From contig WGFM01000016.1 of the NCBI GenBank assembly GCA_015492245.1, forward strand, positions 1 through 62,248: a DNA stretch of 62,248 nucleotides, written 5' to 3'. Shown here piece by piece: positions 1 through 62,248 of the stretch (position 1 is the first letter of the stretch; the number at the start of each line of letters is the position of its first letter). The notes under the pieces are model-generated. The model was not told the origin of the DNA. It ran no database searches and saw nothing but the letters and a program-made list of their open reading frames with translations. This DNA comes from Deltaproteobacteria bacterium. Its GTDB lineage: Bacteria; Desulfobacterota; GWC2-55-46; DRQE01. Position numbers and translations under genes: made by a program.

Positions 1-678
1 ACCAATGTCTGCGCACAACTCACAACGATGCTATGACAGTCCTTGGTGCTTTTATCATTGTAACCGACCAATGTCTGCGCACAACTCACAACCCCACTGG
101 GCACGCTGAGCCTTCTCAATCTATTGTAACCGACCAATGTCTGCGCACAACTCACAACAGAGACGATAAAAAGTTCGAAAAGTTTAAAATTGTAACCGAC
201 CAATGTCTGCGCACAACTCACAACAGTCTTTCCATTAGGGTGTCTATAACTTTATTGTAACCGACCAATGTCTGCGCACAACTCACAACTAATCTTATCT
301 TCATACTTCAAACCCCGTTAATTGTAACCGACCAATGTCTGCGCACAACTCACAACCATTTTCCACCTCCTGTTTTTTTCTCAACATTGTAACCGACCAA
401 TGTCTGCGCACAACTCACAACGCCCTCAATGTAAACTGTATCACCCTTGTGTATTGTAACCGACCAATGTCTGCGCACAACTCACAACTGAAAAAAGCAA
501 ACTACCCCACAGGGATTATTGTAACCGACCAATGTCTGCGCACAACTCACAACAAGAGGGGGTGTTGTCGACCGCCCAACTATATTGTAACCGACCAATG
601 TCTGCGCACAACTCACAACTTTACCTCCTGTGGTTTAATTAAGGTTTTATTGTAACCGACCAATGTCTGCGCACAACT
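1..678 (-). CRISPR. CRISPR array, type II-like (II-C-like) repeats, truncated at the window edge
   Basis: Nine complete identical 36-bp repeats start at 57, 123, 189, 254, 321, 386, 453, 518 and 584. A tenth is cut by the window start (1-26) and an eleventh (649-678) loses its last six bases. Ten spacers are 29-31 bp. On the plus strand the repeat begins ATTGTAACC and ends CTCACAAC. Its complement begins GTTGTGAG and ends GGTTACAAT, the terminal pattern of type II-C repeats such as those of Neisseria, and 36-bp repeats with 30-bp spacers are the usual type II geometry. By analogy crRNA would read on the minus strand. The terminal TACAAT resembles a -10 element, so each repeat may carry a promoter. 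The degenerate repeat at the right suggests that spacers are acquired at the left end, outside the window. No cas gene or tracrRNA is visible. The array itself is certain; the subtype is inferred from the repeat only. Confidence 0.96.
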
Positions 679-729
679 GGTAATCCAGTAAATTTATGTC
701 AAAGAGCCAGTATGCCTTTACAAAAAATC

Positions 730-806
730 TGGGGTGGGCGAGGGGATTCGAACCCCCGACCCCTGGAGCCACAGTCCAGTGCTCTAACCACTGAGCTACG
801 CCCACC
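730..806 (-). tRNA. tRNA-His (GTG)
   Basis: The minus strand folds as a full cloverleaf. The anticodon stem CTGGA/TCCAG closes the loop CTGTGGC with anticodon GTG. The extra 5' G (position -1) facing C73 is the tRNA-His identity feature. The T-loop TTCGAAT is present and CCA is encoded. A run of T residues follows the CCA directly and could help end transcription of the His-Arg-Pro group. It is the last of three tightly spaced tRNA genes read from right to left. Confidence 0.97.
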
Positions 807-812
807 ATCCCA

Positions 813-888
<76 letters not shown>

Positions 889-940
889 ATGAAAACATAA
901 TCACTCATATTACCACCACAGGTAGATAAAGTCAAAAAAA

Positions 941-1017
<77 letters not shown>

Positions 1018-1131
1018 CCCCGCAAAATCGTCTTGTATAATATAATTATAACAGCCAGAAATGACCGATTAAATACAAATTATAAGATACTGGCTCGATA
1101 TTTGCAACCTGAAAAAAACTGATAAATCTCG

Positions 1132-1178
1132 TTGACCATAAAAAACTCTGGAGTATAATTTTTTAAGAAGCTTCTTAA
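1132..1178 (+). promoter_or_regulatory. Sigma-70-type promoter with a 16-bp palindrome at the start site
   Basis: TTGACC at 1132-1137 and a perfect TATAAT at 1154-1159 are separated by 16 bp. A perfect 16-bp palindrome, TTAAGAAGCTTCTTAA, occupies 1163-1178 and covers the predicted transcription start. This is the position expected for a repressor operator. The promoter drives the small [2Fe-2S] ferredoxin gene, whose ribosome site (CAGGGAGG) ends about 10 bases before its ATG. The operator role is inference. Confidence 0.75.
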
Positions 1179-1212
1179 GAGAACACATTATCTACAGGGA
1201 GGTAACAGCATC

Positions 1213-1539
1213 ATGCCAAAACCAGAACGCTTTGTGTTCCTGTGCACCAACCAGCGCCCGCCAGGACATCCGAGAGGCTCCTGTGGACAGAAAGGCTCGA
1301 GAGAGGTTGTAGCAATGTTCGACAAACTCTTTCAGGAGAAAGACCTCTACGGCAGGATCCGGCTCGTTCCAACAGGCTGCCTTGGTCCGTGCATGGAGGG
1401 ACCTGTGGTGGCAGTGTATCCCGATGATGTGTGGTACAGGGAGCTAACCCCCGAGGATGTGGAAGAGATAGTAAACCAGCACCTTATAGAGGGTAGCCCT
1501 GTTGAGAGGCTCCTGCTCACCGAACAGGACTGGGATTGA
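1213..1539 (+). CDS. Thioredoxin-like [2Fe-2S] ferredoxin domain protein
   Basis: A 108-residue soluble protein of the thioredoxin-fold [2Fe-2S] ferredoxin family, related to the NuoE C-terminal domain and the stand-alone (2Fe-2S) ferredoxins. Four cysteines at 11, 24, 56 and 60 fit the cluster pattern, within the motifs CTNQRPPGHPRGSC and GCLGPC. It probably carries single electrons in the cytoplasm; the partner is unknown. The gene stands alone, has its own promoter and a palindromic site, and converges on the Mut7-C gene with only 3 bp between stop codons. The start at 1213 follows a GGGAGG ribosome site. Confidence 0.9.
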   Translation: MPKPERFVFLCTNQRPPGHPRGSCGQKGSREVVAMFDKLFQEKDLYGRIRLVPTGCLGPCMEGPVVAVYPDDVWYRELTPEDVEEIVNQHLIEGSPVERLLLTEQDWD

Positions 1540-1542
1540 AGA

Positions 1543-2016
1543 CTACATTGCATCCTCACCGAGTATGGCTCTAAGTCTTTTTACCATCTCTTCCCTGTGG
1601 GTTCCTGCCCAGTATATTCGCCCACAGGAGGGACACTGGCTGAATGCCCTCTGGGTTCTGTGCACATAGGGGGGCACCCTGCCCTCTACCCCCTCCTTTT
1701 CCACCCTCTCGAGCAGGGTGTTACACCTTAAACATCTTTTAAGGAACCCACCCTTTTCGAGCCCAAAAAGGCGGACCACCTGGCGAAGCTGGTCTTCCAG
1801 ATGATCACCCTCTATGAAGATCACCCTGCCCCTGAGCCTGCGCCGTCTGACAAGAAGGGTGTCTCTTGTAAGGAGTATTCTGTCTTCCTCAAGGGTTCTT
1901 TCAACGAGTTCGGCATCATCGATACGGTTATAGTATTCCACATCGAACCCTGCTATTCTCATCCACAGGGCGAGTCTTCCCAGCATGGTATCAGCTATAA
2001 GACGCACCTTGCCCAC
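1543..2016 (-). CDS. Mut7-C (DUF82) RNase-domain protein with zinc ribbon
   Basis: About 157 residues. The N-terminal half matches the PIN-like Mut7-C domain, with IADTMLGRLA around residues 7-16, D9, and TRDTLL at 50-55 as acidic-site candidates. The C-terminal half is a zinc ribbon with C95, C98, C128 and C131 (CLRC and CPSC). The family is predicted to be a ribonuclease, but its substrate is unknown. The start is taken as GTG at 2016, five bases after the transporter stop, because an in-frame extension further upstream would run through the transporter gene and shows no family similarity. It is the last gene of the minus-strand run from radA. Confidence 0.82.
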   Translation of the reverse strand: MGKVRLIADTMLGRLALWMRIAGFDVEYYNRIDDAELVERTLEEDRILLTRDTLLVRRRRLRGRVIFIEGDHLEDQLRQVVRLFGLEKGGFLKRCLRCNTLLERVEKEGVEGRVPPYVHRTQRAFSQCPSCGRIYWAGTHREEMVKRLRAILGEDAM

Positions 2017-2021
2017 AGCCC

Positions 2022-3536
2022 TTACACCCAGCCAAACAGGTAGGACATGCCCATGACCCCGAAGAGTATTATGAAGAACCCGCCTATATCGAACAATATG
2101 CCCTTTCTCACCATGGACAGTATTGGCACCATGCCAGAACCATAGACTATGGCATTTGGCGGGGTTGACACAGGAAGCATGAAGCCAAAACTTGCACCAA
2201 GACATGCCCCGAGTGCCGGAGGCAGAGCCGGTATGTCCATGCTCTGGGCTATGGCTATCATAAGTGGTATGACCATATTGGCAGAGGCCGTGTTGGAGGT
2301 GGTCTCGCTTAGTATTATGGCAAAGATAATGCCCATGGCCGTAAGCCCCCATACATCCGAGACCCCTGAAAAGGCTGTGAGCCAGCGGCCGAAGTTTTCG
2401 GCAAGCCCTGTGGAGAACATGAGCCTGCCAAGGCTTAAGCCCCCGCCGAAAAGCACTATGGTGCCCCAGTCTATACCGGTTGCCTGTTGCCATGTCATGG
2501 TAAAGCGTCCCTTTTTCAAAGAGACTGGCAACACAAACAATAGCACCGCACCACCAAGGGCCACCACCCCGGCATTGAGCCGTGCCGATAGAAGCTCACT
2601 TAGAGGATGCCCCTTGCCAAGCACAATGCCCACAATGCTCGGAAGTATCCACAGGGTTACTGTTAGTGAGAATGCTATTGCAGTGTTTATCTCGCCCCGT
2701 GTCCAGCCACCAAGCAGGGCACGGTTTTTCTCTATATAACCCCCTATATCGAGCCTTATCCTGCCATAACCACCCATGGGGCCAAGAAGAAGGAAGAGAA
2801 AGACAAACATAACCAGTGTAATTGGTATGGCAAAGCCCATCCACTCGAAAAAGCCTATCTTCACACCCAGGAGGGTGTCTATCATCCCTATGCCTATAAG
2901 GTTAGGGGGTGTGCCAACAGGTGTTGCGATGCCACCAACAGAGGCACCATAGGCTATCATGAGCATCATCATGGTGGAAAAGCGGTTGAAGTTGAACCCC
3001 TCTTTTCTTTGCTGTGCATCATCCATGGCAGAGAGTATGCCCATGGCTATGGGCAGCATCATGGCGGTAGAGGCCGTGTTACTCACCCACATGGAGGTGC
3101 CTGCCGCTATGAGGCCGAAGGCGAACAGAAGCCCCATGGGGTTGCGCTCAAAGAAGCCTACAGAGAGGATGGCAAGGGAGAAGCGTTTGTCCAGCCCATG
3201 CAGTGTTATGGCCTCTGCAAGGATGAAGCTGCCGATAAAGAGGAAGACCAGCGGGTGGGCAAAGGGGGAGAAGACCTCCTTTGCCGGGGCCACCCCCAGC
3301 ACTATGTTGAGCACGGCCCCGAGAAGGGCCGTTGCAGGCAAGGGGATCGCCTCTGTAAGCCAGAAGATGAGCACAAGCCCTATAACACACAGAAGCATGT
3401 GGGCCTCGTGGCTCAGTGAAGGAAAAGGGATGAAATAGAGGATTGCAAAGACCACAGGACCTGTGATGAGCCCTGTGGTCTTTCTCCAGCGTTCAAAGCG
3501 TTCCTCCGCAGCGGATATGACCTCTCTCGGTTCCAT
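2022..3536 (-). CDS. DASS/SLC13-family sodium:anion (dicarboxylate) symporter
   Basis: A 504-residue inner-membrane protein with about 11 hydrophobic segments. It shows both halves of the divalent anion:sodium symporter fold: SNT motifs at about residues 152-154 and again near 430, and TPPN motifs in VGTPPNLIG (near 208) and VSTPPNAIVYGSG (near 467). In characterised relatives SNT residues bind substrate and sodium. The likely cargo is a C4-dicarboxylate, citrate or sulfate; the sequence does not decide which. The gene starts 9 bp after the phosphofructokinase stop and ends 5 bp before the Mut7-C start, so it is probably translated from the same transcript. Confidence 0.93.
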   Translation of the reverse strand: MEPREVISAAEERFERWRKTTGLITGPVVFAILYFIPFPSLSHEAHMLLCVIGLVLIFWLTEAIPLPATALLGAVLNIVLGVAPAKEVFSPFAHPLVFLFIGSFILAEAITLHGLDKRFSLAILSVGFFERNPMGLLFAFGLIAAGTSMWVSNTASTAMMLPIAMGILSAMDDAQQRKEGFNFNRFSTMMMLMIAYGASVGGIATPVGTPPNLIGIGMIDTLLGVKIGFFEWMGFAIPITLVMFVFLFLLLGPMGGYGRIRLDIGGYIEKNRALLGGWTRGEINTAIAFSLTVTLWILPSIVGIVLGKGHPLSELLSARLNAGVVALGGAVLLFVLPVSLKKGRFTMTWQQATGIDWGTIVLFGGGLSLGRLMFSTGLAENFGRWLTAFSGVSDVWGLTAMGIIFAIILSETTSNTASANMVIPLMIAIAQSMDIPALPPALGACLGASFGFMLPVSTPPNAIVYGSGMVPILSMVRKGILFDIGGFFIILFGVMGMSYLFGWV

Positions 3537-3545
3537 AGGGACGGT

Positions 3546-4574
3546 TTAGCCGAAGAATATGCTCGCTATCCTGTAGAGTTCTTCATCAACGGTCTTGATC
3601 TCACCTGTGGCCTCTTCAAGGGATACATCCACTATACTGTTTCCCCTGAGTGCAACCATCCTGCCGAACTTTCTCTCATGCGCAAGCTCTACTGCCCTCA
3701 CACCATAGCGTGTGGCCAGTATACGATCAAAGGCGGTGGGTGAGCCACCCCTTTGAAGATGGCCGAGCACCACATGGCGGGTCTCGATACCTGTTCTTGC
3801 CTCTATCTCTTTTGCAAGAAACTCTCCCACCCCGCCGAGCCGTACATGGCCGAATGCATCGAGCTCTGTGTCCTTCGTTATCATGCCACCCACTTCTTCA
3901 GGATAGGCACCTTCGGCGACCACTATTATACTGAAGTTCTTGCCTTCGTTCCTCCTTTTTCTCACCACACTGCACACCACATCCATGTCAAAGGGTTTTT
4001 CAGGAATCAGTATGTGGTCTGCACCTCCTGCAAGGCCACCGTATATGGCTATCCAGCCTGCATGTCTTCCCATCACCTCTACCACCATCACCCTGTGGTG
4101 CGCCTCGGTGGTGGTATGAAGCCTGTCGAGAGCCTCTGTAACTATACTTACCGCGGTATCGAACCCAAAGGTAAAGTCCGTTGCAGAAAGGTCGTTGTCT
4201 ATGGTCTTTGGCACCCCGATGGTGTTTATGCCCATCTTGTAGAGTCTTGTTGCAACCCCCAGGGTGTCGTCCCCACCTATGGCTATTATGCAATCGAGCC
4301 CGAGTTTTCGTATGTTGGCAGTGAGTTTTTCCGTATCCTCCTTGCCCTTAAGCGGGTTGGTCCTCGATGTGCCAAGGATGGTGCCACCCCTGGGAAGAAG
4401 TCCTGATATGGTCTCCTTGGTAAGGGGGGAGACAGAAAGCTCGAGCAGCCCTTTCCATCCATCCCTTATGCCGCCAAACCTCATGTTCAGCTGCAGCCCC
4501 CTTCTTACCACCGCCCTTATTACAGCGTTGAGCCCCGGACAATCACCACCTCCGGTCAGTACCCCTACGTACAT
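3546..4574 (-). CDS. pfkA: 6-phosphofructokinase, probably pyrophosphate-dependent
   Basis: A 342-residue phosphofructokinase of normal single-domain length, phosphorylating fructose 6-phosphate in glycolysis. Visible motifs are the N-terminal GGGDCPGLN (8-16), GGDDT (100-104), PKTIDND (122-128) with the catalytic Asp126, and MGRHAGW (168-174). ATP enzymes usually carry glycine in place of the second Asp of GGDDT and of the Lys in PKTIDND. Asp and Lys together are the signature of PPi-dependent or mixed group III enzymes, so PPi use, and hence a reversible step, is inferred. The start codon directly abuts the stop codon of the sensor kinase (TAA then ATG), which implies translational coupling. 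Confidence 0.93.
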   Translation of the reverse strand: MYVGVLTGGGDCPGLNAVIRAVVRRGLQLNMRFGGIRDGWKGLLELSVSPLTKETISGLLPRGGTILGTSRTNPLKGKEDTEKLTANIRKLGLDCIIAIGGDDTLGVATRLYKMGINTIGVPKTIDNDLSATDFTFGFDTAVSIVTEALDRLHTTTEAHHRVMVVEVMGRHAGWIAIYGGLAGGADHILIPEKPFDMDVVCSVVRKRRNEGKNFSIIVVAEGAYPEEVGGMITKDTELDAFGHVRLGGVGEFLAKEIEARTGIETRHVVLGHLQRGGSPTAFDRILATRYGVRAVELAHERKFGRMVALRGNSIVDVSLEEATGEIKTVDEELYRIASIFFG

Positions 4575-5999
4575 TTAGTTCACCTCCTTCATTGAATTGT
4601 CTGCAAGGGGAAGGTGTGTGGTAAATGTGGTTCCCTTCCCGACGGTGCTTTCCACCTCTATCTTTCCCCCACAGGTGTTGATGATTTCCTTGCATATGCT
4701 CAACCCCAGACCCACGCCACTTCCACCTGTTCTTGCCTTGTCAACACGGTAGAACCTGTCGAATATGTAGGCAACCTCGTCCTCTGGTATGCCCACCCCG
4801 GTATCACTCACCCTGAGGACTGCCCAGCCATCCTGTGTATCAAGGCTCACCCTTATGGTGCCACCTTTCGGGGTATACTTTATGGCGTTATCCACCAGGT
4901 TGTATACCACCTGTCCCATCCTCACAGGGTCTACGAGTACGGTTACACCCTTCTTGATCTTTACATCCAGTCTGAGCCCCCTGTTATGGACGAGTTTCCT
5001 GAACTGCTCGCATCGTTCTTCCACTATGTGGTCGAAGCTTACAGGCTGTTTTGTGGTTTCTTCTTCCACATCCGTTCTTGCAAGGGTAAGAAGCCCCTTT
5101 ATGACCTCGTTCATCCTGTCTATCTCTTCAAGGATGCTCGTGAGCACCTCTCGAAGTTCTGCCTCATCTGCCCGCGATTTCAGTGCCACCTCTACCTCTC
5201 CCTTCATGATGGTAAGCGGGGTTTTCAGCTCGTGCGAGGCATCGGCGGTGAATTGTTTTATCTGGCGGAAAGACCTCTCGAGGCGAGCTATCATATCGTT
5301 GAATGTGGAGGCGAGGCGTCCCAGTTCATCATCAGGTTTCACAATGGGAAGCCGCTCGTTGAGGTTCTCTGCCGTTATCTTTCTGGCGATACGGGTCATC
5401 TCGTCAACAGGCTTGAGCGCCTTTCCTGCCAGAAACCATCCCACTCCACCAGCTATAATAATCGACAGAACTATGCCGAAACTGAAGAAGTAGATCATGT
5501 AATGAAATATCTCTTCCATGCCCTCGAGACTCGTTGCCACCTGTATGATGGCAACAAGGCCTGTCTCCTTTACCACCACAGGTAGTGTCAGTATCCTTAC
5601 AGGATAGACCCCGAAGGTTCTTACAATCTCATAGGTTCTCTTTCCATTGAGTGCCCGCCTGTAGGCCTTCTCGGTAAGGGGCAGCTCGAGCCCCTCAAGG
5701 GTTGATGACCTTCCCGCCACCCTTCCATCAGGGGTGAGGACCTGTATGTAGTTGCCCCTTATACGGAGGCCGAAGAAACGCTCCAGTATTATGTCGAAGT
5801 TTCTTGGAAGCCTCAGCCTTCCAGGAGGTTCCACAATGGTGTGCACCATGAGACCTGCAACAGAGCTTATCTCCCTGTCTATACGGTTCATGTATATCTT
5901 TGAGAGGGCGTAGAAGAAACTCAGACCAAACAGGATGAGGCTTATGGCAAGGAGCGATGTATACCAGAAGGTAAGCTTTGTGCGGATGGAAAAGGTCAT
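4575..5999 (-). CDS. Orphan membrane sensor histidine kinase (HAMP-HisKA-HATPase)
   Basis: A 474-residue two-component sensor kinase. Domains in order: membrane segment at about 10-32, a periplasmic sensor region at about 40-165, second membrane segment at about 168-192, a HAMP linker, HisKA with phospho-accepting His256 in ASHELKTPL, and a HATPase_c domain with DTGVGIP and GGSGVGLGL. No response regulator is next to it; upstream is an FNR-like regulator with a 12-bp gap and downstream is phosphofructokinase with none. The signal and the partner are unknown. It may act on a regulator encoded elsewhere, possibly the zinc-ribbon receiver protein at 20906-21544, but nothing here shows that. Confidence 0.92.
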   Translation of the reverse strand: MTFSIRTKLTFWYTSLLAISLILFGLSFFYALSKIYMNRIDREISSVAGLMVHTIVEPPGRLRLPRNFDIILERFFGLRIRGNYIQVLTPDGRVAGRSSTLEGLELPLTEKAYRRALNGKRTYEIVRTFGVYPVRILTLPVVVKETGLVAIIQVATSLEGMEEIFHYMIYFFSFGIVLSIIIAGGVGWFLAGKALKPVDEMTRIARKITAENLNERLPIVKPDDELGRLASTFNDMIARLERSFRQIKQFTADASHELKTPLTIMKGEVEVALKSRADEAELREVLTSILEEIDRMNEVIKGLLTLARTDVEEETTKQPVSFDHIVEERCEQFRKLVHNRGLRLDVKIKKGVTVLVDPVRMGQVVYNLVDNAIKYTPKGGTIRVSLDTQDGWAVLRVSDTGVGIPEDEVAYIFDRFYRVDKARTGGSGVGLGLSICKEIINTCGGKIEVESTVGKGTTFTTHLPLADNSMKEVN

Positions 6000-6011
6000 A
6001 AAAGAAAGTTC

Positions 6012-6737
6012 TTAGAGAACCCCTCCTATTTCAGCAAGCCTGTCCATGGAGGTTATTATTATCTCTTTTCGTCTTATCTTTATTATCCCTTCTTCCTTGA
6101 AGCTCTTAAGGAGCCTTATGGAGGTCTCCTGTGTTATGCCCAGAAGCTCTGCGATCTCAAGCCTTGAAAGGGTAAGGTTGAGCCTTATCCCCTCTTCACA
6201 CTCGTCTCCATACTCTGTGGCAAGGGTGTGCAAGAGACTTGCCAGCTTCTCCCTTGCGTTCATTATGCCCAGGCTTCCTATGCGCTCGTATGCCTGATGA
6301 AGCTCCCTGCCCAGGGCTATGAGTATCTTGTTGGCTATGGTGGGTTTCTTACGAAGCACCGAGAAGAAGTCCTCTTTCTTTATGAAGCATACATCTGTGT
6401 CTTCCATGGCTATGGCATTGTTGCCATAGTGTTCATCTTCGTTGAATATCTCAAGGCCAAAGAGTTCTCCGGGTGAACATATCTTTATTATCTGTTCCCT
6501 TCCATCTTTTGCCGTCCTTACAAGCTTGACCCTGCCTGTTCTTACCACATAGAATCCCCTGCACTCATCGCCCTCCATGAATATGATTTCCTTCTTCTTG
6601 AAGGCGTGCATACTGACGACACCCTTGAGTGCATCCAGCTCGCTTTCTGTAAGGGTAGAAAACAATGTGTTATCCTTTATCCTGCACTCACATATACCAC
6701 ATACTGCTTCCTGCATCTTTATAAATCTGTGTGGCAT
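6012..6737 (-). CDS. Crp/Fnr-family transcription regulator with N-terminal cysteines
   Basis: A 241-residue regulator: a cyclic-nucleotide-binding-like beta-roll (about 30-145), a dimer helix and a C-terminal winged helix with LSRLEIAELLGI and the recognition helix QETSIRLL. The recognition helix keeps the E..xR pattern of FNR proteins. Cysteines 13, 16 and 18 at the N-terminus, plus Cys59 in the beta-roll, could ligate an oxygen-sensitive [4Fe-4S] cluster as in FNR. The spacing differs from E. coli FNR, so this is inference. A strong AAGGAGG site precedes the ATG. It lies 42 bp after the GH153-like gene and 12 bp before the kinase, and may control this run and the downstream carbon genes in response to redox state. 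Confidence 0.93.
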   Translation of the reverse strand: MPHRFIKMQEAVCGICECRIKDNTLFSTLTESELDALKGVVSMHAFKKKEIIFMEGDECRGFYVVRTGRVKLVRTAKDGREQIIKICSPGELFGLEIFNEDEHYGNNAIAMEDTDVCFIKKEDFFSVLRKKPTIANKILIALGRELHQAYERIGSLGIMNAREKLASLLHTLATEYGDECEEGIRLNLTLSRLEIAELLGITQETSIRLLKSFKEEGIIKIRRKEIIITSMDRLAEIGGVL

Positions 6738-6779
6738 AGATTTATCCTCCTTAAAGGTTTGCCCCCTGGAAAGAATTTC

Positions 6780-8693
6780 TCAGTTATCCATGTTGCCTGA
6801 AAGCTCACCGTAGGGGAAGTCATACCTGTAGGGAACAACCGCCACACTAACGCCCATCTTCTTGACCTTCTTTGCAAGCTCTATTATTTCTCTTTCAGCA
6901 AGGGGTCTGCCGGTTTTCCAGTCTATAGTCTGTAATTTTATCAAAATTTTGCGTGGAACTCCAATAATGCGTTTTGCCCTGTCGGTCATCTTGAGTATGA
7001 GTTCCTCCACCTCGTTCATGTCTTTGCGTAACTCATCGGATATTTGCTTCTGATACGCCATTATGGCGTAGTAGTCAAACCCCTTTTCTGCAGCCTTGTG
7101 CAGGTCCTGGGAGAACCATGCAAGTGCGTTCGAAGGGCTTGTGAGGTTCTCGTACATGAGGTTTATGGCAAACTTGACCTCGGGGTTGACCCTTCTTACA
7201 GTCCTCTTGAGCTCGTCTATGATGTGTATGAGTCTTCTGTTTTTCCACTCGGCCCACTGCCAGAAAAGGGGCGTGTAGGTTATTATGGAGTCCTCTCTTA
7301 TACGGTAGAGTCTCGATGGTTCGAGCTCGAGGCCTGTCTCTTCTCCGAACCCTCTCATGGCCACAGGGCTCAGCCCTTCGTTGTATTTGAGTATGAGGTC
7401 GTCCTGGAAGAGTATGCCATCTATGGGGTATTTTGCGAGATCACGGTATAGGGCCTTGATATGCTCCACAGCTGTATCGTTGAAGAGGTCAAGCCCCTTG
7501 CACCTGAAGAACCTTCTCTTTCTCACATCGTAACCTCTGCAGGCAAGCTCCCTTCTATCTTCTATGCCATAGTTTGCATACCTTGTGGTCATCCATGCAA
7601 ACACCCGTATACCCTCCCTGTGGGCCGCATCGAGTATGGGTGTGAGTATATCCGCAACAACAGGTGCATGGGAGGTCTTGAAATATACCCCGGCACGGGG
7701 CAGCATCTTTGTGGTCCTGACAAATGGATACGGACGATCCCCCCTGTTGTGGAATACCCTCAGTATTATGGTATCTATGCCATGTGTCTTGAGCCGCCTT
7801 ATCTCTCCTCTTACATCTTCAAGTGTTTTTCCTGAAAAGAACATCACCTGTACAGCCCTTAGTGGTGTGGCCATGGCAGGGGGCATGGCATCTACAGCTC
7901 TTTTTTCTACAAACATGGTTGGGCTGAAAGACGGGGTTCTCTTTGGTGGTAGCTCAAAGGTGTCTTCAAAAGATGGCTTCCTTCTCGATGGCAGAGAGAC
8001 AAGGTAGTATTCTCCAGAGGGTGTCTTCCGGTCGGGAAGATGGGCAAGATAATATTCAACCGATGGTGTTCTTCGCTGTGGAAGATAAGTGGTGTAGGGG
8101 AGCCATGGAGTCCTTTTTTGCGGAAGGGAGGCCATGTAGTCATGGTAGGGGTGTCTCTTCGGTGGCAGCCAGAGTGCCCAGTAAGGGGGTGGAAAGCGTT
8201 TTTCAGGCAACCCATGGGTGTAGGGAGAGGATAGTCTTTTCTGTGGGAGCGATGAGAAGTGGTTATAAGAAGGTGGCCTTCTGTGAGGAAGATGGGTCAA
8301 CCACCTCCGGGGTTCTGTTATGAGTCCTATGGCCTCAAGTCTTTTTTTTGCGGCCTCATGGAACCTCGATGCAGGGTAGTTCTCAAGAAACTGGGTGAAC
8401 TGGAGCGCTGCCTCACGGTAGTCTCCCTTGAGGAAGAGGGTGTCTGCAATGTAGAACTGTGCGTCCATCTTGAGTGGGCTCAATGGATAGCTCACTATGA
8501 GGCGCTCCAGCTCTCTTACGGCCTTCTGCCAGTCTTTCAGTTCCCTTAGGACCATGGCATATCGGAACTGAACCGTATCCGACGGTCTGGTATATACTGT
8601 GGCGGAGGCTGCTGCATTGTCTGGCACAGGGGGGAGCAGCAGGCCTGCAAGCACCATGGCCATCAAAGATACCCTTTTAATCAAAGAGCACAT
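6780..8693 (-). CDS. Secreted PgaB C-terminal-like (GH153-type) protein with TPR and nine LPxKR repeats
   Basis: A 637-residue exported protein. Order: basic n-region and hydrophobic signal peptide (about 1-30); a short TPR-like helical unit (about 42-120) resembling YbgF/BamD tetratricopeptides; nine tandem 13-15-residue repeats, LPx[KR][RK]xPS-like (135-261); then a TIM-barrel domain (about 275-635). The barrel resembles the C-terminal glycoside hydrolase domain of PgaB, with HNRGDRPYPF, FAWMTTRY and an acidic pair in GILFQDDLIL (D431, D432). In PgaB that domain cleaves partly deacetylated poly-N-acetylglucosamine. The CE4 deacetylase domain that normally precedes it is absent. Likely role: cutting an exopolysaccharide or wall polymer in the periplasm or outside. 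The start overlaps the radA end by 17 bp. Confidence 0.8.
   Translation of the reverse strand: MCSLIKRVSLMAMVLAGLLLPPVPDNAAASATVYTRPSDTVQFRYAMVLRELKDWQKAVRELERLIVSYPLSPLKMDAQFYIADTLFLKGDYREAALQFTQFLENYPASRFHEAAKKRLEAIGLITEPRRWLTHLPHRRPPSYNHFSSLPQKRLSSPYTHGLPEKRFPPPYWALWLPPKRHPYHDYMASLPQKRTPWLPYTTYLPQRRTPSVEYYLAHLPDRKTPSGEYYLVSLPSRRKPSFEDTFELPPKRTPSFSPTMFVEKRAVDAMPPAMATPLRAVQVMFFSGKTLEDVRGEIRRLKTHGIDTIILRVFHNRGDRPYPFVRTTKMLPRAGVYFKTSHAPVVADILTPILDAAHREGIRVFAWMTTRYANYGIEDRRELACRGYDVRKRRFFRCKGLDLFNDTAVEHIKALYRDLAKYPIDGILFQDDLILKYNEGLSPVAMRGFGEETGLELEPSRLYRIREDSIITYTPLFWQWAEWKNRRLIHIIDELKRTVRRVNPEVKFAINLMYENLTSPSNALAWFSQDLHKAAEKGFDYYAIMAYQKQISDELRKDMNEVEELILKMTDRAKRIIGVPRKILIKLQTIDWKTGRPLAEREIIELAKKVKKMGVSVAVVPYRYDFPYGELSGNMDN
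7911..8291 (-). repeat. Nine tandem LPx[KR][RK] protein repeats inside the GH153-like gene
   Basis: This segment encodes residues 135-261. Nine consecutive units of 13-15 residues each begin LP followed by x, two basic residues and usually xP[S/P]: LPHRRPPS, LPQKRLSS, LPEKRFPP, LPPKRHPY, LPQKRTPW, LPQRRTPS, LPDRKTPS, LPSRRKPS, LPPKRTPS. The intervening residues are rich in Tyr and Ser. The repeat is strongly basic and proline-rich and is probably extended rather than globular. DNA copies have diverged, so the repeat is maintained at protein level. Confidence 0.93.
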
Positions 8694-10050
8694 CTATAGC
8701 CTCTTTAACTGTTCTAACTCCTTCAATGGTTACATCCGTGTTCATGGTGGATGTGGTCTTGAGGCAGTCCTCTGGCAGTATACATCTTTTGAAGCCCAGT
8801 TTTTCTGCCTCCTTTATGCGCTGGAGGGTCTGTGTAACTCCTCTTACTTCTCCTGCAAGGCCTACCTCTCCAAAGAGCACGGTATCTTGCCTGACCGGTT
8901 TGTCAAGAAAGTTCGAGGCAAGGGCTGCCACAACCGCAATGTCTACTGCTGGCTCATCCACCTTTATGCCGCCTGCCACCTTTACGAATATGTCGTGATT
9001 GAGGAGCCTTATGCCGGCCTTTTTCTCGAGCACCGCCCCGGTGAGCGCGACCCTGGAGGGGTCAAGCCCCACAACGGTTCTCCTTGGCATACCCAGGTAA
9101 GAGGGAGACACCAGGGCCTGTATCTCCACGAGCACCACCCTTGTGCCCTCAAGGCTTGCCGTAACGGCCGAGCCAGAGCTGCCCTGCGGCCTTTCGGCAA
9201 GGAATATCTCAGAGGGGTTTTTGACCTCCCTGAGCCCCCTGTCTACCATCTCGAACACCCCTATCTCCATTACAGAGCCGTAGCGATTCTTTACCGCCCT
9301 CAGAATTCGGTAGGTGTGGCCTGAAGATCCCTCGAAGTAGAGCACTGTATCCACCATGTGCTCGAGTACGCGTGGGCCTGCTATGGAGCCATCCTTTGTT
9401 ACATGCCCTATGAGGAAAAGGGGCATCTCGAGGGTCTTGGCTGTGGATACAAGTAGTGCCGTAACCTCGCGCACCTGGGTCACACTGCCCGGAGAAGAAG
9501 AAAATGCACTGCTGTAAAGGGTCTGCACAGAGTCCACCACAACGGCAGATGGTTTGAGCTCTTTGAGCTTCTCGGCTATCCTTTCGGCGAGTATCTCTGT
9601 CCATACAAGAAGCCCTGGGGTTGTAACCCCCAGCCTTTCTGCACGCATCCTTATTTGCCGTGCAGATTCCTCACCAGATACATAGAGCACCGTTCTGCCA
9701 TCCTTTGCAACCGCTCCCATGGCCTGAAGCAACAGGGTGGACTTTCCTATGCCAGGGTCTCCACCAACGAGCACCACGCTCCCTGACACCATGCCACCTC
9801 CCAGGACCCTGTCCAGTTCTTCCATGCCTGTGGAATACCGTGAGCAGGTAGATGTGTCCACATCTGTAAGTGAAGATGGTGAGGATGAACTCTCACCTAT
9901 GAATGTGCGCAAAGGAGGGGAGGAGGTGGGCTCATACAGCCGTTCCTCTGCAAGGGTATTCCAGCTGTTGCACCCCGGACACCTGCCTCGCCACTTGACA
10001 CTCGAGTATCCACAGCTCTGACAAACATACTCTGTCTTTACCTTTCCCAT
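8677..10050 (-). CDS. radA: DNA repair protein RadA (Sms)
   Basis: A 457-residue RecA-like ATPase that drives branch migration of recombination intermediates. It has an N-terminal zinc finger with Cys10, Cys13, Cys24 and Cys27 (CQSC, CPGC), a Walker A GGDPGIGKS in the RecA-like core, the RadA-specific KNRYG motif (in AVKNRYGSV), and a C-terminal Lon-protease-like domain. Length and order match the family. It is the first gene of the minus-strand run ending at the Mut7-C gene and is divergent from the HEAT protein gene, with 90 bp between the start codons. Confidence 0.98.
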   Translation of the reverse strand: MGKVKTEYVCQSCGYSSVKWRGRCPGCNSWNTLAEERLYEPTSSPPLRTFIGESSSSPSSLTDVDTSTCSRYSTGMEELDRVLGGGMVSGSVVLVGGDPGIGKSTLLLQAMGAVAKDGRTVLYVSGEESARQIRMRAERLGVTTPGLLVWTEILAERIAEKLKELKPSAVVVDSVQTLYSSAFSSSPGSVTQVREVTALLVSTAKTLEMPLFLIGHVTKDGSIAGPRVLEHMVDTVLYFEGSSGHTYRILRAVKNRYGSVMEIGVFEMVDRGLREVKNPSEIFLAERPQGSSGSAVTASLEGTRVVLVEIQALVSPSYLGMPRRTVVGLDPSRVALTGAVLEKKAGIRLLNHDIFVKVAGGIKVDEPAVDIAVVAALASNFLDKPVRQDTVLFGEVGLAGEVRGVTQTLQRIKEAEKLGFKRCILPEDCLKTTSTMNTDVTIEGVRTVKEAIDVLFD

Positions 10051-10063
10051 CTACTCCATCTGT

Positions 10064-10092
10064 TTGACAATCAAAGCCAATTTGTTTATGAT
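10064..10092 (+). promoter_or_regulatory. Strong sigma-70 promoter for the HEAT/HD-GYP pair
   Basis: A consensus TTGACA at 10064-10069, a 17-bp spacer, and TATGAT at 10087-10092. The predicted start of transcription is near 10099. That is downstream of an in-frame TTG at 10096 and upstream of the ATG at 10141, so it decides the start codon of the next gene. Confidence 0.82.
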
Positions 10093-10140
10093 AAGTTGAG
10101 CGATAAATTACTTCCAACCAGGGAAAGTTCAACAAAACCC

Positions 10141-11679
10141 ATGCAAACAGATATTACAAACATACTAATTGAACTGAACAGGGCTGTCAAGATACTTAAC
10201 TTCTATCCCCAGGGGCATCCACACAGGGACGAGGCCGTAGGGAACTGCTACAAGCTATTAAAAGGCCTTGTAGAAGAAGATGGAGAGGTTAGGCTGCAGA
10301 AGGTAGACAAAAGGATTGCAGTAAACGGGGTTCACAGCCACCATGCTTTCTCCACATCTCTTGCCAGGGAGTTCTTCTTAAGGAAGATAGAGGCCATAAC
10401 ATTTACCAGAGGCTTTACGGAACAGGATGTGCTCGTTTTTCTGGGGCTCTTTGTGGCAAAGCCAGAGGAGGTGCTCGAAAGAGGTGGCGCAGAAAGGGTC
10501 ATAATAGGGGAGAACACCATGGGGTTGCTCGTAAATGACCTCACCTTCGAGATAATAGAGAGCGAGAGGGAACAGCAAAAGGAGCAGTATGCACAGGCAG
10601 ATAGCCTCGAAGGAGATAAAGAGGACAACCTGGAGAGAAAAGAGGAAGAGACCACCCACCACGAAGAGGACAACCTTCCATGGCTTCTCGATAGGATTGA
10701 GCAGGAGAAGGATGTTATAAGGTACAATGACCTGGCAATTCGTATAGTGGAGAAGGCACTCCATCTTGTAGAGGCCAGGGGGTTCGATGAGCTTTTTGCG
10801 GCACTCAGGGTCTTCCTGAAACACACACTTACCAACAGCCTTCCTGAAGAGATAAGGAAGAAGGCAAGGGAGTGCTTGTCCCAGCTTCTCGGTAACGAAG
10901 ATATTATCAGGTATCTTGTAACAAGAATAGGCAGGCAGGACGAGACCGAGCAGACCACCATACATCACCTGCTTGTCATGTGTGAAGACCGCTCTGTGGA
11001 CATAATGCTCGATGCCCTTGTGGATATAGAGGATGCCCAGGTTAGAAGAAAACTCTTTAATGCACTCATCTATTTTGGAGACAGGATAAAGGATAGGGTG
11101 GAAGCCAGACTGAATGATCCGCGCTGGTTCGCCGTAAGGCAGATGGTCTCACTCCTTGGCACCATAGGTGGAGAGGACTCTCTGGATGCCCTTGAACAGG
11201 CATACAGGCACCTGGATGTAAGGGTAAAGAAAGAGGTGCTGAAAAGCCTCGCACGGATACCATCGCCAAGGTCGTCCAGGCTGCTTATTGCCACAATACA
11301 CGACAGAGAGGCAGACAGAACACTCAAGGGACAGGCAATAATATCACTTGCCATACTCAAGGACAAAGAGGCGGTGGATGTGCTCGGTGAGCTTGCCACA
11401 AGAAGAGATGCCTTCACAGACAATACGGACCTTAAGAAAGAGGCCATAAAGGCTCTGGGTATCATAGGGGACAGAAGGGCACTGCCCTATCTTGAAAAGC
11501 TTGCCACAAGAAAGGCATGGTTTCGCAGGCAGGCCAACGAGGAGCTCAAGACCCTTGCCATACTCTCGCTCGGCAAGATAGGCGGAGAGGAGGCAATGGA
11601 TATAATAAAAAGGGTGTGTAATCAATCTACGGGCAGCCTCTATGCAACCTGTAGACGGGTGCTCGAAGGCAAAATGTAG
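10141..11679 (+). CDS. HEAT-repeat protein with an N-terminal domain shared with its HD-GYP neighbour
   Basis: About 512 residues from the ATG at 10141. The N-terminal ~135 residues contain FYPQGHPH and TFTRGFTEQDVLVF, matching the N-terminal part of the next protein (LYPPRHPS, IFEKGVSERELTSF). A charged Glu/Lys-rich linker follows (about 140-185), then a long array of HEAT/PBS-lyase-like helices to the end (for example GTIGGEDSLDALEQ and LGIIGDRRALPYLE). No signal peptide or membrane segment is seen. HEAT arrays are protein-binding scaffolds, so it may assemble a complex with the HD-GYP protein, whose start lies 6 bp after this stop. An upstream TTG (10096) is rejected because the promoter start lies downstream of it. 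Confidence 0.82.
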   Translation: MQTDITNILIELNRAVKILNFYPQGHPHRDEAVGNCYKLLKGLVEEDGEVRLQKVDKRIAVNGVHSHHAFSTSLAREFFLRKIEAITFTRGFTEQDVLVFLGLFVAKPEEVLERGGAERVIIGENTMGLLVNDLTFEIIESEREQQKEQYAQADSLEGDKEDNLERKEEETTHHEEDNLPWLLDRIEQEKDVIRYNDLAIRIVEKALHLVEARGFDELFAALRVFLKHTLTNSLPEEIRKKARECLSQLLGNEDIIRYLVTRIGRQDETEQTTIHHLLVMCEDRSVDIMLDALVDIEDAQVRRKLFNALIYFGDRIKDRVEARLNDPRWFAVRQMVSLLGTIGGEDSLDALEQAYRHLDVRVKKEVLKSLARIPSPRSSRLLIATIHDREADRTLKGQAIISLAILKDKEAVDVLGELATRRDAFTDNTDLKKEAIKALGIIGDRRALPYLEKLATRKAWFRRQANEELKTLAILSLGKIGGEEAMDIIKRVCNQSTGSLYATCRRVLEGKM

Positions 11680-11685
11680 GAAAGC

Positions 11686-13023
11686 TTGCCAGTGGATAAG
11701 GAGACAAAGGATACCATACTGAGAACCATAAACTCTTCTCTCCAGACGAGAAAGCTCTATCCTCCCAGACATCCATCGGTCATAGGCACCATAAGAAGAC
11801 TTCAACAGTTGTTCCTCGACTTGTTCCGCACACAGACCAAGCTGGTTGTTGCAATGATGAACGATGAGTTGATGTTCGATGATACCCCTGTCGCCAACAG
11901 TAGAGCGGGTTATCCTGATTTTTTCACACGAATGAAGAATAAAGAGATAGAGGCGATTATCTTCGAGAAAGGTGTCTCCGAAAGGGAACTCACCTCCTTC
12001 ATCGATACAATGCTTGCCGATGATGTGAAGGCCGACAACCTCAAAAGCGAGCTCTCCAAAAGAGGGGTTACCCATGTAACCATAAGGTCTGTTGGAAGTG
12101 GTAAGGGGGTATTCCTCAGGGTATATAACGATGCCATCGAGGTGGTAAAGAATACACTGGACGATATACGCATGGGTAAGCTTCCAAGGGCAGGGCCTGT
12201 AAAGCGGGTGGTGGGAGAGATGACAGAGCTTGTGCTCTCTGACTCGAGCGTCATGATAGGGCTTACCATGATAAAGAACTACGATAGTTATCTATACAAC
12301 CATTCTGTCAATGTGAGCATAATAGGGCTTTCATTTGGAAGCTTTATAGGGCTCGAGAAGGAAGAGCTCGAGGTGGTGGGCACCGCGGGGCTGCTGCATG
12401 ATATAGGAAAGACAGGTATTACCGAGGAGATAATAAAGAAGCCCGGCACCCTCAGCTATGAAGAATGGGAGCAGATAAAACAGCACCCCGTCATTGGAGA
12501 GAAGATAATAAAGAGGATAAATGGTATAAAGGAACTTGTCTCGAGGCTGGTCTACGAGCACCATGTGAGGTATGATCGTTCGGGCTATCCTGATGTGAAG
12601 GGAGATGTCCACCCCATGAGCATGATAGTAACCATCGCAGACTCCTACGATGCCCTTACCACCCTAAGGGTATACCAGAAACCCTACCAGCCCAGCGAGG
12701 CGGTAAAGATACTGAAAGGGCTGAGCGGCAAACACTTTGATCCAGAGATGGTCGAGAAGTTTGCCGATATGCTCGGTGTCTACCCTGTGGGCACCCTCGT
12801 CAGGCTTTCCACCAACGAGGTTGGTGTGGTCATAAGGGCCAATCCTGTGGATACCGAGAGGCCAGTGGTCAAGGTTATATACGATAAGGATGGAAGGCTG
12901 CTTGGAGAACCATTTGAGGTAGACCTTGCCAGCGGCCCCCATGCCCCCAGGATAGTGGGCGCTGCAGACCCTTGCTCGAGGGAGATGGACCTGGGGGATT
13001 TCTTCACGAAAGAGACCAACTGA
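11686..13023 (+). CDS. HD-GYP domain protein, putative cyclic-di-GMP phosphodiesterase
   Basis: A 445-residue cytoplasmic protein. Residues ~1-160 form a domain shared with the preceding HEAT protein. The HD-GYP domain follows at about 190-370, with His206, the HD pair His238/Asp239 in LLHDIGKTG, His267 in KQHPVIGEK, and HHVRYDRSGYP (292-302). These metal ligands are all present, so the domain should be active and most likely hydrolyses cyclic-di-GMP. A C-terminal ~60-residue beta-rich segment ends the protein. The start is TTG (11686) or GTG (11692) after AGGAAA; the choice is uncertain. It is co-transcribed with the HEAT gene and converges on another HEAT gene with a 1-bp gap. Confidence 0.92.
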   Translation: MPVDKETKDTILRTINSSLQTRKLYPPRHPSVIGTIRRLQQLFLDLFRTQTKLVVAMMNDELMFDDTPVANSRAGYPDFFTRMKNKEIEAIIFEKGVSERELTSFIDTMLADDVKADNLKSELSKRGVTHVTIRSVGSGKGVFLRVYNDAIEVVKNTLDDIRMGKLPRAGPVKRVVGEMTELVLSDSSVMIGLTMIKNYDSYLYNHSVNVSIIGLSFGSFIGLEKEELEVVGTAGLLHDIGKTGITEEIIKKPGTLSYEEWEQIKQHPVIGEKIIKRINGIKELVSRLVYEHHVRYDRSGYPDVKGDVHPMSMIVTIADSYDALTTLRVYQKPYQPSEAVKILKGLSGKHFDPEMVEKFADMLGVYPVGTLVRLSTNEVGVVIRANPVDTERPVVKVIYDKDGRLLGEPFEVDLASGPHAPRIVGAADPCSREMDLGDFFTKETN

Positions 13024-13024
13024 A

Positions 13025-13591
13025 TCAGTCTTCCATCACGCCAAGGGCCCTTATGGCAAGCTCTCTGGCCGGCCCTGTGCCTTTGACGGAGAAATAGAGT
13101 ATCGCCTGCTCTGCCCTGCTGTCTCCAAGCTGGGCAATGAGCTTTATGGCACGCTCTACAACACCGGGGTCATCACTTTTGAGGGCGTATAGAAGCGGGG
13201 CGACGAGTTTTGGCTCTCTGAAGTTGGCCAGGGCATCAAGGGTAACCCTCTTTATAACATCGCTTCTGTCCTTGAGCATCTCCACAAGCTCTGGCAGTAT
13301 CCTTCTATCACCAATCTCACCGAGCACCCTTATGGCAGTGGCCCTTACATCCTCGTCGTCGTCTGAGAGGGCCTTTGCCGTAAGGCTCATCACCCTTTCC
13401 CCGCGCAACCTCGAGAGGGAATACAGGGCGCGCAGCTTCTCAATCCTTCCACCCCCACCGGTTATTATCCTTTCAAGCTCTGGCAGCCTTTCCCGCATCT
13501 CGAGGTTCTCTATGGCCTCTGCCGAGGCCTGCTTTACACCATCATCACCGCTCTGAAGTGCCCTGAGCAGTATCTCTTTTCGTCTTTCCAT
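13025..13591 (-). CDS. Short HEAT-repeat protein
   Basis: A 188-residue soluble protein made almost entirely of HEAT/PBS-lyase-like helix pairs, with units such as DVRATAIRVLGEIGDRRILP and ERAIKLIAQLGDSRAEQAI spaced about 32-37 residues apart. No catalytic motif is seen, and it probably binds another protein. It lies 12 bp downstream of trmFO on the same strand, so the two are likely co-transcribed, and its stop is one base from the HD-GYP stop on the other strand. Two HEAT proteins either side of an HD-GYP gene suggest a shared function, but this is inference. Confidence 0.8.
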   Translation of the reverse strand: MERRKEILLRALQSGDDGVKQASAEAIENLEMRERLPELERIITGGGGRIEKLRALYSLSRLRGERVMSLTAKALSDDDEDVRATAIRVLGEIGDRRILPELVEMLKDRSDVIKRVTLDALANFREPKLVAPLLYALKSDDPGVVERAIKLIAQLGDSRAEQAILYFSVKGTGPARELAIRALGVMED

Positions 13592-13603
13592 AGTGGTTAA
13601 ATA

Positions 13604-14908
13604 TCAAATCCTGCGTGGTGTTGCAAGGATTTTCTCAACCCACAGTCTCAGCTCTTCAAGTGCCCTCAGGGCACATTCTTTTCTGGAAAGGCGGTCATCC
13701 TTTTTAAGTATCCCGAAGTTTGCGTTCATGGGCTGGAAGCCCTTTCTTTCAGGGCTCGTTATGTAGCTGAGGAGTGCCCCTACCATGGTTACAGGTGGTG
13801 GGCACACAGGCTCAAGCCCCTTTGCAATACGCCATCCATTTATGCCCGCCACTATGCCTGTTGCTGCAGATTCGCAATAGCCCTCTACACCTGTAAGCTG
13901 CCCGGAAAAGAGTATGAGAGGGTCTTTTCTTAACTGCAGGGTGGGAAGAAGCAGTTGCGGAGAGTTTATGTAGCTGTTTCTGTGTATACTGCCGTATCTT
14001 GCAAACCTTATGTTCTCAAGGCCTGGTATCAGGCTGAATACCCTCTTCTGCTCGGGGTGGGTAAGCCTTGTCTGGAAGCCAACCATGTTGTAGAGGGTGT
14101 CCTCGCGGTTCTCTCTTCGCAGTTGCACCACCGCATGGGGGGTCTTGCCTGTTCTGGGCTCTTTCAGTCCCACAGGCCTCAGCGGCCCGAAGGCAAGGGT
14201 ATCGAGGCCTCTACCTGCCATCTCCTCTATGGGCATACACCCCTCGAAGAAGGGGATATGCTCGAATTCCCTTAGTGGGGTCCTCTGTGCAGAGACCAGC
14301 TCCCTTACAAAGCGCTCGTATTCAGCCCTGTTCATGGGACAGTTTATGTAATCATCTCCACCCCTGCCATAGCGAGAGGCCCGAAAGGCTACGGAGAGGT
14401 CTATCGAGTCCTTGTAGATTACGGGGGATATGGCATCGTAGAAGTAGAGGTTCTCTCTTCCAAGGAGGCCCTGCAGGGCCTCTGAGAAGGGCTCACTTGT
14501 AAGTGGGCCTGTTGCCATGATGAGGGGTCTGTCCCGGGGTATGGAGGTGCACTCAGCCCTTATTACTTCCACCCCTGCATCCTCGATCATCCGGGTTACA
14601 ATATGAGAGAACCTTACCCTGTCCACTGCAAGTGCCTTGCCGGCAGGCACACGGCTCTTTCGGGCAGCCTCTATCACAACAGAGCCCATAAGCCCCATCT
14701 CTTCTTTGAGCAGCCCCTGGGCGTTCTCTATGGACTCGGACTTAAGAGAGTTGCTGCAGACAAGCTCTGCAAGGCCCGGGAGCCTGTGGGCAGGGCTGAA
14801 CCTGTGGGGCTTCATCTCGTAGAGGGTTACCGCCATGCCGAGCCGCCTTACCACGAAGGCTGCCTCACAGCCTGCAAGCCCACCGCCTATTATGGTAATC
14901 CTGTCCAT
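13604..14908 (-). CDS. trmFO: Folate-dependent tRNA (uracil-54-C5) methyltransferase TrmFO
   Basis: A 434-residue flavoprotein that makes ribothymidine at position 54 of tRNA using methylenetetrahydrofolate and FAD. The N-terminal FAD-binding motif is IIGGGLAGCEAAF (residues 6-18), followed by the family signatures YEMKPHRFSPAH and ELVCSNSLKSES. The segment PMNRAEY and the C-terminal NANFGI also fit. Length is typical. TrmFO is the usual m5U54 enzyme in Firmicutes, Nitrospirota and many Deltaproteobacteria, in place of SAM-dependent TrmA. Confidence 0.98.
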   Translation of the reverse strand: MDRITIIGGGLAGCEAAFVVRRLGMAVTLYEMKPHRFSPAHRLPGLAELVCSNSLKSESIENAQGLLKEEMGLMGSVVIEAARKSRVPAGKALAVDRVRFSHIVTRMIEDAGVEVIRAECTSIPRDRPLIMATGPLTSEPFSEALQGLLGRENLYFYDAISPVIYKDSIDLSVAFRASRYGRGGDDYINCPMNRAEYERFVRELVSAQRTPLREFEHIPFFEGCMPIEEMAGRGLDTLAFGPLRPVGLKEPRTGKTPHAVVQLRRENREDTLYNMVGFQTRLTHPEQKRVFSLIPGLENIRFARYGSIHRNSYINSPQLLLPTLQLRKDPLILFSGQLTGVEGYCESAATGIVAGINGWRIAKGLEPVCPPPVTMVGALLSYITSPERKGFQPMNANFGILKKDDRLSRKECALRALEELRLWVEKILATPRRI

Positions 14909-14976
14909 ATAAGAGATATATTACCAGCCCTCGGGCGAAGGTATCAAGGCATATAAGGCTTGCAATCCGGAGACAG

Positions 14977-14993
14977 ATGGTATTAAATACCAT
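14977..14993. promoter_or_regulatory. Inverted repeat in the trmFO / TIM-barrel gene divergent region
   Basis: ATGGTATT and AATACCAT form a perfect 8-bp inverted repeat around one base, 9 bp before the ATG at 15003. The plus-strand gene has no visible Shine-Dalgarno site, and a CATATT at 14991-14996 would place transcription start at or next to the ATG, so a leaderless message is possible. The inverted repeat could then be an operator over the promoter. Both readings are inference. Confidence 0.4.
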
Positions 14994-15002
14994 ATTACCG
15001 TT

Positions 15003-15767
15003 ATGAACCTCCATGCACACATACCATACCAGATACTGCTCGAGCGGATCGAGGATGTAATCCATGCCTCGATCAACCCCGAGCTATACTTCGACAACGA
15101 GGGTGTGGACAGGGTCGACCTCAAGGTGCTCGAATCTGTCAGAAAGGAGCTTGTTGCAAACAGGCTCAATGTAACCATCCATGGCCCCTATATGGACCTC
15201 TGTGCAGGGGCTGTGGACGAGAAGGTTAGAGAGGTTACCCTTGAGAGATACATGAGAACCCTCGAGATAGCAGAGGTCTTGAGGCCCCTGAGGGTGGTGC
15301 TCCATGCAGGCTACGATGAAAAACGATTCGATGGCCATGTGGCTCTCTGGCTTAACCAGAGCCTCAAGACATGGCACGAGGTGGTGCCCATGGCCGAGAA
15401 GATAGGCACGCTCATAACCGTTGAGAATGTCTTCGAGACAGAGCCAGCCCCTATAAGAGAGCTTGCAGAAAGGGTAGATTCTCCTGCCTTCGGCGTCTGT
15501 ATTGATGCAGGGCACATGAATCTTTTCTCCAGGGTCGAGATGGAAGAGTGGTTCAGTAGCCTGGGCAGCTGGATAAAGGAGGTGCATGTACACGACAACC
15601 ACGGTGAGCAGGACGAACACCTGCCACTGGGCGAGGGCACGATAGATTTCCACAGGTTCTTCACCCTCCTCGAAAGGCACACCAGCGGGGTTGTATACAC
15701 CCTTGAACAGCACAGTGAAGATGCCCTCAGAAGAGGGCTTGTGGCAGTAAGACCATACATCCGGTAG
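15003..15767 (+). CDS. Sugar phosphate isomerase/epimerase-like TIM-barrel protein
   Basis: A 254-residue member of the xylose isomerase-like TIM-barrel superfamily (AP endonuclease 2 fold). Visible features are HIPYQ near the N-terminus, VTIHGPYMD, VVLHAGYDE, TVENVFE, CIDAGHMN and VHVHDNHGEQDEHLPLGEG. The His, Glu and Asp residues at the ends of these strands are the usual metal ligands. The substrate is not predictable; related proteins are annotated as sugar isomerases or endonuclease IV relatives. The next gene, the SfsA fusion, starts 20 bp downstream. No ribosome site is visible before the ATG. Confidence 0.85.
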   Translation: MNLHAHIPYQILLERIEDVIHASINPELYFDNEGVDRVDLKVLESVRKELVANRLNVTIHGPYMDLCAGAVDEKVREVTLERYMRTLEIAEVLRPLRVVLHAGYDEKRFDGHVALWLNQSLKTWHEVVPMAEKIGTLITVENVFETEPAPIRELAERVDSPAFGVCIDAGHMNLFSRVEMEEWFSSLGSWIKEVHVHDNHGEQDEHLPLGEGTIDFHRFFTLLERHTSGVVYTLEQHSEDALRRGLVAVRPYIR

Positions 15768-15787
15768 AGGCCTGGATTTCCTGCCTT

Positions 15788-16924
15788 ATGGAGCTTTTCC
15801 TTTTCAAAGACCCCCTAAAGGCAACCTTTGTGGCACGGCTCAACAGATTCGTTGTTGAGTGCCTCCTTGAGGGCAAAAGGGTTAGGGCCTACCTGCCAAA
15901 CCCTGGCAGGCTCTGGGAACTCCTTTTGCCAGGGGCAACGCTCATTTTAGAGCCAGCCCGAAGAAGGCAGACTCTACCCTACACGGTGGTGGCCGTAGAG
16001 AGGGAAGGCTATCCCGTGATGGTGCATACCCACAGGACAAACCATCTTGCAGCGTTCCTTGTAGAGAGGGAGGCCATACCAGGGCTTGAGGGCTTCAGGG
16101 TGGTAAAGACAGAGGTGCCCTGGAGGAACTCGAGGTTCGACCTGCTGCTTGAAAACAAGAGGGGTGAGAGAGTGCTCACTGAGGTTAAATCGGTAACCCT
16201 CTACTCCCACACCATCGCCATGTTTCCAGATGCACCCACCACAAGGGGGGTTAGACATCTCAGGGAACTCGAGAACCCCGGCAATGGACTCAAGGGGGCC
16301 ATTGTGTTTGTTGTATTCTCTCCACAGGCGAGATACTTCCTTCCCGAGTTCCACATAGACCCCCTTTTCGCCACCACCCTTATGAAGATAAGAGAGAGGG
16401 TGGATATAATACCCATAGGTGTGGAGCTTACAGAGGCCCTCTCTGTGAGGGCTGTGGCAAGGCCCCTTGCCATCCCCTGGCATATTGTGGAAAAGGAGGC
16501 ACATGACGGTGGTGCCTACATGCTTCTGTTGAGGGCAGAGGGGGCAAGAAGCATAACCACAGGGGAAAGAACCCTGGAGCTTGAAGAGGGCTATTACATC
16601 TATGTGGGCTCTGCAAGAAGGGGGCTTACAGAAAGACTCCTTCGCCACATGAGAAAGACGAAGAGGGCCTCCTGCCATATGGATTACATGAGGGCTGTAA
16701 CCAGACCCGTCAAGACAATCCCCATACGCACCAAAAGCCCCATAGAGTGTGAACTTTCGGAAAGGCTCCAGACCCTCTTCAGCTCCCTGCATGGTATTGG
16801 CTCGTCAGATTGCAGATGCCCTGCACACCTCTTCTATACCCCCACCAACCCCCTTGAAATGCCAGAGTTTATAGGGCTTATACTCCACTACCGTATGGAT
16901 AGGCTCATCAGGACAGACACCTGA
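15788..16924 (+). CDS. sfsA: SfsA nuclease-family protein fused to a DUF123 (GIY-YIG-like) domain
   Basis: A 378-residue protein with two parts. Residues ~1-230 are SfsA: AYLPNPGRL, VHTHRTNHL, SRFDLLLE, EVKSVTL and MFPDAPTTRG are conserved there and include a nuclease-like acidic/Lys site. Residues ~240-378 match DUF123, a GIY-YIG-like domain, with GAYMLLLRA, GYYIYVGSA, LRHMRK, CHMDYM and SSDCRCPAHL. SfsA was first described as a sugar fermentation stimulation protein and is now usually annotated as a DNA/RNA nuclease. The two domains are often separate proteins; here one reading frame joins them without a break. A hairpin terminator follows at 16965. Confidence 0.92.
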   Translation: MELFLFKDPLKATFVARLNRFVVECLLEGKRVRAYLPNPGRLWELLLPGATLILEPARRRQTLPYTVVAVEREGYPVMVHTHRTNHLAAFLVEREAIPGLEGFRVVKTEVPWRNSRFDLLLENKRGERVLTEVKSVTLYSHTIAMFPDAPTTRGVRHLRELENPGNGLKGAIVFVVFSPQARYFLPEFHIDPLFATTLMKIRERVDIIPIGVELTEALSVRAVARPLAIPWHIVEKEAHDGGAYMLLLRAEGARSITTGERTLELEEGYYIYVGSARRGLTERLLRHMRKTKRASCHMDYMRAVTRPVKTIPIRTKSPIECELSERLQTLFSSLHGIGSSDCRCPAHLFYTPTNPLEMPEFIGLILHYRMDRLIRTDT

Positions 16925-16964
16925 GGGTTTTTAAAAGAGCCGAAACGCTAAAATAGACTGAACT

Positions 16965-16984
16965 GGCAGGGTTCTGCCCTTTTT
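16965..16984 (+). terminator. Rho-independent terminator after sfsA
   Basis: Stem GGCAG/CTGCC with a GGTT loop is followed by C and five T residues, 41 bp downstream of the sfsA stop codon. It isolates the sfsA transcript from the NrdR-controlled nrdJ promoter. Confidence 0.7.
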
Positions 16985-17028
16985 GAAAACACCGTAAGCA
17001 AGGTTCTTTCAAGAGCCGAAAAATTTGC

Positions 17029-17057
17029 TTGACAACTCGTAAAGTATACAATATATT
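17029..17057 (+). promoter_or_regulatory. Sigma-70 promoter of nrdJ
   Basis: TTGACA at 17029-17034, a 17-bp spacer and TATATT at 17052-17057. The -10 box lies inside the first NrdR box, so repressor binding would block polymerase. A transcript from here has a leader of about 180 bases before the nrdJ ATG at 17242; no B12-box or other known riboswitch signature was recognised in it. Confidence 0.75.
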
Positions 17058-17093
17058 GTGTTTAATCTGCTATTGATATACAATATAATGTTG
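17046..17093 (+). promoter_or_regulatory. Two NrdR boxes upstream of the class II ribonucleotide reductase gene
   Basis: Box 1 (17046-17061) ATACAATATATTGTGT and box 2 (17078-17093) ATACAATATAATGTTG both fit the 16-bp NrdR consensus acaCwAtATaTwGtgt; box 1 is nearly ideal. They are 32 bp apart, close to three helical turns, as is typical for NrdR site pairs. NrdR is the ATP/dATP-sensing repressor of ribonucleotide reductase genes. The nrdR gene itself is not in this window. Confidence 0.88.
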
Positions 17094-17241
17094 ATAAGTT
17101 GATAATCTGTGGAAAAGGTGTCGATTGTTGCAGACTGGCTCATCGGGGCGTAGTATTTTTTCTGATATTCTGTTGCATCTATCCTGAACAAATCGCATAT
17201 CATGTTTTGACACTTTATAACGGGCTAAGGAGGTGGATTTT

Positions 17242-19593
17242 ATGGAACAGGTTCAAAGAGAGGGTATTTCCTCTGGTGTGGGTAGAGTCAGGTCTGGCCA
17301 GAGGGGGCCTGCACTAAAGGATAATGCGCTGAAGGTTCTTGAGCGCAGGTATTTGAAGAGGGACGAGGAGGGCAATGTTATCGAGACACCTGATGACATG
17401 TTTCGCAGGGTTGCACTCAACATTGCCACAGCAGAGCTCATTTATGACAAGGAGGCAGATGTGGAGGGTGTTGCAGAGAGGTTTTACAACGCCATGGTAT
17501 CCTTCGATTTTTTACCAAACTCTCCTACCCTCATGAATGCGGGCAGGGAATTGCAGCAGCTTTCCGCCTGTTTCGTCCTGCCAGTAGGGGACTCCATGGA
17601 GAGTATATTTGAGGCCCTCAAGCACACAGCCCTCATACACAAGTCTGGTGGTGGCACGGGTTTTTCTTTCTCTTCGTTGAGGCCCTCGGGGGATGTGGTG
17701 GGCTCGACCATGGGTATATCCTCTGGGCCCGTATCGTTTATGACGGTCTTCGATAGTGCCACCGAGGCTATAAAGCAGGGTGGGACCCGCAGGGGTGCGA
17801 ACATGGGTATATTGAGGATAGACCATCCCGACATAATGGAGTTTATAACCTGCAAGGAAGATGGCAAGAGGCTTCAGAACTTCAACATTTCCGTAGCCCT
17901 TACAGAAGGGTTCATGAAGGCCGTTGAGGAAGACGAGGAATACGAGCTTGTAAACCCAAGAACCGCCAAGGTTACAGGGAGGCTGAGGGCGAGGGAGGTC
18001 TTCGACAGGGTTGTGGACATGGCCTGGAAGACAGGGGACCCTGGCATAATATTCATAGACCGCATAAACAGGGACAACCCAACCCCACATGTGGGCACCA
18101 TAGAGTCCACAAACCCATGCGGAGAGCAGCCCCTTCTGCCATACGAGTCATGCAACCTGGGGTCTGTAAACTTGAGTAACATGCTCAGGCCCTCGGTCGA
18201 TGGTGGTTATGAGATAGACTGGCAGAGGCTTGAGGATACGGTGGACAGGGCAGTCCATTTTCTGGACAATGTTATAGACATGAACCGCTATCCAGTGGGA
18301 AGGATAGAGGAGATGACCAAGGCAAACCGCAAGATAGGGCTTGGTGTCATGGGGTTTGCCGATATGCTCCTTAAACTGCGTATCCCCTATAACTCTGAAG
18401 AGGCGCTGGGCCTTGCCGAGAGGGTCATGGGATTCATACAGAAACGGGGTGTACAGAAGTCCGTGGAGCTTGCCGAACAGAGGGGAGCCTTTCCCAACTT
18501 CAAGGGTTCTGTCTATGAAAAAGAGGGGCATCTGCCTGTAAGAAACGCCACCGTTACCACCGTAGCCCCAACAGGCACAATATCCATAATAGCGGGGTGT
18601 TCCTCTGGCATAGAGCCTGTCTTTGCCCTTGCGTTCACACGAAATGTGATGGATGGCACAGAGCTTGTGGAGATAAACCCGGTGTTCGAGGAGACGGCGA
18701 AGAAAGAGGGCTTCTACAGCCCTGAGCTTATGAGGAGGGTGGCAGAAAGTGGCAATCTGCATCCCATAGAAGAGGTGCCAGAGGAGATAAAGAGGGTGTT
18801 CGTTACGGCCCACGATGTATCGCCAGAATGGCATATAAAGATGCAGGCAGCGTTCCAGCGCCATACAGACAATGCGGTAAGCAAAACGGTAAACTTCCCT
18901 GGCGAGGCAACCCGTGAGGACATAAAGAAGGTCTACATGCTCGCGTACAGGCTGGGTTGCAAGGGTGTAACGGTCTACAGGGATGGTTCCAAGGAGAACC
19001 AGGTCCTCACAAAGGGCAAGAAAGAAGAGGAGAGAAGGGTGTCTACCGGCCAGTATGTGAACCCACGCCCCCGCGGAGAGGTGGCCTTCGGTATAACCAA
19101 GAGGATGAAGACAGGCTGTGGAAACCTCTATGTAACCATAAACGAGGACCCCGAGGGCAGAGCCTTCGAGATATTCACCCAGATAGGCAAGGCAGGTGGC
19201 TGCGCAACATCCCAGTGCGAGGCCATAGGCAGGATGGCATCCCTTGCGTTGAGGGCAGGCATATCCCCTGAGGAGATAGTAAAGCAGATGCGCGGGATAA
19301 GCTGCCATCTGCCCGTGGGATATGGTGCATCCAAGGTTGCCTCATGTGCAGATGCGCTGGCACAGGCGATGGAGTGGTACATGCAGTTCAAAATATCCAC
19401 GGGTAAGAAAGCACTTTCAGGGTTCATGGAGGACTCGGCCCTCTCTGTGGCCATGACAGAAAGGATGAAAGAAAGACTCGCCTCACCAGGAGGTGTGGTC
19501 AAAAGAGGGGCCTGTCCCGACTGTGGAGGCGCGGTGGAGCATGCAGATGGTTGTATTGTATGCAGGGGTTGTGGATACACAGAATGTGGGTAA
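17242..19593 (+). CDS. nrdJ: Vitamin B12-dependent (class II) ribonucleotide reductase
   Basis: About 783 residues. It converts ribonucleotides to deoxyribonucleotides using adenosylcobalamin, with no oxygen needed. Visible motifs include NSPTLMNAG, GGGTGFSFS, the active-site NPCGEQ around residues 291-296, a downstream SCNLGSVNLS, and PTGTISIIAGCSSGIEP. The C-terminal part carries a TSCPD-type domain (KTGCGNLYVTI, GGCATSQCEA) and a final zinc ribbon (CPDCGG and CRGCGYTEC) that probably holds the reducing cysteines. The start is ATG at 17242, 8 bp after AAGGAGG; an in-frame GTG at 17233 overlaps that site. NrdR boxes lie upstream, and cobO in this window makes the cofactor. Confidence 0.97.
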   Translation: MEQVQREGISSGVGRVRSGQRGPALKDNALKVLERRYLKRDEEGNVIETPDDMFRRVALNIATAELIYDKEADVEGVAERFYNAMVSFDFLPNSPTLMNAGRELQQLSACFVLPVGDSMESIFEALKHTALIHKSGGGTGFSFSSLRPSGDVVGSTMGISSGPVSFMTVFDSATEAIKQGGTRRGANMGILRIDHPDIMEFITCKEDGKRLQNFNISVALTEGFMKAVEEDEEYELVNPRTAKVTGRLRAREVFDRVVDMAWKTGDPGIIFIDRINRDNPTPHVGTIESTNPCGEQPLLPYESCNLGSVNLSNMLRPSVDGGYEIDWQRLEDTVDRAVHFLDNVIDMNRYPVGRIEEMTKANRKIGLGVMGFADMLLKLRIPYNSEEALGLAERVMGFIQKRGVQKSVELAEQRGAFPNFKGSVYEKEGHLPVRNATVTTVAPTGTISIIAGCSSGIEPVFALAFTRNVMDGTELVEINPVFEETAKKEGFYSPELMRRVAESGNLHPIEEVPEEIKRVFVTAHDVSPEWHIKMQAAFQRHTDNAVSKTVNFPGEATREDIKKVYMLAYRLGCKGVTVYRDGSKENQVLTKGKKEEERRVSTGQYVNPRPRGEVAFGITKRMKTGCGNLYVTINEDPEGRAFEIFTQIGKAGGCATSQCEAIGRMASLALRAGISPEEIVKQMRGISCHLPVGYGASKVASCADALAQAMEWYMQFKISTGKKALSGFMEDSALSVAMTERMKERLASPGGVVKRGACPDCGGAVEHADGCIVCRGCGYTECG

Positions 19594-19626
19594 AGAGTTG
19601 GAACAAAGGAGCCTGGAGGCTGGGTC

Positions 19627-19995
19627 ATGTATGAACTCATCATAAAGACAGGTTTTTCTGCAGCCCACAACCTTCGTGGCTACGAGGGCGAGTGTGAAAG
19701 GCTCCATGGGCACAACTGGAAGGTAGAGGTGGTGGTGCAGACAGAAAGGCTCAATGAGATAGACATAGCCATTGACTTCAAGGAGCTGAAAAGAGAGACC
19801 AACGCCATAATGGACCGCCTGGACCACCGTTATCTCAACGAGGTGCCGCCCTTCGACAGGCTCAACACCACGGCAGAGAACATAGCAAGATACATATACC
19901 AGGAGCTTTCCCGCAGGCTCAACCCACAGGGGGTGAATGTCAAAGAGGTGAGGATATGGGAGAGCGATACCGCATGTGCCATATACTATGAGTGA
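19627..19995 (+). CDS. queD: 6-carboxy-5,6,7,8-tetrahydropterin synthase QueD
   Basis: A 122-residue enzyme of the PTPS fold that converts dihydroneopterin triphosphate to 6-carboxytetrahydropterin for queuosine (preQ0). Zinc ligands are His14 (FSAAHNL), His27 and His29 (LHGHNW), and Cys23 is the catalytic residue in the CxxxHGH arrangement of the QueD type. It begins 33 bp after nrdJ and overlaps folE2, whose product supplies its substrate, so the three are probably one transcript. Confidence 0.95.
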   Translation: MYELIIKTGFSAAHNLRGYEGECERLHGHNWKVEVVVQTERLNEIDIAIDFKELKRETNAIMDRLDHRYLNEVPPFDRLNTTAENIARYIYQELSRRLNPQGVNVKEVRIWESDTACAIYYE

Positions 19996-20806
19996 TAAGC
20001 CACTTAAAGATGTTCAGAGCCAGCCCGACTTGAGAAGGATAGACATAGACAAGGTAGGGGTGAAGGACATCCGCTACCCCATAGTGGTGCTGGACAAGAA
20101 GAGCCGCTACCAGCACACGGTTGCCTCTGTCAACCTCTATGTGGACCTGCCCCATCACTTCAAGGGCACCCACATGAGCCGCTTCATAGAGATACTCAAC
20201 GAGCACCGTGGCGAGATAACCATAAAGAGCTTTCCAGAGATACTCACACGGATGAAAAAGAGGTTCAACGCCACCACAGCCCATCTTGAGGTGGAGTTTC
20301 CCTACTTCATAGAGAAGAGGGCCCCCATATCGAGGGCAAGGGGGCTTATGGAATACCGTTGCAGGTTCTGTGGTGCATTGAAAGACACACTCGATTTCAT
20401 GCTCGAGGTAAGGGTGCCTGTGCTCACCCTGTGTCCATGCTCGAAGGAGATAAGCCAGTATGGTGCGCACAACCAGCGGGGTGCGGTAACCGTGGGGGCG
20501 AGGTTCCGTGGGTTCGTATGGATAGAGGATATAGTGGATGTTGTGGAGGCATCGGCAAGCAGCCCCGTGTATTCACTGCTCAAGAGAAGGGACGAAAAGT
20601 ATGTAACGGAGCATGCCTACGAGAACCCCATGTTCGTGGAAGATGTGGTAAGAGAGACGGCACTCAACCTCAGAAGACTTGAGGAGATAACCTGGGCAAG
20701 GATAGAGGCAGAGAACATGGAGTCCATCCACAACCACAGCGCCTACGCCTGCCTTGAGATGGACTACTCTACAGATGATCAGGATACTACCTTGAACACT
20801 CGATAG
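19988..20806 (+). CDS. folE2: GTP cyclohydrolase IB (FolE2)
   Basis: About 272 residues from the ATG at 19988, which overlaps the queD stop (ATGAGTGA). FolE2 converts GTP to dihydroneopterin triphosphate for folate and queuosine, and can use metals other than zinc. Family motifs are KSRYQHTVASVNLYV, LPHHFKGTHMSRF, the catalytic-cysteine segment LTLCPCSKEIS, and GAHNQR. A longer reading from GTG at 19976 is possible but would extend further into queD. It ends the nrdJ-queD-folE2 run; 99 bp of non-coding sequence with no clear hairpin separate it from the convergent receiver gene. Confidence 0.97.
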   Translation: MSDKPLKDVQSQPDLRRIDIDKVGVKDIRYPIVVLDKKSRYQHTVASVNLYVDLPHHFKGTHMSRFIEILNEHRGEITIKSFPEILTRMKKRFNATTAHLEVEFPYFIEKRAPISRARGLMEYRCRFCGALKDTLDFMLEVRVPVLTLCPCSKEISQYGAHNQRGAVTVGARFRGFVWIEDIVDVVEASASSPVYSLLKRRDEKYVTEHAYENPMFVEDVVRETALNLRRLEEITWARIEAENMESIHNHSAYACLEMDYSTDDQDTTLNTR

Positions 20807-20905
20807 GGCCTGTCAAATGTTCAAAAGATGAATTTATGGCCCATGGCCTGTCGTGATTGGAGACCACCATCAACTACCGCTTATGGCTTGGGCTGGAGGG
20901 TTGTT

Positions 20906-21544
20906 TCAGTATATCTCGAGCAACTCCTTCAGCTTCGTCTTCAGCTCGTCTGCCCAGAAGGGGTTTCCCTTCTGGATGAAGCTTTTCACATTCATGTTGA
21001 GCCATTTGGGGTCCAGTATGAGGTCGTCTATTATGTCCTTGCCTGTGGTCAGTATTACAGGCACCTTTCTGTCGAGCCTTGCGGCCTCCCGCAGGAAGTC
21101 CTCGCCATCGAGCTGGTCCTCTGGCCCATCAGGGTCTTTAAGGTGAAGGTCTGTAACTATGAGGGAGTAGTCCTCTTTCTTGAGCCTTTCGAGGGCATCA
21201 TGGCCTGTGCGTGTGGTGGTAAGCTCAACTATGTCGGACACTACATCCTCCACGATGGCTATTGAGAGCCTGTCGTCATCCACGAAGAGCACCCTGGGTT
21301 TCGATTCCTCCGCATGAGGGCTCTTCTCAGTGGGCTCTGCTGTATCTTCATAAGGGGGTGTCTCAACTGGTGTGGCCTCTATACCTGCTGGAGACCTTTT
21401 GACTGCAAAGGCCGCACCACAGCGGATACAATACAGCCTTTCCTCTTTACCCTCTTCGGGGAGAAGCTTTTCGGGTAGCCAGAGCCTGAATTCTGTATTG
21501 CATCTGGTACAGTTTATGTGAACCCGTGTCTTCTCTATTGCCAT
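20906..21544 (-). CDS. Zinc-ribbon protein with a C-terminal response-regulator receiver domain
   Basis: A 212-residue protein with no DNA-binding output domain. Residues 8-50 form a zinc ribbon (Cys12, Cys15, Cys39, Cys42), similar to PilZ-associated or MJ0042-type ribbons. A Pro/Glu-rich linker (51-82) follows, then a receiver domain (84-212) with the acidic triad at 89-91, phospho-acceptor Asp132 in IVTDLHL, Thr166/Thr167 and Lys192. All key receiver residues are present, so it should be phosphorylated. The insert DPDGPEDQLDGED after the phospho-acceptor is unusually long and acidic. It has its own promoter and could be the partner of a distant kinase such as the orphan one at 4575-5999. 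Confidence 0.85.
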   Translation of the reverse strand: MAIEKTRVHINCTRCNTEFRLWLPEKLLPEEGKEERLYCIRCGAAFAVKRSPAGIEATPVETPPYEDTAEPTEKSPHAEESKPRVLFVDDDRLSIAIVEDVVSDIVELTTTRTGHDALERLKKEDYSLIVTDLHLKDPDGPEDQLDGEDFLREAARLDRKVPVILTTGKDIIDDLILDPKWLNMNVKSFIQKGNPFWADELKTKLKELLEIY

Positions 21545-21564
21545 AATCCCTTATTTTCAGCCCC

Positions 21565-21594
21565 AGTTTAACCCAAAGGGAGAGGTATTGTCAA
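21565..21594 (-). promoter_or_regulatory. Promoter of the zinc-ribbon receiver gene
   Basis: On the minus strand TTGACA (21594-21589) and TAAACT (21570-21565) are 18 bp apart, with about 20 bases from the -10 box to the ATG. The -10 matches 4 of 6. It lies between the TatD fusion stop and the receiver start, giving the latter a separate transcript. Confidence 0.5.
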
Positions 21595-21618
21595 TCCATA
21601 AAAGATGTGTTAAAGTGT

Positions 21619-23013
21619 TTATCCAACCCTGTTGAACTCCCTTACCCTGAAGCCCACTCCACACTCTTCCACTGCCACCCGTCTACATGCCTCCACATCG
21701 AGCCCAGGCAGCGAAACCACCGTTGCCACAACCCTGGGTATATAGCGCTTTGCCTCTCTCAGGAACCAGAGTATTGCAGGGTATGCCCTGTCCCCGAAGG
21801 GTGTCCTTATGAGCTTCTGGTATGTCCCCCTGTCAGGAGCGTTGAGGCTTACAGATAATACATCCACAAACATCAGCTCGGGCAATACATTCCTTCTGTG
21901 CACCAGGTTTGCAAGCCCATCGGTATCTATCCTTATCTTGCAGCCCATCCTCTTGAAGTACATGCCTGCCTTCTTTACAAGCTCCAGCCTTATAAGGGGC
22001 TCGCCAAAACCACAGAAGACTATCTCGTCATACCTTGTGGGTTCGTCCCCCACAGCCTGTATCACATCGAAGAATGTTGGCTCCTTTTTCAACTTGAGAT
22101 AGTGCCCCTTAACGGTATACGAAGTTAGCTTTGCACAGAAGGTGCATACATTGTTACAGCGGTTGGTTATGTTGAGATAAAGGGAGTTCCTTATGGGATA
22201 GGCTATGCGTGCCTCTGGCTCTTCTGTCTGGAGCATGCCGAAAAGTGTTTTTGCATTCAGTGTAGTAATCCTCGCCACATCTGTAAGTGCAAGTCCCTTG
22301 AGGTCTGCAAGCTTTCTTGCCACCTCGACCACAAAGGCAGGTTCGCAGCGTTTCCCCCTGTGTGGAAGGGGCGAAAGATAGGGGGCATCGGTCTCTATAA
22401 GGATGCGTTCATCTGGCAGGGAGGTGGCTACCCTTCTCTGCCCTTCTGCCCCTGGGAAGGTGAGTATCCCTGTGAAGGATATATAGAAGCCCATCTCGAC
22501 GAGTCTCTGTGCCATCTCAGGAGAGCCGGAGAAGCAGTGCACACAGCCGCCTGTCTCCTCTGCCCCTTCGTCTTCGAGTATCTTGAGGGTGTCCTCTTCT
22601 GCATCCCTTGAGTGGATTATAAGGGGCAGTGCCAGCTCCCTTGCAACCCTTATATGTTCTATGAACGCCTTCCTTTGAAGCTTTCTGGGGGAGTTCATGT
22701 AGTGGTAGTCCAGCCCTGTCTCTCCTATGGCAACGATGCCCGGCCTGTGGGAGTGTCTTCTTATCTCTGCCTTTATGTCCACACCCTCAATGAGGGAGGC
22801 ATCGTGGGGGTGAAGCCCGAGGGAGCCGAAGACAAAGGGAGGATTTAAAAGCCCCAGTCCCCTTTCGAACCCCTCTTCGGGATGCCACAGGCATATGTTT
22901 ATGATGGCCTCGAGTCCGCTCTGGCGTGCCCTTTCGAGCACCTGTGCCCTATCTTTGTTGAACCGTGCATCATCGAGGTGTGCATGGGTATCGATAAAGG
23001 CTATCCCGTCCAT
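21619..23013 (-). CDS. TatD-family metal hydrolase fused to a radical SAM domain
   Basis: A 464-residue two-domain protein. Residues ~1-262 are TatD: His10 and His12 (DTHAHLD), Glu98, His134, His159 and Asp209 are the metal ligands of this DNase/amidohydrolase fold. Residues ~275-464 are a short radical SAM domain with the cluster motif CNNVCTFC (Cys286, Cys290, Cys293) and the glycine-rich FCGFGEPLIR. The second part matches the family known as TatD-associated radical SAM proteins, usually a separate neighbour gene. The frame is open across the junction, so this is a real fusion or a frameshift-free read-through. Function of the pair is unknown; TatD proteins have been linked to DNA repair and D-aminoacyl-tRNA hydrolysis. 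It follows metG by 38 bp. Confidence 0.92.
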   Translation of the reverse strand: MDGIAFIDTHAHLDDARFNKDRAQVLERARQSGLEAIINICLWHPEEGFERGLGLLNPPFVFGSLGLHPHDASLIEGVDIKAEIRRHSHRPGIVAIGETGLDYHYMNSPRKLQRKAFIEHIRVARELALPLIIHSRDAEEDTLKILEDEGAEETGGCVHCFSGSPEMAQRLVEMGFYISFTGILTFPGAEGQRRVATSLPDERILIETDAPYLSPLPHRGKRCEPAFVVEVARKLADLKGLALTDVARITTLNAKTLFGMLQTEEPEARIAYPIRNSLYLNITNRCNNVCTFCAKLTSYTVKGHYLKLKKEPTFFDVIQAVGDEPTRYDEIVFCGFGEPLIRLELVKKAGMYFKRMGCKIRIDTDGLANLVHRRNVLPELMFVDVLSVSLNAPDRGTYQKLIRTPFGDRAYPAILWFLREAKRYIPRVVATVVSLPGLDVEACRRVAVEECGVGFRVREFNRVG

Positions 23014-23051
23014 GGTCCTTTCTCTCTAATAAAATAACTAAGGGGAGTTTT

Positions 23052-24596
23052 TTATTCCACCCTTGGAAAGAGGGGTGCTGTCCTTCTTACCTTTGTGCCA
23101 GGTGCAATCCCACCCCAGCGTGCCACCTGCCTGAAGGATGCCTGCGCGTCCTTCTCAACTGCCTCTATGCTCTTTTCCACACCCAGGGCATGCCATATCC
23201 TCTCTGAGGCATCGGGCATGAAGGGGTAAAGGTAGATGGCCACGATCCTCAAGCCCTCTGCAAGGATGTACAGGGTGGTTGCCCTCTGTGCCGCATCCTT
23301 TTCACTCCAGGGCTGAGCCCTGTCGACAAAGATGTTCATCTCCCTTACCGCCTTCCAGACCGCAGAGAGGGCCTCATGGAATGCCACCCTGTCCATCGAG
23401 GACTCTACATCTCTGTAGACAGAATCCCTCGAGTATATGTCGAGAAGGGCAACCATCTTGCTCTCGAGCTCTGCCCGAAGTTTCAAGGGGTTTGGGCCTG
23501 GCACAGAGCCCTGGTGGTATCTTGTCATCATCGAGACTGTGCGGCTCAAGAGGTTTCCCAGCTCGTTTGCAAGCTCGCCGTTTATCCTGCCCTTAAGTGC
23601 CCTTACAGAGAAGTCTCCATCGAGCCCGAAGGGTACCTCCCTTAACAGAAAGTAACGGAACTGGTCCACCCCGAACTCATCTGCCACCTGGAAGGGGTCT
23701 ACCACATTGCCCCTGGATTTACTCATCTTCTCACCCTCCACGGTCCACCATCCATGGGCAAAGACCTTCTCTGGTAGCTCTATCCCCGCTGACATGAGGA
23801 ATGCCGGCCAGTAGATGGCATGAAACCTCAGTATGTCCTTGCCTATAAGGTGAAGGTCTGCAGGCCAGAACTCTGTTCTGTCCGGCCATCCATCGGCTGT
23901 AAGGTAGTTGGTAAGGGCATCGAACCAGACATACATCACATGCTGCTCCTGCCCTGGCACGGGTATGCCCCAGGAAAATGAGGTTCTGCTGATGCTCAAC
24001 TCCTTTAGGCCCTGGCGTATGAAGCTTACTATTTCGTTCCTTCTGTTGGCTGGCTGGATGAACTCGGGGTTTTTCTCTATGTGCTCAAGAAGTGGTTTCT
24101 CGTATTTCGAAAGCCTGAAAAAGTAGCTCGGCTCACGCAGCCTTTCCACCTCTCTACCGCAATCAGGACACCTCCCATCGGAGAGCTGACTTTCTGTAAG
24201 AAAGCTCTCGCAGGGGGTGCAGTACCAGTCCTCGTATTCACCGAGGTATATGTCTCCCCTTTCTGCAACCCTCCTCCAGAGTTCTGTTGCAGCCCGGATG
24301 TGGCGGTTTTCGGTTGTGCGTATGAAGTCATCGTTGGATATGTTGAGCCTTTCCCAGAGCTCTTTGAACCTTACCACCACCTGGTCCGCAAGCTCTCCAG
24401 GGGTTGTGCCCATTGTGGCCGCAGACTTTTCCACCTTCTGGCCATGCTCGTCTGTACCCGTGAGGAAGAAGACCCTCATGCCACAGAGCCTTCTGAACCG
24501 TGCCATCACATCTGCGGCTATGGTCGTGTAGGCATGGCCTATGTGGGGTATGTCGTTCACATAGTATATGGGGGTTGTTACATAGAACTTCTTCAT
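23052..24596 (-). CDS. metG: Methionyl-tRNA synthetase
   Basis: A 514-residue class I synthetase that charges tRNA-Met. It has PHIGHAY (17-23) as the HIGH signature, KMSKSRGN near residue 300, and a zinc knuckle (CTPC, CPDC) in the connective peptide. The C-terminal EMAP-like tRNA-binding domain found in E. coli MetG is absent, which is common in shorter bacterial forms. The ATG overlaps the ricT stop by four bases. Confidence 0.98.
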   Translation of the reverse strand: MKKFYVTTPIYYVNDIPHIGHAYTTIAADVMARFRRLCGMRVFFLTGTDEHGQKVEKSAATMGTTPGELADQVVVRFKELWERLNISNDDFIRTTENRHIRAATELWRRVAERGDIYLGEYEDWYCTPCESFLTESQLSDGRCPDCGREVERLREPSYFFRLSKYEKPLLEHIEKNPEFIQPANRRNEIVSFIRQGLKELSISRTSFSWGIPVPGQEQHVMYVWFDALTNYLTADGWPDRTEFWPADLHLIGKDILRFHAIYWPAFLMSAGIELPEKVFAHGWWTVEGEKMSKSRGNVVDPFQVADEFGVDQFRYFLLREVPFGLDGDFSVRALKGRINGELANELGNLLSRTVSMMTRYHQGSVPGPNPLKLRAELESKMVALLDIYSRDSVYRDVESSMDRVAFHEALSAVWKAVREMNIFVDRAQPWSEKDAAQRATTLYILAEGLRIVAIYLYPFMPDASERIWHALGVEKSIEAVEKDAQASFRQVARWGGIAPGTKVRRTAPLFPRVE

Positions 24597-25291
24597 TCTG
24601 CCTCCATCCCGCCTGATTCTGCAGAGGTGTTATCATGGTGGCAGTTGTTCTTGTTGCAACCATTGAGCTCGTAGTTGAGACAACACATGAGCCTGCCACA
24701 CAGCCCTGACATCTTCAACGGGTTGAGGGGCATGTTCTGCTCCTTGGCTATCTTTATGGTTACAGGGGCAAAGTCTGCAAGGAAGGAAGAGCAACAGAGC
24801 TCTCTTCCGCAGGGCCCTATGCCGCCTATCATCTTTGCCTCGTCCCTCACACCTATCTGGCGCATCTCTATACGGGTATGGAAGGTCTGGGCAAGGTCCT
24901 TGACGAGCTCACGAAAGTCCACCCTGCCGTCCGCTGTAAAGTAGAATATGGCCTTGCTCGAATCGAAGAGGCACTCTACACTGACAAGTTTCATGGGTAG
25001 TGCGTGTTTCTCTATCTTCTCCTTGCATGTATGGAAGGCCTCCTTCTCCCATTCGCTGTTGAACTGTGCCCTCTCTATGTCCACCTGGTCCGCCTTTCTG
25101 ACCACCTTTTTGAGGGGATGCTGACAAGCTGCCTCGTCCTTCTCGCATGGCTCCACAGCCACCGTGCCCATGGCAATCCCCTTTTCCACCTCCACGATAA
25201 CACGGTCTCCTGCCGCAAGGTCCAGCCCCTCTGTTAGAAACCAGTATATCTTGCATGCCTTCTTGAATCTTATGCCACAAACCCTTGCCAT
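24593..25291 (-). CDS. ricT: PSP1-domain protein RicT (YaaT-like)
   Basis: A 232-residue PSP1 superfamily protein. In Bacillus the relative RicT (YaaT) joins RicA and RicF in an iron-sulfur complex affecting RNA processing and development. Conserved cysteine clusters are visible: GPCGRELCCSSF, SGLCGRLMCCLNYE and a C-terminal CNKNNC. No ricA or ricF gene is near. The order tmk-holB-ricT-metG-tatD matches the Bacillus tmk/holB/yaaT/metS/tatD neighbourhood. The start follows AAGGAGAG and overlaps the holB end by 22 bp. Confidence 0.93.
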   Translation of the reverse strand: MARVCGIRFKKACKIYWFLTEGLDLAAGDRVIVEVEKGIAMGTVAVEPCEKDEAACQHPLKKVVRKADQVDIERAQFNSEWEKEAFHTCKEKIEKHALPMKLVSVECLFDSSKAIFYFTADGRVDFRELVKDLAQTFHTRIEMRQIGVRDEAKMIGGIGPCGRELCCSSFLADFAPVTIKIAKEQNMPLNPLKMSGLCGRLMCCLNYELNGCNKNNCHHDNTSAESGGMEAE

Positions 25292-26259
25292 CTTCTCTCC
25301 TTGAGGCCTACAAGGAGTGCCTCCATTGCAAGCCTCTTGTTTGTTGTACTTGGTGGTAATATGCTCTCTCTTGTCTTCTCAACAAGGCTGTATGCCCCGA
25401 GCAACTCCTCTTGAGAGTATGGGCACAGGCGTATGGACTCCAGCATGTCTGTGTTTACAAGCCTCTGTTCAGAGTGTTCTACCCTCCAGAGTATTGCATC
25501 TCTGAAGAGGATCTTAAAGCTTTCGAGCAACTCTTCGAGCCCCTCTTCTTTCGATAACTTTTCGGCCATATGGAGAAGCCCTGTGGCTGTAACATGGTCT
25601 ATGGAGAGTATGGAAGCATAGGAGCGTCTTTTCTCTATTATACCCGTGGTTGCTATCGTAAGTGCCCTTTTTGCGCTTCCACAGGAGAGCCTCTGGGCTA
25701 TATCTGCTGTATGAGGGTCTGTGTAGCCCTCCCTGTGGAGTATCTCCTTTATGGCCTCTTCCTTGAGGGGGCTGAAGTTTATCCTCTGGCACCTTGAGAG
25801 TATGGTTGGCAGCAGGGTATCGGGTCTCGAAGAGATGAGTATTATCGTTGTGTTCAGGGGTGGTTCCTCAAGGGTCTTAAGCAGTATGTTGGATGTTGCC
25901 CTCACCATAAGGTGGGCACCATCTATTATGACCACCCTTCTGCCCCTGTCTATGCGGTAGTTGAGAAGCCTTTTGAGCTCCCTTACAAGGGCAACCTTGA
26001 GTGTGCCCCCCCGGGGTTCCACAAGAAGGAGATTAGGGTGTGTTCCAGAGGCAATGAGCCTGCAGGATGCACACTCTGTGCAGGCATCGTCTTTGCAGGC
26101 CTCACAGTTGAGGGCTGCCGCAAAGGCCAGTGCCACCAGCCTCTTTCCGATACCCTCCGGGCCAGAGAACAGATAGGTGCTTGCACATCTGTTGAGTTCT
26201 ATACCCTTTTTCAGAAGGTTTATCTCTCTTTTATGTCCAAGTATGTCAGAGAAGCGCAA
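25270..26259 (-). CDS. holB: DNA polymerase III delta-prime subunit
   Basis: A 329-residue clamp-loader subunit. The AAA+ core has a Walker A-like FSGPEGIGKRLVA, a four-cysteine zinc module (CEAC, CTEC, C) and the sensor-like ILISSRPDTLLPTILSRCQ-type segment. It works with the dnaX product encoded at 31206-32774. It begins one base after the tmk stop, so the two are translationally linked. Confidence 0.93.
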   Translation of the reverse strand: MRFSDILGHKREINLLKKGIELNRCASTYLFSGPEGIGKRLVALAFAAALNCEACKDDACTECASCRLIASGTHPNLLLVEPRGGTLKVALVRELKRLLNYRIDRGRRVVIIDGAHLMVRATSNILLKTLEEPPLNTTIILISSRPDTLLPTILSRCQRINFSPLKEEAIKEILHREGYTDPHTADIAQRLSCGSAKRALTIATTGIIEKRRSYASILSIDHVTATGLLHMAEKLSKEEGLEELLESFKILFRDAILWRVEHSEQRLVNTDMLESIRLCPYSQEELLGAYSLVEKTRESILPPSTTNKRLAMEALLVGLKERRWQGFVA

Positions 26260-26260
26260 T

Positions 26261-26893
26261 TCATATCACCTTATCTATAATATCACATATTTCTTCGTGG
26301 ATGACAGATATTTCCCTTGTGCCGTCCACAATCCTTATCCTTCGAGGTTCCTTTTGTGCAAGCTCGAGATAGCCGTTGCGCACCCTCACATGGAACTTCA
26401 GTGTTTCACGCTCGAAGCGGTCTTCGGGGCTGCCCTCCGAGTTCTCTATCCTCAGCCATGCCCTCTTGAGCCCTGTCTCCACAGGACAGTCCAGGAGTAT
26501 GGTTACATCAGGGGTTATACCAAAGGTGCTGTAGGAGTTTATGGTCCTTATGGCATCTATATCGAGCCCCCTGCCATGGCCCTGGTATGTTATGGTGGAG
26601 TCTGTGAAGCGATCACAGAGAACCACCTTTTCTTCTTCAAGCGCTGGCCTTATTATGTTCTTTACAAGCTGGGCTCTGCTTGCAGAGTATAAAAAGAGCT
26701 CTGCCCAGGGCTCTATGCCCTCTGCCTCGTCCTCCATCACAAGAAGTATGTTTCTTATCCTCTCACCAAGCTCTGTGCCACCTGGCTCCCTTACCACCAC
26801 ACATTGTCTACCCTTCCACTCCAGATGGTCCCGTAGCATCTCAAGTTGTGTGGTCTTGCCACAACCCTCTATGCCTTCAAAAGTAATGAACAA
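26261..26893 (-). CDS. tmk: Thymidylate kinase
   Basis: A 210-residue dTMP kinase: P-loop FEGIEGCGKTTQ near the N-terminus, the LID/DRX segment CDRFTDSTITYQG, and REPGGTELGE. The start is TTG at 26893, since an in-frame TGA lies just upstream and no ATG is available; GGAGG lies 13 bp ahead, which is a long spacing. The 202 bp between this gene and gatC (26894-27095) hold a CAGGGG/CCCCTG hairpin at 26991-27005 without a T run, and no gene. Confidence 0.95.
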   Translation of the reverse strand: MFITFEGIEGCGKTTQLEMLRDHLEWKGRQCVVVREPGGTELGERIRNILLVMEDEAEGIEPWAELFLYSASRAQLVKNIIRPALEEEKVVLCDRFTDSTITYQGHGRGLDIDAIRTINSYSTFGITPDVTILLDCPVETGLKRAWLRIENSEGSPEDRFERETLKFHVRVRNGYLELAQKEPRRIRIVDGTREISVIHEEICDIIDKVI

Positions 26894-27095
26894 TTCTGTT
26901 CAGAGTCCTCCCTGTAGCAGATATATCTTAAAAATAATAGCAGAAACCCCACCTCACAGGCAAGGCCAAAGTGTGGGTATCTCTGGATTGCAGGGGCATC
27001 CCCTGTGGACAGGGGGTGGTTTGTCTGCTACAGTCATAGTAGTATTGTATGCCTTCGTTCTGTTAAGGCCGGGGTTGCGGTGAAGGCATCAGGGT

Positions 27096-27383
27096 TTACT
27101 CTATAATCCTTGGGACCTTGAAACAGTCCTTATCTCTTTCCGGGGCGTTCTTGAGCGCCTCCTCTGGCGGGAGTGATGGGCTCACCTCGTCCCTTCGTCT
27201 TCTCCTCTGGAGGGGTATTGTATAGGTTGTGGGCTCGATGTCCCGGGTATCTACACTGGATAGTTTTTCCACATAGTGGAGTATCTTCTTAAGCTGTTCC
27301 GTGTATAGAGAGACCTCCTCTTCTGTAAGTGCCAGCCTGGAAAGCTCTGCTATGTGCTCTACATCTCTTCTTGTTATGGACAC
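27096..27383 (-). CDS. gatC: Aspartyl/glutamyl-tRNA amidotransferase subunit C
   Basis: A 95-residue GatC, the small subunit of the GatCAB complex that converts Glu-tRNA(Gln) or Asp-tRNA(Asn) to the amidated form. It shows the family pattern VEHIAELSRLALTEEE at the N-terminus and a VPRIIE end. Residues YTIPLQRRRRRDE form a basic patch in the middle. gatA and gatB are not in this window. It is transcribed away from the glycosyltransferase gene; a weak TTGAAA/TACTCT pair at about 27443-27415 could be its promoter. Confidence 0.93.
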   Translation of the reverse strand: MSITRRDVEHIAELSRLALTEEEVSLYTEQLKKILHYVEKLSSVDTRDIEPTTYTIPLQRRRRRDEVSPSLPPEEALKNAPERDKDCFKVPRIIE

Positions 27384-27469
27384 CGGTATATCACCCCCCT
27401 GTTGAGTCTACATCAGAGTAGCATATAGGGATGGTGTTTTCAAGTCTCTGGTTACGGTGTGCCGGGTAT

Positions 27470-27499
27470 TTGACTTATGGAAAAACCGTTCTATATTAT
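27470..27499 (+). promoter_or_regulatory. Promoter of the glycosyltransferase / debranching enzyme pair
   Basis: TTGACT at 27470-27475 with TATATT (27492-27497, 16-bp spacer) or TATTAT (27494-27499, 18-bp spacer). Transcription would start near 27505, about 20 bases before an AAGGAGG ribosome site. Confidence 0.72.
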
Positions 27500-27538
27500 A
27501 GATACAGGGAGCCACTTTTTAAAAAGGAGGTAATGGGG

Positions 27539-28597
27539 ATGAGGATAGCTCAGGTCGCTCCTCTCTATGAGAGCGTTCCGCCACGCTGTTACGGTGGCAC
27601 AGAGAGGGTGGTCTCTTACCTTACGGAAGAGCTTGTAAAGATGGGCCATGAGGTTACACTCTTTGCAAGTGGAGACTCTGTAACAAGGGCAGAGCTTGTG
27701 GGGGCATGTCCTGAGGCGTTGAGGCTGAACGGAAAGTGTGTGGATCCCCTTTCACACCATGTGCTCATGCTCGAAAGGGTTGTGGGCAGTGCCGAAAGGT
27801 TCGATATACTACACTTCCACATAGACTACCTGCACTTTCCTCTTGCAAGAAGGCTCAATACCCCTTCGGTTACCACGCTCCATGGAAGGCTCGATGTGGC
27901 AGACTACAAACCCATCTTCAGCGAGTTCAGGGATATACCCCTTGTTTCGATTTCCTGTTCGCAGCGCGCCCCACTTTCTTTTGCGAACTGGAAGGGCACG
28001 GTGTACCACGGTATCCCCGAGGACCTCTACACACCAGGTGATGGCAGCGGGGGTTACCTCGCATTCGTTGGAAGGCTTTCTCCAGAGAAGAGACCGGACA
28101 GGGCCATAAAGATAGCCCGCCGTAGTGGTATGCCCATAAAGATGGCGGCAAAGGTTGACAGGGTTGACAAGGACTACTTCGACGAGGTTGTTAAACCACT
28201 CCTCAAAGAGCCTGGTGTAGAGTATGTAGGAGAGATAGGAGAGAAGGACAAGAGGGATTTTCTCGCCGGTGCCTATGCACTGCTTTTTCCCATAGACTGG
28301 CCGGAGCCATTCGGGCTTGTGATGATAGAGTCCATGGCATGTGGCACACCTGTGGTTGCATGGCACAATGGAAGTGTGCCAGAGGTGGTAGACCATGGGG
28401 TTACAGGCTATGTGGTGGACAGTGTGGATGAGGCGGTGGATGCAGTGGAGAAGGCAGAAGGGCTCGATAGAAGAACAATAAGGGAGGTCTTCGAGAAGAG
28501 GTTCACCTCCGAGCGGATGGCTCGCCAGTATGTGGAGATATACGAAAGGCTCATCCACAGGGAAAAGACCCCGCCACTTTTCGTCATACAGGGCTGA
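27539..28597 (+). CDS. GT4-family glycosyltransferase
   Basis: A 352-residue retaining GT-B glycosyltransferase. Visible parts are the N-terminal PLYESVPPRCYGGTERV loop, FHIDYLHFP and TLHGRLD, the phosphate-binding FVGRLSPEKRPD in the C-terminal half, and EPFGLVMIESMACGTPV, the E-x7-E element of family GT4. Donor and acceptor are unknown. The ATG at 27539 is 8 bp from AAGGAGG; two upstream in-frame starts are less well placed. The stop overlaps the next start (TGATG), so it is coupled to a glycogen-debranching-type enzyme. This suggests that both act on the same glucan or glycoside. Confidence 0.93.
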   Translation: MRIAQVAPLYESVPPRCYGGTERVVSYLTEELVKMGHEVTLFASGDSVTRAELVGACPEALRLNGKCVDPLSHHVLMLERVVGSAERFDILHFHIDYLHFPLARRLNTPSVTTLHGRLDVADYKPIFSEFRDIPLVSISCSQRAPLSFANWKGTVYHGIPEDLYTPGDGSGGYLAFVGRLSPEKRPDRAIKIARRSGMPIKMAAKVDRVDKDYFDEVVKPLLKEPGVEYVGEIGEKDKRDFLAGAYALLFPIDWPEPFGLVMIESMACGTPVVAWHNGSVPEVVDHGVTGYVVDSVDEAVDAVEKAEGLDRRTIREVFEKRFTSERMARQYVEIYERLIHREKTPPLFVIQG

Positions 28598-30771
28598 TGG
28601 AAAGAGACATAATACGCATAAGGGACAGGTTCTACATCCTTGCCACCTCATCACGGGTGGATGCACGCACCCAGGTCCTCAAGGAGGGGGACACCTTTGG
28701 TGTGTTCGACCGTTTCGGAGACATACACACAACCATAGGCCAGGGGGAACAGGGCATATATCACAATGATACACGCTTTGTCTCTACCCTGGAGCTTCTC
28801 CTTGAGGGTGCTCGCCCGCTTCTTCTGAGCTCCACGGTGAAGGAGAAGAACGACCTTCTCACCGTAGACCTCACCAATGCGGATATATGCCGTGGAGGAG
28901 AGCTCTGCCTCAGAAGGGGCGATGTGCACATATTCAGATCGAAGTTCTTCTGGAAAGGTGTGTGCTACGAGCGCGTGAGGATTATAAACTATGGCAACAG
29001 GGCCGTGAGAACCAGGTTCTCTTTCAGGTTCGATGCAGACTTTCTGGACATATTCGAGATAAGAGGTGTCAAAAGAGAGAAGAGGGGAGAGATTCTGGCC
29101 AGAGAGGTCAAGGACGATAGAACCGTTGTTATCTCCTACAGGGGGAGAGACGGGATAACGAGACGAACCATATTCGAGTCCGAGCCTGTTCCCACCACCA
29201 TAACCCCTGGACAGATGGAGTTCGAGCTCGTGCTGGAGCCCATGAAGGTCAACATAATATATCTTACCATATCCCTTGTCGTTGACCACAGAAAGGTAGA
29301 AAAACTCACCTACGAGAGTGCCTTTACCACGGCGCAGGACTCTATAAGAAAGTCCTTCGAGGGTTTCTGTGATGTGGAGACCTCCAATGCCCAGTTCAAC
29401 AGCTGGCTGACACGCTCTGTGTCAGACCTTCACATGCTCATTACAGATACAGAACAGGGGCTCTACCCCTATGCCGGCATACCCTGGTATGCAACACCTT
29501 TTGGAAGGGATGGTATCATTACGGCATTCGAGTCTCTGTGGATGAATCCGGATATAGCCAGAGGTGTTCTGCGCTACCTTGCCCACACCCAGGCAAAGGA
29601 GCTCGATGAGAAACGTGATGCCCAGCCAGGCAAGATAGTCCATGAGATAAGAAGGTGCGAGATGGCAAACACCGAGGAGGTGCCCTTTGGCAGGTACTAT
29701 GGAAGCGTGGATGCAACCCCACTCTTCATGGTGCTTGCAAAGGCATATTACGATAGAACAGGGGACATGGAACTTATAGAGTCCATATGGGAGAACATAG
29801 AGCTTGCCCTCCACTGGCTCGATGAATACGGCGATGTCGATGGAGATGGCTTCATAGAGTATGCAAGAAGGTCAGCCAAGGGGCTTCAGAACCAGGGCTG
29901 GAAGGACTCTTTCGATTCTGTCTTCCGTTTGGATGGAGAGCTTGCCGAAGGCCCCATCGCACTGTGCGAGGTGCAGGGCTATACCTACTGGGCAAGGCTA
30001 TCTGTGGCAGCCCTTGCAATGGAGAAGGGCCTCACAGAGCTTGCCATAAGGGAGGAGAAGAAGGCCTACAGGCTGAAAAAACAGTTTGAGGAGAGTTTCT
30101 GGAGTGATGAGCTTTCCACCTATGTGCTGGCCCTCGATGGAAACAAGAGGGCCTGCAGGGTGAACACCTCCAACCCAGGGCATGCTCTGGCATCTGGCAT
30201 AGTCTCGCAGGAGAGGGCAGCTATTATGGCCAAAACCCTCTTGAGGGATGAGCTCTTCAGCGGCTGGGGTGTAAGAACTGTGAGCGTTATGGAAAAGAGA
30301 TACAACCCCATGAGCTATCACAACGGTTCTGTGTGGCCCCATGATAATGCCATGATAGCCTACGGGCTTTCGAAATACGGCTTCAAGGAAGAGGTGATGA
30401 GGGTCTTCAGGGGACTCTTCGAGGCATCGAGCTACATGGACTTTAACCGCATGCCCGAGCTCTTCTGCGGTTTCACCAGGCGTCCCGAGGCGGGCCCAAC
30501 CCTCTATCCTGTTGCATGTTCTCCACAGGCATGGGCATCTGCCACCGTGTTCTTGCTCCTTAAGGCATCCCTTGGCATGAGGTTCGATGTGAAAAGATCC
30601 CGCATAGAGTTCCACTATCCACAGCTGCCGGAGTTTCTCCATCAGATGGAGATAAAGAACTTGAAGATTGGCCCCCACACGATAGACCTTCTGCTCAGAA
30701 GACATCCCGAGGATGTTGGAATAAATGTGCTGCGAAAGACAGGGGATGTGGAGGTGGCTGTCTACAAGTAG
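28597..30771 (+). CDS. Amylo-alpha-1,6-glucosidase-like (GH133-type) protein
   Basis: A 724-residue protein. An N-terminal beta domain (about 1-230) has GEQGIYHNDTRFVS and NDLLTVDLTN, as in the N-terminal glycogen-debranching domain. The C-terminal (alpha/alpha)6 barrel has IPWYATPFGRDGIIT, NQGWKDSFDSVF, and MSYHNGSVWPHDNAMIA, the conserved stretches of amylo-alpha-1,6-glucosidases. There is no signal peptide, so it should act in the cytoplasm on an alpha-glucan or a glycoside. It has no separate glycogen synthase or branching enzyme beside it, only the GT4 gene it overlaps by one base. Confidence 0.92.
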   Translation: MERDIIRIRDRFYILATSSRVDARTQVLKEGDTFGVFDRFGDIHTTIGQGEQGIYHNDTRFVSTLELLLEGARPLLLSSTVKEKNDLLTVDLTNADICRGGELCLRRGDVHIFRSKFFWKGVCYERVRIINYGNRAVRTRFSFRFDADFLDIFEIRGVKREKRGEILAREVKDDRTVVISYRGRDGITRRTIFESEPVPTTITPGQMEFELVLEPMKVNIIYLTISLVVDHRKVEKLTYESAFTTAQDSIRKSFEGFCDVETSNAQFNSWLTRSVSDLHMLITDTEQGLYPYAGIPWYATPFGRDGIITAFESLWMNPDIARGVLRYLAHTQAKELDEKRDAQPGKIVHEIRRCEMANTEEVPFGRYYGSVDATPLFMVLAKAYYDRTGDMELIESIWENIELALHWLDEYGDVDGDGFIEYARRSAKGLQNQGWKDSFDSVFRLDGELAEGPIALCEVQGYTYWARLSVAALAMEKGLTELAIREEKKAYRLKKQFEESFWSDELSTYVLALDGNKRACRVNTSNPGHALASGIVSQERAAIMAKTLLRDELFSGWGVRTVSVMEKRYNPMSYHNGSVWPHDNAMIAYGLSKYGFKEEVMRVFRGLFEASSYMDFNRMPELFCGFTRRPEAGPTLYPVACSPQAWASATVFLLLKASLGMRFDVKRSRIEFHYPQLPEFLHQMEIKNLKIGPHTIDLLLRRHPEDVGINVLRKTGDVEVAVYK

Positions 30772-30772
30772 A

Positions 30773-30801
30773 TTGACATTGATAAGGAGATGTGGTTTAT
30801 G
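30773..30801 (+). promoter_or_regulatory. Promoter of the tRNA-Ser / SRP RNA group
   Basis: TTGACA at 30773-30778 starts one base after the debranching-enzyme stop. A weaker TTTATG at 30796-30801 follows after 17 bp. Transcription would start near 30808, seven bases before the mature tRNA-Ser. Confidence 0.5.
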
Positions 30802-30814
30802 GTATATTCCTGGT

Positions 30815-30907
30815 GGAGAGATGCCCGAGCGGACGAAGGGGGCTGACTCGAAATCAGCTGTTCCGGTGATACCGGAACCGAGGGTTCGAATCCCTCTCTC
30901 TCCGCCA
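30815..30907 (+). tRNA. tRNA-Ser (CGA)
   Basis: A 93-nt class II tRNA with acceptor GGAGAGA/TCTCTCC, anticodon stem GCTGA/TCAGC around CTCGAAA (anticodon CGA), a long variable arm (TTCCGG/CCGGAA), T-arm GAGGG/CCCTC and encoded CCA. Confidence 0.97.
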
Positions 30908-30937
30908 GGAAAAGAGTGTTCTTACGGCATTACAGAC

Positions 30938-31029
30938 GGAGAGATGCCCGAGTGGTCGAAGGGGCACGACTGGAAATCGTGTGCACATCTCATCGTGTGC
31001 CGAGGGTTCGAATCCCTCTCTCTCCGCCA
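30938..31029 (+). tRNA. tRNA-Ser (GGA)
   Basis: A 92-nt class II tRNA with the same acceptor and T-arm as the preceding tRNA-Ser but anticodon stem CACGA/TCGTG around CTGGAAA (anticodon GGA). It has a long variable arm and encoded CCA. The near-identical flanks suggest a tandem duplication followed by anticodon-arm divergence. Confidence 0.97.
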
Positions 31030-31043
31030 CCTTCTTATGGATA

Positions 31044-31155
31044 GCGCTGATAGCCGGGTCCTGCGCAATGGAGCGGTGTGAACCCCGTCAGGTCCGGAAG
31101 GAAGCAGCGGTAAGCACCTGACTCCATGTGCCGCAGCCAACCTGGCTATCAGCGG
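31044..31155 (+). ncRNA. ffs: Signal recognition particle RNA (small bacterial type, 4.5S)
   Basis: The conserved tip GGTCCGGAAGGAAGCAGC is at about 31091-31108 with the GNRA-type loop and asymmetric loop bases. The outer stem pairs GCTGATAGCC (31046-31055) with GGCTATCAGC (31144-31153). Exact ends are estimated. The RNA pairs with Ffh in co-translational membrane targeting. Its position directly before dnaX is widely conserved. Confidence 0.96.
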
Positions 31156-31205
31156 TGTCCGTAAAGGGTGGCTTCCCTTGAAATTCCCGCTTTTAAGGAA
31201 CTTCT

Positions 31206-32774
31206 ATGTCCTATCAGGTTATAGCAAGAAAATGGAGGCCCGTAACATTCAGCGAGGTGGTGGGTCAGGCACATGTGGTAAAGACCCTTAAGAATGCCAT
31301 AGCCTCCGGCAGGCTTGCCCATGCCTACCTCTTCTCAGGCCCCCGTGGCGTGGGCAAGACCACCATGGCAAGGCTCCTTGCAAAGGCACTCAACTGCGAA
31401 AGCGGGCCCGCCCCAGAGCCCTGCAACAGGTGCAGCATATGTAAAGAGATAGGCTCTGGATATTCCACCGACGTGCTCGAGATAGATGGTGCATCTAATA
31501 CCCAGGTGGACAACATAAGAGAACTTAGAGAGAGTGTAAAATACAGCCCGGGTAGATGCAGATACAGGATATACATAATAGACGAGGTCCACATGCTCAG
31601 TGTCTCTGCCTTCAACGCACTGCTCAAGACACTGGAAGAACCACCTCCCCATGTCGTATTCATATTCGCAACCACCGAGCCACACAGGATCCCAGCCACA
31701 ATACACTCAAGATGCCAGAGGTTCGACTTCAGGCGTATACCCACAAGGGTTGTGGCAGAAAAGCTCAAGGAGATTGCCGATGCAGAGTCCATAGCCATAG
31801 AGGACGATGCCCTGTACCTCATGGCAAGAGAGTGTGAAGGAAGCCTCAGGGATGCCCAGAGCATGCTGGACCAGGTCATAGCCTTTTCTGGCGAGAGCAT
31901 AAGAAAAGAGGATGTGCGCGATGTCTTCGGGTTTATGGACAGGGCGGTGCTGGCAACTCTGCTCGAGTGTATAGTTGACAGGGATGAGGCAGGGTGCCTT
32001 AATGTGGTTGAAAAGATAAATGATTTCGGGTATGATTTAAAGAAGCTCCTGGGCGAGCTTATAGAGTATGTAAGAGACCTTGTTGTAATAAAGGTTTGTG
32101 GCGATAAAAAGATAGTAGAACTGCCAGAGAACGAGTTGGGCCACCTCAAGGGACTTTCAGAAAGGATAGAGACGAGAAGGGCAGACCTTCTCTTCTCTGT
32201 CCTCTCAAGGGGATACGAGGAGCTTGCAAGGTCTTCCACCCCGAGATTTTCTCTGGAAATGACCCTTCTGAGGGCATGCAACCTCGCAGACCTCAAAGAT
32301 GTCTCTGAGCTTCTAAGGGCAGCAAGAGAGGGTGCATGCGCCACTGAGGAAGGGGCCAGGGGAAAGAATCCACACAATCCCGTGAGGAAGGCCGCAAGTG
32401 GCACAGAGCCTCCTTCGTCTTCTGAACCAGAGGGGATAGAGGGGTTCAAAGAGTTTGTTGGCGCAAGGGACGACAGGGTTTACAATGTCCTTAAAGACGC
32501 CACAGTAGAGCTTGACGAAAGAGGGATCTCTATCTTGACGGACCCCGATGGCCATGTGATGCTGGAGGTGATGAAGAAAAAAAGAGTTGAGGAGCTTGCA
32601 AGAGAGTATTTCCAGAGGAATATAAGGATAGAGGTGATAAAAAAGGATGACCTTACAGGAGAAAGGACGGAGAAGGCCACTGCCTGTGGGCAGGAGGCAG
32701 AGGATATAAAGACAAAGGCCGTAAGGATACTGGGAGCAAAAATAATAGAGGAGAGAAGTGTAGACGATGCATAA
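31206..32774 (+). CDS. dnaX: DNA polymerase III subunits gamma and tau
   Basis: A 522-residue clamp-loader ATPase. The AAA+ module has Walker A SGPRGVGKTT (residues ~39-48), a zinc module (Cys in CNRCSICKEI), DEVHML as Walker B, and the SRCQRFDFRR sensor segment. Domain III and a C-terminal region after the linker (about 375-522) give a tau-like form. It partners with the holB product. Gene order SRP RNA-dnaX-ybaB-recR is the common bacterial arrangement. Confidence 0.97.
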   Translation: MSYQVIARKWRPVTFSEVVGQAHVVKTLKNAIASGRLAHAYLFSGPRGVGKTTMARLLAKALNCESGPAPEPCNRCSICKEIGSGYSTDVLEIDGASNTQVDNIRELRESVKYSPGRCRYRIYIIDEVHMLSVSAFNALLKTLEEPPPHVVFIFATTEPHRIPATIHSRCQRFDFRRIPTRVVAEKLKEIADAESIAIEDDALYLMARECEGSLRDAQSMLDQVIAFSGESIRKEDVRDVFGFMDRAVLATLLECIVDRDEAGCLNVVEKINDFGYDLKKLLGELIEYVRDLVVIKVCGDKKIVELPENELGHLKGLSERIETRRADLLFSVLSRGYEELARSSTPRFSLEMTLLRACNLADLKDVSELLRAAREGACATEEGARGKNPHNPVRKAASGTEPPSSSEPEGIEGFKEFVGARDDRVYNVLKDATVELDERGISILTDPDGHVMLEVMKKKRVEELAREYFQRNIRIEVIKKDDLTGERTEKATACGQEAEDIKTKAVRILGAKIIEERSVDDA

Positions 32775-33087
32775 GGGACTTTCGGACATAATGAAGCAGG
32801 CAAAGAAGATGCAGGAGAAGATGGAAGAGGTGCAGAAGGGGCTTGCAGAAAAATACTGCGAGGCCTCGGCAGGTGGCGGAATGGTTACGGCAAGGGTCAA
32901 TGGCAACATGCAACTTGTGTCCATAAAGATAGACCCATCGGTGGTAAACCCGGATGATGCTGAACTCCTTGAGGACCTTATAGTTGCAGCTGTTGGAGAG
33001 GCGACCAAGAGGGCCCAGGAGATGGTGGCAAAGGAGATGGGCAAGCTCACCATGGGGATCAATATCCCCGGCATCTTTGGAAAATGA
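32767..33087 (+). CDS. YbaB/EbfC-family nucleoid-associated protein
   Basis: A 106-residue DNA-binding dimer. The N-terminal MKQAKKMQEKMEEVQ helix and the central strand pattern typical of the family are present. The ATG is inside the end of dnaX (8-bp overlap) and its stop overlaps recR (ATGA), so the three are translationally coupled. It binds DNA in a curved-tweezer form and often accompanies recR. Confidence 0.95.
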   Translation: MHKGLSDIMKQAKKMQEKMEEVQKGLAEKYCEASAGGGMVTARVNGNMQLVSIKIDPSVVNPDDAELLEDLIVAAVGEATKRAQEMVAKEMGKLTMGINIPGIFGK

Positions 33088-33680
33088 ATCATATAGAGCC
33101 TATAGCAAGACTGGTAAGGGTATTTGCCTCTCTACCCGGCATAGGAGAGAAGACCGCCACAAGGCTCGCCCTTCATATACTCAATGCAAGGGATGAGTTC
33201 GTTGAAGAGTTCATACAGAGCCTTAAGGATGTCAAGACACGGGTCAGGCTCTGTGGGGAGTGTATGGGTTTTTCTCCAGAGGAAGTCTGCAGGGTGTGCA
33301 GAGACCCCTCAAGGGATGGGGCCACCATATGTGTTGTGGCAGACTACAGGGATATGCTCGCCATAGAGGAGGGTGGCATCTTCAGGGGTAGATACCACAT
33401 ACTCCACGGGCTTCTTGCCCCGCTCAAAGGGGTGGGCCCAGAGGATATAAGGATGGGCGAGCTTCTTGAAAGGGTTGATAGGGGTGCCGTAAAGGAGGTT
33501 ATAATAGCAACACCTGTGGATACAGAGGGCGAGGCAACTGCCCTTTATATTAAGAAGGTGCTCAAGGAAAGGAGTATAAGGGTTACCCGTATAGCCGTGG
33601 GTGTACCAGTTGGTGGTTACATAGAGTATATGGACCCTTCCACCCTCGGAAGGGCTATAGAAGGAAGACAGGAGGTTTGA
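33084..33680 (+). CDS. recR: Recombination protein RecR
   Basis: A 198-residue RecFOR-pathway protein. It has an N-terminal helix-hairpin-helix (FASLPGIGEKTATRLA), a zinc finger with four cysteines (LCGEC, VCRVC), and a Toprim domain (VVADYRDMLAIE, TPVDTEGEATALY) followed by a C-terminal Walker-B-like segment. Length is standard. Confidence 0.97.
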   Translation: MNHIEPIARLVRVFASLPGIGEKTATRLALHILNARDEFVEEFIQSLKDVKTRVRLCGECMGFSPEEVCRVCRDPSRDGATICVVADYRDMLAIEEGGIFRGRYHILHGLLAPLKGVGPEDIRMGELLERVDRGAVKEVIIATPVDTEGEATALYIKKVLKERSIRVTRIAVGVPVGGYIEYMDPSTLGRAIEGRQEV

Positions 33681-33689
33681 TAGCTGACT

Positions 33690-34292
33690 ATGGAAAGATA
33701 CATGGAGGTAAGATGGCACGGAAGGGCCCAACAGGGGGTGGTAACAGCGGCAAAGCTTCTTGGCGAGACAGCCCTCAGAGAAGGAAAGTTCGTGCAGGCC
33801 TTCCCTGAGTTCGGACCCGAAAGGATGGGGGCCCCGGTAAGGGCATTCAACAGGATAGCAGAGATGCCCATAAGGATACATGCGCAGGTCAAAGAGCCTG
33901 ATATTGTCATCATAATAGACCCAACCCTTATTGGCACAGAGCCAACAGGTGGTATGGAGGGTGGCGCCATCACAGATGGAACAGACGAGGACACCATATT
34001 CATCGTGAACAGCCCCCGCCAGCCAGAAGAGATTCGAGCTGAACTCGACATAGATGGAAAAGGTAGGGTCTACACCGTCGATGCCTCGCGCATATCAATG
34101 GAAGAGCTTAAAAGACACATGCCAAACACCCCTACCCTTGGTGCACTGGCAAGGGTTACAGGGCTTATATCCCTCGATTCCCTTGTGGCAAACTTCAGCG
34201 AGAACTACTCGAAGAAGTTCAGCCAGAAGGTCATAGAGGCAAACATAGATGCCATGAAAAGAGGTTTCCAGGAGGTCAGAGAAGAAGGATGA
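33690..34292 (+). CDS. porC: 2-oxoacid:ferredoxin oxidoreductase, gamma subunit
   Basis: A 200-residue gamma subunit of the POR/VOR family. It has RWHGRAQQGVVTAAKLLG near the N-terminus and FGPERMGAPVRAF, both conserved. The gene order gamma-delta-alpha-beta, with 4-bp or shorter spacings, gives a complete four-subunit enzyme that links pyruvate or a branched 2-oxoacid to CoA and ferredoxin. The substrate is uncertain; pyruvate is the commonest for this layout. A weak start site is present 15 bp after AGGAGG. Confidence 0.93.
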   Translation: MERYMEVRWHGRAQQGVVTAAKLLGETALREGKFVQAFPEFGPERMGAPVRAFNRIAEMPIRIHAQVKEPDIVIIIDPTLIGTEPTGGMEGGAITDGTDEDTIFIVNSPRQPEEIRAELDIDGKGRVYTVDASRISMEELKRHMPNTPTLGALARVTGLISLDSLVANFSENYSKKFSQKVIEANIDAMKRGFQEVREEG

Positions 34293-34567
34293 CTAAGAAG
34301 AACATAACATTTGCAGGAATAATATTCGAAGGTGGCACGGCAGACGAGTATAAGACAGGTGGGTGGCGCAAACTGAGGCCCATACTTGACAAGGACAAGT
34401 GCACGAATTGCCTTATATGCTGGGTGATGTGCCCGGATTCCGCCGTTATAGTGGAGGATGGCAAGATGGTAGGCTTTAACCTTGAACACTGCAAGGGATG
34501 TGGAATATGTGCCATGGAGTGTCCCGACAAGGTAAAGGCAATAACGATGGAAGAGGAGGAAAAATAG
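34289..34567 (+). CDS. porD: 2-oxoacid:ferredoxin oxidoreductase, delta subunit (2[4Fe-4S])
   Basis: A 92-residue ferredoxin-like subunit. Two [4Fe-4S] motifs are visible: CTNCLICWVMCP and CKGCGICAMECP. It passes electrons from the TPP site to free ferredoxin. It overlaps porC by four bases and abuts porA directly (stop at 34567, ATG at 34568). Confidence 0.95.
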   Translation: MTKKNITFAGIIFEGGTADEYKTGGWRKLRPILDKDKCTNCLICWVMCPDSAVIVEDGKMVGFNLEHCKGCGICAMECPDKVKAITMEEEEK

Positions 34568-35764
34568 ATGGCTACAGTCACAGGGACAAAGAAGGTGGTA
34601 GGGCTTACAGGCAACTCTGCCATTGCATACGCGATGAAACAGGTAGACCCTGATGTGTGCGCGGCATATCCCATAACACCATCGACAGCCATAATGGAGG
34701 AGTTTTCTGGCTACTATGCCGATGGACAGGTCTCAACAGAGCTCATAGCCGTTGAGAGCGAGCACTCTGCCATGAGCGCCTGCATAGGGGCAGCGGCAGC
34801 AGGGGCAAGGGTCATGACCGCTACAAGCTCACAGGGGCTTGCCCTCATGTGGGAAATGCTCTATGTGGCCTCTGGGCTGAGGCTCCCCATTGTTATGGCA
34901 GTTGTTAACAGGGCGCTTTCTTCACCCATAAACATACACTGTGATCACTCCGATTCAATGGGTGCAAGGGATTCGGGGTGGATACAGCTATACTCAGAAA
35001 ATGTGCAGGAGGCCTATGACAACCTCTTTCAGGCCGTGCGTATCGCAGAGGACCGAAGGGTGCTCACCCCGGTCATGGTCTGCATGGATGGATTCATAAC
35101 AAGCCATGCCATAGAGAACCTGACCATCATGGACGATGCAGAGATAAAAGAATTCATAGGTGAGCACGAATCTGCCTACTCGCTACTGGATACAGAAAAC
35201 CCCATAACAGTTGGTGCCATGACACTGCCAGATGCATACATGGATATAAAGCACCAGCAGTCGAAGGCCATGGCAGCCTCCAAGGATGTGGTGGTGGAGG
35301 TGGCAGGAGAGTTTGAACAGAGGTTCGGCAGAAGCTACGGACTCATGGAAGCCTACATGCTCGAGGATGCAGAGGTCTGTGTGGTGGTCTTGAGCTCTGC
35401 CGCAGGCACCACAAAGGTGGCAGTGGATGAGCTGAGAAGCCAGGGCAAGAAGGTGGGCCTTCTCAAGCCCCGCCTCTACAGACCATTCCCGCATGAGGAG
35501 ATAATGGAGGCACTCAGGGGTTGTAAGGCCATTTGCGTGCTCGACAGGGCAGACTCTATGAACGGCTTTGGAGGCCCACTCTTTACAGACATAAGGGCTG
35601 CACTCTACGATACACCCCAGAGGCCTGTGGTGATAAACCGTATATTCGGGCTTGGTGGAAGGGACTACACCGTAGAGGACGCCATGGAAGTATACCATGA
35701 GCTCTTAAGGATAAAAGAGACAGGCAAGGTGGAAACACTTTCAGCATATCTCGGGGAGGATTAG
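34568..35764 (+). CDS. porA: 2-oxoacid:ferredoxin oxidoreductase, alpha subunit
   Basis: A 398-residue alpha subunit. It has the YPITPSTAIMEEF motif near the N-terminus, TATSSQGLALMWEML, and the CDHSDSMGARDSGW segment, with a C-terminal beta-rich domain VLDRADSMNGFG. It forms the heterotetramer with the other three subunits. The start is directly at the porD stop. Confidence 0.95.
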   Translation: MATVTGTKKVVGLTGNSAIAYAMKQVDPDVCAAYPITPSTAIMEEFSGYYADGQVSTELIAVESEHSAMSACIGAAAAGARVMTATSSQGLALMWEMLYVASGLRLPIVMAVVNRALSSPINIHCDHSDSMGARDSGWIQLYSENVQEAYDNLFQAVRIAEDRRVLTPVMVCMDGFITSHAIENLTIMDDAEIKEFIGEHESAYSLLDTENPITVGAMTLPDAYMDIKHQQSKAMAASKDVVVEVAGEFEQRFGRSYGLMEAYMLEDAEVCVVVLSSAAGTTKVAVDELRSQGKKVGLLKPRLYRPFPHEEIMEALRGCKAICVLDRADSMNGFGGPLFTDIRAALYDTPQRPVVINRIFGLGGRDYTVEDAMEVYHELLRIKETGKVETLSAYLGED

Positions 35765-35768
35765 AAAG

Positions 35769-36704
35769 ATGGCTACACTCAAGGAACTTTCAAACATAGA
35801 GGAGCGCTTTACCGGTGGACACCGTCTCTGTGCAGGCTGCGGCATACCGCCCATAATGAGGCTCGTGTTGAGGGTGGCTGGTCCACATGTGGTTGCAACC
35901 ACTGCCACAGGATGCCTTGAGGTCGGAACCACCATATACCCCTATACATCCTGGAGGATACCCTGGATACACTCCGCCTTCGAGAACGCAGCCGCAACCA
36001 TGAGTGGTATAGAGAGTGCATACAATGTGCTCAAGAGAAAGGGCAGGGTCCCTCAGGACAGGGATATAAAGTTTCTTGCCATAGGTGGAGATGGTGGCAC
36101 CTATGATATAGGTTTTCAGGCACTGTCAGGTGTCCTTGAGAGGGGACACAACATGGTCTATATCTGCTACGACAATGGTGCATACATGAACACAGGCATA
36201 CAGCGCTCAGGTGCAACACCCTTTGGGTCTGCAACCACGACGAGTCCTGCAGGCAGTGTGCACCCGGGAAAGCAGCAGCGCCGGAAAGACCTCACCAGGA
36301 TCGTGGCTGCCCACAGGGTTCCCTATGCCGCACAGGCATCTCCACACAACTGGCGAGACCTTGAAAAGAAGGCCCGGAAGGCATTCCAGATAAAGGGGGC
36401 TTGCTTCCTCAATGTTATATCTCCATGCCCCTTAGGATGGTATACAAAACCTGAGGACTCCATTGAGGATGCAAAACTTGCCGTTGAGACATGCTACTGG
36501 CCACTTTACGAGATAGAGGATGGCCTGCTCAAGGTCAACTACAAACCGAAGGAAAAAAGGCCCATAGAAGAGTGGCTCAAGAAACAGGGCAGGTTCAAAC
36601 ACCTCTTCAGAGAAGAGAACAGACACATCATAGAAGAGCTGCAGAAAGAGGTGGACAGAGACTGGGAGACCCTTCTGTCACTCGACGGGAAGAGGCTGTT
36701 TTAG
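35769..36704 (+). CDS. porB: 2-oxoacid:ferredoxin oxidoreductase, beta (TPP) subunit
   Basis: A 311-residue TPP-binding subunit. The thiamine diphosphate motif is GGDGGTYDIGFQAL followed by YDNGAYMNTGIQRSG, and CAGCGIPPIMR opens the protein. The C-terminal ~60 residues (after CYWPLYEIEDG) are the usual beta extension. It is the last gene of the oxidoreductase cluster. The four-subunit set is complete in this window. Confidence 0.96.
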   Translation: MATLKELSNIEERFTGGHRLCAGCGIPPIMRLVLRVAGPHVVATTATGCLEVGTTIYPYTSWRIPWIHSAFENAAATMSGIESAYNVLKRKGRVPQDRDIKFLAIGGDGGTYDIGFQALSGVLERGHNMVYICYDNGAYMNTGIQRSGATPFGSATTTSPAGSVHPGKQQRRKDLTRIVAAHRVPYAAQASPHNWRDLEKKARKAFQIKGACFLNVISPCPLGWYTKPEDSIEDAKLAVETCYWPLYEIEDGLLKVNYKPKEKRPIEEWLKKQGRFKHLFREENRHIIEELQKEVDRDWETLLSLDGKRLF

Positions 36705-36777
36705 AGAAATATGGCTTTTTGTCAGGACTTCTGGTAACATATGACTTTGTCTTTTATCTCGCAAAGGGGGTTGAACC

Positions 36778-37263
36778 ATGGTGCAATCCTCTCTGGTAAT
36801 GTATGAGGATGAGTTCAGAGAGATAGAGGAGATAATATCACGGCTGGTGATGGAGGCCAACGCCAAGAGTGTCTATCTGGTGGACAAGGATGGCCAACTT
36901 ATAGCATCGAGCGGAGAGACCCATGGGATAGACTCCACCTCTCTGGCATCCCTTACTGCTGGCAATATTGCGGCAACAGGAGGGCTGGCAAAGCTCATAG
37001 GCGAGAAGGAGTTCTCCATACTATTTCACGAGGGTGAGAAGGACAACATCCACATCTCACTTGTAGGGCAGAGGGTGATTCTTGTTGTAATATTCGACGA
37101 CAGAAGCTCCTTGGGGCTCGTAAGGCTCAGGGTGAGAAAGGCCAGTGATAGGCTCAACGACTGCATACAGAGAATACTTAAGAGGATGGAAAAGGGTGCG
37201 GTAAAGGAGAACCTCTTCGAGGAAATTACAGATGAAGATATAGACAATCTCTTTGGACAGTAA
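36778..37263 (+). CDS. mglB: Roadblock/LC7-domain protein, MglB-like
   Basis: A 161-residue Roadblock/LC7 fold protein. In Myxococcus MglB is the GTPase-activating partner of MglA in polarity control. Here residues ~8-130 form the roadblock domain (VYLVDKDGQLIASSG, and DDRSSLGLVRLRVRK). It is followed 6 bp later by the GTPase gene. The AAGGGGG site is 8 bp before the ATG. Confidence 0.88.
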   Translation: MVQSSLVMYEDEFREIEEIISRLVMEANAKSVYLVDKDGQLIASSGETHGIDSTSLASLTAGNIAATGGLAKLIGEKEFSILFHEGEKDNIHISLVGQRVILVVIFDDRSSLGLVRLRVRKASDRLNDCIQRILKRMEKGAVKENLFEEITDEDIDNLFGQ

Positions 37264-37269
37264 TAAATT

Positions 37270-37857
37270 ATGTCATTTATAAACTATTCTGCACGTGAGA
37301 TAAATTGTAAGATAGTATACTATGGTCCGGGTCTTTGTGGCAAGACAACCAATCTGAAGTTCATCTATGGCAAGACGAGGCCGGAGTCCAAGGGTAAGAT
37401 GGTCTCACTTGCCACAGAGACGGAACGCACCCTCTTTTTCGACTTCCTTCCACTTGCCCTTGGCGAGATAAAGGGGTTCAGAACAAGGTTTCATCTCTAT
37501 ACCGTGCCAGGCCAGATATTCTACGATGCATCGAGAAAACTGATACTCAAGGGTGTGGATGGTATTGTGTTCGTTGCGGACTCGCAGGTGGAAAGGATGG
37601 ATGCCAACATAGAGAGCTTCGACAACATGAAGGAAAACCTCGATGAACATGGCTATAGCCTCGATAAGATCCCCTATGTTATCCAGTACAACAAGAGAGA
37701 CATCCCCGATTGTGTGCCCATAGACGAGATGCGCCGTATCATCAATGTGGACAGCGTGCCAGACTTCGAGGCAGTGGCAACAAAAGGCCTGGGAGTGTTC
37801 GACACACTGAAGGCGGTTGTAAAACTCGTCCTGGTAGAACTTAAAAAGAGTAGATGA
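37270..37857 (+). CDS. mglA: MglA-like small GTPase
   Basis: A 195-residue Ras-like GTPase. G1 is [12 protein letters not shown] (17-28), G3 is TVPGQ in place of the eukaryotic DxxGQ, and G4 is NKRD. This matches bacterial MglA. MglA switches cell polarity or motility in several groups, and its partner MglB is directly upstream. The remaining motility genes are not in the window, so the function here could be polarity, motility or another process. Confidence 0.93.
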
Positions 37858-37864
37858 ACAATAT

Positions 37865-38311
37865 ATGAGCATTCTGGAGAAGATAAAGAAGGACATCGTA
37901 GAGGCACAGAAGAGTGGGGACAGGTTCAGAACAGGGTGCTTGAGGTTCTTCCTTTCAGCCCTCAAGAACCGCCAGATAGAACAAAGAAGAGAGCTTACCG
38001 ACCAGGATGTGCTGGAAGTGGCACGCAGACTCGTCAGACAGAGGCGGGAATCCATAGAGGGCTTCAAAAAGGGCGGAAGAGATGACCTCGTTGAGAAAGA
38101 AGAAAAAGAGCTTGCCATACTGAAGGAGTACCTGCCAGAAGAACTTCCGGAAGAAGAGATAAGAAGGCTCGCAAAGGAGTGTATAGAAGAGGTCTCCGCA
38201 ACCTCCAGAAAGGATATGGGAAAGGTGATGAAGGCCCTCATGCCGAAGGTCAAAGGCAGGGCAGATGGAAGACTGGTGCAGAGGATGGTTACAGAACTCC
38301 TCGGAGATTGA
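37865..38311 (+). CDS. GatB/YqeY-domain protein
   Basis: A 148-residue YqeY family protein, with the two helical parts typical of it (SGDRFRTGCLRFFLSALK and GKVMKALMPKVKGRADGR). The GatB C-terminal-like domain may bind tRNA, but the role is unproven. It follows mglA by 7 bp; 110 bp then separate it from the NIF3-like gene. Confidence 0.93.
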   Translation: MSILEKIKKDIVEAQKSGDRFRTGCLRFFLSALKNRQIEQRRELTDQDVLEVARRLVRQRRESIEGFKKGGRDDLVEKEEKELAILKEYLPEELPEEEIRRLAKECIEEVSATSRKDMGKVMKALMPKVKGRADGRLVQRMVTELLGD

Positions 38312-38421
38312 ACCGCAGAGTCAGAGCCTTTTGCAGCATCGGTCAGAAGATGAGATAGTCCATATACAGTAGCTACACCGCTATTTTACCGAAAGACTGT
38401 GAACACACAGGAAAGGTTGCC

Positions 38422-39378
38422 ATGAAGATAGGGGATATTTACGAAGGTGCCATAAAACATGGCATGGCAAAAGATCCTCGTGGGAAGAAAGAGGTTGAAG
38501 AGGAACTCGAGAGGGCAAAGAAGGAGTTCCAGGGGCTGCGGGGCGAGGAGAAAGAGAGGTTCGATGTGGAGTGCCTCAAAAATCCCTATACTGATACCAG
38601 AATACTATACGGCAAGCCCGATGGGGATGTGAAAAAGGTGCTCGTCGGTATAGATATGGAGGTTGGCGAACTTCTCCTTGCCGACCGACTCAGGGAAAGG
38701 GCAGGTTGTGATCTTGTGATAGCACACCATCCTGAAGGCAGGGCCATGGCATCCCTCTACAAGGTGATGCACATGCAGGCTGGCATCCTCTCAAGACAGG
38801 GGCTGCCCATCCACATAGGCGAGGACCTGATGGATGAACGAATCAAAGAGGTGGAGCGAAGACTCATGCCCGTAAACCACACGAGGGCCGTGGATGTGGC
38901 AAGGCTTCTGGATATACCATTTATGTGCATACATACACCTGCGGACAACTGTGCCGCAACATATCTGCAGACCCTTTTCGACAGGGAAGGACCCCGCTAT
39001 GTAGCTGACATACTCGACATCCTCGACCAGATACCGGAGTACAGGGAGGCAGGCTCTGTTGCCTCGGGGCCAAAGATAATCGCAGGCTCGAAGAAGAGAA
39101 GGGCAGGAAAGGTCTTCGTGGACATGACAGGTGGAACCTCTGGCAGCAAAAAACTCTACGAGGGGCTCTCGAGGGCAGGGGTTGGAACCATAGTTGGTAT
39201 GCACATGAGTGAGGATCACCGCAAGGAGGCACAGAAGCATCACCTCAATGTGGTCATAGCAGGCCACATTGCGAGCGACAACCTCGGGATGAACCTTCTG
39301 TTCGATGCCATACTCAAAGGGGTGGAGGTTATGGAGTGCTCCGGGTTCAAAAGAGTAAAGAGAAGGGGGCACACATAG
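38422..39378 (+). CDS. NIF3-like family protein
   Basis: A 318-residue NIF3 superfamily protein, which usually binds two metal ions. The motif VIAHHPEG (about 99-106) and IAGHIASD near the C-terminus hold candidate His/Asp ligands. A ~65-residue N-terminal extension (charged, helical) precedes the NIF3 core. Biochemical role is uncertain in all bacteria. It follows the yqeY gene after 110 bp and leads into mutS2 13 bp later. Confidence 0.85.
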   Translation: MKIGDIYEGAIKHGMAKDPRGKKEVEEELERAKKEFQGLRGEEKERFDVECLKNPYTDTRILYGKPDGDVKKVLVGIDMEVGELLLADRLRERAGCDLVIAHHPEGRAMASLYKVMHMQAGILSRQGLPIHIGEDLMDERIKEVERRLMPVNHTRAVDVARLLDIPFMCIHTPADNCAATYLQTLFDREGPRYVADILDILDQIPEYREAGSVASGPKIIAGSKKRRAGKVFVDMTGGTSGSKKLYEGLSRAGVGTIVGMHMSEDHRKEAQKHHLNVVIAGHIASDNLGMNLLFDAILKGVEVMECSGFKRVKRRGHT

Positions 39379-39391
39379 TCCCTTTAATGCC

Positions 39392-41695
39392 GTGGATAGA
39401 GTAGCCTTCGAGAACCTGCAGTATCAGAATGTCCTCAAAGAGCTCTCAAGATTTGCCACAACAGAAGAGGGCAGAAGAGGTGCCCTTGCGTTAACACCAC
39501 TTACCTCTTTCGAAAGGATAAAGAGCCTCTTTTCCGAACTCGAAGAGGCAGCCAGAATCATAGATTCCCCCTATAAGCCACAGCTATCAGACATAGAGGA
39601 CATAACCCCCATATTGACTGCCGAGTTGTATGGTGCGGTGTGTCTGGCCCCTGACAGATTCTTAAGGCTTAAGAACACACTTGAGGTTATGGCAGGGCTT
39701 AAGGCTCTTCTGGACGATGGGTTCAGAAGGGAATATCCCACATTCTCAGGGCTCATAGAGGCCATATCTGCCTCGCCACTTCTCTCGGCCCGCCTCGAGG
39801 AGGTCTTCGATGAAGAGGGGTTCATAAAGGATACGGCATCTGCAAGACTTATGGAGATAAGGGAAGAGCTCAAAGAGGGGCGCACAAGGTTACGCACACT
39901 GTTTGAAAGGTTTGTAAAGAAGAGTCCTGTGAAGGACTACCTGCGCGAAGAGGTGCCCTACTCCATCATAGACGACAGGCTTGTCCTCTGTGTCAAGGCC
40001 ACATACTATACACAGGTGAAGGGTGTTATACAGGGTAGATCCTCGACCGAGGCCACCTATTACATAGAACCCTTCGAGGCGGTGGAACTCAACAACAGGG
40101 TATCCATACTCAAGAAAGAGGAGCAGGAGGAGACAGAGAGGATACTCAAGGAGCTCACCACCATGGTGAGAGAAGAAAGAGAGGGGCTTCTTGAGGACAT
40201 GGAGAAGGTGGCCTCCATGGACATTCTCCTTGCAAAGGCCTATCTTATGCGTCATCTCGGTGCCTCCATACCAGCACTTAAAAGGGGTGGTGCCATAAGG
40301 CTTCTGGGGGCAAGACATCCACTGCTCGTTCTGAGAGAGCTTAAGGGAGAACTCGAGGTGGTGGCGGTAGACATACTCTCTGAAGAGGAGGTGCTCATCA
40401 TCTCAGGGGCAAACTCGGGTGGGAAGACCGTGTCCCTTAAGACCCTGGGGTTGAGTGTGCTCATGGCTCAAACCGGGCTTGCCATATGTGCCCGGGAAGA
40501 TAGCGAGCTTGTTGTATTCGAGAAGATATTTATAGACATAGGGGATCGCCAGGACATATCAGAGGATATAAGCACCTTTACGGGCCACCTGCAGAGGCTT
40601 GCGGAAATACTCAGAAAGGCAGACGGCCGCAGCCTTGTCCTTGTGGACGAGATGGGCACAGGCACAGACCCACAGGAAGGTGGTGCCCTTGCCATAGCTG
40701 TGCTCGAAGAGCTCAGGCAAAGAGGTGCAAGAGCTGTTGCAACCACACATATAAACACCATAAAGGCATATGCCCTGAAGGCAGATGGGTTCCAGAACGC
40801 CTCGGTCTTGTTCGACCTAAAGAGCCACACACCCCTTTACAGGCTCAACTATGGGCTGCCTGGTGAGAGCTGTGCCCTCGAGGTGGCATCAAGATTCGGC
40901 ATACCACAAGATGTGATAAAGAGGGCAGAGACACTCATGGACAGGGCAGGAACCATGTTCCTTAAAGCCCTCAAGGAGGTGGAAGAGGAGAAGAGAAGGC
41001 TCGAAGAGTTGAAAAGAGGCCTCGAAGAGACGGAAAGGAGAAAACAGAGGGCACTTGAGAGGCTTCGTGAGGACAGAGACAGGCTTGTGGAAGGGGCAAG
41101 ACAGAGGCTCGAAAGATTTATAGAAAAGACTGAGAAGAGGATGAAGGAGCTTGAAAAGATAGAGAGCAGGACGAAGAGACCCATAAAAGAGGAGCTAAAA
41201 GAGATAAAGAGAGCTGTTACACGCACCCTGGGGGAGGAAAAAATTTATATCCCTCGACAGGGAGATGTGGTTATAATAAAGGGGAGAAGGCTTAAGGGAA
41301 AGGTCTTAAGGGTGGATGCAGAGGAGAAGACCGCCGAACTTTTGCTTGAAAAGGGGCTTAAGCTCACTGTGGAATGCAGAGAGCTCGAAAGGGTTGAGGA
41401 GAAGGCCAGAAGAGAGGATGGCCCCTCTACCACAGTGGCTCTGGCAGAGCCTGTGCCATTGAGGATAAACCTTATCGGGAAAAGGAGTGAGGAGGCCATA
41501 AGGGAGCTCGAAAGGCTCATAGACCAGGCACACATGAAAGGTGTAGAAAAGATAGAGGTAATACACGGTGTAGGCACAGGAAGGCTCAAGAAGGCCATAA
41601 GGGAGTACCTTTCAGAGAACAGCCTTGTCAGGGGCTTCGGCTCACCACCAGTCCACGAAGGTGGTGATGGGGTAACGGTGGTTGAGATAAGATGA
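39392..41695 (+). CDS. mutS2: Endonuclease MutS2
   Basis: A 767-residue MutS2, which acts on branched DNA or on collided ribosomes, depending on the organism. It has the MutS-like ATPase with Walker A ISGANSGGKTVSLKT near residue 340 and VDEMGTGTDPQEG as Walker B, a long coiled coil (about 520-610), and a C-terminal Smr nuclease domain (LRINLIGKRSEEA to the end, with VIHGVGTG). The mismatch-binding domains of MutS are absent, as expected. The start is GTG with no clear ribosome site. The stop overlaps the dnaG start (ATGA). Confidence 0.96.
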   Translation: MDRVAFENLQYQNVLKELSRFATTEEGRRGALALTPLTSFERIKSLFSELEEAARIIDSPYKPQLSDIEDITPILTAELYGAVCLAPDRFLRLKNTLEVMAGLKALLDDGFRREYPTFSGLIEAISASPLLSARLEEVFDEEGFIKDTASARLMEIREELKEGRTRLRTLFERFVKKSPVKDYLREEVPYSIIDDRLVLCVKATYYTQVKGVIQGRSSTEATYYIEPFEAVELNNRVSILKKEEQEETERILKELTTMVREEREGLLEDMEKVASMDILLAKAYLMRHLGASIPALKRGGAIRLLGARHPLLVLRELKGELEVVAVDILSEEEVLIISGANSGGKTVSLKTLGLSVLMAQTGLAICAREDSELVVFEKIFIDIGDRQDISEDISTFTGHLQRLAEILRKADGRSLVLVDEMGTGTDPQEGGALAIAVLEELRQRGARAVATTHINTIKAYALKADGFQNASVLFDLKSHTPLYRLNYGLPGESCALEVASRFGIPQDVIKRAETLMDRAGTMFLKALKEVEEEKRRLEELKRGLEETERRKQRALERLREDRDRLVEGARQRLERFIEKTEKRMKELEKIESRTKRPIKEELKEIKRAVTRTLGEEKIYIPRQGDVVIIKGRRLKGKVLRVDAEEKTAELLLEKGLKLTVECRELERVEEKARREDGPSTTVALAEPVPLRINLIGKRSEEAIRELERLIDQAHMKGVEKIEVIHGVGTGRLKKAIREYLSENSLVRGFGSPPVHEGGDGVTVVEIR

Positions 41696-43425
41696 TACCC
41701 AGAGAGAAGATAGACGAGATAATAGAGCGTGCAAGTATTGTCGAGGTCATCTCCGAGTATCTGCCGCTCAAAAGGCGGGGTGTAAACCATGTGGCACTCT
41801 GCCCTTTTCATGCAGAGAAGACACCGTCTTTCACCGTGAACGAGGAGAAAAGACTCTTCTATTGTTTCGGCTGCCATACAGGAGGAAGCGTTATAACATT
41901 CCTTATGAGGCAGGAAGGGGTTGACTTTACAGAGGCCGTAAGGACGCTGGCAAGAAGATATGGCATAGAGCTCAAGGAATACGGCACAGCCCGGGACAGG
42001 CAAAGAGAGAGCCTCCTCAGGGCACTTGCCCTCTCGGAACATTTCTACCACGAGATGCTCAAGGCCAGAGAGGGCAGGAGGGCAAGGCAGTATCTTAAGG
42101 GCCGTGGCATAGGGGAGGAGGCCATAGAGAGGTTTCGTATCGGCTATGCACCGGCAGGTGCAGAAAGGCTCTGCAGGTATCTTGAAAAGAACGGCATGAG
42201 CCCGACCATCCTTGAAAGAACAGGGTTCATAAAGAAGAAGAACGGAAGGCACTACCCCATATTTGTGAACAGGATAATCTTTCCCATAAGGGATGTGAGG
42301 GGAAGAACCGTGGGATTCGGCGGAAGGGTTATGGATGATGGGGAGCCAAAGTATCTCAACTCTTCTGACTCCGAGCTTTTCAGGAAAGGAAGCATCCTCT
42401 ATGGATTGGGTGAGGCAAAGGAGTCGATAAGAAAGAACAAGAGGGTGTTTGTCGTTGAGGGCTATTTCGATCTCATAACACTCCACATGGCTGGCCTTGA
42501 GGAGACCGTTGCCACCATGGGAACAGCCCTTACGCAGAACCACATAAGAACATTGAGAACCTATACAACCAGCATATACACCCTGTTCGATGGAGATGAG
42601 GCAGGCTGCAGGGCAGCCATAAGAGGGCTCGCCACATTTATCGACGAGGATGTGATACCCAGGGTGGTGCTCATAGACGGCACAGACCCAGATGAGTTTG
42701 TAAGAAAACACGGTGTCCAGAGGCTTCTTGAAAAGGCAGAAAGTGGTATGGAGCTTTTCGAGTTCTTCCTGGCAGAGACAGAGAAGAGATTTCGCCTCGA
42801 TGCAGCAGATGGCAAGGCACAGTACCTTAAAGAGGTTATGCCCTACCTTAAGGCCGTGAAAGACCCTGTAAAGAGGGAACACTATGTATCAGTGGTTGCA
42901 TCAAGGCTTGGGGTAAGCCCCCAGGCCGTATACGATGCCCTGAAGAGTAGAGACGGCAGGAAAAGAGGGCAGGTAGAAAAGGCGCCAGGATACGACCTTA
43001 CAGAGCTCACCATATTGAGGGTGATACTGAAGAGGCCAGAGCTCTACGATAGCAGGGTGGAAGAAGCACTTGGATGTTTCAGAGACCCCCTTCTTAAAGG
43101 GGTTGCAGAGGTGGTAAAAAAAGGTTTTAATGGTATGACCGTAAGAGAGAGCTCGGCCCTTGCAGAACTAACTGACGATGGCAGGATAAAGGCGTTCATA
43201 ACAGAGGCCGTTTTGAGAGAAGAGGATGGCTTCATAGAAGAGCCAGAAAGGATGCTACGCGACTCTGTGGAGAAGATACTCAGAAGGGATATGATGAGGC
43301 CGTCCCTCAACCCCGAGGTGTTGGAGTTTGTAAGGAGGCTTGAAGACAGTGGAAAAGAGGAGATGGCAGAGGAGATACTCAAGAGGCTCGGTATCAACAG
43401 AAAACAGCTGGAGAGAGGGCGTTGA
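41692..43425 (+). CDS. dnaG: DNA primase
   Basis: A 577-residue primase. The N-terminal CHC2 zinc finger uses Cys37, His40, Cys58 and Cys61 (CPFH, CFGC). The Toprim core carries VVEGYFDLI and LFDGDEAG. A C-terminal helical helicase-interacting domain ends it. It overlaps mutS2 by four bases and the sigma gene by four, so it is translated in a coupled group; dnaG followed by a sigma gene is common. Confidence 0.97.
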   Translation: MIPREKIDEIIERASIVEVISEYLPLKRRGVNHVALCPFHAEKTPSFTVNEEKRLFYCFGCHTGGSVITFLMRQEGVDFTEAVRTLARRYGIELKEYGTARDRQRESLLRALALSEHFYHEMLKAREGRRARQYLKGRGIGEEAIERFRIGYAPAGAERLCRYLEKNGMSPTILERTGFIKKKNGRHYPIFVNRIIFPIRDVRGRTVGFGGRVMDDGEPKYLNSSDSELFRKGSILYGLGEAKESIRKNKRVFVVEGYFDLITLHMAGLEETVATMGTALTQNHIRTLRTYTTSIYTLFDGDEAGCRAAIRGLATFIDEDVIPRVVLIDGTDPDEFVRKHGVQRLLEKAESGMELFEFFLAETEKRFRLDAADGKAQYLKEVMPYLKAVKDPVKREHYVSVVASRLGVSPQAVYDALKSRDGRKRGQVEKAPGYDLTELTILRVILKRPELYDSRVEEALGCFRDPLLKGVAEVVKKGFNGMTVRESSALAELTDDGRIKAFITEAVLREEDGFIEEPERMLRDSVEKILRRDMMRPSLNPEVLEFVRRLEDSGKEEMAEEILKRLGINRKQLERGR

Positions 43426-44795
43426 AGAAGAGAGAGCACAGGGTGGACAACCCTATGCCATTGCAGGATATGGCAGGTGAGGAGCAGAGTCCTGTAATGG
43501 TAGAACACAGGGATGTAGACCCTGTAAGGGAATACTTTAGAGAGATTGCGGAAAGCACCCTTCTTACAAGAAGGGAAGAAAGGGAGCTTGCAAAAAAGAT
43601 AGACGAAGGCCGCAAGGCACTTATAAAGGAGTTCCTGAAGACAGAGATGCTCGCAGAGGAGCTCGAGAGCTGTAGCCCCCGCATCTTCCAGGACGACGAC
43701 TACGAGAAAGAAGAGTTGCTCAAGAAGATAGACAGCTTCAGAACACGCTACAGAAAGCTCAAGAGACTGAACGGAGAGATAAGGGATACCTCCCTTGTAA
43801 GGCTTCTTGTCAATATAAGCGCAGGCACAGACCTTCTTGACAGGCTCTCGAAGAGGCTTGCCTTCTATGCAAGAAGATGCCGCACCATAAAGAGAAGGAT
43901 ACGGAAGATAGAGAACAGGGACGACACTGAAAATGGCAAATCCGTAACCAGCCGTAAAAAGGGGCTTGGAGCTCTCAAGAAGGAACTCAGGGAAATCGAG
44001 AGACTTACCGGCACAGGCAAGACCACCATAACGCGCAAACTCAGCACAGTAGAAAAGATAATGAAGGATATAGACGATGCGAAACATACCCTTCTTAAGG
44101 CAAACCTGAGGCTCGTTGTAAGCATTGCACGAAGGTATCTCAACAGGGGCATGCCACTTCTTGACCTTGTGCAGGAAGGAAACATGGGGCTTATAAGGGC
44201 TGTGGAAAAATTCGAGTATAAAAGGGGATACAAGTTCTCCACCTATGCTACATGGTGGATAAAACAGGCCATATCCCGTGCAATATCGGACCAGGCAAGG
44301 CTCATCCGTATACCTGTCCACATGATAGAGACCATGAACAGGATTCAGCGTGTGGCCAGAAGGTTTGTGCAGGAACACGGGCGCTCACCATCTGCCGAAG
44401 AGCTCTCGGAAAGAACAGACATGCCTGCCAGAAGGGTGGAAAAGATACTGGAGATAATGCACCGCCCCCTCTCGCTCGATACCCCTGTAAGCGATGACGA
44501 CAGAACCATACTATGTGATTTCATAGCAGATGAGTCCATCCCCTCGCCTCACGAGGCCACCATAAATACGAAACTTTCAGAATGTATGGACGAGGTTCTA
44601 TCCACCCTTTCAGAGCGCGAGGCAAAGATATTGAGGATGCGTTTCGGAATTGACGACGGCACAGACCACACCCTTGAAGAGGTAGGGCGCCGATTCAATG
44701 TAACACGGGAAAGGATACGACAGATAGAAGAGAAGGCACTCAGAAAGCTGAGGCACCCTGCAAGAAGCAAGATCCTTAAGGTATTCTTCGAATGA
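43422..44795 (+). CDS. Sigma-70-family factor, RpoD-like without region 1.1
   Basis: A 457-residue sigma factor. Region 1.2 begins near DPVREYFREIAES, followed by a non-conserved region of about 150 residues, then region 2 ([27 protein letters not shown]), region 3 and region 4 with helix-turn-helix LEEVGRRFNVTRERIRQIE. There is no acidic region 1.1. A second, longer RpoD-like gene at 50624 has that region, so this one is better seen as a group-2-type factor, although its place after dnaG is typical for rpoD. The TTG at 43422 overlaps dnaG; GTG (43443) or ATG (43455) are alternatives. Confidence 0.9.
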   Translation: MKKREHRVDNPMPLQDMAGEEQSPVMVEHRDVDPVREYFREIAESTLLTRREERELAKKIDEGRKALIKEFLKTEMLAEELESCSPRIFQDDDYEKEELLKKIDSFRTRYRKLKRLNGEIRDTSLVRLLVNISAGTDLLDRLSKRLAFYARRCRTIKRRIRKIENRDDTENGKSVTSRKKGLGALKKELREIERLTGTGKTTITRKLSTVEKIMKDIDDAKHTLLKANLRLVVSIARRYLNRGMPLLDLVQEGNMGLIRAVEKFEYKRGYKFSTYATWWIKQAISRAISDQARLIRIPVHMIETMNRIQRVARRFVQEHGRSPSAEELSERTDMPARRVEKILEIMHRPLSLDTPVSDDDRTILCDFIADESIPSPHEATINTKLSECMDEVLSTLSEREAKILRMRFGIDDGTDHTLEEVGRRFNVTRERIRQIEEKALRKLRHPARSKILKVFFE

Positions 44796-45331
44796 GTGGA
44801 AAGAGAGGGCTTGTGCACATATACACAGGCGATGGCAAGGGCAAGACCAGTGCGGCTCTGGGGCTTACAGTGAGGGCTGTGGGATGGGGGTGGAAGGTGC
44901 TGTTCGTTCAGTTCTTCAAGCGAGAAGATGACCCGTCAGGGGAAAAGAACATATTCAGAAGATACCTCAAGGATGTAGAACTTGTGAGGGGAGACCAGAG
45001 ACACCCCCTGTTCCAGAAAGAAGAGGTGGAAGAAGAAAGGGTCAGGGCCAGTGTGGAATGGCTCTTCCTCCATGCAAAAAGAAGGCTTGAAGAGGAAGGG
45101 TTCGACATGGTGGTCCTTGACGAGATTATGAGTGCCATAAAGGGTGGGTATCTCGAGCTCGAAGAAGTTGTGGGTTTTCTCGAGAAAAGGCCTCTCTCGG
45201 TTGAGGTGGTCCTTACAGGAAGGGATGCCCCTCCAGAGCTTGTAAAGAGGGCAGACTATGTAACCGAGATGCTCAAGATAAAGCACCCCTTCGACGAGGG
45301 CATGAAGGCAAGAAAGGGGGTAGAGTTCTGA
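44792..45331 (+). CDS. cobO: Cob(I)yrinic acid a,c-diamide adenosyltransferase
   Basis: A 179-residue BtuR/CobO-type adenosyltransferase that attaches the 5'-deoxyadenosyl group to corrinoids. The P-loop YTGDGKGKTSAALG (about 11-24) and FDMVVLDEIMSAIKGGYL are conserved. It makes the cofactor needed by nrdJ in this window. It overlaps the sigma gene by four bases and lies 3 bp before the histidine-phosphatase gene. Confidence 0.95.
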   Translation: MSGKRGLVHIYTGDGKGKTSAALGLTVRAVGWGWKVLFVQFFKREDDPSGEKNIFRRYLKDVELVRGDQRHPLFQKEEVEEERVRASVEWLFLHAKRRLEEEGFDMVVLDEIMSAIKGGYLELEEVVGFLEKRPLSVEVVLTGRDAPPELVKRADYVTEMLKIKHPFDEGMKARKGVEF

Positions 45332-45334
45332 AGT

Positions 45335-45970
45335 ATGGAAGTAACAAGGCTCTATCTTATACGCCATGGAAGGGTTGTGGGACATGAAGAGCCTCGCTAC
45401 AACGGACACTACGATGTGGAACTTGGCGAGGAGGGCAGAAGAGAGCTTATGCGGCTTTCAGACTATCTTGGCGGTGTGGAGTTCAGCGCCATCTATTCGA
45501 GTGATCTCAAAAGATCCTGTGAGAGCGCACTCATACTGGCCGAGAGTTGGGGCAAGGAGGTGAGAAAACTTTCATCTTTGAGGGAGATATATCTTGGCAT
45601 GTGGGAAGGACTCACCAGAGACGAGGTGGCAGAGAGGTTTCCATCTGCAGAGGGGTTCACCTTCAGGGACCTTGCAACAAGGGGGGTCGATGGAGGAGAG
45701 ACCCTTCAGGAGCTCAGGGCTCGGGTCATGCCCACAATCATGGATATACTCCGCACTCACCGGGGAGGCAATGTCTGCATGGTTGCCCATGGCGGGGTCA
45801 ACAGGGTCATACTCTGTGAGGCCATGGGTCTCGGTATAGAGAACTTTTTCAGGATAGAGCAGGACTATGGGTGTCTCAACATAATAGATTACTTCTCTGA
45901 CGGGTTCTCCCTTGTAAAGCTCCTTAACGGAGGCCCCAACCATAACATGGGTTCCACCATCATATATTGA
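45335..45970 (+). CDS. Histidine phosphatase, CobC-like (alpha-ribazole phosphatase)
   Basis: A 211-residue phosphatase. The catalytic RHG is at residues 10-12 (YLIRHGRV), NGHYDVELGEEG and IYSSDLKR follow, and the second histidine is in MVAHGGVNR. Next to cobO, a role as alpha-ribazole phosphatase in late cobalamin synthesis is likely. Other broad-range histidine phosphatases look alike, so this part is inference from context. Confidence 0.85.
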   Translation: MEVTRLYLIRHGRVVGHEEPRYNGHYDVELGEEGRRELMRLSDYLGGVEFSAIYSSDLKRSCESALILAESWGKEVRKLSSLREIYLGMWEGLTRDEVAERFPSAEGFTFRDLATRGVDGGETLQELRARVMPTIMDILRTHRGGNVCMVAHGGVNRVILCEAMGLGIENFFRIEQDYGCLNIIDYFSDGFSLVKLLNGGPNHNMGSTIIY

Positions 45971-45974
45971 AACC

Positions 45975-47501
45975 ATGCTTTCACGCATCCTTTCAGCCAC
46001 GATACACGGCATAGACGCCCTGCCCGTAGAGGTAGAGGTCGATAGCTCCAGGGGGCTACCTTCTTTTGCCACAGTGGGACTGCCGGACAACGCCATAAAG
46101 GAGAGCAGGGAGAGGGTGAGGGCAGCCATAAAGAATGCGGGCTATAGTTTTCCCTCTGGCAGGCTCACCGTAAACCTTGCACCAGCAGACCTCAAGAAAG
46201 AGGGCAGTGCCTTTGATTTGCCCATAGCCGTGGGCATACTTGCTGCAGATGGTGTGGTTAAAAGAGATGGCCTCAGGGAATATGTGATGATTGGCGAGCT
46301 CTCCCTCCATGGAGAGGTCAAGCCTGTAAAGGGTGTGCTGCCTGTGGCACTGGCTGTAAGGAAGATGGCAAGGGCTCTCATCGTGCCCGAAGACAACTCC
46401 ACAGAGGCTGCCCTTGTGGACGGCATAGATGTGTTCGGAGTGAGAAATCTCGCAGAGGTGGTAGAGCTTGTAAACGGACAGAGAGATGTTGAGCCAGCAA
46501 GGGTGGATGCCGATGAGTTCTTCAAGGAGACTGCCTCCAAGCTCGATATGGCAGATGTAAGGGGACAGGAGCATGTGAAGAGGGCCATTGAGGTGGTGGC
46601 TGCAGGTGGACACAACCTTCTTCTTGTAGGCCCTCCTGGAGCAGGTAAGACCATGCTTGCAAGAAGGCTTCCCGGGATACTGCCCCCCATGAGCCTTGAG
46701 GAGGCCATAGAGACAACGCGCATACACAGTGTGGCAGGCCTTCTGCCTGAGGGCAGGCCACTTGTTACAGAGAGACCCTTCCGCACACCCCACCATACCA
46801 TATCCGATGCAGGCCTTATCGGTGGCGGACAGATGCCACGCCCGGGAGAGATAAGCCTTGCCCACAACGGTGTGCTATTTCTCGACGAGGTGCTCGAGTT
46901 CAGAAGGAATGTGCTCGATGCCATGCGTCAGCCCCTTGAGGATGGCTCCATTACGGTGGCAAGGGCACAGTTCTCACTGGTATTTCCTGCAAGGTTCATG
47001 CTGGTGTGTGCAACCAACCCGTGCCCCTGTGGCTATCTCGGCGATAGCTCAAGAGAGTGTAGATGCACCCCGCCATTGATACAGCGCTACAGGGCGAAGC
47101 TTTCTGGCCCACTTCTGGACCGCATAGATGTGCACTGCGAGGTGGCAAGGGTGGACTTCAGAGAACTTACGGACAGAGGCGATGTGCGAAGCTCTGGCGA
47201 GATACGGAACAGGGTCATAAGGGCAAGACAGCTCCAGAAGGAGCGCTTTAAAGATAGTCCAACAGGAAATAATGCGATGATGGAAGAGAAGGCTGTGAAA
47301 AGATACTGTAGCCTCGAACCCTCATCGAGCGCACTTGTGGAAAGTGCAATGGAAAGGTTTTCCCTCTCTGCCCGTGCCTACACAAGGATACTCAAGGTGG
47401 CAAGAACCATTGCAGACCTTGAGGAGAGCCCCGATATAAAACCACACCATGTGGCCGAGGCCATTCAATACAGAACCCTTGACAGAAGGGTCGAACTCTG
47501 A
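45975..47501 (+). CDS. comM: YifB/ComM-family Mg-chelatase-like AAA ATPase
   Basis: A 508-residue protein. The N-terminal LonC-like domain (DALPVEVEVDSSRGLPSF) is followed by an AAA+ module with Walker A LVGPPGAGKTMLARRL and a Walker B in VLFLDEVLEF, then a Mg-chelatase C-terminal domain with CNPCPCGY-like cysteines. In naturally competent bacteria ComM helps branch migration during transformation. It lies 4 bp after the phosphatase gene. Confidence 0.95.
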   Translation: MLSRILSATIHGIDALPVEVEVDSSRGLPSFATVGLPDNAIKESRERVRAAIKNAGYSFPSGRLTVNLAPADLKKEGSAFDLPIAVGILAADGVVKRDGLREYVMIGELSLHGEVKPVKGVLPVALAVRKMARALIVPEDNSTEAALVDGIDVFGVRNLAEVVELVNGQRDVEPARVDADEFFKETASKLDMADVRGQEHVKRAIEVVAAGGHNLLLVGPPGAGKTMLARRLPGILPPMSLEEAIETTRIHSVAGLLPEGRPLVTERPFRTPHHTISDAGLIGGGQMPRPGEISLAHNGVLFLDEVLEFRRNVLDAMRQPLEDGSITVARAQFSLVFPARFMLVCATNPCPCGYLGDSSRECRCTPPLIQRYRAKLSGPLLDRIDVHCEVARVDFRELTDRGDVRSSGEIRNRVIRARQLQKERFKDSPTGNNAMMEEKAVKRYCSLEPSSSALVESAMERFSLSARAYTRILKVARTIADLEESPDIKPHHVAEAIQYRTLDRRVEL

Positions 47502-47544
47502 AACAATCTAAAAACCCTTGAGACCGGAACCACAAGAGGTGGCC

Positions 47545-48684
47545 ATGATATATCTCGATAACGCTGCAACCAGTTATCCAAAACCCGAAAGGGTCGTAAG
47601 GAAGGTAGAGTATGTGCTTAAAGAGGTGGGGGGCAACCCTGGAAGAGGTGCTCACAGGCTATCGCTCTACGCAAGTAGAACGGTGTTTTCTGCACGAGAG
47701 AGCCTTGCACGGCTTCTCAAGATAAAGGATGCCTCGCGCATAGCCTTTACGAAGAATGCAACAGAGGGGATAAATACTGTGCTGAAGGGGTTTCTTCGCA
47801 GGGGAGACCATGTGATAGCCACCTCCTTCGAACACAACTCTGTTGCAAGAACCTTGAGAAGTCTCGAACAAGAGGGGGTGTGGGTTACAAAGATAAGGGG
47901 CTCGAAGAGGATAGACCTTGTGGAGCCACAGGATGTTGCAGCAGCCATCACACAGAGGACCAGGCTCGTCTGTTTGGTGCACGCATCGAATGTTATAGGC
48001 ACCATACAGCCTGTGGCAGAGTTGGGGGAGTTTCTCAAGGGAGAAGATATTCCCCTCATGGTAGATGGTGCGCAGACAGTGGGCCTTATAGGTGTGTACC
48101 CCGAGGAGATGAACATAGACATACTCGTTGGCACAGGACACAAGGCCCTCTACGGCCCACAGGGCACAGGTTTTGTATATATAAGGGAGGGGCTCGAGGT
48201 AGACCCCCTTATAGACGGAGGTGCTGCAGAGGGAGACCACCTGTTCGAGATGCCAGAGAGGCTCGAGACAGGCACACTTAATACCCCTGGTATCGGGGGG
48301 CTTGACGAGGGTGTGGAGTTCATCCTTGAGGAAGGGCTTGCAAGGATAAGGCATCATGAGAAAGAGCTTGTGGGATACCTTCTGGAAGAGCTGGGACGCA
48401 TAAGGGGGGTAACGATAGTTGGCCCCATGAATGCTGACCAGAGGGTGTCCCTCGTCTCTTTTACCATGGACGGTGTGGCACCAGAGGAGATGGGAAAACT
48501 CCTCGATGAGAGGTTCTCCATAATGGTGCGCTGTGGGACCCACTGTGCCCCCGATGCCCACAGAACCGTGGGCACCTATCCTGCAGGCTCAATACGGGTA
48601 AGCCCTGGATACTTCAACAGAATACACGATGTGGAAGAATTCGTGAGGGCAGTGGTGTCCATAAGAAAGGAGATCGAGGATTAG
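47545..48684 (+). CDS. Aminotransferase class V, cysteine desulfurase family
   Basis: About 379 residues. IYLDNAATSYPKP opens the protein, and GTGHKALYGPQG has the PLP-binding lysine. A candidate catalytic cysteine sits in VRCGTHCAP. It resembles the EF2568-type class V aminotransferases annotated as cysteine desulfurases, not IscS or SufS proper. No sulfur-cluster scaffold gene is next to it, so the sulfur acceptor is unknown. The ATG at 47545 follows AGAGGTGG; a longer TTG frame (47518) is less likely. Confidence 0.9.
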   Translation: MIYLDNAATSYPKPERVVRKVEYVLKEVGGNPGRGAHRLSLYASRTVFSARESLARLLKIKDASRIAFTKNATEGINTVLKGFLRRGDHVIATSFEHNSVARTLRSLEQEGVWVTKIRGSKRIDLVEPQDVAAAITQRTRLVCLVHASNVIGTIQPVAELGEFLKGEDIPLMVDGAQTVGLIGVYPEEMNIDILVGTGHKALYGPQGTGFVYIREGLEVDPLIDGGAAEGDHLFEMPERLETGTLNTPGIGGLDEGVEFILEEGLARIRHHEKELVGYLLEELGRIRGVTIVGPMNADQRVSLVSFTMDGVAPEEMGKLLDERFSIMVRCGTHCAPDAHRTVGTYPAGSIRVSPGYFNRIHDVEEFVRAVVSIRKEIED

Positions 48685-48688
48685 CTCT

Positions 48689-49696
48689 ATGGTGCTTCTG
48701 GGCATAGAGACATCCTGCGATGATACATCTGCAGCCCTTGTGAGGAATGGAAAAGAGGTTCTTTCCTGTGTGATTGCATCGCAGGACACATTGCATGCTG
48801 AATACGGTGGGGTGGTGCCAGAGCTTGCCTCAAGGAGGCATACAGAGAGTATAGTGCCTGTGGTGGAGAAGGCTCTGAAAGGTGCATCGGTTGAGCTCGA
48901 GGATATAGACGGTGTGGGTGTAACCATGGGGCCCGGGCTTCCCGGCTCACTGCTTGTGGGTATAGCCTTTGCAAAGGCTGTGGCATATGCGACAGGAAAA
49001 CCCCTTGTTGCAGCAAACCATCTGAAGGCACATGTGCATGCCGTGTTCCTCGATGGAGATGATAAAGAAACCCCTGCCTTCCCCTTTGTGGCACTTGTTG
49101 TGTCAGGTGGACACACCAGCCTCTTTCTTGTAAGAGACCACATAGAGTTCCAGCCCCTGGGACACACCCGTGATGATGCGGCTGGTGAGGCCTTCGACAA
49201 GGTGGCAAAACTTCTTGGGCTTGGCTACCCAGGGGGTGTCCTTATAGACAGGCTTGCCAGAAGGGGTAACCCAGGGGCTGTGGAGTTCAAGCGCCCCTAT
49301 ATAGCGAAGGACAACCTTGAGTTCAGCTTCAGCGGGCTCAAGACAGCGGTGCTGAACCATCTTAAAAGACATGGCACTCCCAACACAGAAGACGAACTCA
49401 TGGACATATGCGCAAGTTTCCAGGAGGCCGTGGTGGATGTGCTCACCCAGAAGATACTCTGGGCAACCGAGAAGACAGATGTCAGGGGTGTTGTGGTGTG
49501 TGGAGGCGTGGCATGCAACCTGCGGCTCAGAGAGAGACTCAAAGAAGTGGAGAGAGAAAGGGATATAAAGACATACATCCCAGAGCCCCGCTACTGTAGC
49601 GACAACGGTGCCATGGTGGCAGCATATGCCTACCACCTCTTGAGAGAGAACATGCTGGCCAATATGGATGTAACCGCCATATCCACCATCGAATAA
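48689..49696 (+). CDS. tsaD: tRNA N6-threonylcarbamoyladenosine synthase subunit TsaD
   Basis: A 335-residue ASKHA-fold protein that transfers the threonylcarbamoyl group to A37 of tRNAs reading ANN codons. Motifs: GIETSCDDTSAAL, MGPGLPGSLLVG, the metal ligands in HLKAHVHA, VSGGHTSL and CSDNGAMVA. tsaB, tsaC and tsaE are not in this window. It lies 4 bp after the desulfurase gene and 8 bp before rsmA. Confidence 0.97.
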   Translation: MVLLGIETSCDDTSAALVRNGKEVLSCVIASQDTLHAEYGGVVPELASRRHTESIVPVVEKALKGASVELEDIDGVGVTMGPGLPGSLLVGIAFAKAVAYATGKPLVAANHLKAHVHAVFLDGDDKETPAFPFVALVVSGGHTSLFLVRDHIEFQPLGHTRDDAAGEAFDKVAKLLGLGYPGGVLIDRLARRGNPGAVEFKRPYIAKDNLEFSFSGLKTAVLNHLKRHGTPNTEDELMDICASFQEAVVDVLTQKILWATEKTDVRGVVVCGGVACNLRLRERLKEVERERDIKTYIPEPRYCSDNGAMVAAYAYHLLRENMLANMDVTAISTIE

Positions 49697-49704
49697 CAGG
49701 GAGT

Positions 49705-50514
49705 ATGCAACCTAAAAGACGATATGGTCAACACTTTCTTGTAAACCCCGGGGTTGTGGATAAGATTGTAAGGCTTGCCTCCCTCAGTTCCCATGACCTT
49801 GTGGTGGAGATAGGCCCTGGCACAGGTGTTCTTACAGAAAGGCTCCTCAAAAGTGGCGCCACAGTTGTGGCCATAGAGGTGGACGAAAGGCTTGTGGAGG
49901 GCCTGAAAGAGAGGTTTTCTGTGCACCCAAACTTCACCCTCCTTCATGCCGATGCCCTCAGAGTGGATTTTAAAGAGTTGAGCCAGAAGTACCGAAGAAG
50001 GATAAAGGTGGTTTCAAATCTGCCCTACAATATAAGCGGTGCCATACTGTTTGAATTTGTAGATCAATGGGAGGCATTCGACTATATGGTGCTTACCCTT
50101 CAGCGTGAGGTGGTGGAAAGGATTACCGCACGGTGCGGCACAAAGGCATACGGGGTGCTCACCGTGGTGCTCCATGCCTATGGGATGGCAAAAAAGGAGT
50201 TCCATGTTATGCCCGGCTCCTTCAGGCCAAGGCCAAAGGTGTTCTCAACGGTGTTTACACTGAGAATGAGGGAAAAACCCCTGGTAGAAAAAGATGTGGA
50301 ACCATTGTTCAGAAAGGTGGTGAATGCTTCGTTCTCCAGAAGAAGAAAAACCATACAGAATGCCCTTAAGCCCATCGTCCCACAGGAGACCCTCAACAAT
50401 GCCCTGGGGCTTGCAGACATATCCCCACTGGCAAGGGCAGAGGAAATCTCACCAGAAGGGTACATAAAACTGTCAACCACACTTTACACCCTGACAAAAG
50501 GGGCATATAATTAA
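49705..50514 (+). CDS. rsmA: 16S rRNA (A1518/A1519-N6)-dimethyltransferase RsmA (KsgA)
   Basis: A 269-residue SAM methyltransferase. SAM-binding motif EIGPGTGVLTERL, catalytic NLPYNISG, and FRPRPKVFSTV are all present. It dimethylates two adenines near the 3' end of 16S rRNA. It ends the long plus-strand run; the next gene has its own promoter. Confidence 0.97.
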   Translation: MQPKRRYGQHFLVNPGVVDKIVRLASLSSHDLVVEIGPGTGVLTERLLKSGATVVAIEVDERLVEGLKERFSVHPNFTLLHADALRVDFKELSQKYRRRIKVVSNLPYNISGAILFEFVDQWEAFDYMVLTLQREVVERITARCGTKAYGVLTVVLHAYGMAKKEFHVMPGSFRPRPKVFSTVFTLRMREKPLVEKDVEPLFRKVVNASFSRRRKTIQNALKPIVPQETLNNALGLADISPLARAEEISPEGYIKLSTTLYTLTKGAYN

Positions 50515-50552
50515 ATTATAAAAAAGGAAAGTTTCAAGCCTGCTTTTTTTGC

Positions 50553-50582
50553 TTGACATATATTCCAATTTTGTGATATTAT
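50553..50582 (+). promoter_or_regulatory. Promoter of the primary sigma factor gene
   Basis: TTGACA at 50553-50558 and TATTAT at 50577-50582 are separated by 18 bp. It is the only promoter of this quality between rsmA and rpoD. Confidence 0.72.
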
Positions 50583-50623
50583 TTTCATTTTGAAAAAATC
50601 TACAAGGTAGATGGTGGTGTCTT

Positions 50624-52147
50624 ATGGGTGATAATACATCAAATACATCGAGTAGCAACAGTAATAACAACGATCTCCTTTCTCTTATAAACACTGGTAG
50701 AGAAAAAGGTTTTCTTACCTATGACGAGATAAACGAGGCCTTCTCTGACCAGAACTTTTCCGTTGAGGAGATGGACAATCTGCTTGAGACCCTGGGAGAG
50801 CTTGGTATAGAGGTGGTGGATACAGCCGAGGATGTCTCCTCAGGTGAAGAACTCGTAGAGGTCAAGGAAGAGGACATATTCGAAGAGGTCGAGAGGGTAG
50901 AGGACCCTGTAAGGATATACATGAAGGAGATGGGGGCGGTATCTCTTCTCAAAAGGGAAGAGGAGATAGTGCTCGCAAAGAGGATTGAGGACTCGAGGAC
51001 GGCTCTTAAGAAACTCACCCTGAGCAGCCCCTTTGCCATGCGGGAGATACTCAGGTTCGTAAGGAGGATAAAGGAGGAGAAGACATCTATCAGAAGGCTT
51101 CTTGAGGAGCCAGAAGAGGGACAGTTCGATGAGGAGACCACGAAAGAGGTTGTGGCAAGGCTTGAGGGCCTCAAGAGAAGAAAGCCCGAGAATGCATACA
51201 AGGTGCTGAAGGATATAAACTTGAGCTCCAACATAATTTCAAGAATAGTGGAGAGGATTATACGGCTCGAGAGGCTCATAGAGAGGGAAGAGGCAAAAAG
51301 AGGGCCAAAGAAGAGCCAGAGGGCAAAGCTCAGGGTTAGAAGGGTGTTGAGAAAGCTGGGCATGAAGAGGGCGGAGCTCAAAAAGCTTGCCGAAGAGGTG
51401 AGATACCACAATGCAAACATGCATGAGGCAAAAAGAAGGCTCATAGAGGCAAACCTGAGGCTCGTGGTGAGCATTGCAAAAAGGTATGTTAACCTGGGTC
51501 TTAAGTTCTCTGACCTCATCCAGGAAGGAAACATAGGCCTTATGAAGGCCGTGGACAAGTTCGACTACAAGAAGGGCTACAAGTTCTCCACCTATGCCAC
51601 ATGGTGGATAAGACAGGCCATAACCAGAAGCATTGCAGACCACGGCAGAACCATAAGAATACCTGTCCACATGATAGAGACCATCAACAGGTTGCTTCAG
51701 ACCTCGAGGCAGTTGCTTAAAGAGCTGGGCAGAGAGCCCGATCCCGAAGAGATAGCAGAGAGGATGGACATACCCATCTCGAAGCTGCGTAGAATACTGA
51801 GGTTGATGAAGCAGACCCTGAGCCTGGAGACCCCCATAGGCGATGACGAGGAGAGCTCCCTCGGAGACTTCATCGAGGACGAAAAATCCCCCTCACCCGT
51901 GGATGTGGCCATAGAGAAGGATCTTGCCAACCAGACAGACCTGGCTCTACAGAGCCTCACGCCAAGGGAACAGAAGGTGTTGAGGATGCGTTTCGGTATA
52001 GGTGAAAGGCAGGACTATACCCTCGAAGAGGTTGGTAAGGTGCTCGGGGTTACAAGGGAGAGGGTAAGGCAGATTGAGGCAAAGGCCATAAGGAGGCTTC
52101 GTCATCCCACAAGGGCAAAGCTGCTCAAGGCCTTCTGTGAGAGTTGA
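50624..52147 (+). CDS. rpoD: RNA polymerase primary sigma factor RpoD
   Basis: A 507-residue sigma factor. After a Ser/Asn-rich start (about 1-20), region 1.1 ([16 protein letters not shown], acidic to ~95) precedes region 1.2 ([16 protein letters not shown]), a non-conserved region, then regions 2 ([27 protein letters not shown]), 3 and 4 ([19 protein letters not shown]). Region 1.1 makes this the best candidate for the housekeeping factor. The poly-Ser/Asn start is unusual. Its 3' end overlaps the convergent yggU gene by 23 bp, and a palindromic terminator lies inside yggU. Confidence 0.95.
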
Positions 52148-52478
52148 TAAGGACCTGTAGGCTTCGGCCAAGAAGGGTAGAGACGATCGTCTCTACCCTT
52201 TCTTCTTCTATACCCTTCAGTCTCACCTGCTTCCTCCTTGATGCGTGCCCACCTACTATCTCCACGGAGGACCTTCTTATGCCGAAAACTCTGGCCAGAT
52301 ACTCTACAAGCCTTTTGTTTGCCTTACCATCCACAGGCGGGGCATTGAGTCTTATCTTGAGCGAGCCGGCACGGATGCCACACAGCTCGTCCTTCCTTGC
52401 AGAGGGCTGGATGTAGAGGGACAGAAGCAACCCCTCACGGGTGGCCTGTATGAATGGATAGCCAGCAGACCTACTCAT
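52125..52478 (-). CDS. DUF167/YggU-family protein
   Basis: A 117-residue YggU protein. The core ([33 protein letters not shown]) is family-typical. The last ~25 residues (after VRLKGIEEE) are an extension longer than usual; they overlap the end of rpoD by 23 bp and pass through the rpoD terminator. A start a little downstream is possible. Function is unknown in bacteria generally; here it ends the ylm-like cell-division cluster. Confidence 0.88.
52173..52206 (+). terminator. Palindromic terminator of rpoD, inside the yggU coding region
   Basis: A perfect 28-bp palindrome (52173-52200) of two 14-base arms, AAGGGTAGAGACGA and its complement, is followed on the plus strand by the T-rich TCTTCT. 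It lies 26 bp after the rpoD stop and is a likely Rho-independent terminator for it. The zero-base loop means the middle bases must stay unpaired in the RNA hairpin. Confidence 0.7.
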
Positions 52479-52977
52479 CCATCTTCTTGAAAAAGTGGAG
52501 CTTTTCTGCCTCTCCCTCCACCCTCTCTGCCTCTTTTTCTCCCATGTCGATAAGGTTCATGTGGTAGTTGAGGACTGCCCTGAGTTCTGTTTCGAACTCC
52601 ACGCGCTGCCTCTTGAGGTCAACAAGGTGTTCCCTGAGTTTGGCCACCTCCTGGTGTGCCTGCTCTATGATCTTGTCTGCCTCGTGTTGTGCCTCCGCAA
52701 CCACCAGGTCTGCCTCCTTGCGCGCCGTCGTCTTCAGTTCTTCCACCATCTTCTGGGCTGTGGTTATGGTGTCCTTGAGAAGACCCTCTCTTCTCTCATG
52801 TTCTGCGAGTCTCTCTTCCACCGTTCGGAGCTCCGACCTCAAACGTTCGATTTCCTTTGTTGCCTCCGTGAGGGCATCCACACAGAGCTCTCTGAGGGTC
52901 TCCACATCCTTACGGTTGTAGCCCATGGCTGCCCTTCTTAGCTGAAACTCCTTGAGTTCTATAGGGGTTATACCCAT
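52471..52977 (-). CDS. DivIVA-domain protein
   Basis: About 168 residues from the ATG at 52977, which follows GGAGGGCAACACC. The N-terminal segment TPIELKEFQLRRAAMGY matches the DivIVA membrane-binding domain; the rest (about 40-140) is a long coiled coil rich in Glu/Lys. DivIVA proteins mark curved membrane and recruit division or wall-growth factors. An in-frame start 30 bases further upstream would include MVSKKKEGNT and overlap the ribosome site, so it is rejected. Confidence 0.92.
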   Translation of the reverse strand: MGITPIELKEFQLRRAAMGYNRKDVETLRELCVDALTEATKEIERLRSELRTVEERLAEHERREGLLKDTITTAQKMVEELKTTARKEADLVVAEAQHEADKIIEQAHQEVAKLREHLVDLKRQRVEFETELRAVLNYHMNLIDMGEKEAERVEGEAEKLHFFKKMDE

Positions 52978-52996
52978 GGTGTTGCCCTCCTTTTTT

Positions 52997-53299
52997 TTAG
53001 AAACCACTCATACGAATAGCCAGGTCCCTTATGGTCGACACGAGAAAGCTCTGCAGGAATATTATGACCAGCAGCACTACAAGAGGCGAGATGTCTATAC
53101 CACCCATGTAGGGTAGCCTCTTTCTTAAGGGATAGAGCACTGGTTCTGTAACATTGTAGAGAAACTGCACTATAGGGTTGTAGGGGTCAGGGTTCACCCA
53201 TGAGATGAGTGCCCTTATGATGATTATCCACATGTATATGGTAAGGGCCCATGACAGTATTATCGCCAGGGCATTCAGCAGATTTGCAAATACAAACAC
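52997..53299 (-). CDS. YggT-family membrane protein
   Basis: About 100 residues with two hydrophobic segments (LLNALAIILSWALTIYMW and PLVVLLVIIFLQSFLV) and the conserved RALISWVNPDPYNPIVQFLY in the middle. YggT (YlmG) proteins accompany the ylm/division cluster. The frame is open up to a TTG at 53308 that overlaps the proC stop, but GTG at 53299 is better spaced from AGGAGG. Confidence 0.9.
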   Translation of the reverse strand: MFVFANLLNALAIILSWALTIYMWIIIIRALISWVNPDPYNPIVQFLYNVTEPVLYPLRKRLPYMGGIDISPLVVLLVIIFLQSFLVSTIRDLAIRMSGF

Positions 53300-53304
53300 C
53301 TTGT

Positions 53305-54141
53305 TCAATCCTCCTCTGCGAGCTCTTCTGCCCGCCTTTTTGCAGCCTCTATGGTCTTTAATATTATATCCTTAAAACCCATCTTTTCAAGAACCTCAAG
53401 GCCTGCCACCGTTGTGCCTCCTGGGGAGGCAACCTTCTTTATAAGCTCCTGTGGTGAGCTGTCGGATTTCTTGATAAGCCTTCCAGCCCCTGCCACGGTC
53501 TGTATGGCAAGGGTTCTGGCATCATCTGGTGCAAGCCCGCCCTTTATGCCTGCCTCTGTGAGGGCATCTATGAACAGGAACACATAGGCAGGACCGCTTC
53601 CGCTGAGGGCGGTTACCGTGTTGAGCAGACCTTCCTCCCCGAGCTCCACCACCACCCCCACAGAGCCGAACAGCCTCTTTACAAGCCTTATATCCTCTTC
53701 CCTCACCCTCTCTTCTGCGTACAGCCCTATGGCACCCTCTCTTATGAGCGAAGGGGTGTTGGGCATGGCCCGTATAACAGGGGGATGGCTCTTCAGGCCA
53801 CACCCTGCAAGGACAGAGTGTATGGCATCTATGGTCCTACCTGCCATGACAGACACTATGAGTCTGGTCTCGTCCATATGTTCTGCAGTATCCTCAAGGG
53901 CTGCCTGCATATCCTGTGGCTTTATGGTGAGGAATATTATATCAGAGTTTGCAGCAACCTCATAGTTTTTGTTGTATACCGTTATCTCGTATCTTTCGGC
54001 AAGCCACAGCATTCTATCCTTGAGCCTGTCTGCTGCGAAGATTCTGCCCGGGCTTACAAGCCCCGAGCCTATAAAGCCATTTATCAGTGCCTCTGCCATG
54101 TTGCCCGCACCTATGAAACCTATGTTCCTTTCTATATCCAT
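53305..54141 (-). CDS. proC: Pyrroline-5-carboxylate reductase
   Basis: A 278-residue NAD(P)-dependent enzyme, the last step of proline synthesis. Rossmann motif IGFIGAGNMAEALI at the N-terminus, RAMPNTPSL and the C-terminal VASPGGTT signature are present. It lies 3 bp after yggS and 5 bp before yggT. Confidence 0.97.
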   Translation of the reverse strand: MDIERNIGFIGAGNMAEALINGFIGSGLVSPGRIFAADRLKDRMLWLAERYEITVYNKNYEVAANSDIIFLTIKPQDMQAALEDTAEHMDETRLIVSVMAGRTIDAIHSVLAGCGLKSHPPVIRAMPNTPSLIREGAIGLYAEERVREEDIRLVKRLFGSVGVVVELGEEGLLNTVTALSGSGPAYVFLFIDALTEAGIKGGLAPDDARTLAIQTVAGAGRLIKKSDSSPQELIKKVASPGGTTVAGLEVLEKMGFKDIILKTIEAAKRRAEELAEED

Positions 54142-54144
54142 GGA

Positions 54145-54846
54145 CTATCTGGACTTCTTCTGTGTCCTTTCACCGAATATTGCCCGTCCCACCCTTATGA
54201 TGGTTGCGCCCTCCTCTATGGCCACCTCGAAGTCCTGAGACATGCCCATGGAGAGCTCCTGCATGGAGACCCCCGGGATGTTACGCCTTTTTATGCGTTC
54301 TGCTATACGCCTCAGTGTTATGTAGTATGGCCGTGAAATCTCGGGGTTTTCACTGTACGGAGGAATGGTCATAAGCCCCCTGAGACGAAGGTTTTCAAGC
54401 CCTGCAATGGCCTCTGCAAGTTCTTCTACCTCCTCTATCTCCACGCCTGCCTTCGTCTTCTCCTTTGCTATGTTGACCTGTATCAGTATATCGATGGGTT
54501 TCTGTGCCCTCTTTGAGAGTTCTTTTGCAAGGTTCAGAGAGTCCACAGTCTCTATCATGTGGAAGAGCTCTACCGCGTACTTTGCCTTGTTCTTCTGCAG
54601 ATGGCCTATGAAGTGCCATTTGATGGGTCTTTTTTTGAGTTTCTCTATCTTCTCCTGGGCCTCCTGCACATAGTTCTCCCCGAAGGTTCTTGCCCCTGCA
54701 TCGAATGCCTCTTTTATGCGTCTGGTATCAACACCTTTTGTTACAACGACGAGGGTAACCTCTGCAGGGTCTCTGCCGGCCCTTCTGGCAGCCCTCTCCA
54801 TCCTTGTTCTTACCTCTGCAAGGTTTTCGGCTATCGTCTTTTTCAT
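54145..54846 (-). CDS. YggS-family pyridoxal phosphate homeostasis protein
   Basis: About 233 residues. The PLP lysine is in LVVVTKG, with HFIGHLQKNK and MGMSQDFEVAIEEGAT as family motifs. It is a single-domain TIM-barrel PLP protein with a role in PLP balance. The start is ATG at 54846, following GGGGGAGCAGGGA; a longer frame from 54936 has no family similarity in its first 30 residues. It heads the yggS-proC-yggT-divIVA-yggU run (ylm type). Confidence 0.95.
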   Translation of the reverse strand: MKKTIAENLAEVRTRMERAARRAGRDPAEVTLVVVTKGVDTRRIKEAFDAGARTFGENYVQEAQEKIEKLKKRPIKWHFIGHLQKNKAKYAVELFHMIETVDSLNLAKELSKRAQKPIDILIQVNIAKEKTKAGVEIEEVEELAEAIAGLENLRLRGLMTIPPYSENPEISRPYYITLRRIAERIKRRNIPGVSMQELSMGMSQDFEVAIEEGATIIRVGRAIFGERTQKKSR

Positions 54847-54951
54847 TCCCTGCTCCCCCCATATTTTTGTTGAGAGCCTCTCGGCAGCAGCTTCTGGCAT
54901 CTTGCAAGTTATAGCATATCCCTGGGCTAAATCCAAGGAAAATATTGAGAA

Positions 54952-55818
54952 TTAGTTCTGAAACATGGCCACAAGAAATACCCCTGCCACCATGAGCATG
55001 CCGGCGGTAAGCCTTGCTGCAAGCCTTTCCTCGCCAAAGATGAGCCTGCCATAGAGTATGCCAAACAGAAGGCTCAACCGCTTTACCGCTATCATGTAGG
55101 CCGTGTTGGTAAGCACTATGGCCGAGAAATGGGTTATCATCACCAGGGCCGTAAAGAAACCTATGGGCAGATACCTCATGGGACTCTCCGTAATCGATGG
55201 CAGGCTGCCCCTCTTAATCAGCATTATTGTAAGAACAAGTGTAAGCATCAAAGGATAGAAGAGGGCATAGAAGAACGGGGTTGATGCAAGGGTTGCCATC
55301 TTTCCCAGGGTGGAGTTTATACCGTATATGAGGGCCACAAGGAGCATGTAGCGAGAGCCCCGTTCCCTGAAGACAGCCCTGACGGGCTCAAGGAGGCCTG
55401 AGGGAAGCCTGTCTATGTGGAGCATGTAGGCACCAGCTGTTATAAGCCCTATGCCCGCAAGAGCGCCCCATGAGGGCACCTCGCCAAGAAGAAAGAAGGC
55501 TATAACCACCGTGAATGCAGGGGTGAATGCCAGAAAGGGCAGTGTAAGCGAGAGAGGCGACAGCTTTATGGCATGAACATAGAGAAGAAGGCCTGCAACC
55601 TCAAGCGGGATGAGCACAGTTACTATCTTCAAAAACTCGGTATCCAGTGGTGGCAGTGCCTCTGTAAAGAAGACCAGAAGGGCCACAAAGGGCAGGGCAT
55701 AGCCCATCCTTACCCAGGCGAGCACAAAGGGGTCTTCTTCTTTCAATGCCCTTTTTGTAAGTGTATCAGCCGTTGCCGAAGAGAATGCCGTAACAAGTGT
55801 TATGTATAGCCATGTCAT
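54952..55818 (-). CDS. EamA-family (DMT superfamily) transporter
   Basis: A 288-residue membrane protein with about ten hydrophobic segments in two repeated EamA halves (ending near residues 130 and 280), for example FTVVIAFFLLGEVPSWGALAG and LLFGILYGRLIFGEERLAA. The cargo is unknown: amino acids or metabolites are typical. It directly abuts rsmE (stop at 55819, start at 55818). Confidence 0.9.
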   Translation of the reverse strand: MTWLYITLVTAFSSATADTLTKRALKEEDPFVLAWVRMGYALPFVALLVFFTEALPPLDTEFLKIVTVLIPLEVAGLLLYVHAIKLSPLSLTLPFLAFTPAFTVVIAFFLLGEVPSWGALAGIGLITAGAYMLHIDRLPSGLLEPVRAVFRERGSRYMLLVALIYGINSTLGKMATLASTPFFYALFYPLMLTLVLTIMLIKRGSLPSITESPMRYLPIGFFTALVMITHFSAIVLTNTAYMIAVKRLSLLFGILYGRLIFGEERLAARLTAGMLMVAGVFLVAMFQN

Positions 55819-56589
55819 TCAGCCCCTCCCCATAAGCTCATAGGCCGTAACACCCACGGCGAATATGGCGGCTGTCTCTGTGCGCAGTATGGTCGGCCCT
55901 GTGGATACAGGAATAAAACCACGGGCCTCTGCCTCCTTGAGCTCCCCTTCAGTGAACCCGCCCTCAGGGCCCACCATACAGACCACATCTGTGGCCTTAG
56001 ACCCCACGAGGGCTTCCCTTATATGTGGGCTCCTGTGGTGTTCCGAGAGTATGAGCTTCAGTCCCCCGGCATGGCAGGAAGAAAGGGCGGCCAGAAAGGG
56101 CATTATCCTTTCTACCGTAGGAATACTCGGTCTTCTTGACTGTAGCGATGCCTTAAGGGCCCATACCTGCCAGCGATGTGTCTTGTCCTGCAAGAGGCGG
56201 AGGTCTTCTTCTTTTATAGACCTTTCACACTCAAAGGGCACAATAGAGGATACCCCAAGCTCTGTGGCCTTCTCTATTATGAACTTCATCCTTTCACGCT
56301 GGGGGAGAGCCTGAAGAAGGGTTATTTCAACAGATGGGACACGTGTGCCCATGTCCTCGTATACAAGAAGCTCTGCCTCTTCTGTGCCAATCTTGCGGCA
56401 CCTTGCCCTGAACAGCCTTCCCTCCTTGTCTGTAACGGTGAGTGCAAGGGCGGGCCTGGGATTCCATGGAAGAAGGGCCTCAAAGGAAGGCCCACTCAGC
56501 CTGTAGCTCTGGCCTACTCTGATGGTATCCTCTATAAGGATTCTACCCCTCACCAGTTGGATTTTATTTGTTTTGTCCCGCTCTGTCAA
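55819..56589 (-). CDS. rsmE: 16S rRNA (U1498-N3)-methyltransferase RsmE
   Basis: A 256-residue SPOUT methyltransferase. The N-terminal PUA-like part is followed by a knotted C-terminal domain with LLQALPQRERMKFIIEKA, VGPEGGFTEGEL and LRTETAAI, all signatures of RsmE. No ribosome site is obvious at 56589. It abuts the transporter gene downstream. Confidence 0.96.
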   Translation of the reverse strand: MTERDKTNKIQLVRGRILIEDTIRVGQSYRLSGPSFEALLPWNPRPALALTVTDKEGRLFRARCRKIGTEEAELLVYEDMGTRVPSVEITLLQALPQRERMKFIIEKATELGVSSIVPFECERSIKEEDLRLLQDKTHRWQVWALKASLQSRRPSIPTVERIMPFLAALSSCHAGGLKLILSEHHRSPHIREALVGSKATDVVCMVGPEGGFTEGELKEAEARGFIPVSTGPTILRTETAAIFAVGVTAYELMGRG

Positions 56590-56637
56590 ACCAATTTGGC
56601 TTGACTGCGGGCTCCTTTAAGGGTTTAATCCTTTATT

Positions 56638-57729
56638 ATGCACGGAAAGATAAGGGCCGTAATACATGTAGACATGGATGCCTTCTTCGTCTCTGTGGAG
56701 CTTAAGAGAAAAAAAGGGCTTCGTGGAAAGCCCGTTATAGTTGGTGGCGATGGAGACCCACAGAGCCGAGGGGTGGTATCTGCTGCCTCCTACGAGGCAA
56801 GAAGGTTCGGCATACACTCTGGTATGGCGCTGCGGAGGGCAAAGAGGCTGTGCCCCGGGGCAATATTCCTGCCGGTGGATTACGCCCTCTACGAGGAAGA
56901 GAGCGAAAGGTTCATGGATATATTGAGAGAGTATACAGACCTTGTGGAGAGCTTCGGCCTCGATGAGGCATTCGTTGAAATGAGATGTGCTCCAGAAGAA
57001 GACCCCTTTGAGAAGGCCATAACCACCGCACGGAAGATAAAGGAGAGGATAAGGTGTGAGCTAAAACTTACAGCCACCGTTGGTGTGGCACCCAACAAGC
57101 TTCTGGCAAAGCTTGCAACAGAGCTTGCAAAGCCGGATGGGTTCATGGTCATAAGAGAAGAGGATGTAGAAAGGGTCCTGAGGGGGCTACCCGTAAGAAA
57201 GCTATGGGGTGTGGGAGAGAAGACAGAGAAGAGGCTTAAGTTTCTGGGCATACAGACAGTGGGCGAGCTTGCACGCACCCCCCTGTTGCATCTTGTAAGA
57301 TACTTCGGCAGGGCCCATGGCACAATGCTCCATGAGTACTCAAGGGGAGTGGATACAAGCCCTGTGGTGCCATTCCACGAGCCAAACTCCATGTCGAGGG
57401 AGGTAACCTTCGAGAAGGACACAAGGGATGTTTACTTTATAAAAGAGGTGCTCTATGAGCTCACAAAGGATGTGGCCAAAAGGTTGAGGGAGGAAGGCTA
57501 CAGGGCAAAGACCTTCACCATAAAGATAAGATACTATGACTTTAAGACCATAACCCGCTCCAGAACGGTTGTAACCCCTACGGACTCGCTCAACGATATG
57601 TGGACGGTGGTTGCAGAACTTGTGGACAGGGTTGATACCACACAGCCCATAAGGCTTGTGGGGGTTAAGGCATCAGGGCTTGAAAAACGGGGAGAAAAGG
57701 GTGTGCAGAAAGGCTTCAACTATGGATGA
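56638..57729 (+). CDS. dinB: DNA polymerase IV
   Basis: A 363-residue Y-family translesion polymerase. HVDMDAFFVSVE (about 10-21) provides the first catalytic acid, and SFGLDEAFVEM replaces the usual YSIDEAF with conserved D and E. A palm/finger core, thumb and little-finger domain of normal length follow. It lies 48 bp from the divergent rsmE start. No LexA box was recognised upstream. Confidence 0.95.
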   Translation: MHGKIRAVIHVDMDAFFVSVELKRKKGLRGKPVIVGGDGDPQSRGVVSAASYEARRFGIHSGMALRRAKRLCPGAIFLPVDYALYEEESERFMDILREYTDLVESFGLDEAFVEMRCAPEEDPFEKAITTARKIKERIRCELKLTATVGVAPNKLLAKLATELAKPDGFMVIREEDVERVLRGLPVRKLWGVGEKTEKRLKFLGIQTVGELARTPLLHLVRYFGRAHGTMLHEYSRGVDTSPVVPFHEPNSMSREVTFEKDTRDVYFIKEVLYELTKDVAKRLREEGYRAKTFTIKIRYYDFKTITRSRTVVTPTDSLNDMWTVVAELVDRVDTTQPIRLVGVKASGLEKRGEKGVQKGFNYG

Positions 57730-57772
57730 TTGTCCTGCTGTATTCACCGCAACGAGGAGGTCCAGAAAACCC

Positions 57773-59134
57773 ATGTCAAGAACCGATAGATTGAGAGAAC
57801 TCGATAGACTCTATGTGTGGCATCCGTTCACAAGGATGCGCGAGTGGCTTGAGGGAGAACCCCTTATAATAGAGAGGGCACAGGGGGTCTACCTTGTAGA
57901 TACAGATGGAAGGCGTTATATAGACGGGGTGTCTTCCCTGTGGGTTACGGTGCACGGCCACAGAAAGAGGGAGCTTGATCGTGCCATAAGAGAGCAGCTT
58001 GAAAGGGTTTCTCACTCAACCCTTCTGGGCCTTGGCAATGTGCCGTCCATAGTCCTTGCAGAAAGGCTTGTAAGCCTTGCCCCAGAGGGGCTTGCAAAGG
58101 TCTTCTACTCTGACAATGGCTCAACAGCTGTGGAGATAGCCCTCAAGCTTGCCTTCTACTACTGGCAGAAGAAGGGTAAGTATGAGAAAAAGAGGTTTCT
58201 CGCCTTCACAGGGGCATATCATGGAGACACGATAGGCACAATGAGTGTGGGAGAGATAGATGTATTCGTTGGGAGATACAGGCCCCTTCTTTTTCCATCC
58301 TACAGGGCACCCTATCCATACTGTTACAGGTGTCCTGTGGGGAAGGTCTATCCAGATTGTGCCCTTGCCTGCCTTGAAAGGCTCGAGGCCGTGCTCAAGA
58401 GGGCACACAGAAGGATTGCCGCCTGCATCATAGAGCCGGTGGTACAGGGTGCAGCAGGTATGATTGTGGCACCCCAGGGGTTCCTTGAAGGGGTGAGAAG
58501 GCTTACAAAGAGATACAATGTGCTGCTCATAGCAGACGAGGTGGCAACAGGGTTCGGAAGAACAGGCAGGATGTTTGCCTGCCAGTGGGAGGATGTAAGC
58601 CCGGACATCCTGTGCCTTGCAAAGGGGATTACCGGAGGCTATCTACCCCTTGCCGCCACCATCTCGACAGAGCCCATCTTCAGGGCACACCTTGGAACAA
58701 AGAGAAGGCCCGATGCCTTCTACCATGGCCATACCTACACAGGTAACCCCCTTGCATGCAGTGTGGCACTGGCAAACCTGGAGGTGTTCGAAAAAGAGAG
58801 GACACTTGAGAAGATTAAGCCAACGGTGGCACTCTTCTCAAAGCTCCTGGAGGAGTTCAAAGAGCTAAGGCATGTTGGAGATGTAAGATACAAGGGGCTC
58901 ATGGCAGGGATAGAGCTTGTGCAGAACAAGGAAACAAAGAAGCCCTACAGAGTGGAATCGAGGATGGGTGTGCGAGTCTGTATGAATGCAAGAGGTAGAG
59001 GGGTCATAGTGCGTCCCCTCGGGGATACCATAGTGGTCATGCCGCCTTTGAGTATAAAGAAGAGAGAGCTTCGAGCCCTCCTTTCTGCCATCTATGAATC
59101 CATAAGAGAGGTTACAGAAGGTGCCAGAGGGTAG
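57773..59134 (+). CDS. bioA: Adenosylmethionine-8-amino-7-oxononanoate aminotransferase
   Basis: About 453 residues, a class III PLP transaminase of biotin synthesis that makes 7,8-diaminopelargonate. LYVWHPFTRM near the start, FYSDNGSTAVEIALK, ADEVATGFGRTG and LCLAKGITGGYLPL with the PLP lysine are visible. The start is ATG 57773, 12 bp after GAGGAGG; two upstream in-frame starts overlap dinB. The stop overlaps bioD by 14 bases. Confidence 0.96.
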   Translation: MSRTDRLRELDRLYVWHPFTRMREWLEGEPLIIERAQGVYLVDTDGRRYIDGVSSLWVTVHGHRKRELDRAIREQLERVSHSTLLGLGNVPSIVLAERLVSLAPEGLAKVFYSDNGSTAVEIALKLAFYYWQKKGKYEKKRFLAFTGAYHGDTIGTMSVGEIDVFVGRYRPLLFPSYRAPYPYCYRCPVGKVYPDCALACLERLEAVLKRAHRRIAACIIEPVVQGAAGMIVAPQGFLEGVRRLTKRYNVLLIADEVATGFGRTGRMFACQWEDVSPDILCLAKGITGGYLPLAATISTEPIFRAHLGTKRRPDAFYHGHTYTGNPLACSVALANLEVFEKERTLEKIKPTVALFSKLLEEFKELRHVGDVRYKGLMAGIELVQNKETKKPYRVESRMGVRVCMNARGRGVIVRPLGDTIVVMPPLSIKKRELRALLSAIYESIREVTEGARG

Positions 59135-59804
59135 GGGGATATTCATAACCGCAACAGACACCTCCTGTGGAAAGACCTTTGTAGGCAGCCTCCTTGCAAG
59201 GGCATTCAAAGAGCGGGGTCTAAAGGTCGGGGTCATGAAGCCTGTTGAGACAGGCTGTCCATTGAAGGAGGGCAGGGCCTTTCCAGAAGATACCTTCCGC
59301 CTTATAGAGGCCTCGGGCTTTTCTGCCCCACTTGAGCTTGTAAACCCCTACCGCTTCACAGAACCTCTGGCCCCCACGGTGGCAGCAAGGCTGAATGGTG
59401 TAACCATAGAGCCAGAGCTTATAGAGGACTCCTTCAGGTGGATAAGTAGACTTACCGACATGACCATAGTGGAGGGTGCAGGTGGTATAGCCGTGCCCCT
59501 GTGTGAGGGGCTTACCATGGGAGGGCTTGCAAAAAGGCTGGGTCTCGTTTTGGTGGTGGTTACCCCCCAGAGGCTTGGATGTATAAACCACACGGTGCTT
59601 ACCATGGAGTATGCCCGCTCCCTTGGGCTTGATGTAAGGGGTGTAGTCTTAAACCATATAGAGGATAAGGCAGATGAGAGCACCCCATACAACCAGGGTG
59701 AGCTCGAAGGGCTGGGTATAAAAGTAATCGGGGAGCTTCCCCACATAAGTGGTGTGGAAAGGCTCCCCGATGAGATCTACACTATAGCCACCTTTCTTCT
59801 CTGA
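59121..59804 (+). CDS. bioD: Dethiobiotin synthetase
   Basis: A 227-residue ATPase that closes the ureido ring of dethiobiotin. Walker A TATDTSCGKTFV and KPVETGC, then IVEGAGGIAVPL, are conserved. It starts GTG within the end of bioA. bioB and bioF are not in the window, so the pathway is completed elsewhere. Only 5 bp separate its stop from the convergent aconitase stop. Confidence 0.95.
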   Translation: MPEGRGIFITATDTSCGKTFVGSLLARAFKERGLKVGVMKPVETGCPLKEGRAFPEDTFRLIEASGFSAPLELVNPYRFTEPLAPTVAARLNGVTIEPELIEDSFRWISRLTDMTIVEGAGGIAVPLCEGLTMGGLAKRLGLVLVVVTPQRLGCINHTVLTMEYARSLGLDVRGVVLNHIEDKADESTPYNQGELEGLGIKVIGELPHISGVERLPDEIYTIATFLL

Positions 59805-59809
59805 TAAGG

Positions 59810-61738
59810 TCAGCCCCTCTGGGCCTTCGTGTAGTTGAGCTTGCCTCCTGCCCTGAGTATCTCTATCTGGCGTTCTGTAAGGTTGTGGTTGAGCTCGAGC
59901 TCTGTAGCCTTGGTGTGGTTCTTAAGGGTTACAGGGCTGTCTGGCGAGAGCTCATCGAGGCCTGTAAGCTCAAGGTGGTCTCCCTCGTCTATGTAGTTGT
60001 AGTCTGCAGGGTCCTGGAACACAAGCGGCAGGATTCCAAAGTTTATGAGGTTATCCCTGTGGATCCTTGCAAAGCTCTTTGCAACGACTGCCTTTATACC
60101 CAGGTACATGGGGCAGAGAGCTGCGTGCTCACGGGATGAGCCCTGTCCATAGTTCTCTCCGCCCACAACGAATCCACCACCTGCGGCCTTTGCCTTCTCG
60201 TGGAACTTTTCGTCTATACCAGAGAAGACACTCTCTGCATACTTTGGCACATTGCTTCTGTATTTAAGCCATGAGCCCGCGGGGGTTATGTGGTCTGTGG
60301 TTATGTTGTCCCCAAGCTTTATGAGCACCCTGCCATCCAGCGTGGCTGGAAGGTGCTCCTTTATGGGAAGGGGTTTTATGTTTGGGCCCCTTACGACATC
60401 CACCGTTGACGGGTCTTCGGCAGGTGGAAGTATCATGGAGTCATCTACTATGAACTCCTTCGGTGTTTCGACCTGCGGAGGTTCACCAAGTTCCCTCGGG
60501 TCCCTCATCTCACCGTATATGGCGCATGCCACGGCAACCTCTGGGCTTGCAAGGTATACCTTTGCAGACTTTGTGCCGCTTCTGCCCTCGAAGTTGCGGT
60601 TGAATGTCCTTACAGATACTGCATCGGATGGGGGTGATTGTCCCATGCCTATACAGGGCCCGCATGTTGCCTCCAGTATCCTGGCGCCTGCCTCTATCAT
60701 GGTTGCAAGCCCATTTGCGTGGGCTATCATGTCGAGCACCTGGCGTGAGCCGGGTGAGACTGTCATGCTCACATCAGGATGCACACGATGTCCTCTCTCG
60801 AACACCTCGGCAACGAGCATGAGATCCCGGTAAGAGGAGTTCGTGCAGCTACCTATACAGACCTGATCCACCTTAAGCCCCTCTATGTCCTTCACACTGC
60901 ATACATTGTCGGGGCTGTGGGGCTGTGCTATCAGGGGTTCAAGCTCATCGAGATTTATCTCCACCACCTCGTCATACTCTGCGTCAGGATCAGGAAGGAG
61001 TTCTACCCACTTATCTTCCCTCTTCTGTGCACGCATGAACTGAAGTGTTATCTCATCACTGGGGAATATGGATGTTGTTGCACCCAGTTCCGCACCCATG
61101 TTGGTTATGGTGGCACGCTCGGGCACACTCAGTGTATTTATACCCTCACCCCCATACTCGAAGACCTTTCCAACACCACCCTTGACGGTGAGTCTCCTTA
61201 AGAGCTCAAGGATTATATCCTTTGCAGATACCCATGGCCTGAGCTTGCCCGTAAGCTTAACCAGCACCACCTTTGGATAGGTGAGGTTGAATGGCCCACC
61301 ACCCATCGCCACCGCCACATCGAGCCCACCTGCACCTATGGCGAGCATACCAAGGCCACCACATGTGGGTGTGTGGCTGTCAGAGCCGAGCATGGTCTTG
61401 CCCGGCACAGCGAACCTCTCAAGGTGCACCTGATGGCATATACCGTTGCCAGCCTTTGAGAAGTATATGCCGTACTTTCTTGCCACCGACTGGAGGAACC
61501 TGTGGTCATCGGCATTCTCAAAACCACCATACTGGAGGGTGTTGTGGTCTACATAGCTCACCGACAACTCTGTTTTGACCCTGTCCACACCCATAGCCTC
61601 GAACTGGAGATATGACATGGTGCCAGTGGCGTCCTGGGTTATGGTCTGGTCGATACGGATGCTCACCTCTTCGCCTGGGGCGGGCTTGCCAGAGACGAGA
61701 TGGTTCTCTATAATCTTCTGAGTTATGTTCTTTCCCAC
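59810..61738 (-). CDS. Aconitate hydratase
   Basis: A 642-residue aconitase that interconverts citrate and isocitrate. The [4Fe-4S] ligand cysteines are in CIGSCTNSS and CGPCIGMG; SDSHTPTCGG in the first third and GENYGQGSSREHAAL in the swivel domain are also present. At about 640 residues it is shorter than AcnA (~890) and closer to the mitochondrial-like or short bacterial type. The start is GTG, 9 bp after AAGGAGG, from a TTGACA promoter. It serves a TCA cycle or its reductive branch. Confidence 0.95.
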   Translation of the reverse strand: MGKNITQKIIENHLVSGKPAPGEEVSIRIDQTITQDATGTMSYLQFEAMGVDRVKTELSVSYVDHNTLQYGGFENADDHRFLQSVARKYGIYFSKAGNGICHQVHLERFAVPGKTMLGSDSHTPTCGGLGMLAIGAGGLDVAVAMGGGPFNLTYPKVVLVKLTGKLRPWVSAKDIILELLRRLTVKGGVGKVFEYGGEGINTLSVPERATITNMGAELGATTSIFPSDEITLQFMRAQKREDKWVELLPDPDAEYDEVVEINLDELEPLIAQPHSPDNVCSVKDIEGLKVDQVCIGSCTNSSYRDLMLVAEVFERGHRVHPDVSMTVSPGSRQVLDMIAHANGLATMIEAGARILEATCGPCIGMGQSPPSDAVSVRTFNRNFEGRSGTKSAKVYLASPEVAVACAIYGEMRDPRELGEPPQVETPKEFIVDDSMILPPAEDPSTVDVVRGPNIKPLPIKEHLPATLDGRVLIKLGDNITTDHITPAGSWLKYRSNVPKYAESVFSGIDEKFHEKAKAAGGGFVVGGENYGQGSSREHAALCPMYLGIKAVVAKSFARIHRDNLINFGILPLVFQDPADYNYIDEGDHLELTGLDELSPDSPVTLKNHTKATELELNHNLTERQIEILRAGGKLNYTKAQRG

Positions 61739-61785
61739 CGTCTTCTTCCTCCTTTTTTGTAAGGATGTTTGTAAAGAGACTTTAA

Positions 61786-61814
61786 AGGATACAAAAAAAA
61801 GCCCCCCTTGTCAA
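61786..61814 (-). promoter_or_regulatory. Promoter of the aconitase gene
   Basis: On the minus strand TTGACA (61814-61809) and TATCCT (61791-61786) are exactly 17 bp apart. The leader before the GTG start is about 40 bases. Confidence 0.72.
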
Positions 61815-61884
61815 CGCCTTGATGAGGCAGCCTGCCCCGGTGGTTGTATTCCATGAAAGGGTGGCACAAGAGATGGTGAAATGC

Positions 61885-61913
61885 TTGACAAATCCATTGA
61901 GTTAATTTAATCT
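61885..61913 (+). promoter_or_regulatory. Candidate promoter of tRNA-Phe
   Basis: TTGACA at 61885-61890 is followed 17 bp later by a weak TAATCT (61908-61913). It points away from the aconitase promoter, whose -35 box begins 71 bp to the left. Confidence 0.45.
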
Positions 61914-61933
61914 TAATTAATTGAATGTGTGGC

Positions 61934-62009
<76 letters not shown>

Positions 62010-62016
62010 GAAATCT

Positions 62017-62248
62017 TCATGCAGGTCGGGGGGTTAGAAGAACTGGCTCCCTGCCTGCATTTTTCATTTTTCCAGATTGTGTCAGAATTGTGCCACCCTC
62101 TAAAGCCTCAACCCCATCCCTGAGACTTTCTGAATAGTGATGGGCATATCGCTGGGTCATAACAGGGGTCTTGTGCCCAAGGAACCTCTGGACCTTATAG
62201 AGGTTAGGCGACAGCTACCAGGTTCGCAGATGTGCACTTGTTTTATCT
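62017..62248 (-). pseudogene. C-terminal remnant of a tyrosine recombinase / phage integrase
   Basis: Read on the minus strand, the frame ending at a TGA (62019-62017) contains NLYKVQRFLGHKTPVMTQRY followed by AHHYSESLRDGVEAL. This is the C-terminal part of site-specific tyrosine recombinases, including the LGH motif and the catalytic Tyr in TQRYAH. An in-frame TAG at 62217-62215 and a shift to another frame (TSANLVAVA) just upstream look like decay. The window ends before the rest can be seen, so an intact gene with a sequencing error cannot be excluded. Position next to tRNA-Phe fits an integrated element. Confidence 0.65.
62019..62065 (+). terminator. Terminator after tRNA-Phe
   Basis: ATGCAGG (62019-62025) pairs with CCTGCAT (62054-62060), with a long G-rich loop, and is followed by TTTTC. 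It overlaps the 3' end of the convergent recombinase remnant. Confidence 0.55.

Follow-up and report, generated by a model that had tools for sequence, protein, structure and literature searches.

Domain organization of the exported GHL13 protein

The window, that is, the whole stretch of 62,248 nucleotides analysed here, carries on its (-) strand at 6780..8693 a gene for an exported protein of 637 residues, in which a TPR unit, a cationic repeat region and a GHL13 domain follow one another. The open reading frame is genuine, with the coordinates and strand given in the initial annotation, and a Shine-Dalgarno-like AAAGAGG stands ahead of its ATG. As also noted there, the gene is flanked by radA and a Crp/FNR regulator. 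The conserved upstream neighbour radA (8677..10050, (-)) overlaps with its end the start of the GHL13 gene by 17 nt. This 17-nt overlap is also present in the sister genome, and overlaps of 14-17 nt recur in two distant members of the family (loci L071 and L090). Divergent from radA, the window contains HEAT-repeat and HD-domain proteins at 10096-13023 (+). The N-terminal ~100 residues of this pair are weakly similar to each other (22% identity, E 0.002), and both genes recur beside radA in related genomes.

Residues 1-30 (approximate; 8604..8693, (-)) form a signal peptide, with KR, a hydrophobic stretch and AAAS/A; residues 3-19 are helical in the AlphaFold (AF2) model, and a lipobox is absent. 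The TPR unit follows at residues 38-126 (8316..8582, (-)). It corresponds to a periplasmic TPR pair of the YfiO/YbgF type (TPR_6, 44 bits; YfiO, 27.5 bits), is modelled as helices over residues 39-126 and is conserved across the order. The next region, residues 135-261 (7911..8291, (-)), comprises nine LPx[KR][KR]xP repeats and is predicted to be disordered. In the full-length model the TPR helices are confident and the TIM barrel is largely so, and nearly all residues of the repeats have pLDDT values below 50.

The C-terminal 361 residues (277-637; 6783..7865, (-)) are a TIM barrel resembling the C-terminal half of PgaB. The HMM search proposed in the initial annotation gave 102 bits for Pfam GHL13 (cut-off 27) and a weaker match to GHL10 (PF02638), which at 38.9 bits exceeds its cut-off of 27.9; the barrel is assigned to GHL13. 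Of the NCBIfam profile TIGR03938 (PgaB), only the glycoside hydrolase half was matched (positions 326-595; 113 bits against a cut-off of 322), and the profile search found no CE4 deacetylase domain in the 637-residue protein. The closest PDB structures by Foldseek were the glycoside hydrolase domains of E. coli and Bordetella PgaB (TM-score 0.74-0.76 by target), followed by the GHL10 protein Cwp19 (0.64). These results bear out the earlier proposal of an exported PgaB-like glycosidase fold at the C-terminus. They also exclude an unrelated TIM-barrel family, the GHL13/PgaB match being accompanied by a conserved acidic pair.

The cationic repeat array

The nine LPx[KR][KR] units are spaced 13-15 residues apart. 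Shuffling of the region 20,000 times gave a mean of 0.06 motifs and a maximum of three, and the sister genome retains all nine units in the same places, so that the tandem basic proline-rich repeats first described are well founded. Over the 18 units of the two genomes, the leucine and the first proline are kept in 18/18, K or R at both basic positions in 18/18 and the second proline in 17/18. The motif positions are thus far better preserved than those between the motifs. Units at the same position in the two orthologues are 62% identical, compared with 40% between unlike units. This means that the array is older than the split of the orthologues.

The codons for the motif residues vary from unit to unit, and TRF detected no tandem DNA array in the region, its only match being one of 1.9 copies and 13 nt. 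These observations rule out recent tandem duplication. They indicate that the motif is maintained at the protein level, and to judge from the aligned units it is under constraint there. The omega values of the two orthologues were 0.13 for the repeats, 0.06 for the TPR unit and 0.08 for the barrel, which are rough values because synonymous sites are near saturation. (K + R) minus (D + E) is 12 in both orthologues. This net positive charge is not proof of binding; tethering to an anionic polymer might be one of its consequences. When modelled alone, the repeats had no confident structure (mean pLDDT 56, pTM 0.13). A sortase-like reading of the LPxKR motif as LPxTG was rejected by reasoning: the motif is internal and present in nine copies, has neither Thr-Gly nor a C-terminal anchor, and occurs in a diderm host.

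The repeats are present in both genomes of the genus that were searched (G000 and G001, the latter being HyVt-575, locus L031), and were not found in the remaining genomes searched from the family, the order and the phylum. The other 394 genomes of the phylum gave only noise (E > 0.003). The concern that the repeat is a known linker of this phylum can accordingly be set aside, its strong matches being restricted to the two genus genomes. It should be mentioned that members from Syntrophaceae and related bacteria (L078, L081, L082 and L097) have long Lys/Glu/Pro-rich linkers between TPR and barrel with repeated EEPKK-type units. These are another charged linker, the make-up of which is unlike LPx[KR][KR]xP.

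A stand-alone clade beside radA

Of the 39 genomes in the order sample, 33 had a GHL13 match above the cut-off, each a single one (as two pieces in one fragmented genome). The stand-alone family spans many deltaproteobacterial lineages, Deferribacterota, Nitrospinota and Rokubacteria. Two genomes of the same family, estimated to be 100% complete (G002 and G007), are without the gene, which means that its role is dispensable. The CE4 domain is absent from every stand-alone copy read: ahead of the barrel lies nothing more than a signal peptide, a TPR unit with a variable linker or, in five credible cases, a lipoprotein signal. One stand-alone member (L099:7902-9581) has its barrel at the N-terminus and ~180 extra C-terminal residues. 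TPR plus barrel is the normal arrangement in the order, usually with a short linker, and across the clade the linker varies freely in length and composition. The architecture had been called unfamiliar; this holds for the repeats, which are unusual, and not for TPR plus barrel. Nor did the TPR unit replace a deacetylase half, as had been supposed.

Fused PgaB was above the cut-off in 12 of 395 genomes of the phylum sample. In one genome of the phylum (L126; G142:C92) the fused PgaB match extends over two open frames, each half still being recognizable. A maximum-likelihood tree split the stand-alone clade from the fused PgaBs with support of 100/100; it was computed without DigH, the inclusion of which had given an earlier tree a very long outgroup branch. 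In addition, one genome (G081) carries both forms, a fused PgaB inside pgaABCD and a stand-alone copy (L071) at radA. The split, the clade-wide absence of CE4 and this coexistence together lead to the conclusion that the gene is not PgaB minus a domain. The statement that the protein "has lost its deacetylase" is therefore withdrawn, and CE4 loss from PgaB is ruled out by the tree and the coexistence. From the sequences compared here, the stand-alone clade is a separate sister group of PgaB/GH153, widespread and unstudied.

The same observations weigh on the idea that the protein is a PgaB derivative, in which TPR plus repeats were swapped in for the deacetylase and which trims an unknown exopolysaccharide. 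Its hydrolase half does match PgaB, and its substrate is likely not deacetylated PNAG, as that idea would have it. However, the clade-wide lack of CE4, the tree, the coexistence in one genome and the lack of exopolysaccharide genes nearby make it very improbable.

As for the neighbourhood, 47 of the 80 stand-alone loci yielded a radA homologue, which in 46 lies directly upstream on the same strand; several of the radA-less loci are truncated by a contig end. The block trmFO - HEAT - HD - HEAT - radA - gene - FNR - kinase - PFK is largely retained within the taxonomic order. In our best reading, the gene is inherited vertically as a single copy next to radA, among housekeeping-like neighbours. 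In eight loci of Mucispirillum-type Deferribacterota (L101-L107 and L109), radA was not found near the gene. They have another upstream neighbour in common, which contains a long charged stretch rich in Pro, Glu and Lys; farther up lies an argS-like gene.

The gene does not belong to a pgaABCD operon. Homologues of pgaA, pgaC and pgaD were found neither in the window nor near the 80 stand-alone loci. In the source genome, neither PgaA nor fused PgaB was above the cut-off, and the best PgaC match scored 99.6 bits, where the cut-off is 422; GT2 proteins unlike PgaC are present. The gene at 6780-8693 is the sole GHL13 and the sole GHL10 match of this genome. The gene is surrounded by housekeeping genes, with no exopolysaccharide genes nearby, and no cell-wall gene is a constant neighbour of the clade. 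Two CE4 genes are present in the source genome. Deacetylation in trans was considered and rejected: neither the surroundings of the one near TatC, Lon and gyrB nor the two genes inspected next to the other indicate an exopolysaccharide locus.

Active site and proposed function

Residues were mapped onto Bordetella PgaB, the residue roles and mutants of which were taken from the literature (PMC5933820), and were counted over 32 stand-alone members, with 12 PgaBs for comparison. D431-D432 (7398..7403, (-)) corresponds to the catalytic D474 of Bordetella (D466 of E. coli) and its neighbour and is kept in 32/32, in agreement with the acidic pair first noticed; the barrel thus combines the GHL13 fold of GH153 with its catalytic aspartate. 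E439 (7377..7379, (-)), kept in 31/32, corresponds to E471 of Serratia PgaB, the proposed acid/base partner (PMC13366581). The groove residues W526, Y547 and K484 are common to the barrel and PgaB. Bordetella H473 is Q430 here, and glutamine is also found in several fused PgaBs.

In Bordetella PgaB, D326, D328, D364 and E585 bind the GlcN-containing substrate (PMC5933820). The places of D326 and D328 are occupied by M284 and F286 (7836..7844, (-)) and that of D364 by N316 (7746..7748, (-)), which is asparagine in 32/32. E585 aligns with I551 in an alignment that rests on a gapped stretch. All four equivalents are replaced across the whole clade, so that the acidic residues required for full activity on deacetylated PNAG are absent. 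R312, N316, D319-R320, E515, Q550 and E554 are near-invariant in the clade and absent or rare in PgaB; E515 (7149..7151, (-)) is an invariant glutamate of the clade and occurs in only 3/12 PgaBs. In the bolder proposal given below, N316, D319-R320, D431-D432, E439, E515 and E554 would be the clade's own active-site signature. The barrel looks active but re-tuned, and the earlier suggestion that its substrate is not the standard one is probably correct.

Since the D364N variant of Bordetella PgaB retains about 25% activity (PMC5933820), a PNAG-type substrate can still be considered. The barrel might cut PNAG or a closely related polymer of beta-1,6-GlcNAc, supplied by neighbouring cells or by unrecognized synthases, with other needs for N-acetylation. 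The fold, the catalytic aspartate and W526, Y547 and K484 in common with PgaB would fit this, as would the GT2 proteins unlike PgaC. We regard it as unlikely, however, with the acidic subsites lost, no PgaA/PgaC-type export route above the cut-off and a vertical, housekeeping-like gene context. Somewhat less likely still is a barrel that serves as a non-catalytic carbohydrate-binding scaffold, with the repeats as a neutral genus-specific spacer. AF2 does give the repeats no confident structure and linkers of the clade differ freely, but D431, D432, E439 and E515 vary little or not at all, and the repeats keep their motif positions far better than the positions between.

We favour, with a probability of roughly 0.55, an exported and probably active endo-glycosidase, sister to GH153, the substrate of which is a glycan of the envelope and not deacetylated PNAG; the repeats would tether or extend it on an anionic polymer. 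The barrel would cut this glycan at the cell surface or in the periplasm. It keeps the catalytic aspartate and its partner and has lost the acidic subsites selecting glucosamine, so that the most likely substrate would be other than deacetylated PNAG. The N-terminal TPR unit might position the barrel via a glycan or a protein partner. The linker between TPR and barrel, ordinarily short, seems to have expanded in this genus to nine cationic motifs in a flexible array. These might hold the enzyme on an anionic polymer of the envelope or extend it there.

Our leading guess for the substrate, held tentatively, would be peptide-free peptidoglycan strands, since the GHL10 relatives Cwp19 and DigH act in this manner and the gene context is vertical and not that of an exopolysaccharide. 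Cwp19 is a peptidoglycan lytic transglycosylase (PMC6016235); DigH of E. coli hydrolyses denuded glycan (PMC12288456). Against this link, the GHL10 score of 39 bits is below the 102 bits of GHL13, and cell-wall genes are not constant neighbours. A bolder proposal, that the clade is an unrecognized class of envelope glycosidases on peptidoglycan strands and the array a new cationic module for multivalent binding of anionic polymers, is a doubtful one.

Profile libraries score the clade as PgaB-like (GHL13, TIGR03938), and it could be mistaken for PNAG machinery where this is seemingly absent. From its altered subsites, another substrate is to be expected, and they single out individual residues for testing. 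In the array, an enzyme carries a disordered cationic motif that is clearly maintained by selection at the protein level, which opens its binding function to direct tests.

Among known systems, PgaA has a TPR scaffold that binds PgaB and PNAG (PMC9384988), and the idea of a TPR unit paired with a PgaB-type hydrolase is the same. Here, in contrast, the TPR unit is on the barrel's own chain, is YfiO/YbgF-like by profile, and a porin is absent. The GHL10 peptidoglycan glycosidases have in common with the barrel the fold class, a weak match above the cut-off and an aspartate of DigH, which aligns with D431. They differ in score (38.9 bits versus 102 bits for GHL13) and in a far lower alignment similarity, and the barrel protein has no CWB2 repeats. 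The closest system is the hydrolase domain of PgaB/GH153 from E. coli and Bordetella (PDB 4p7o and 6au1), with the same TIM barrel, the same DD pair containing the catalytic aspartate, and E439, W526, Q588 and other groove residues. Unlike PgaB, the gene product is without CE4 and a pga operon and belongs to a separate clade, and M284, F286, N316 and I551 stand for D326, D328, D364 and E585 of the Bordetella enzyme.
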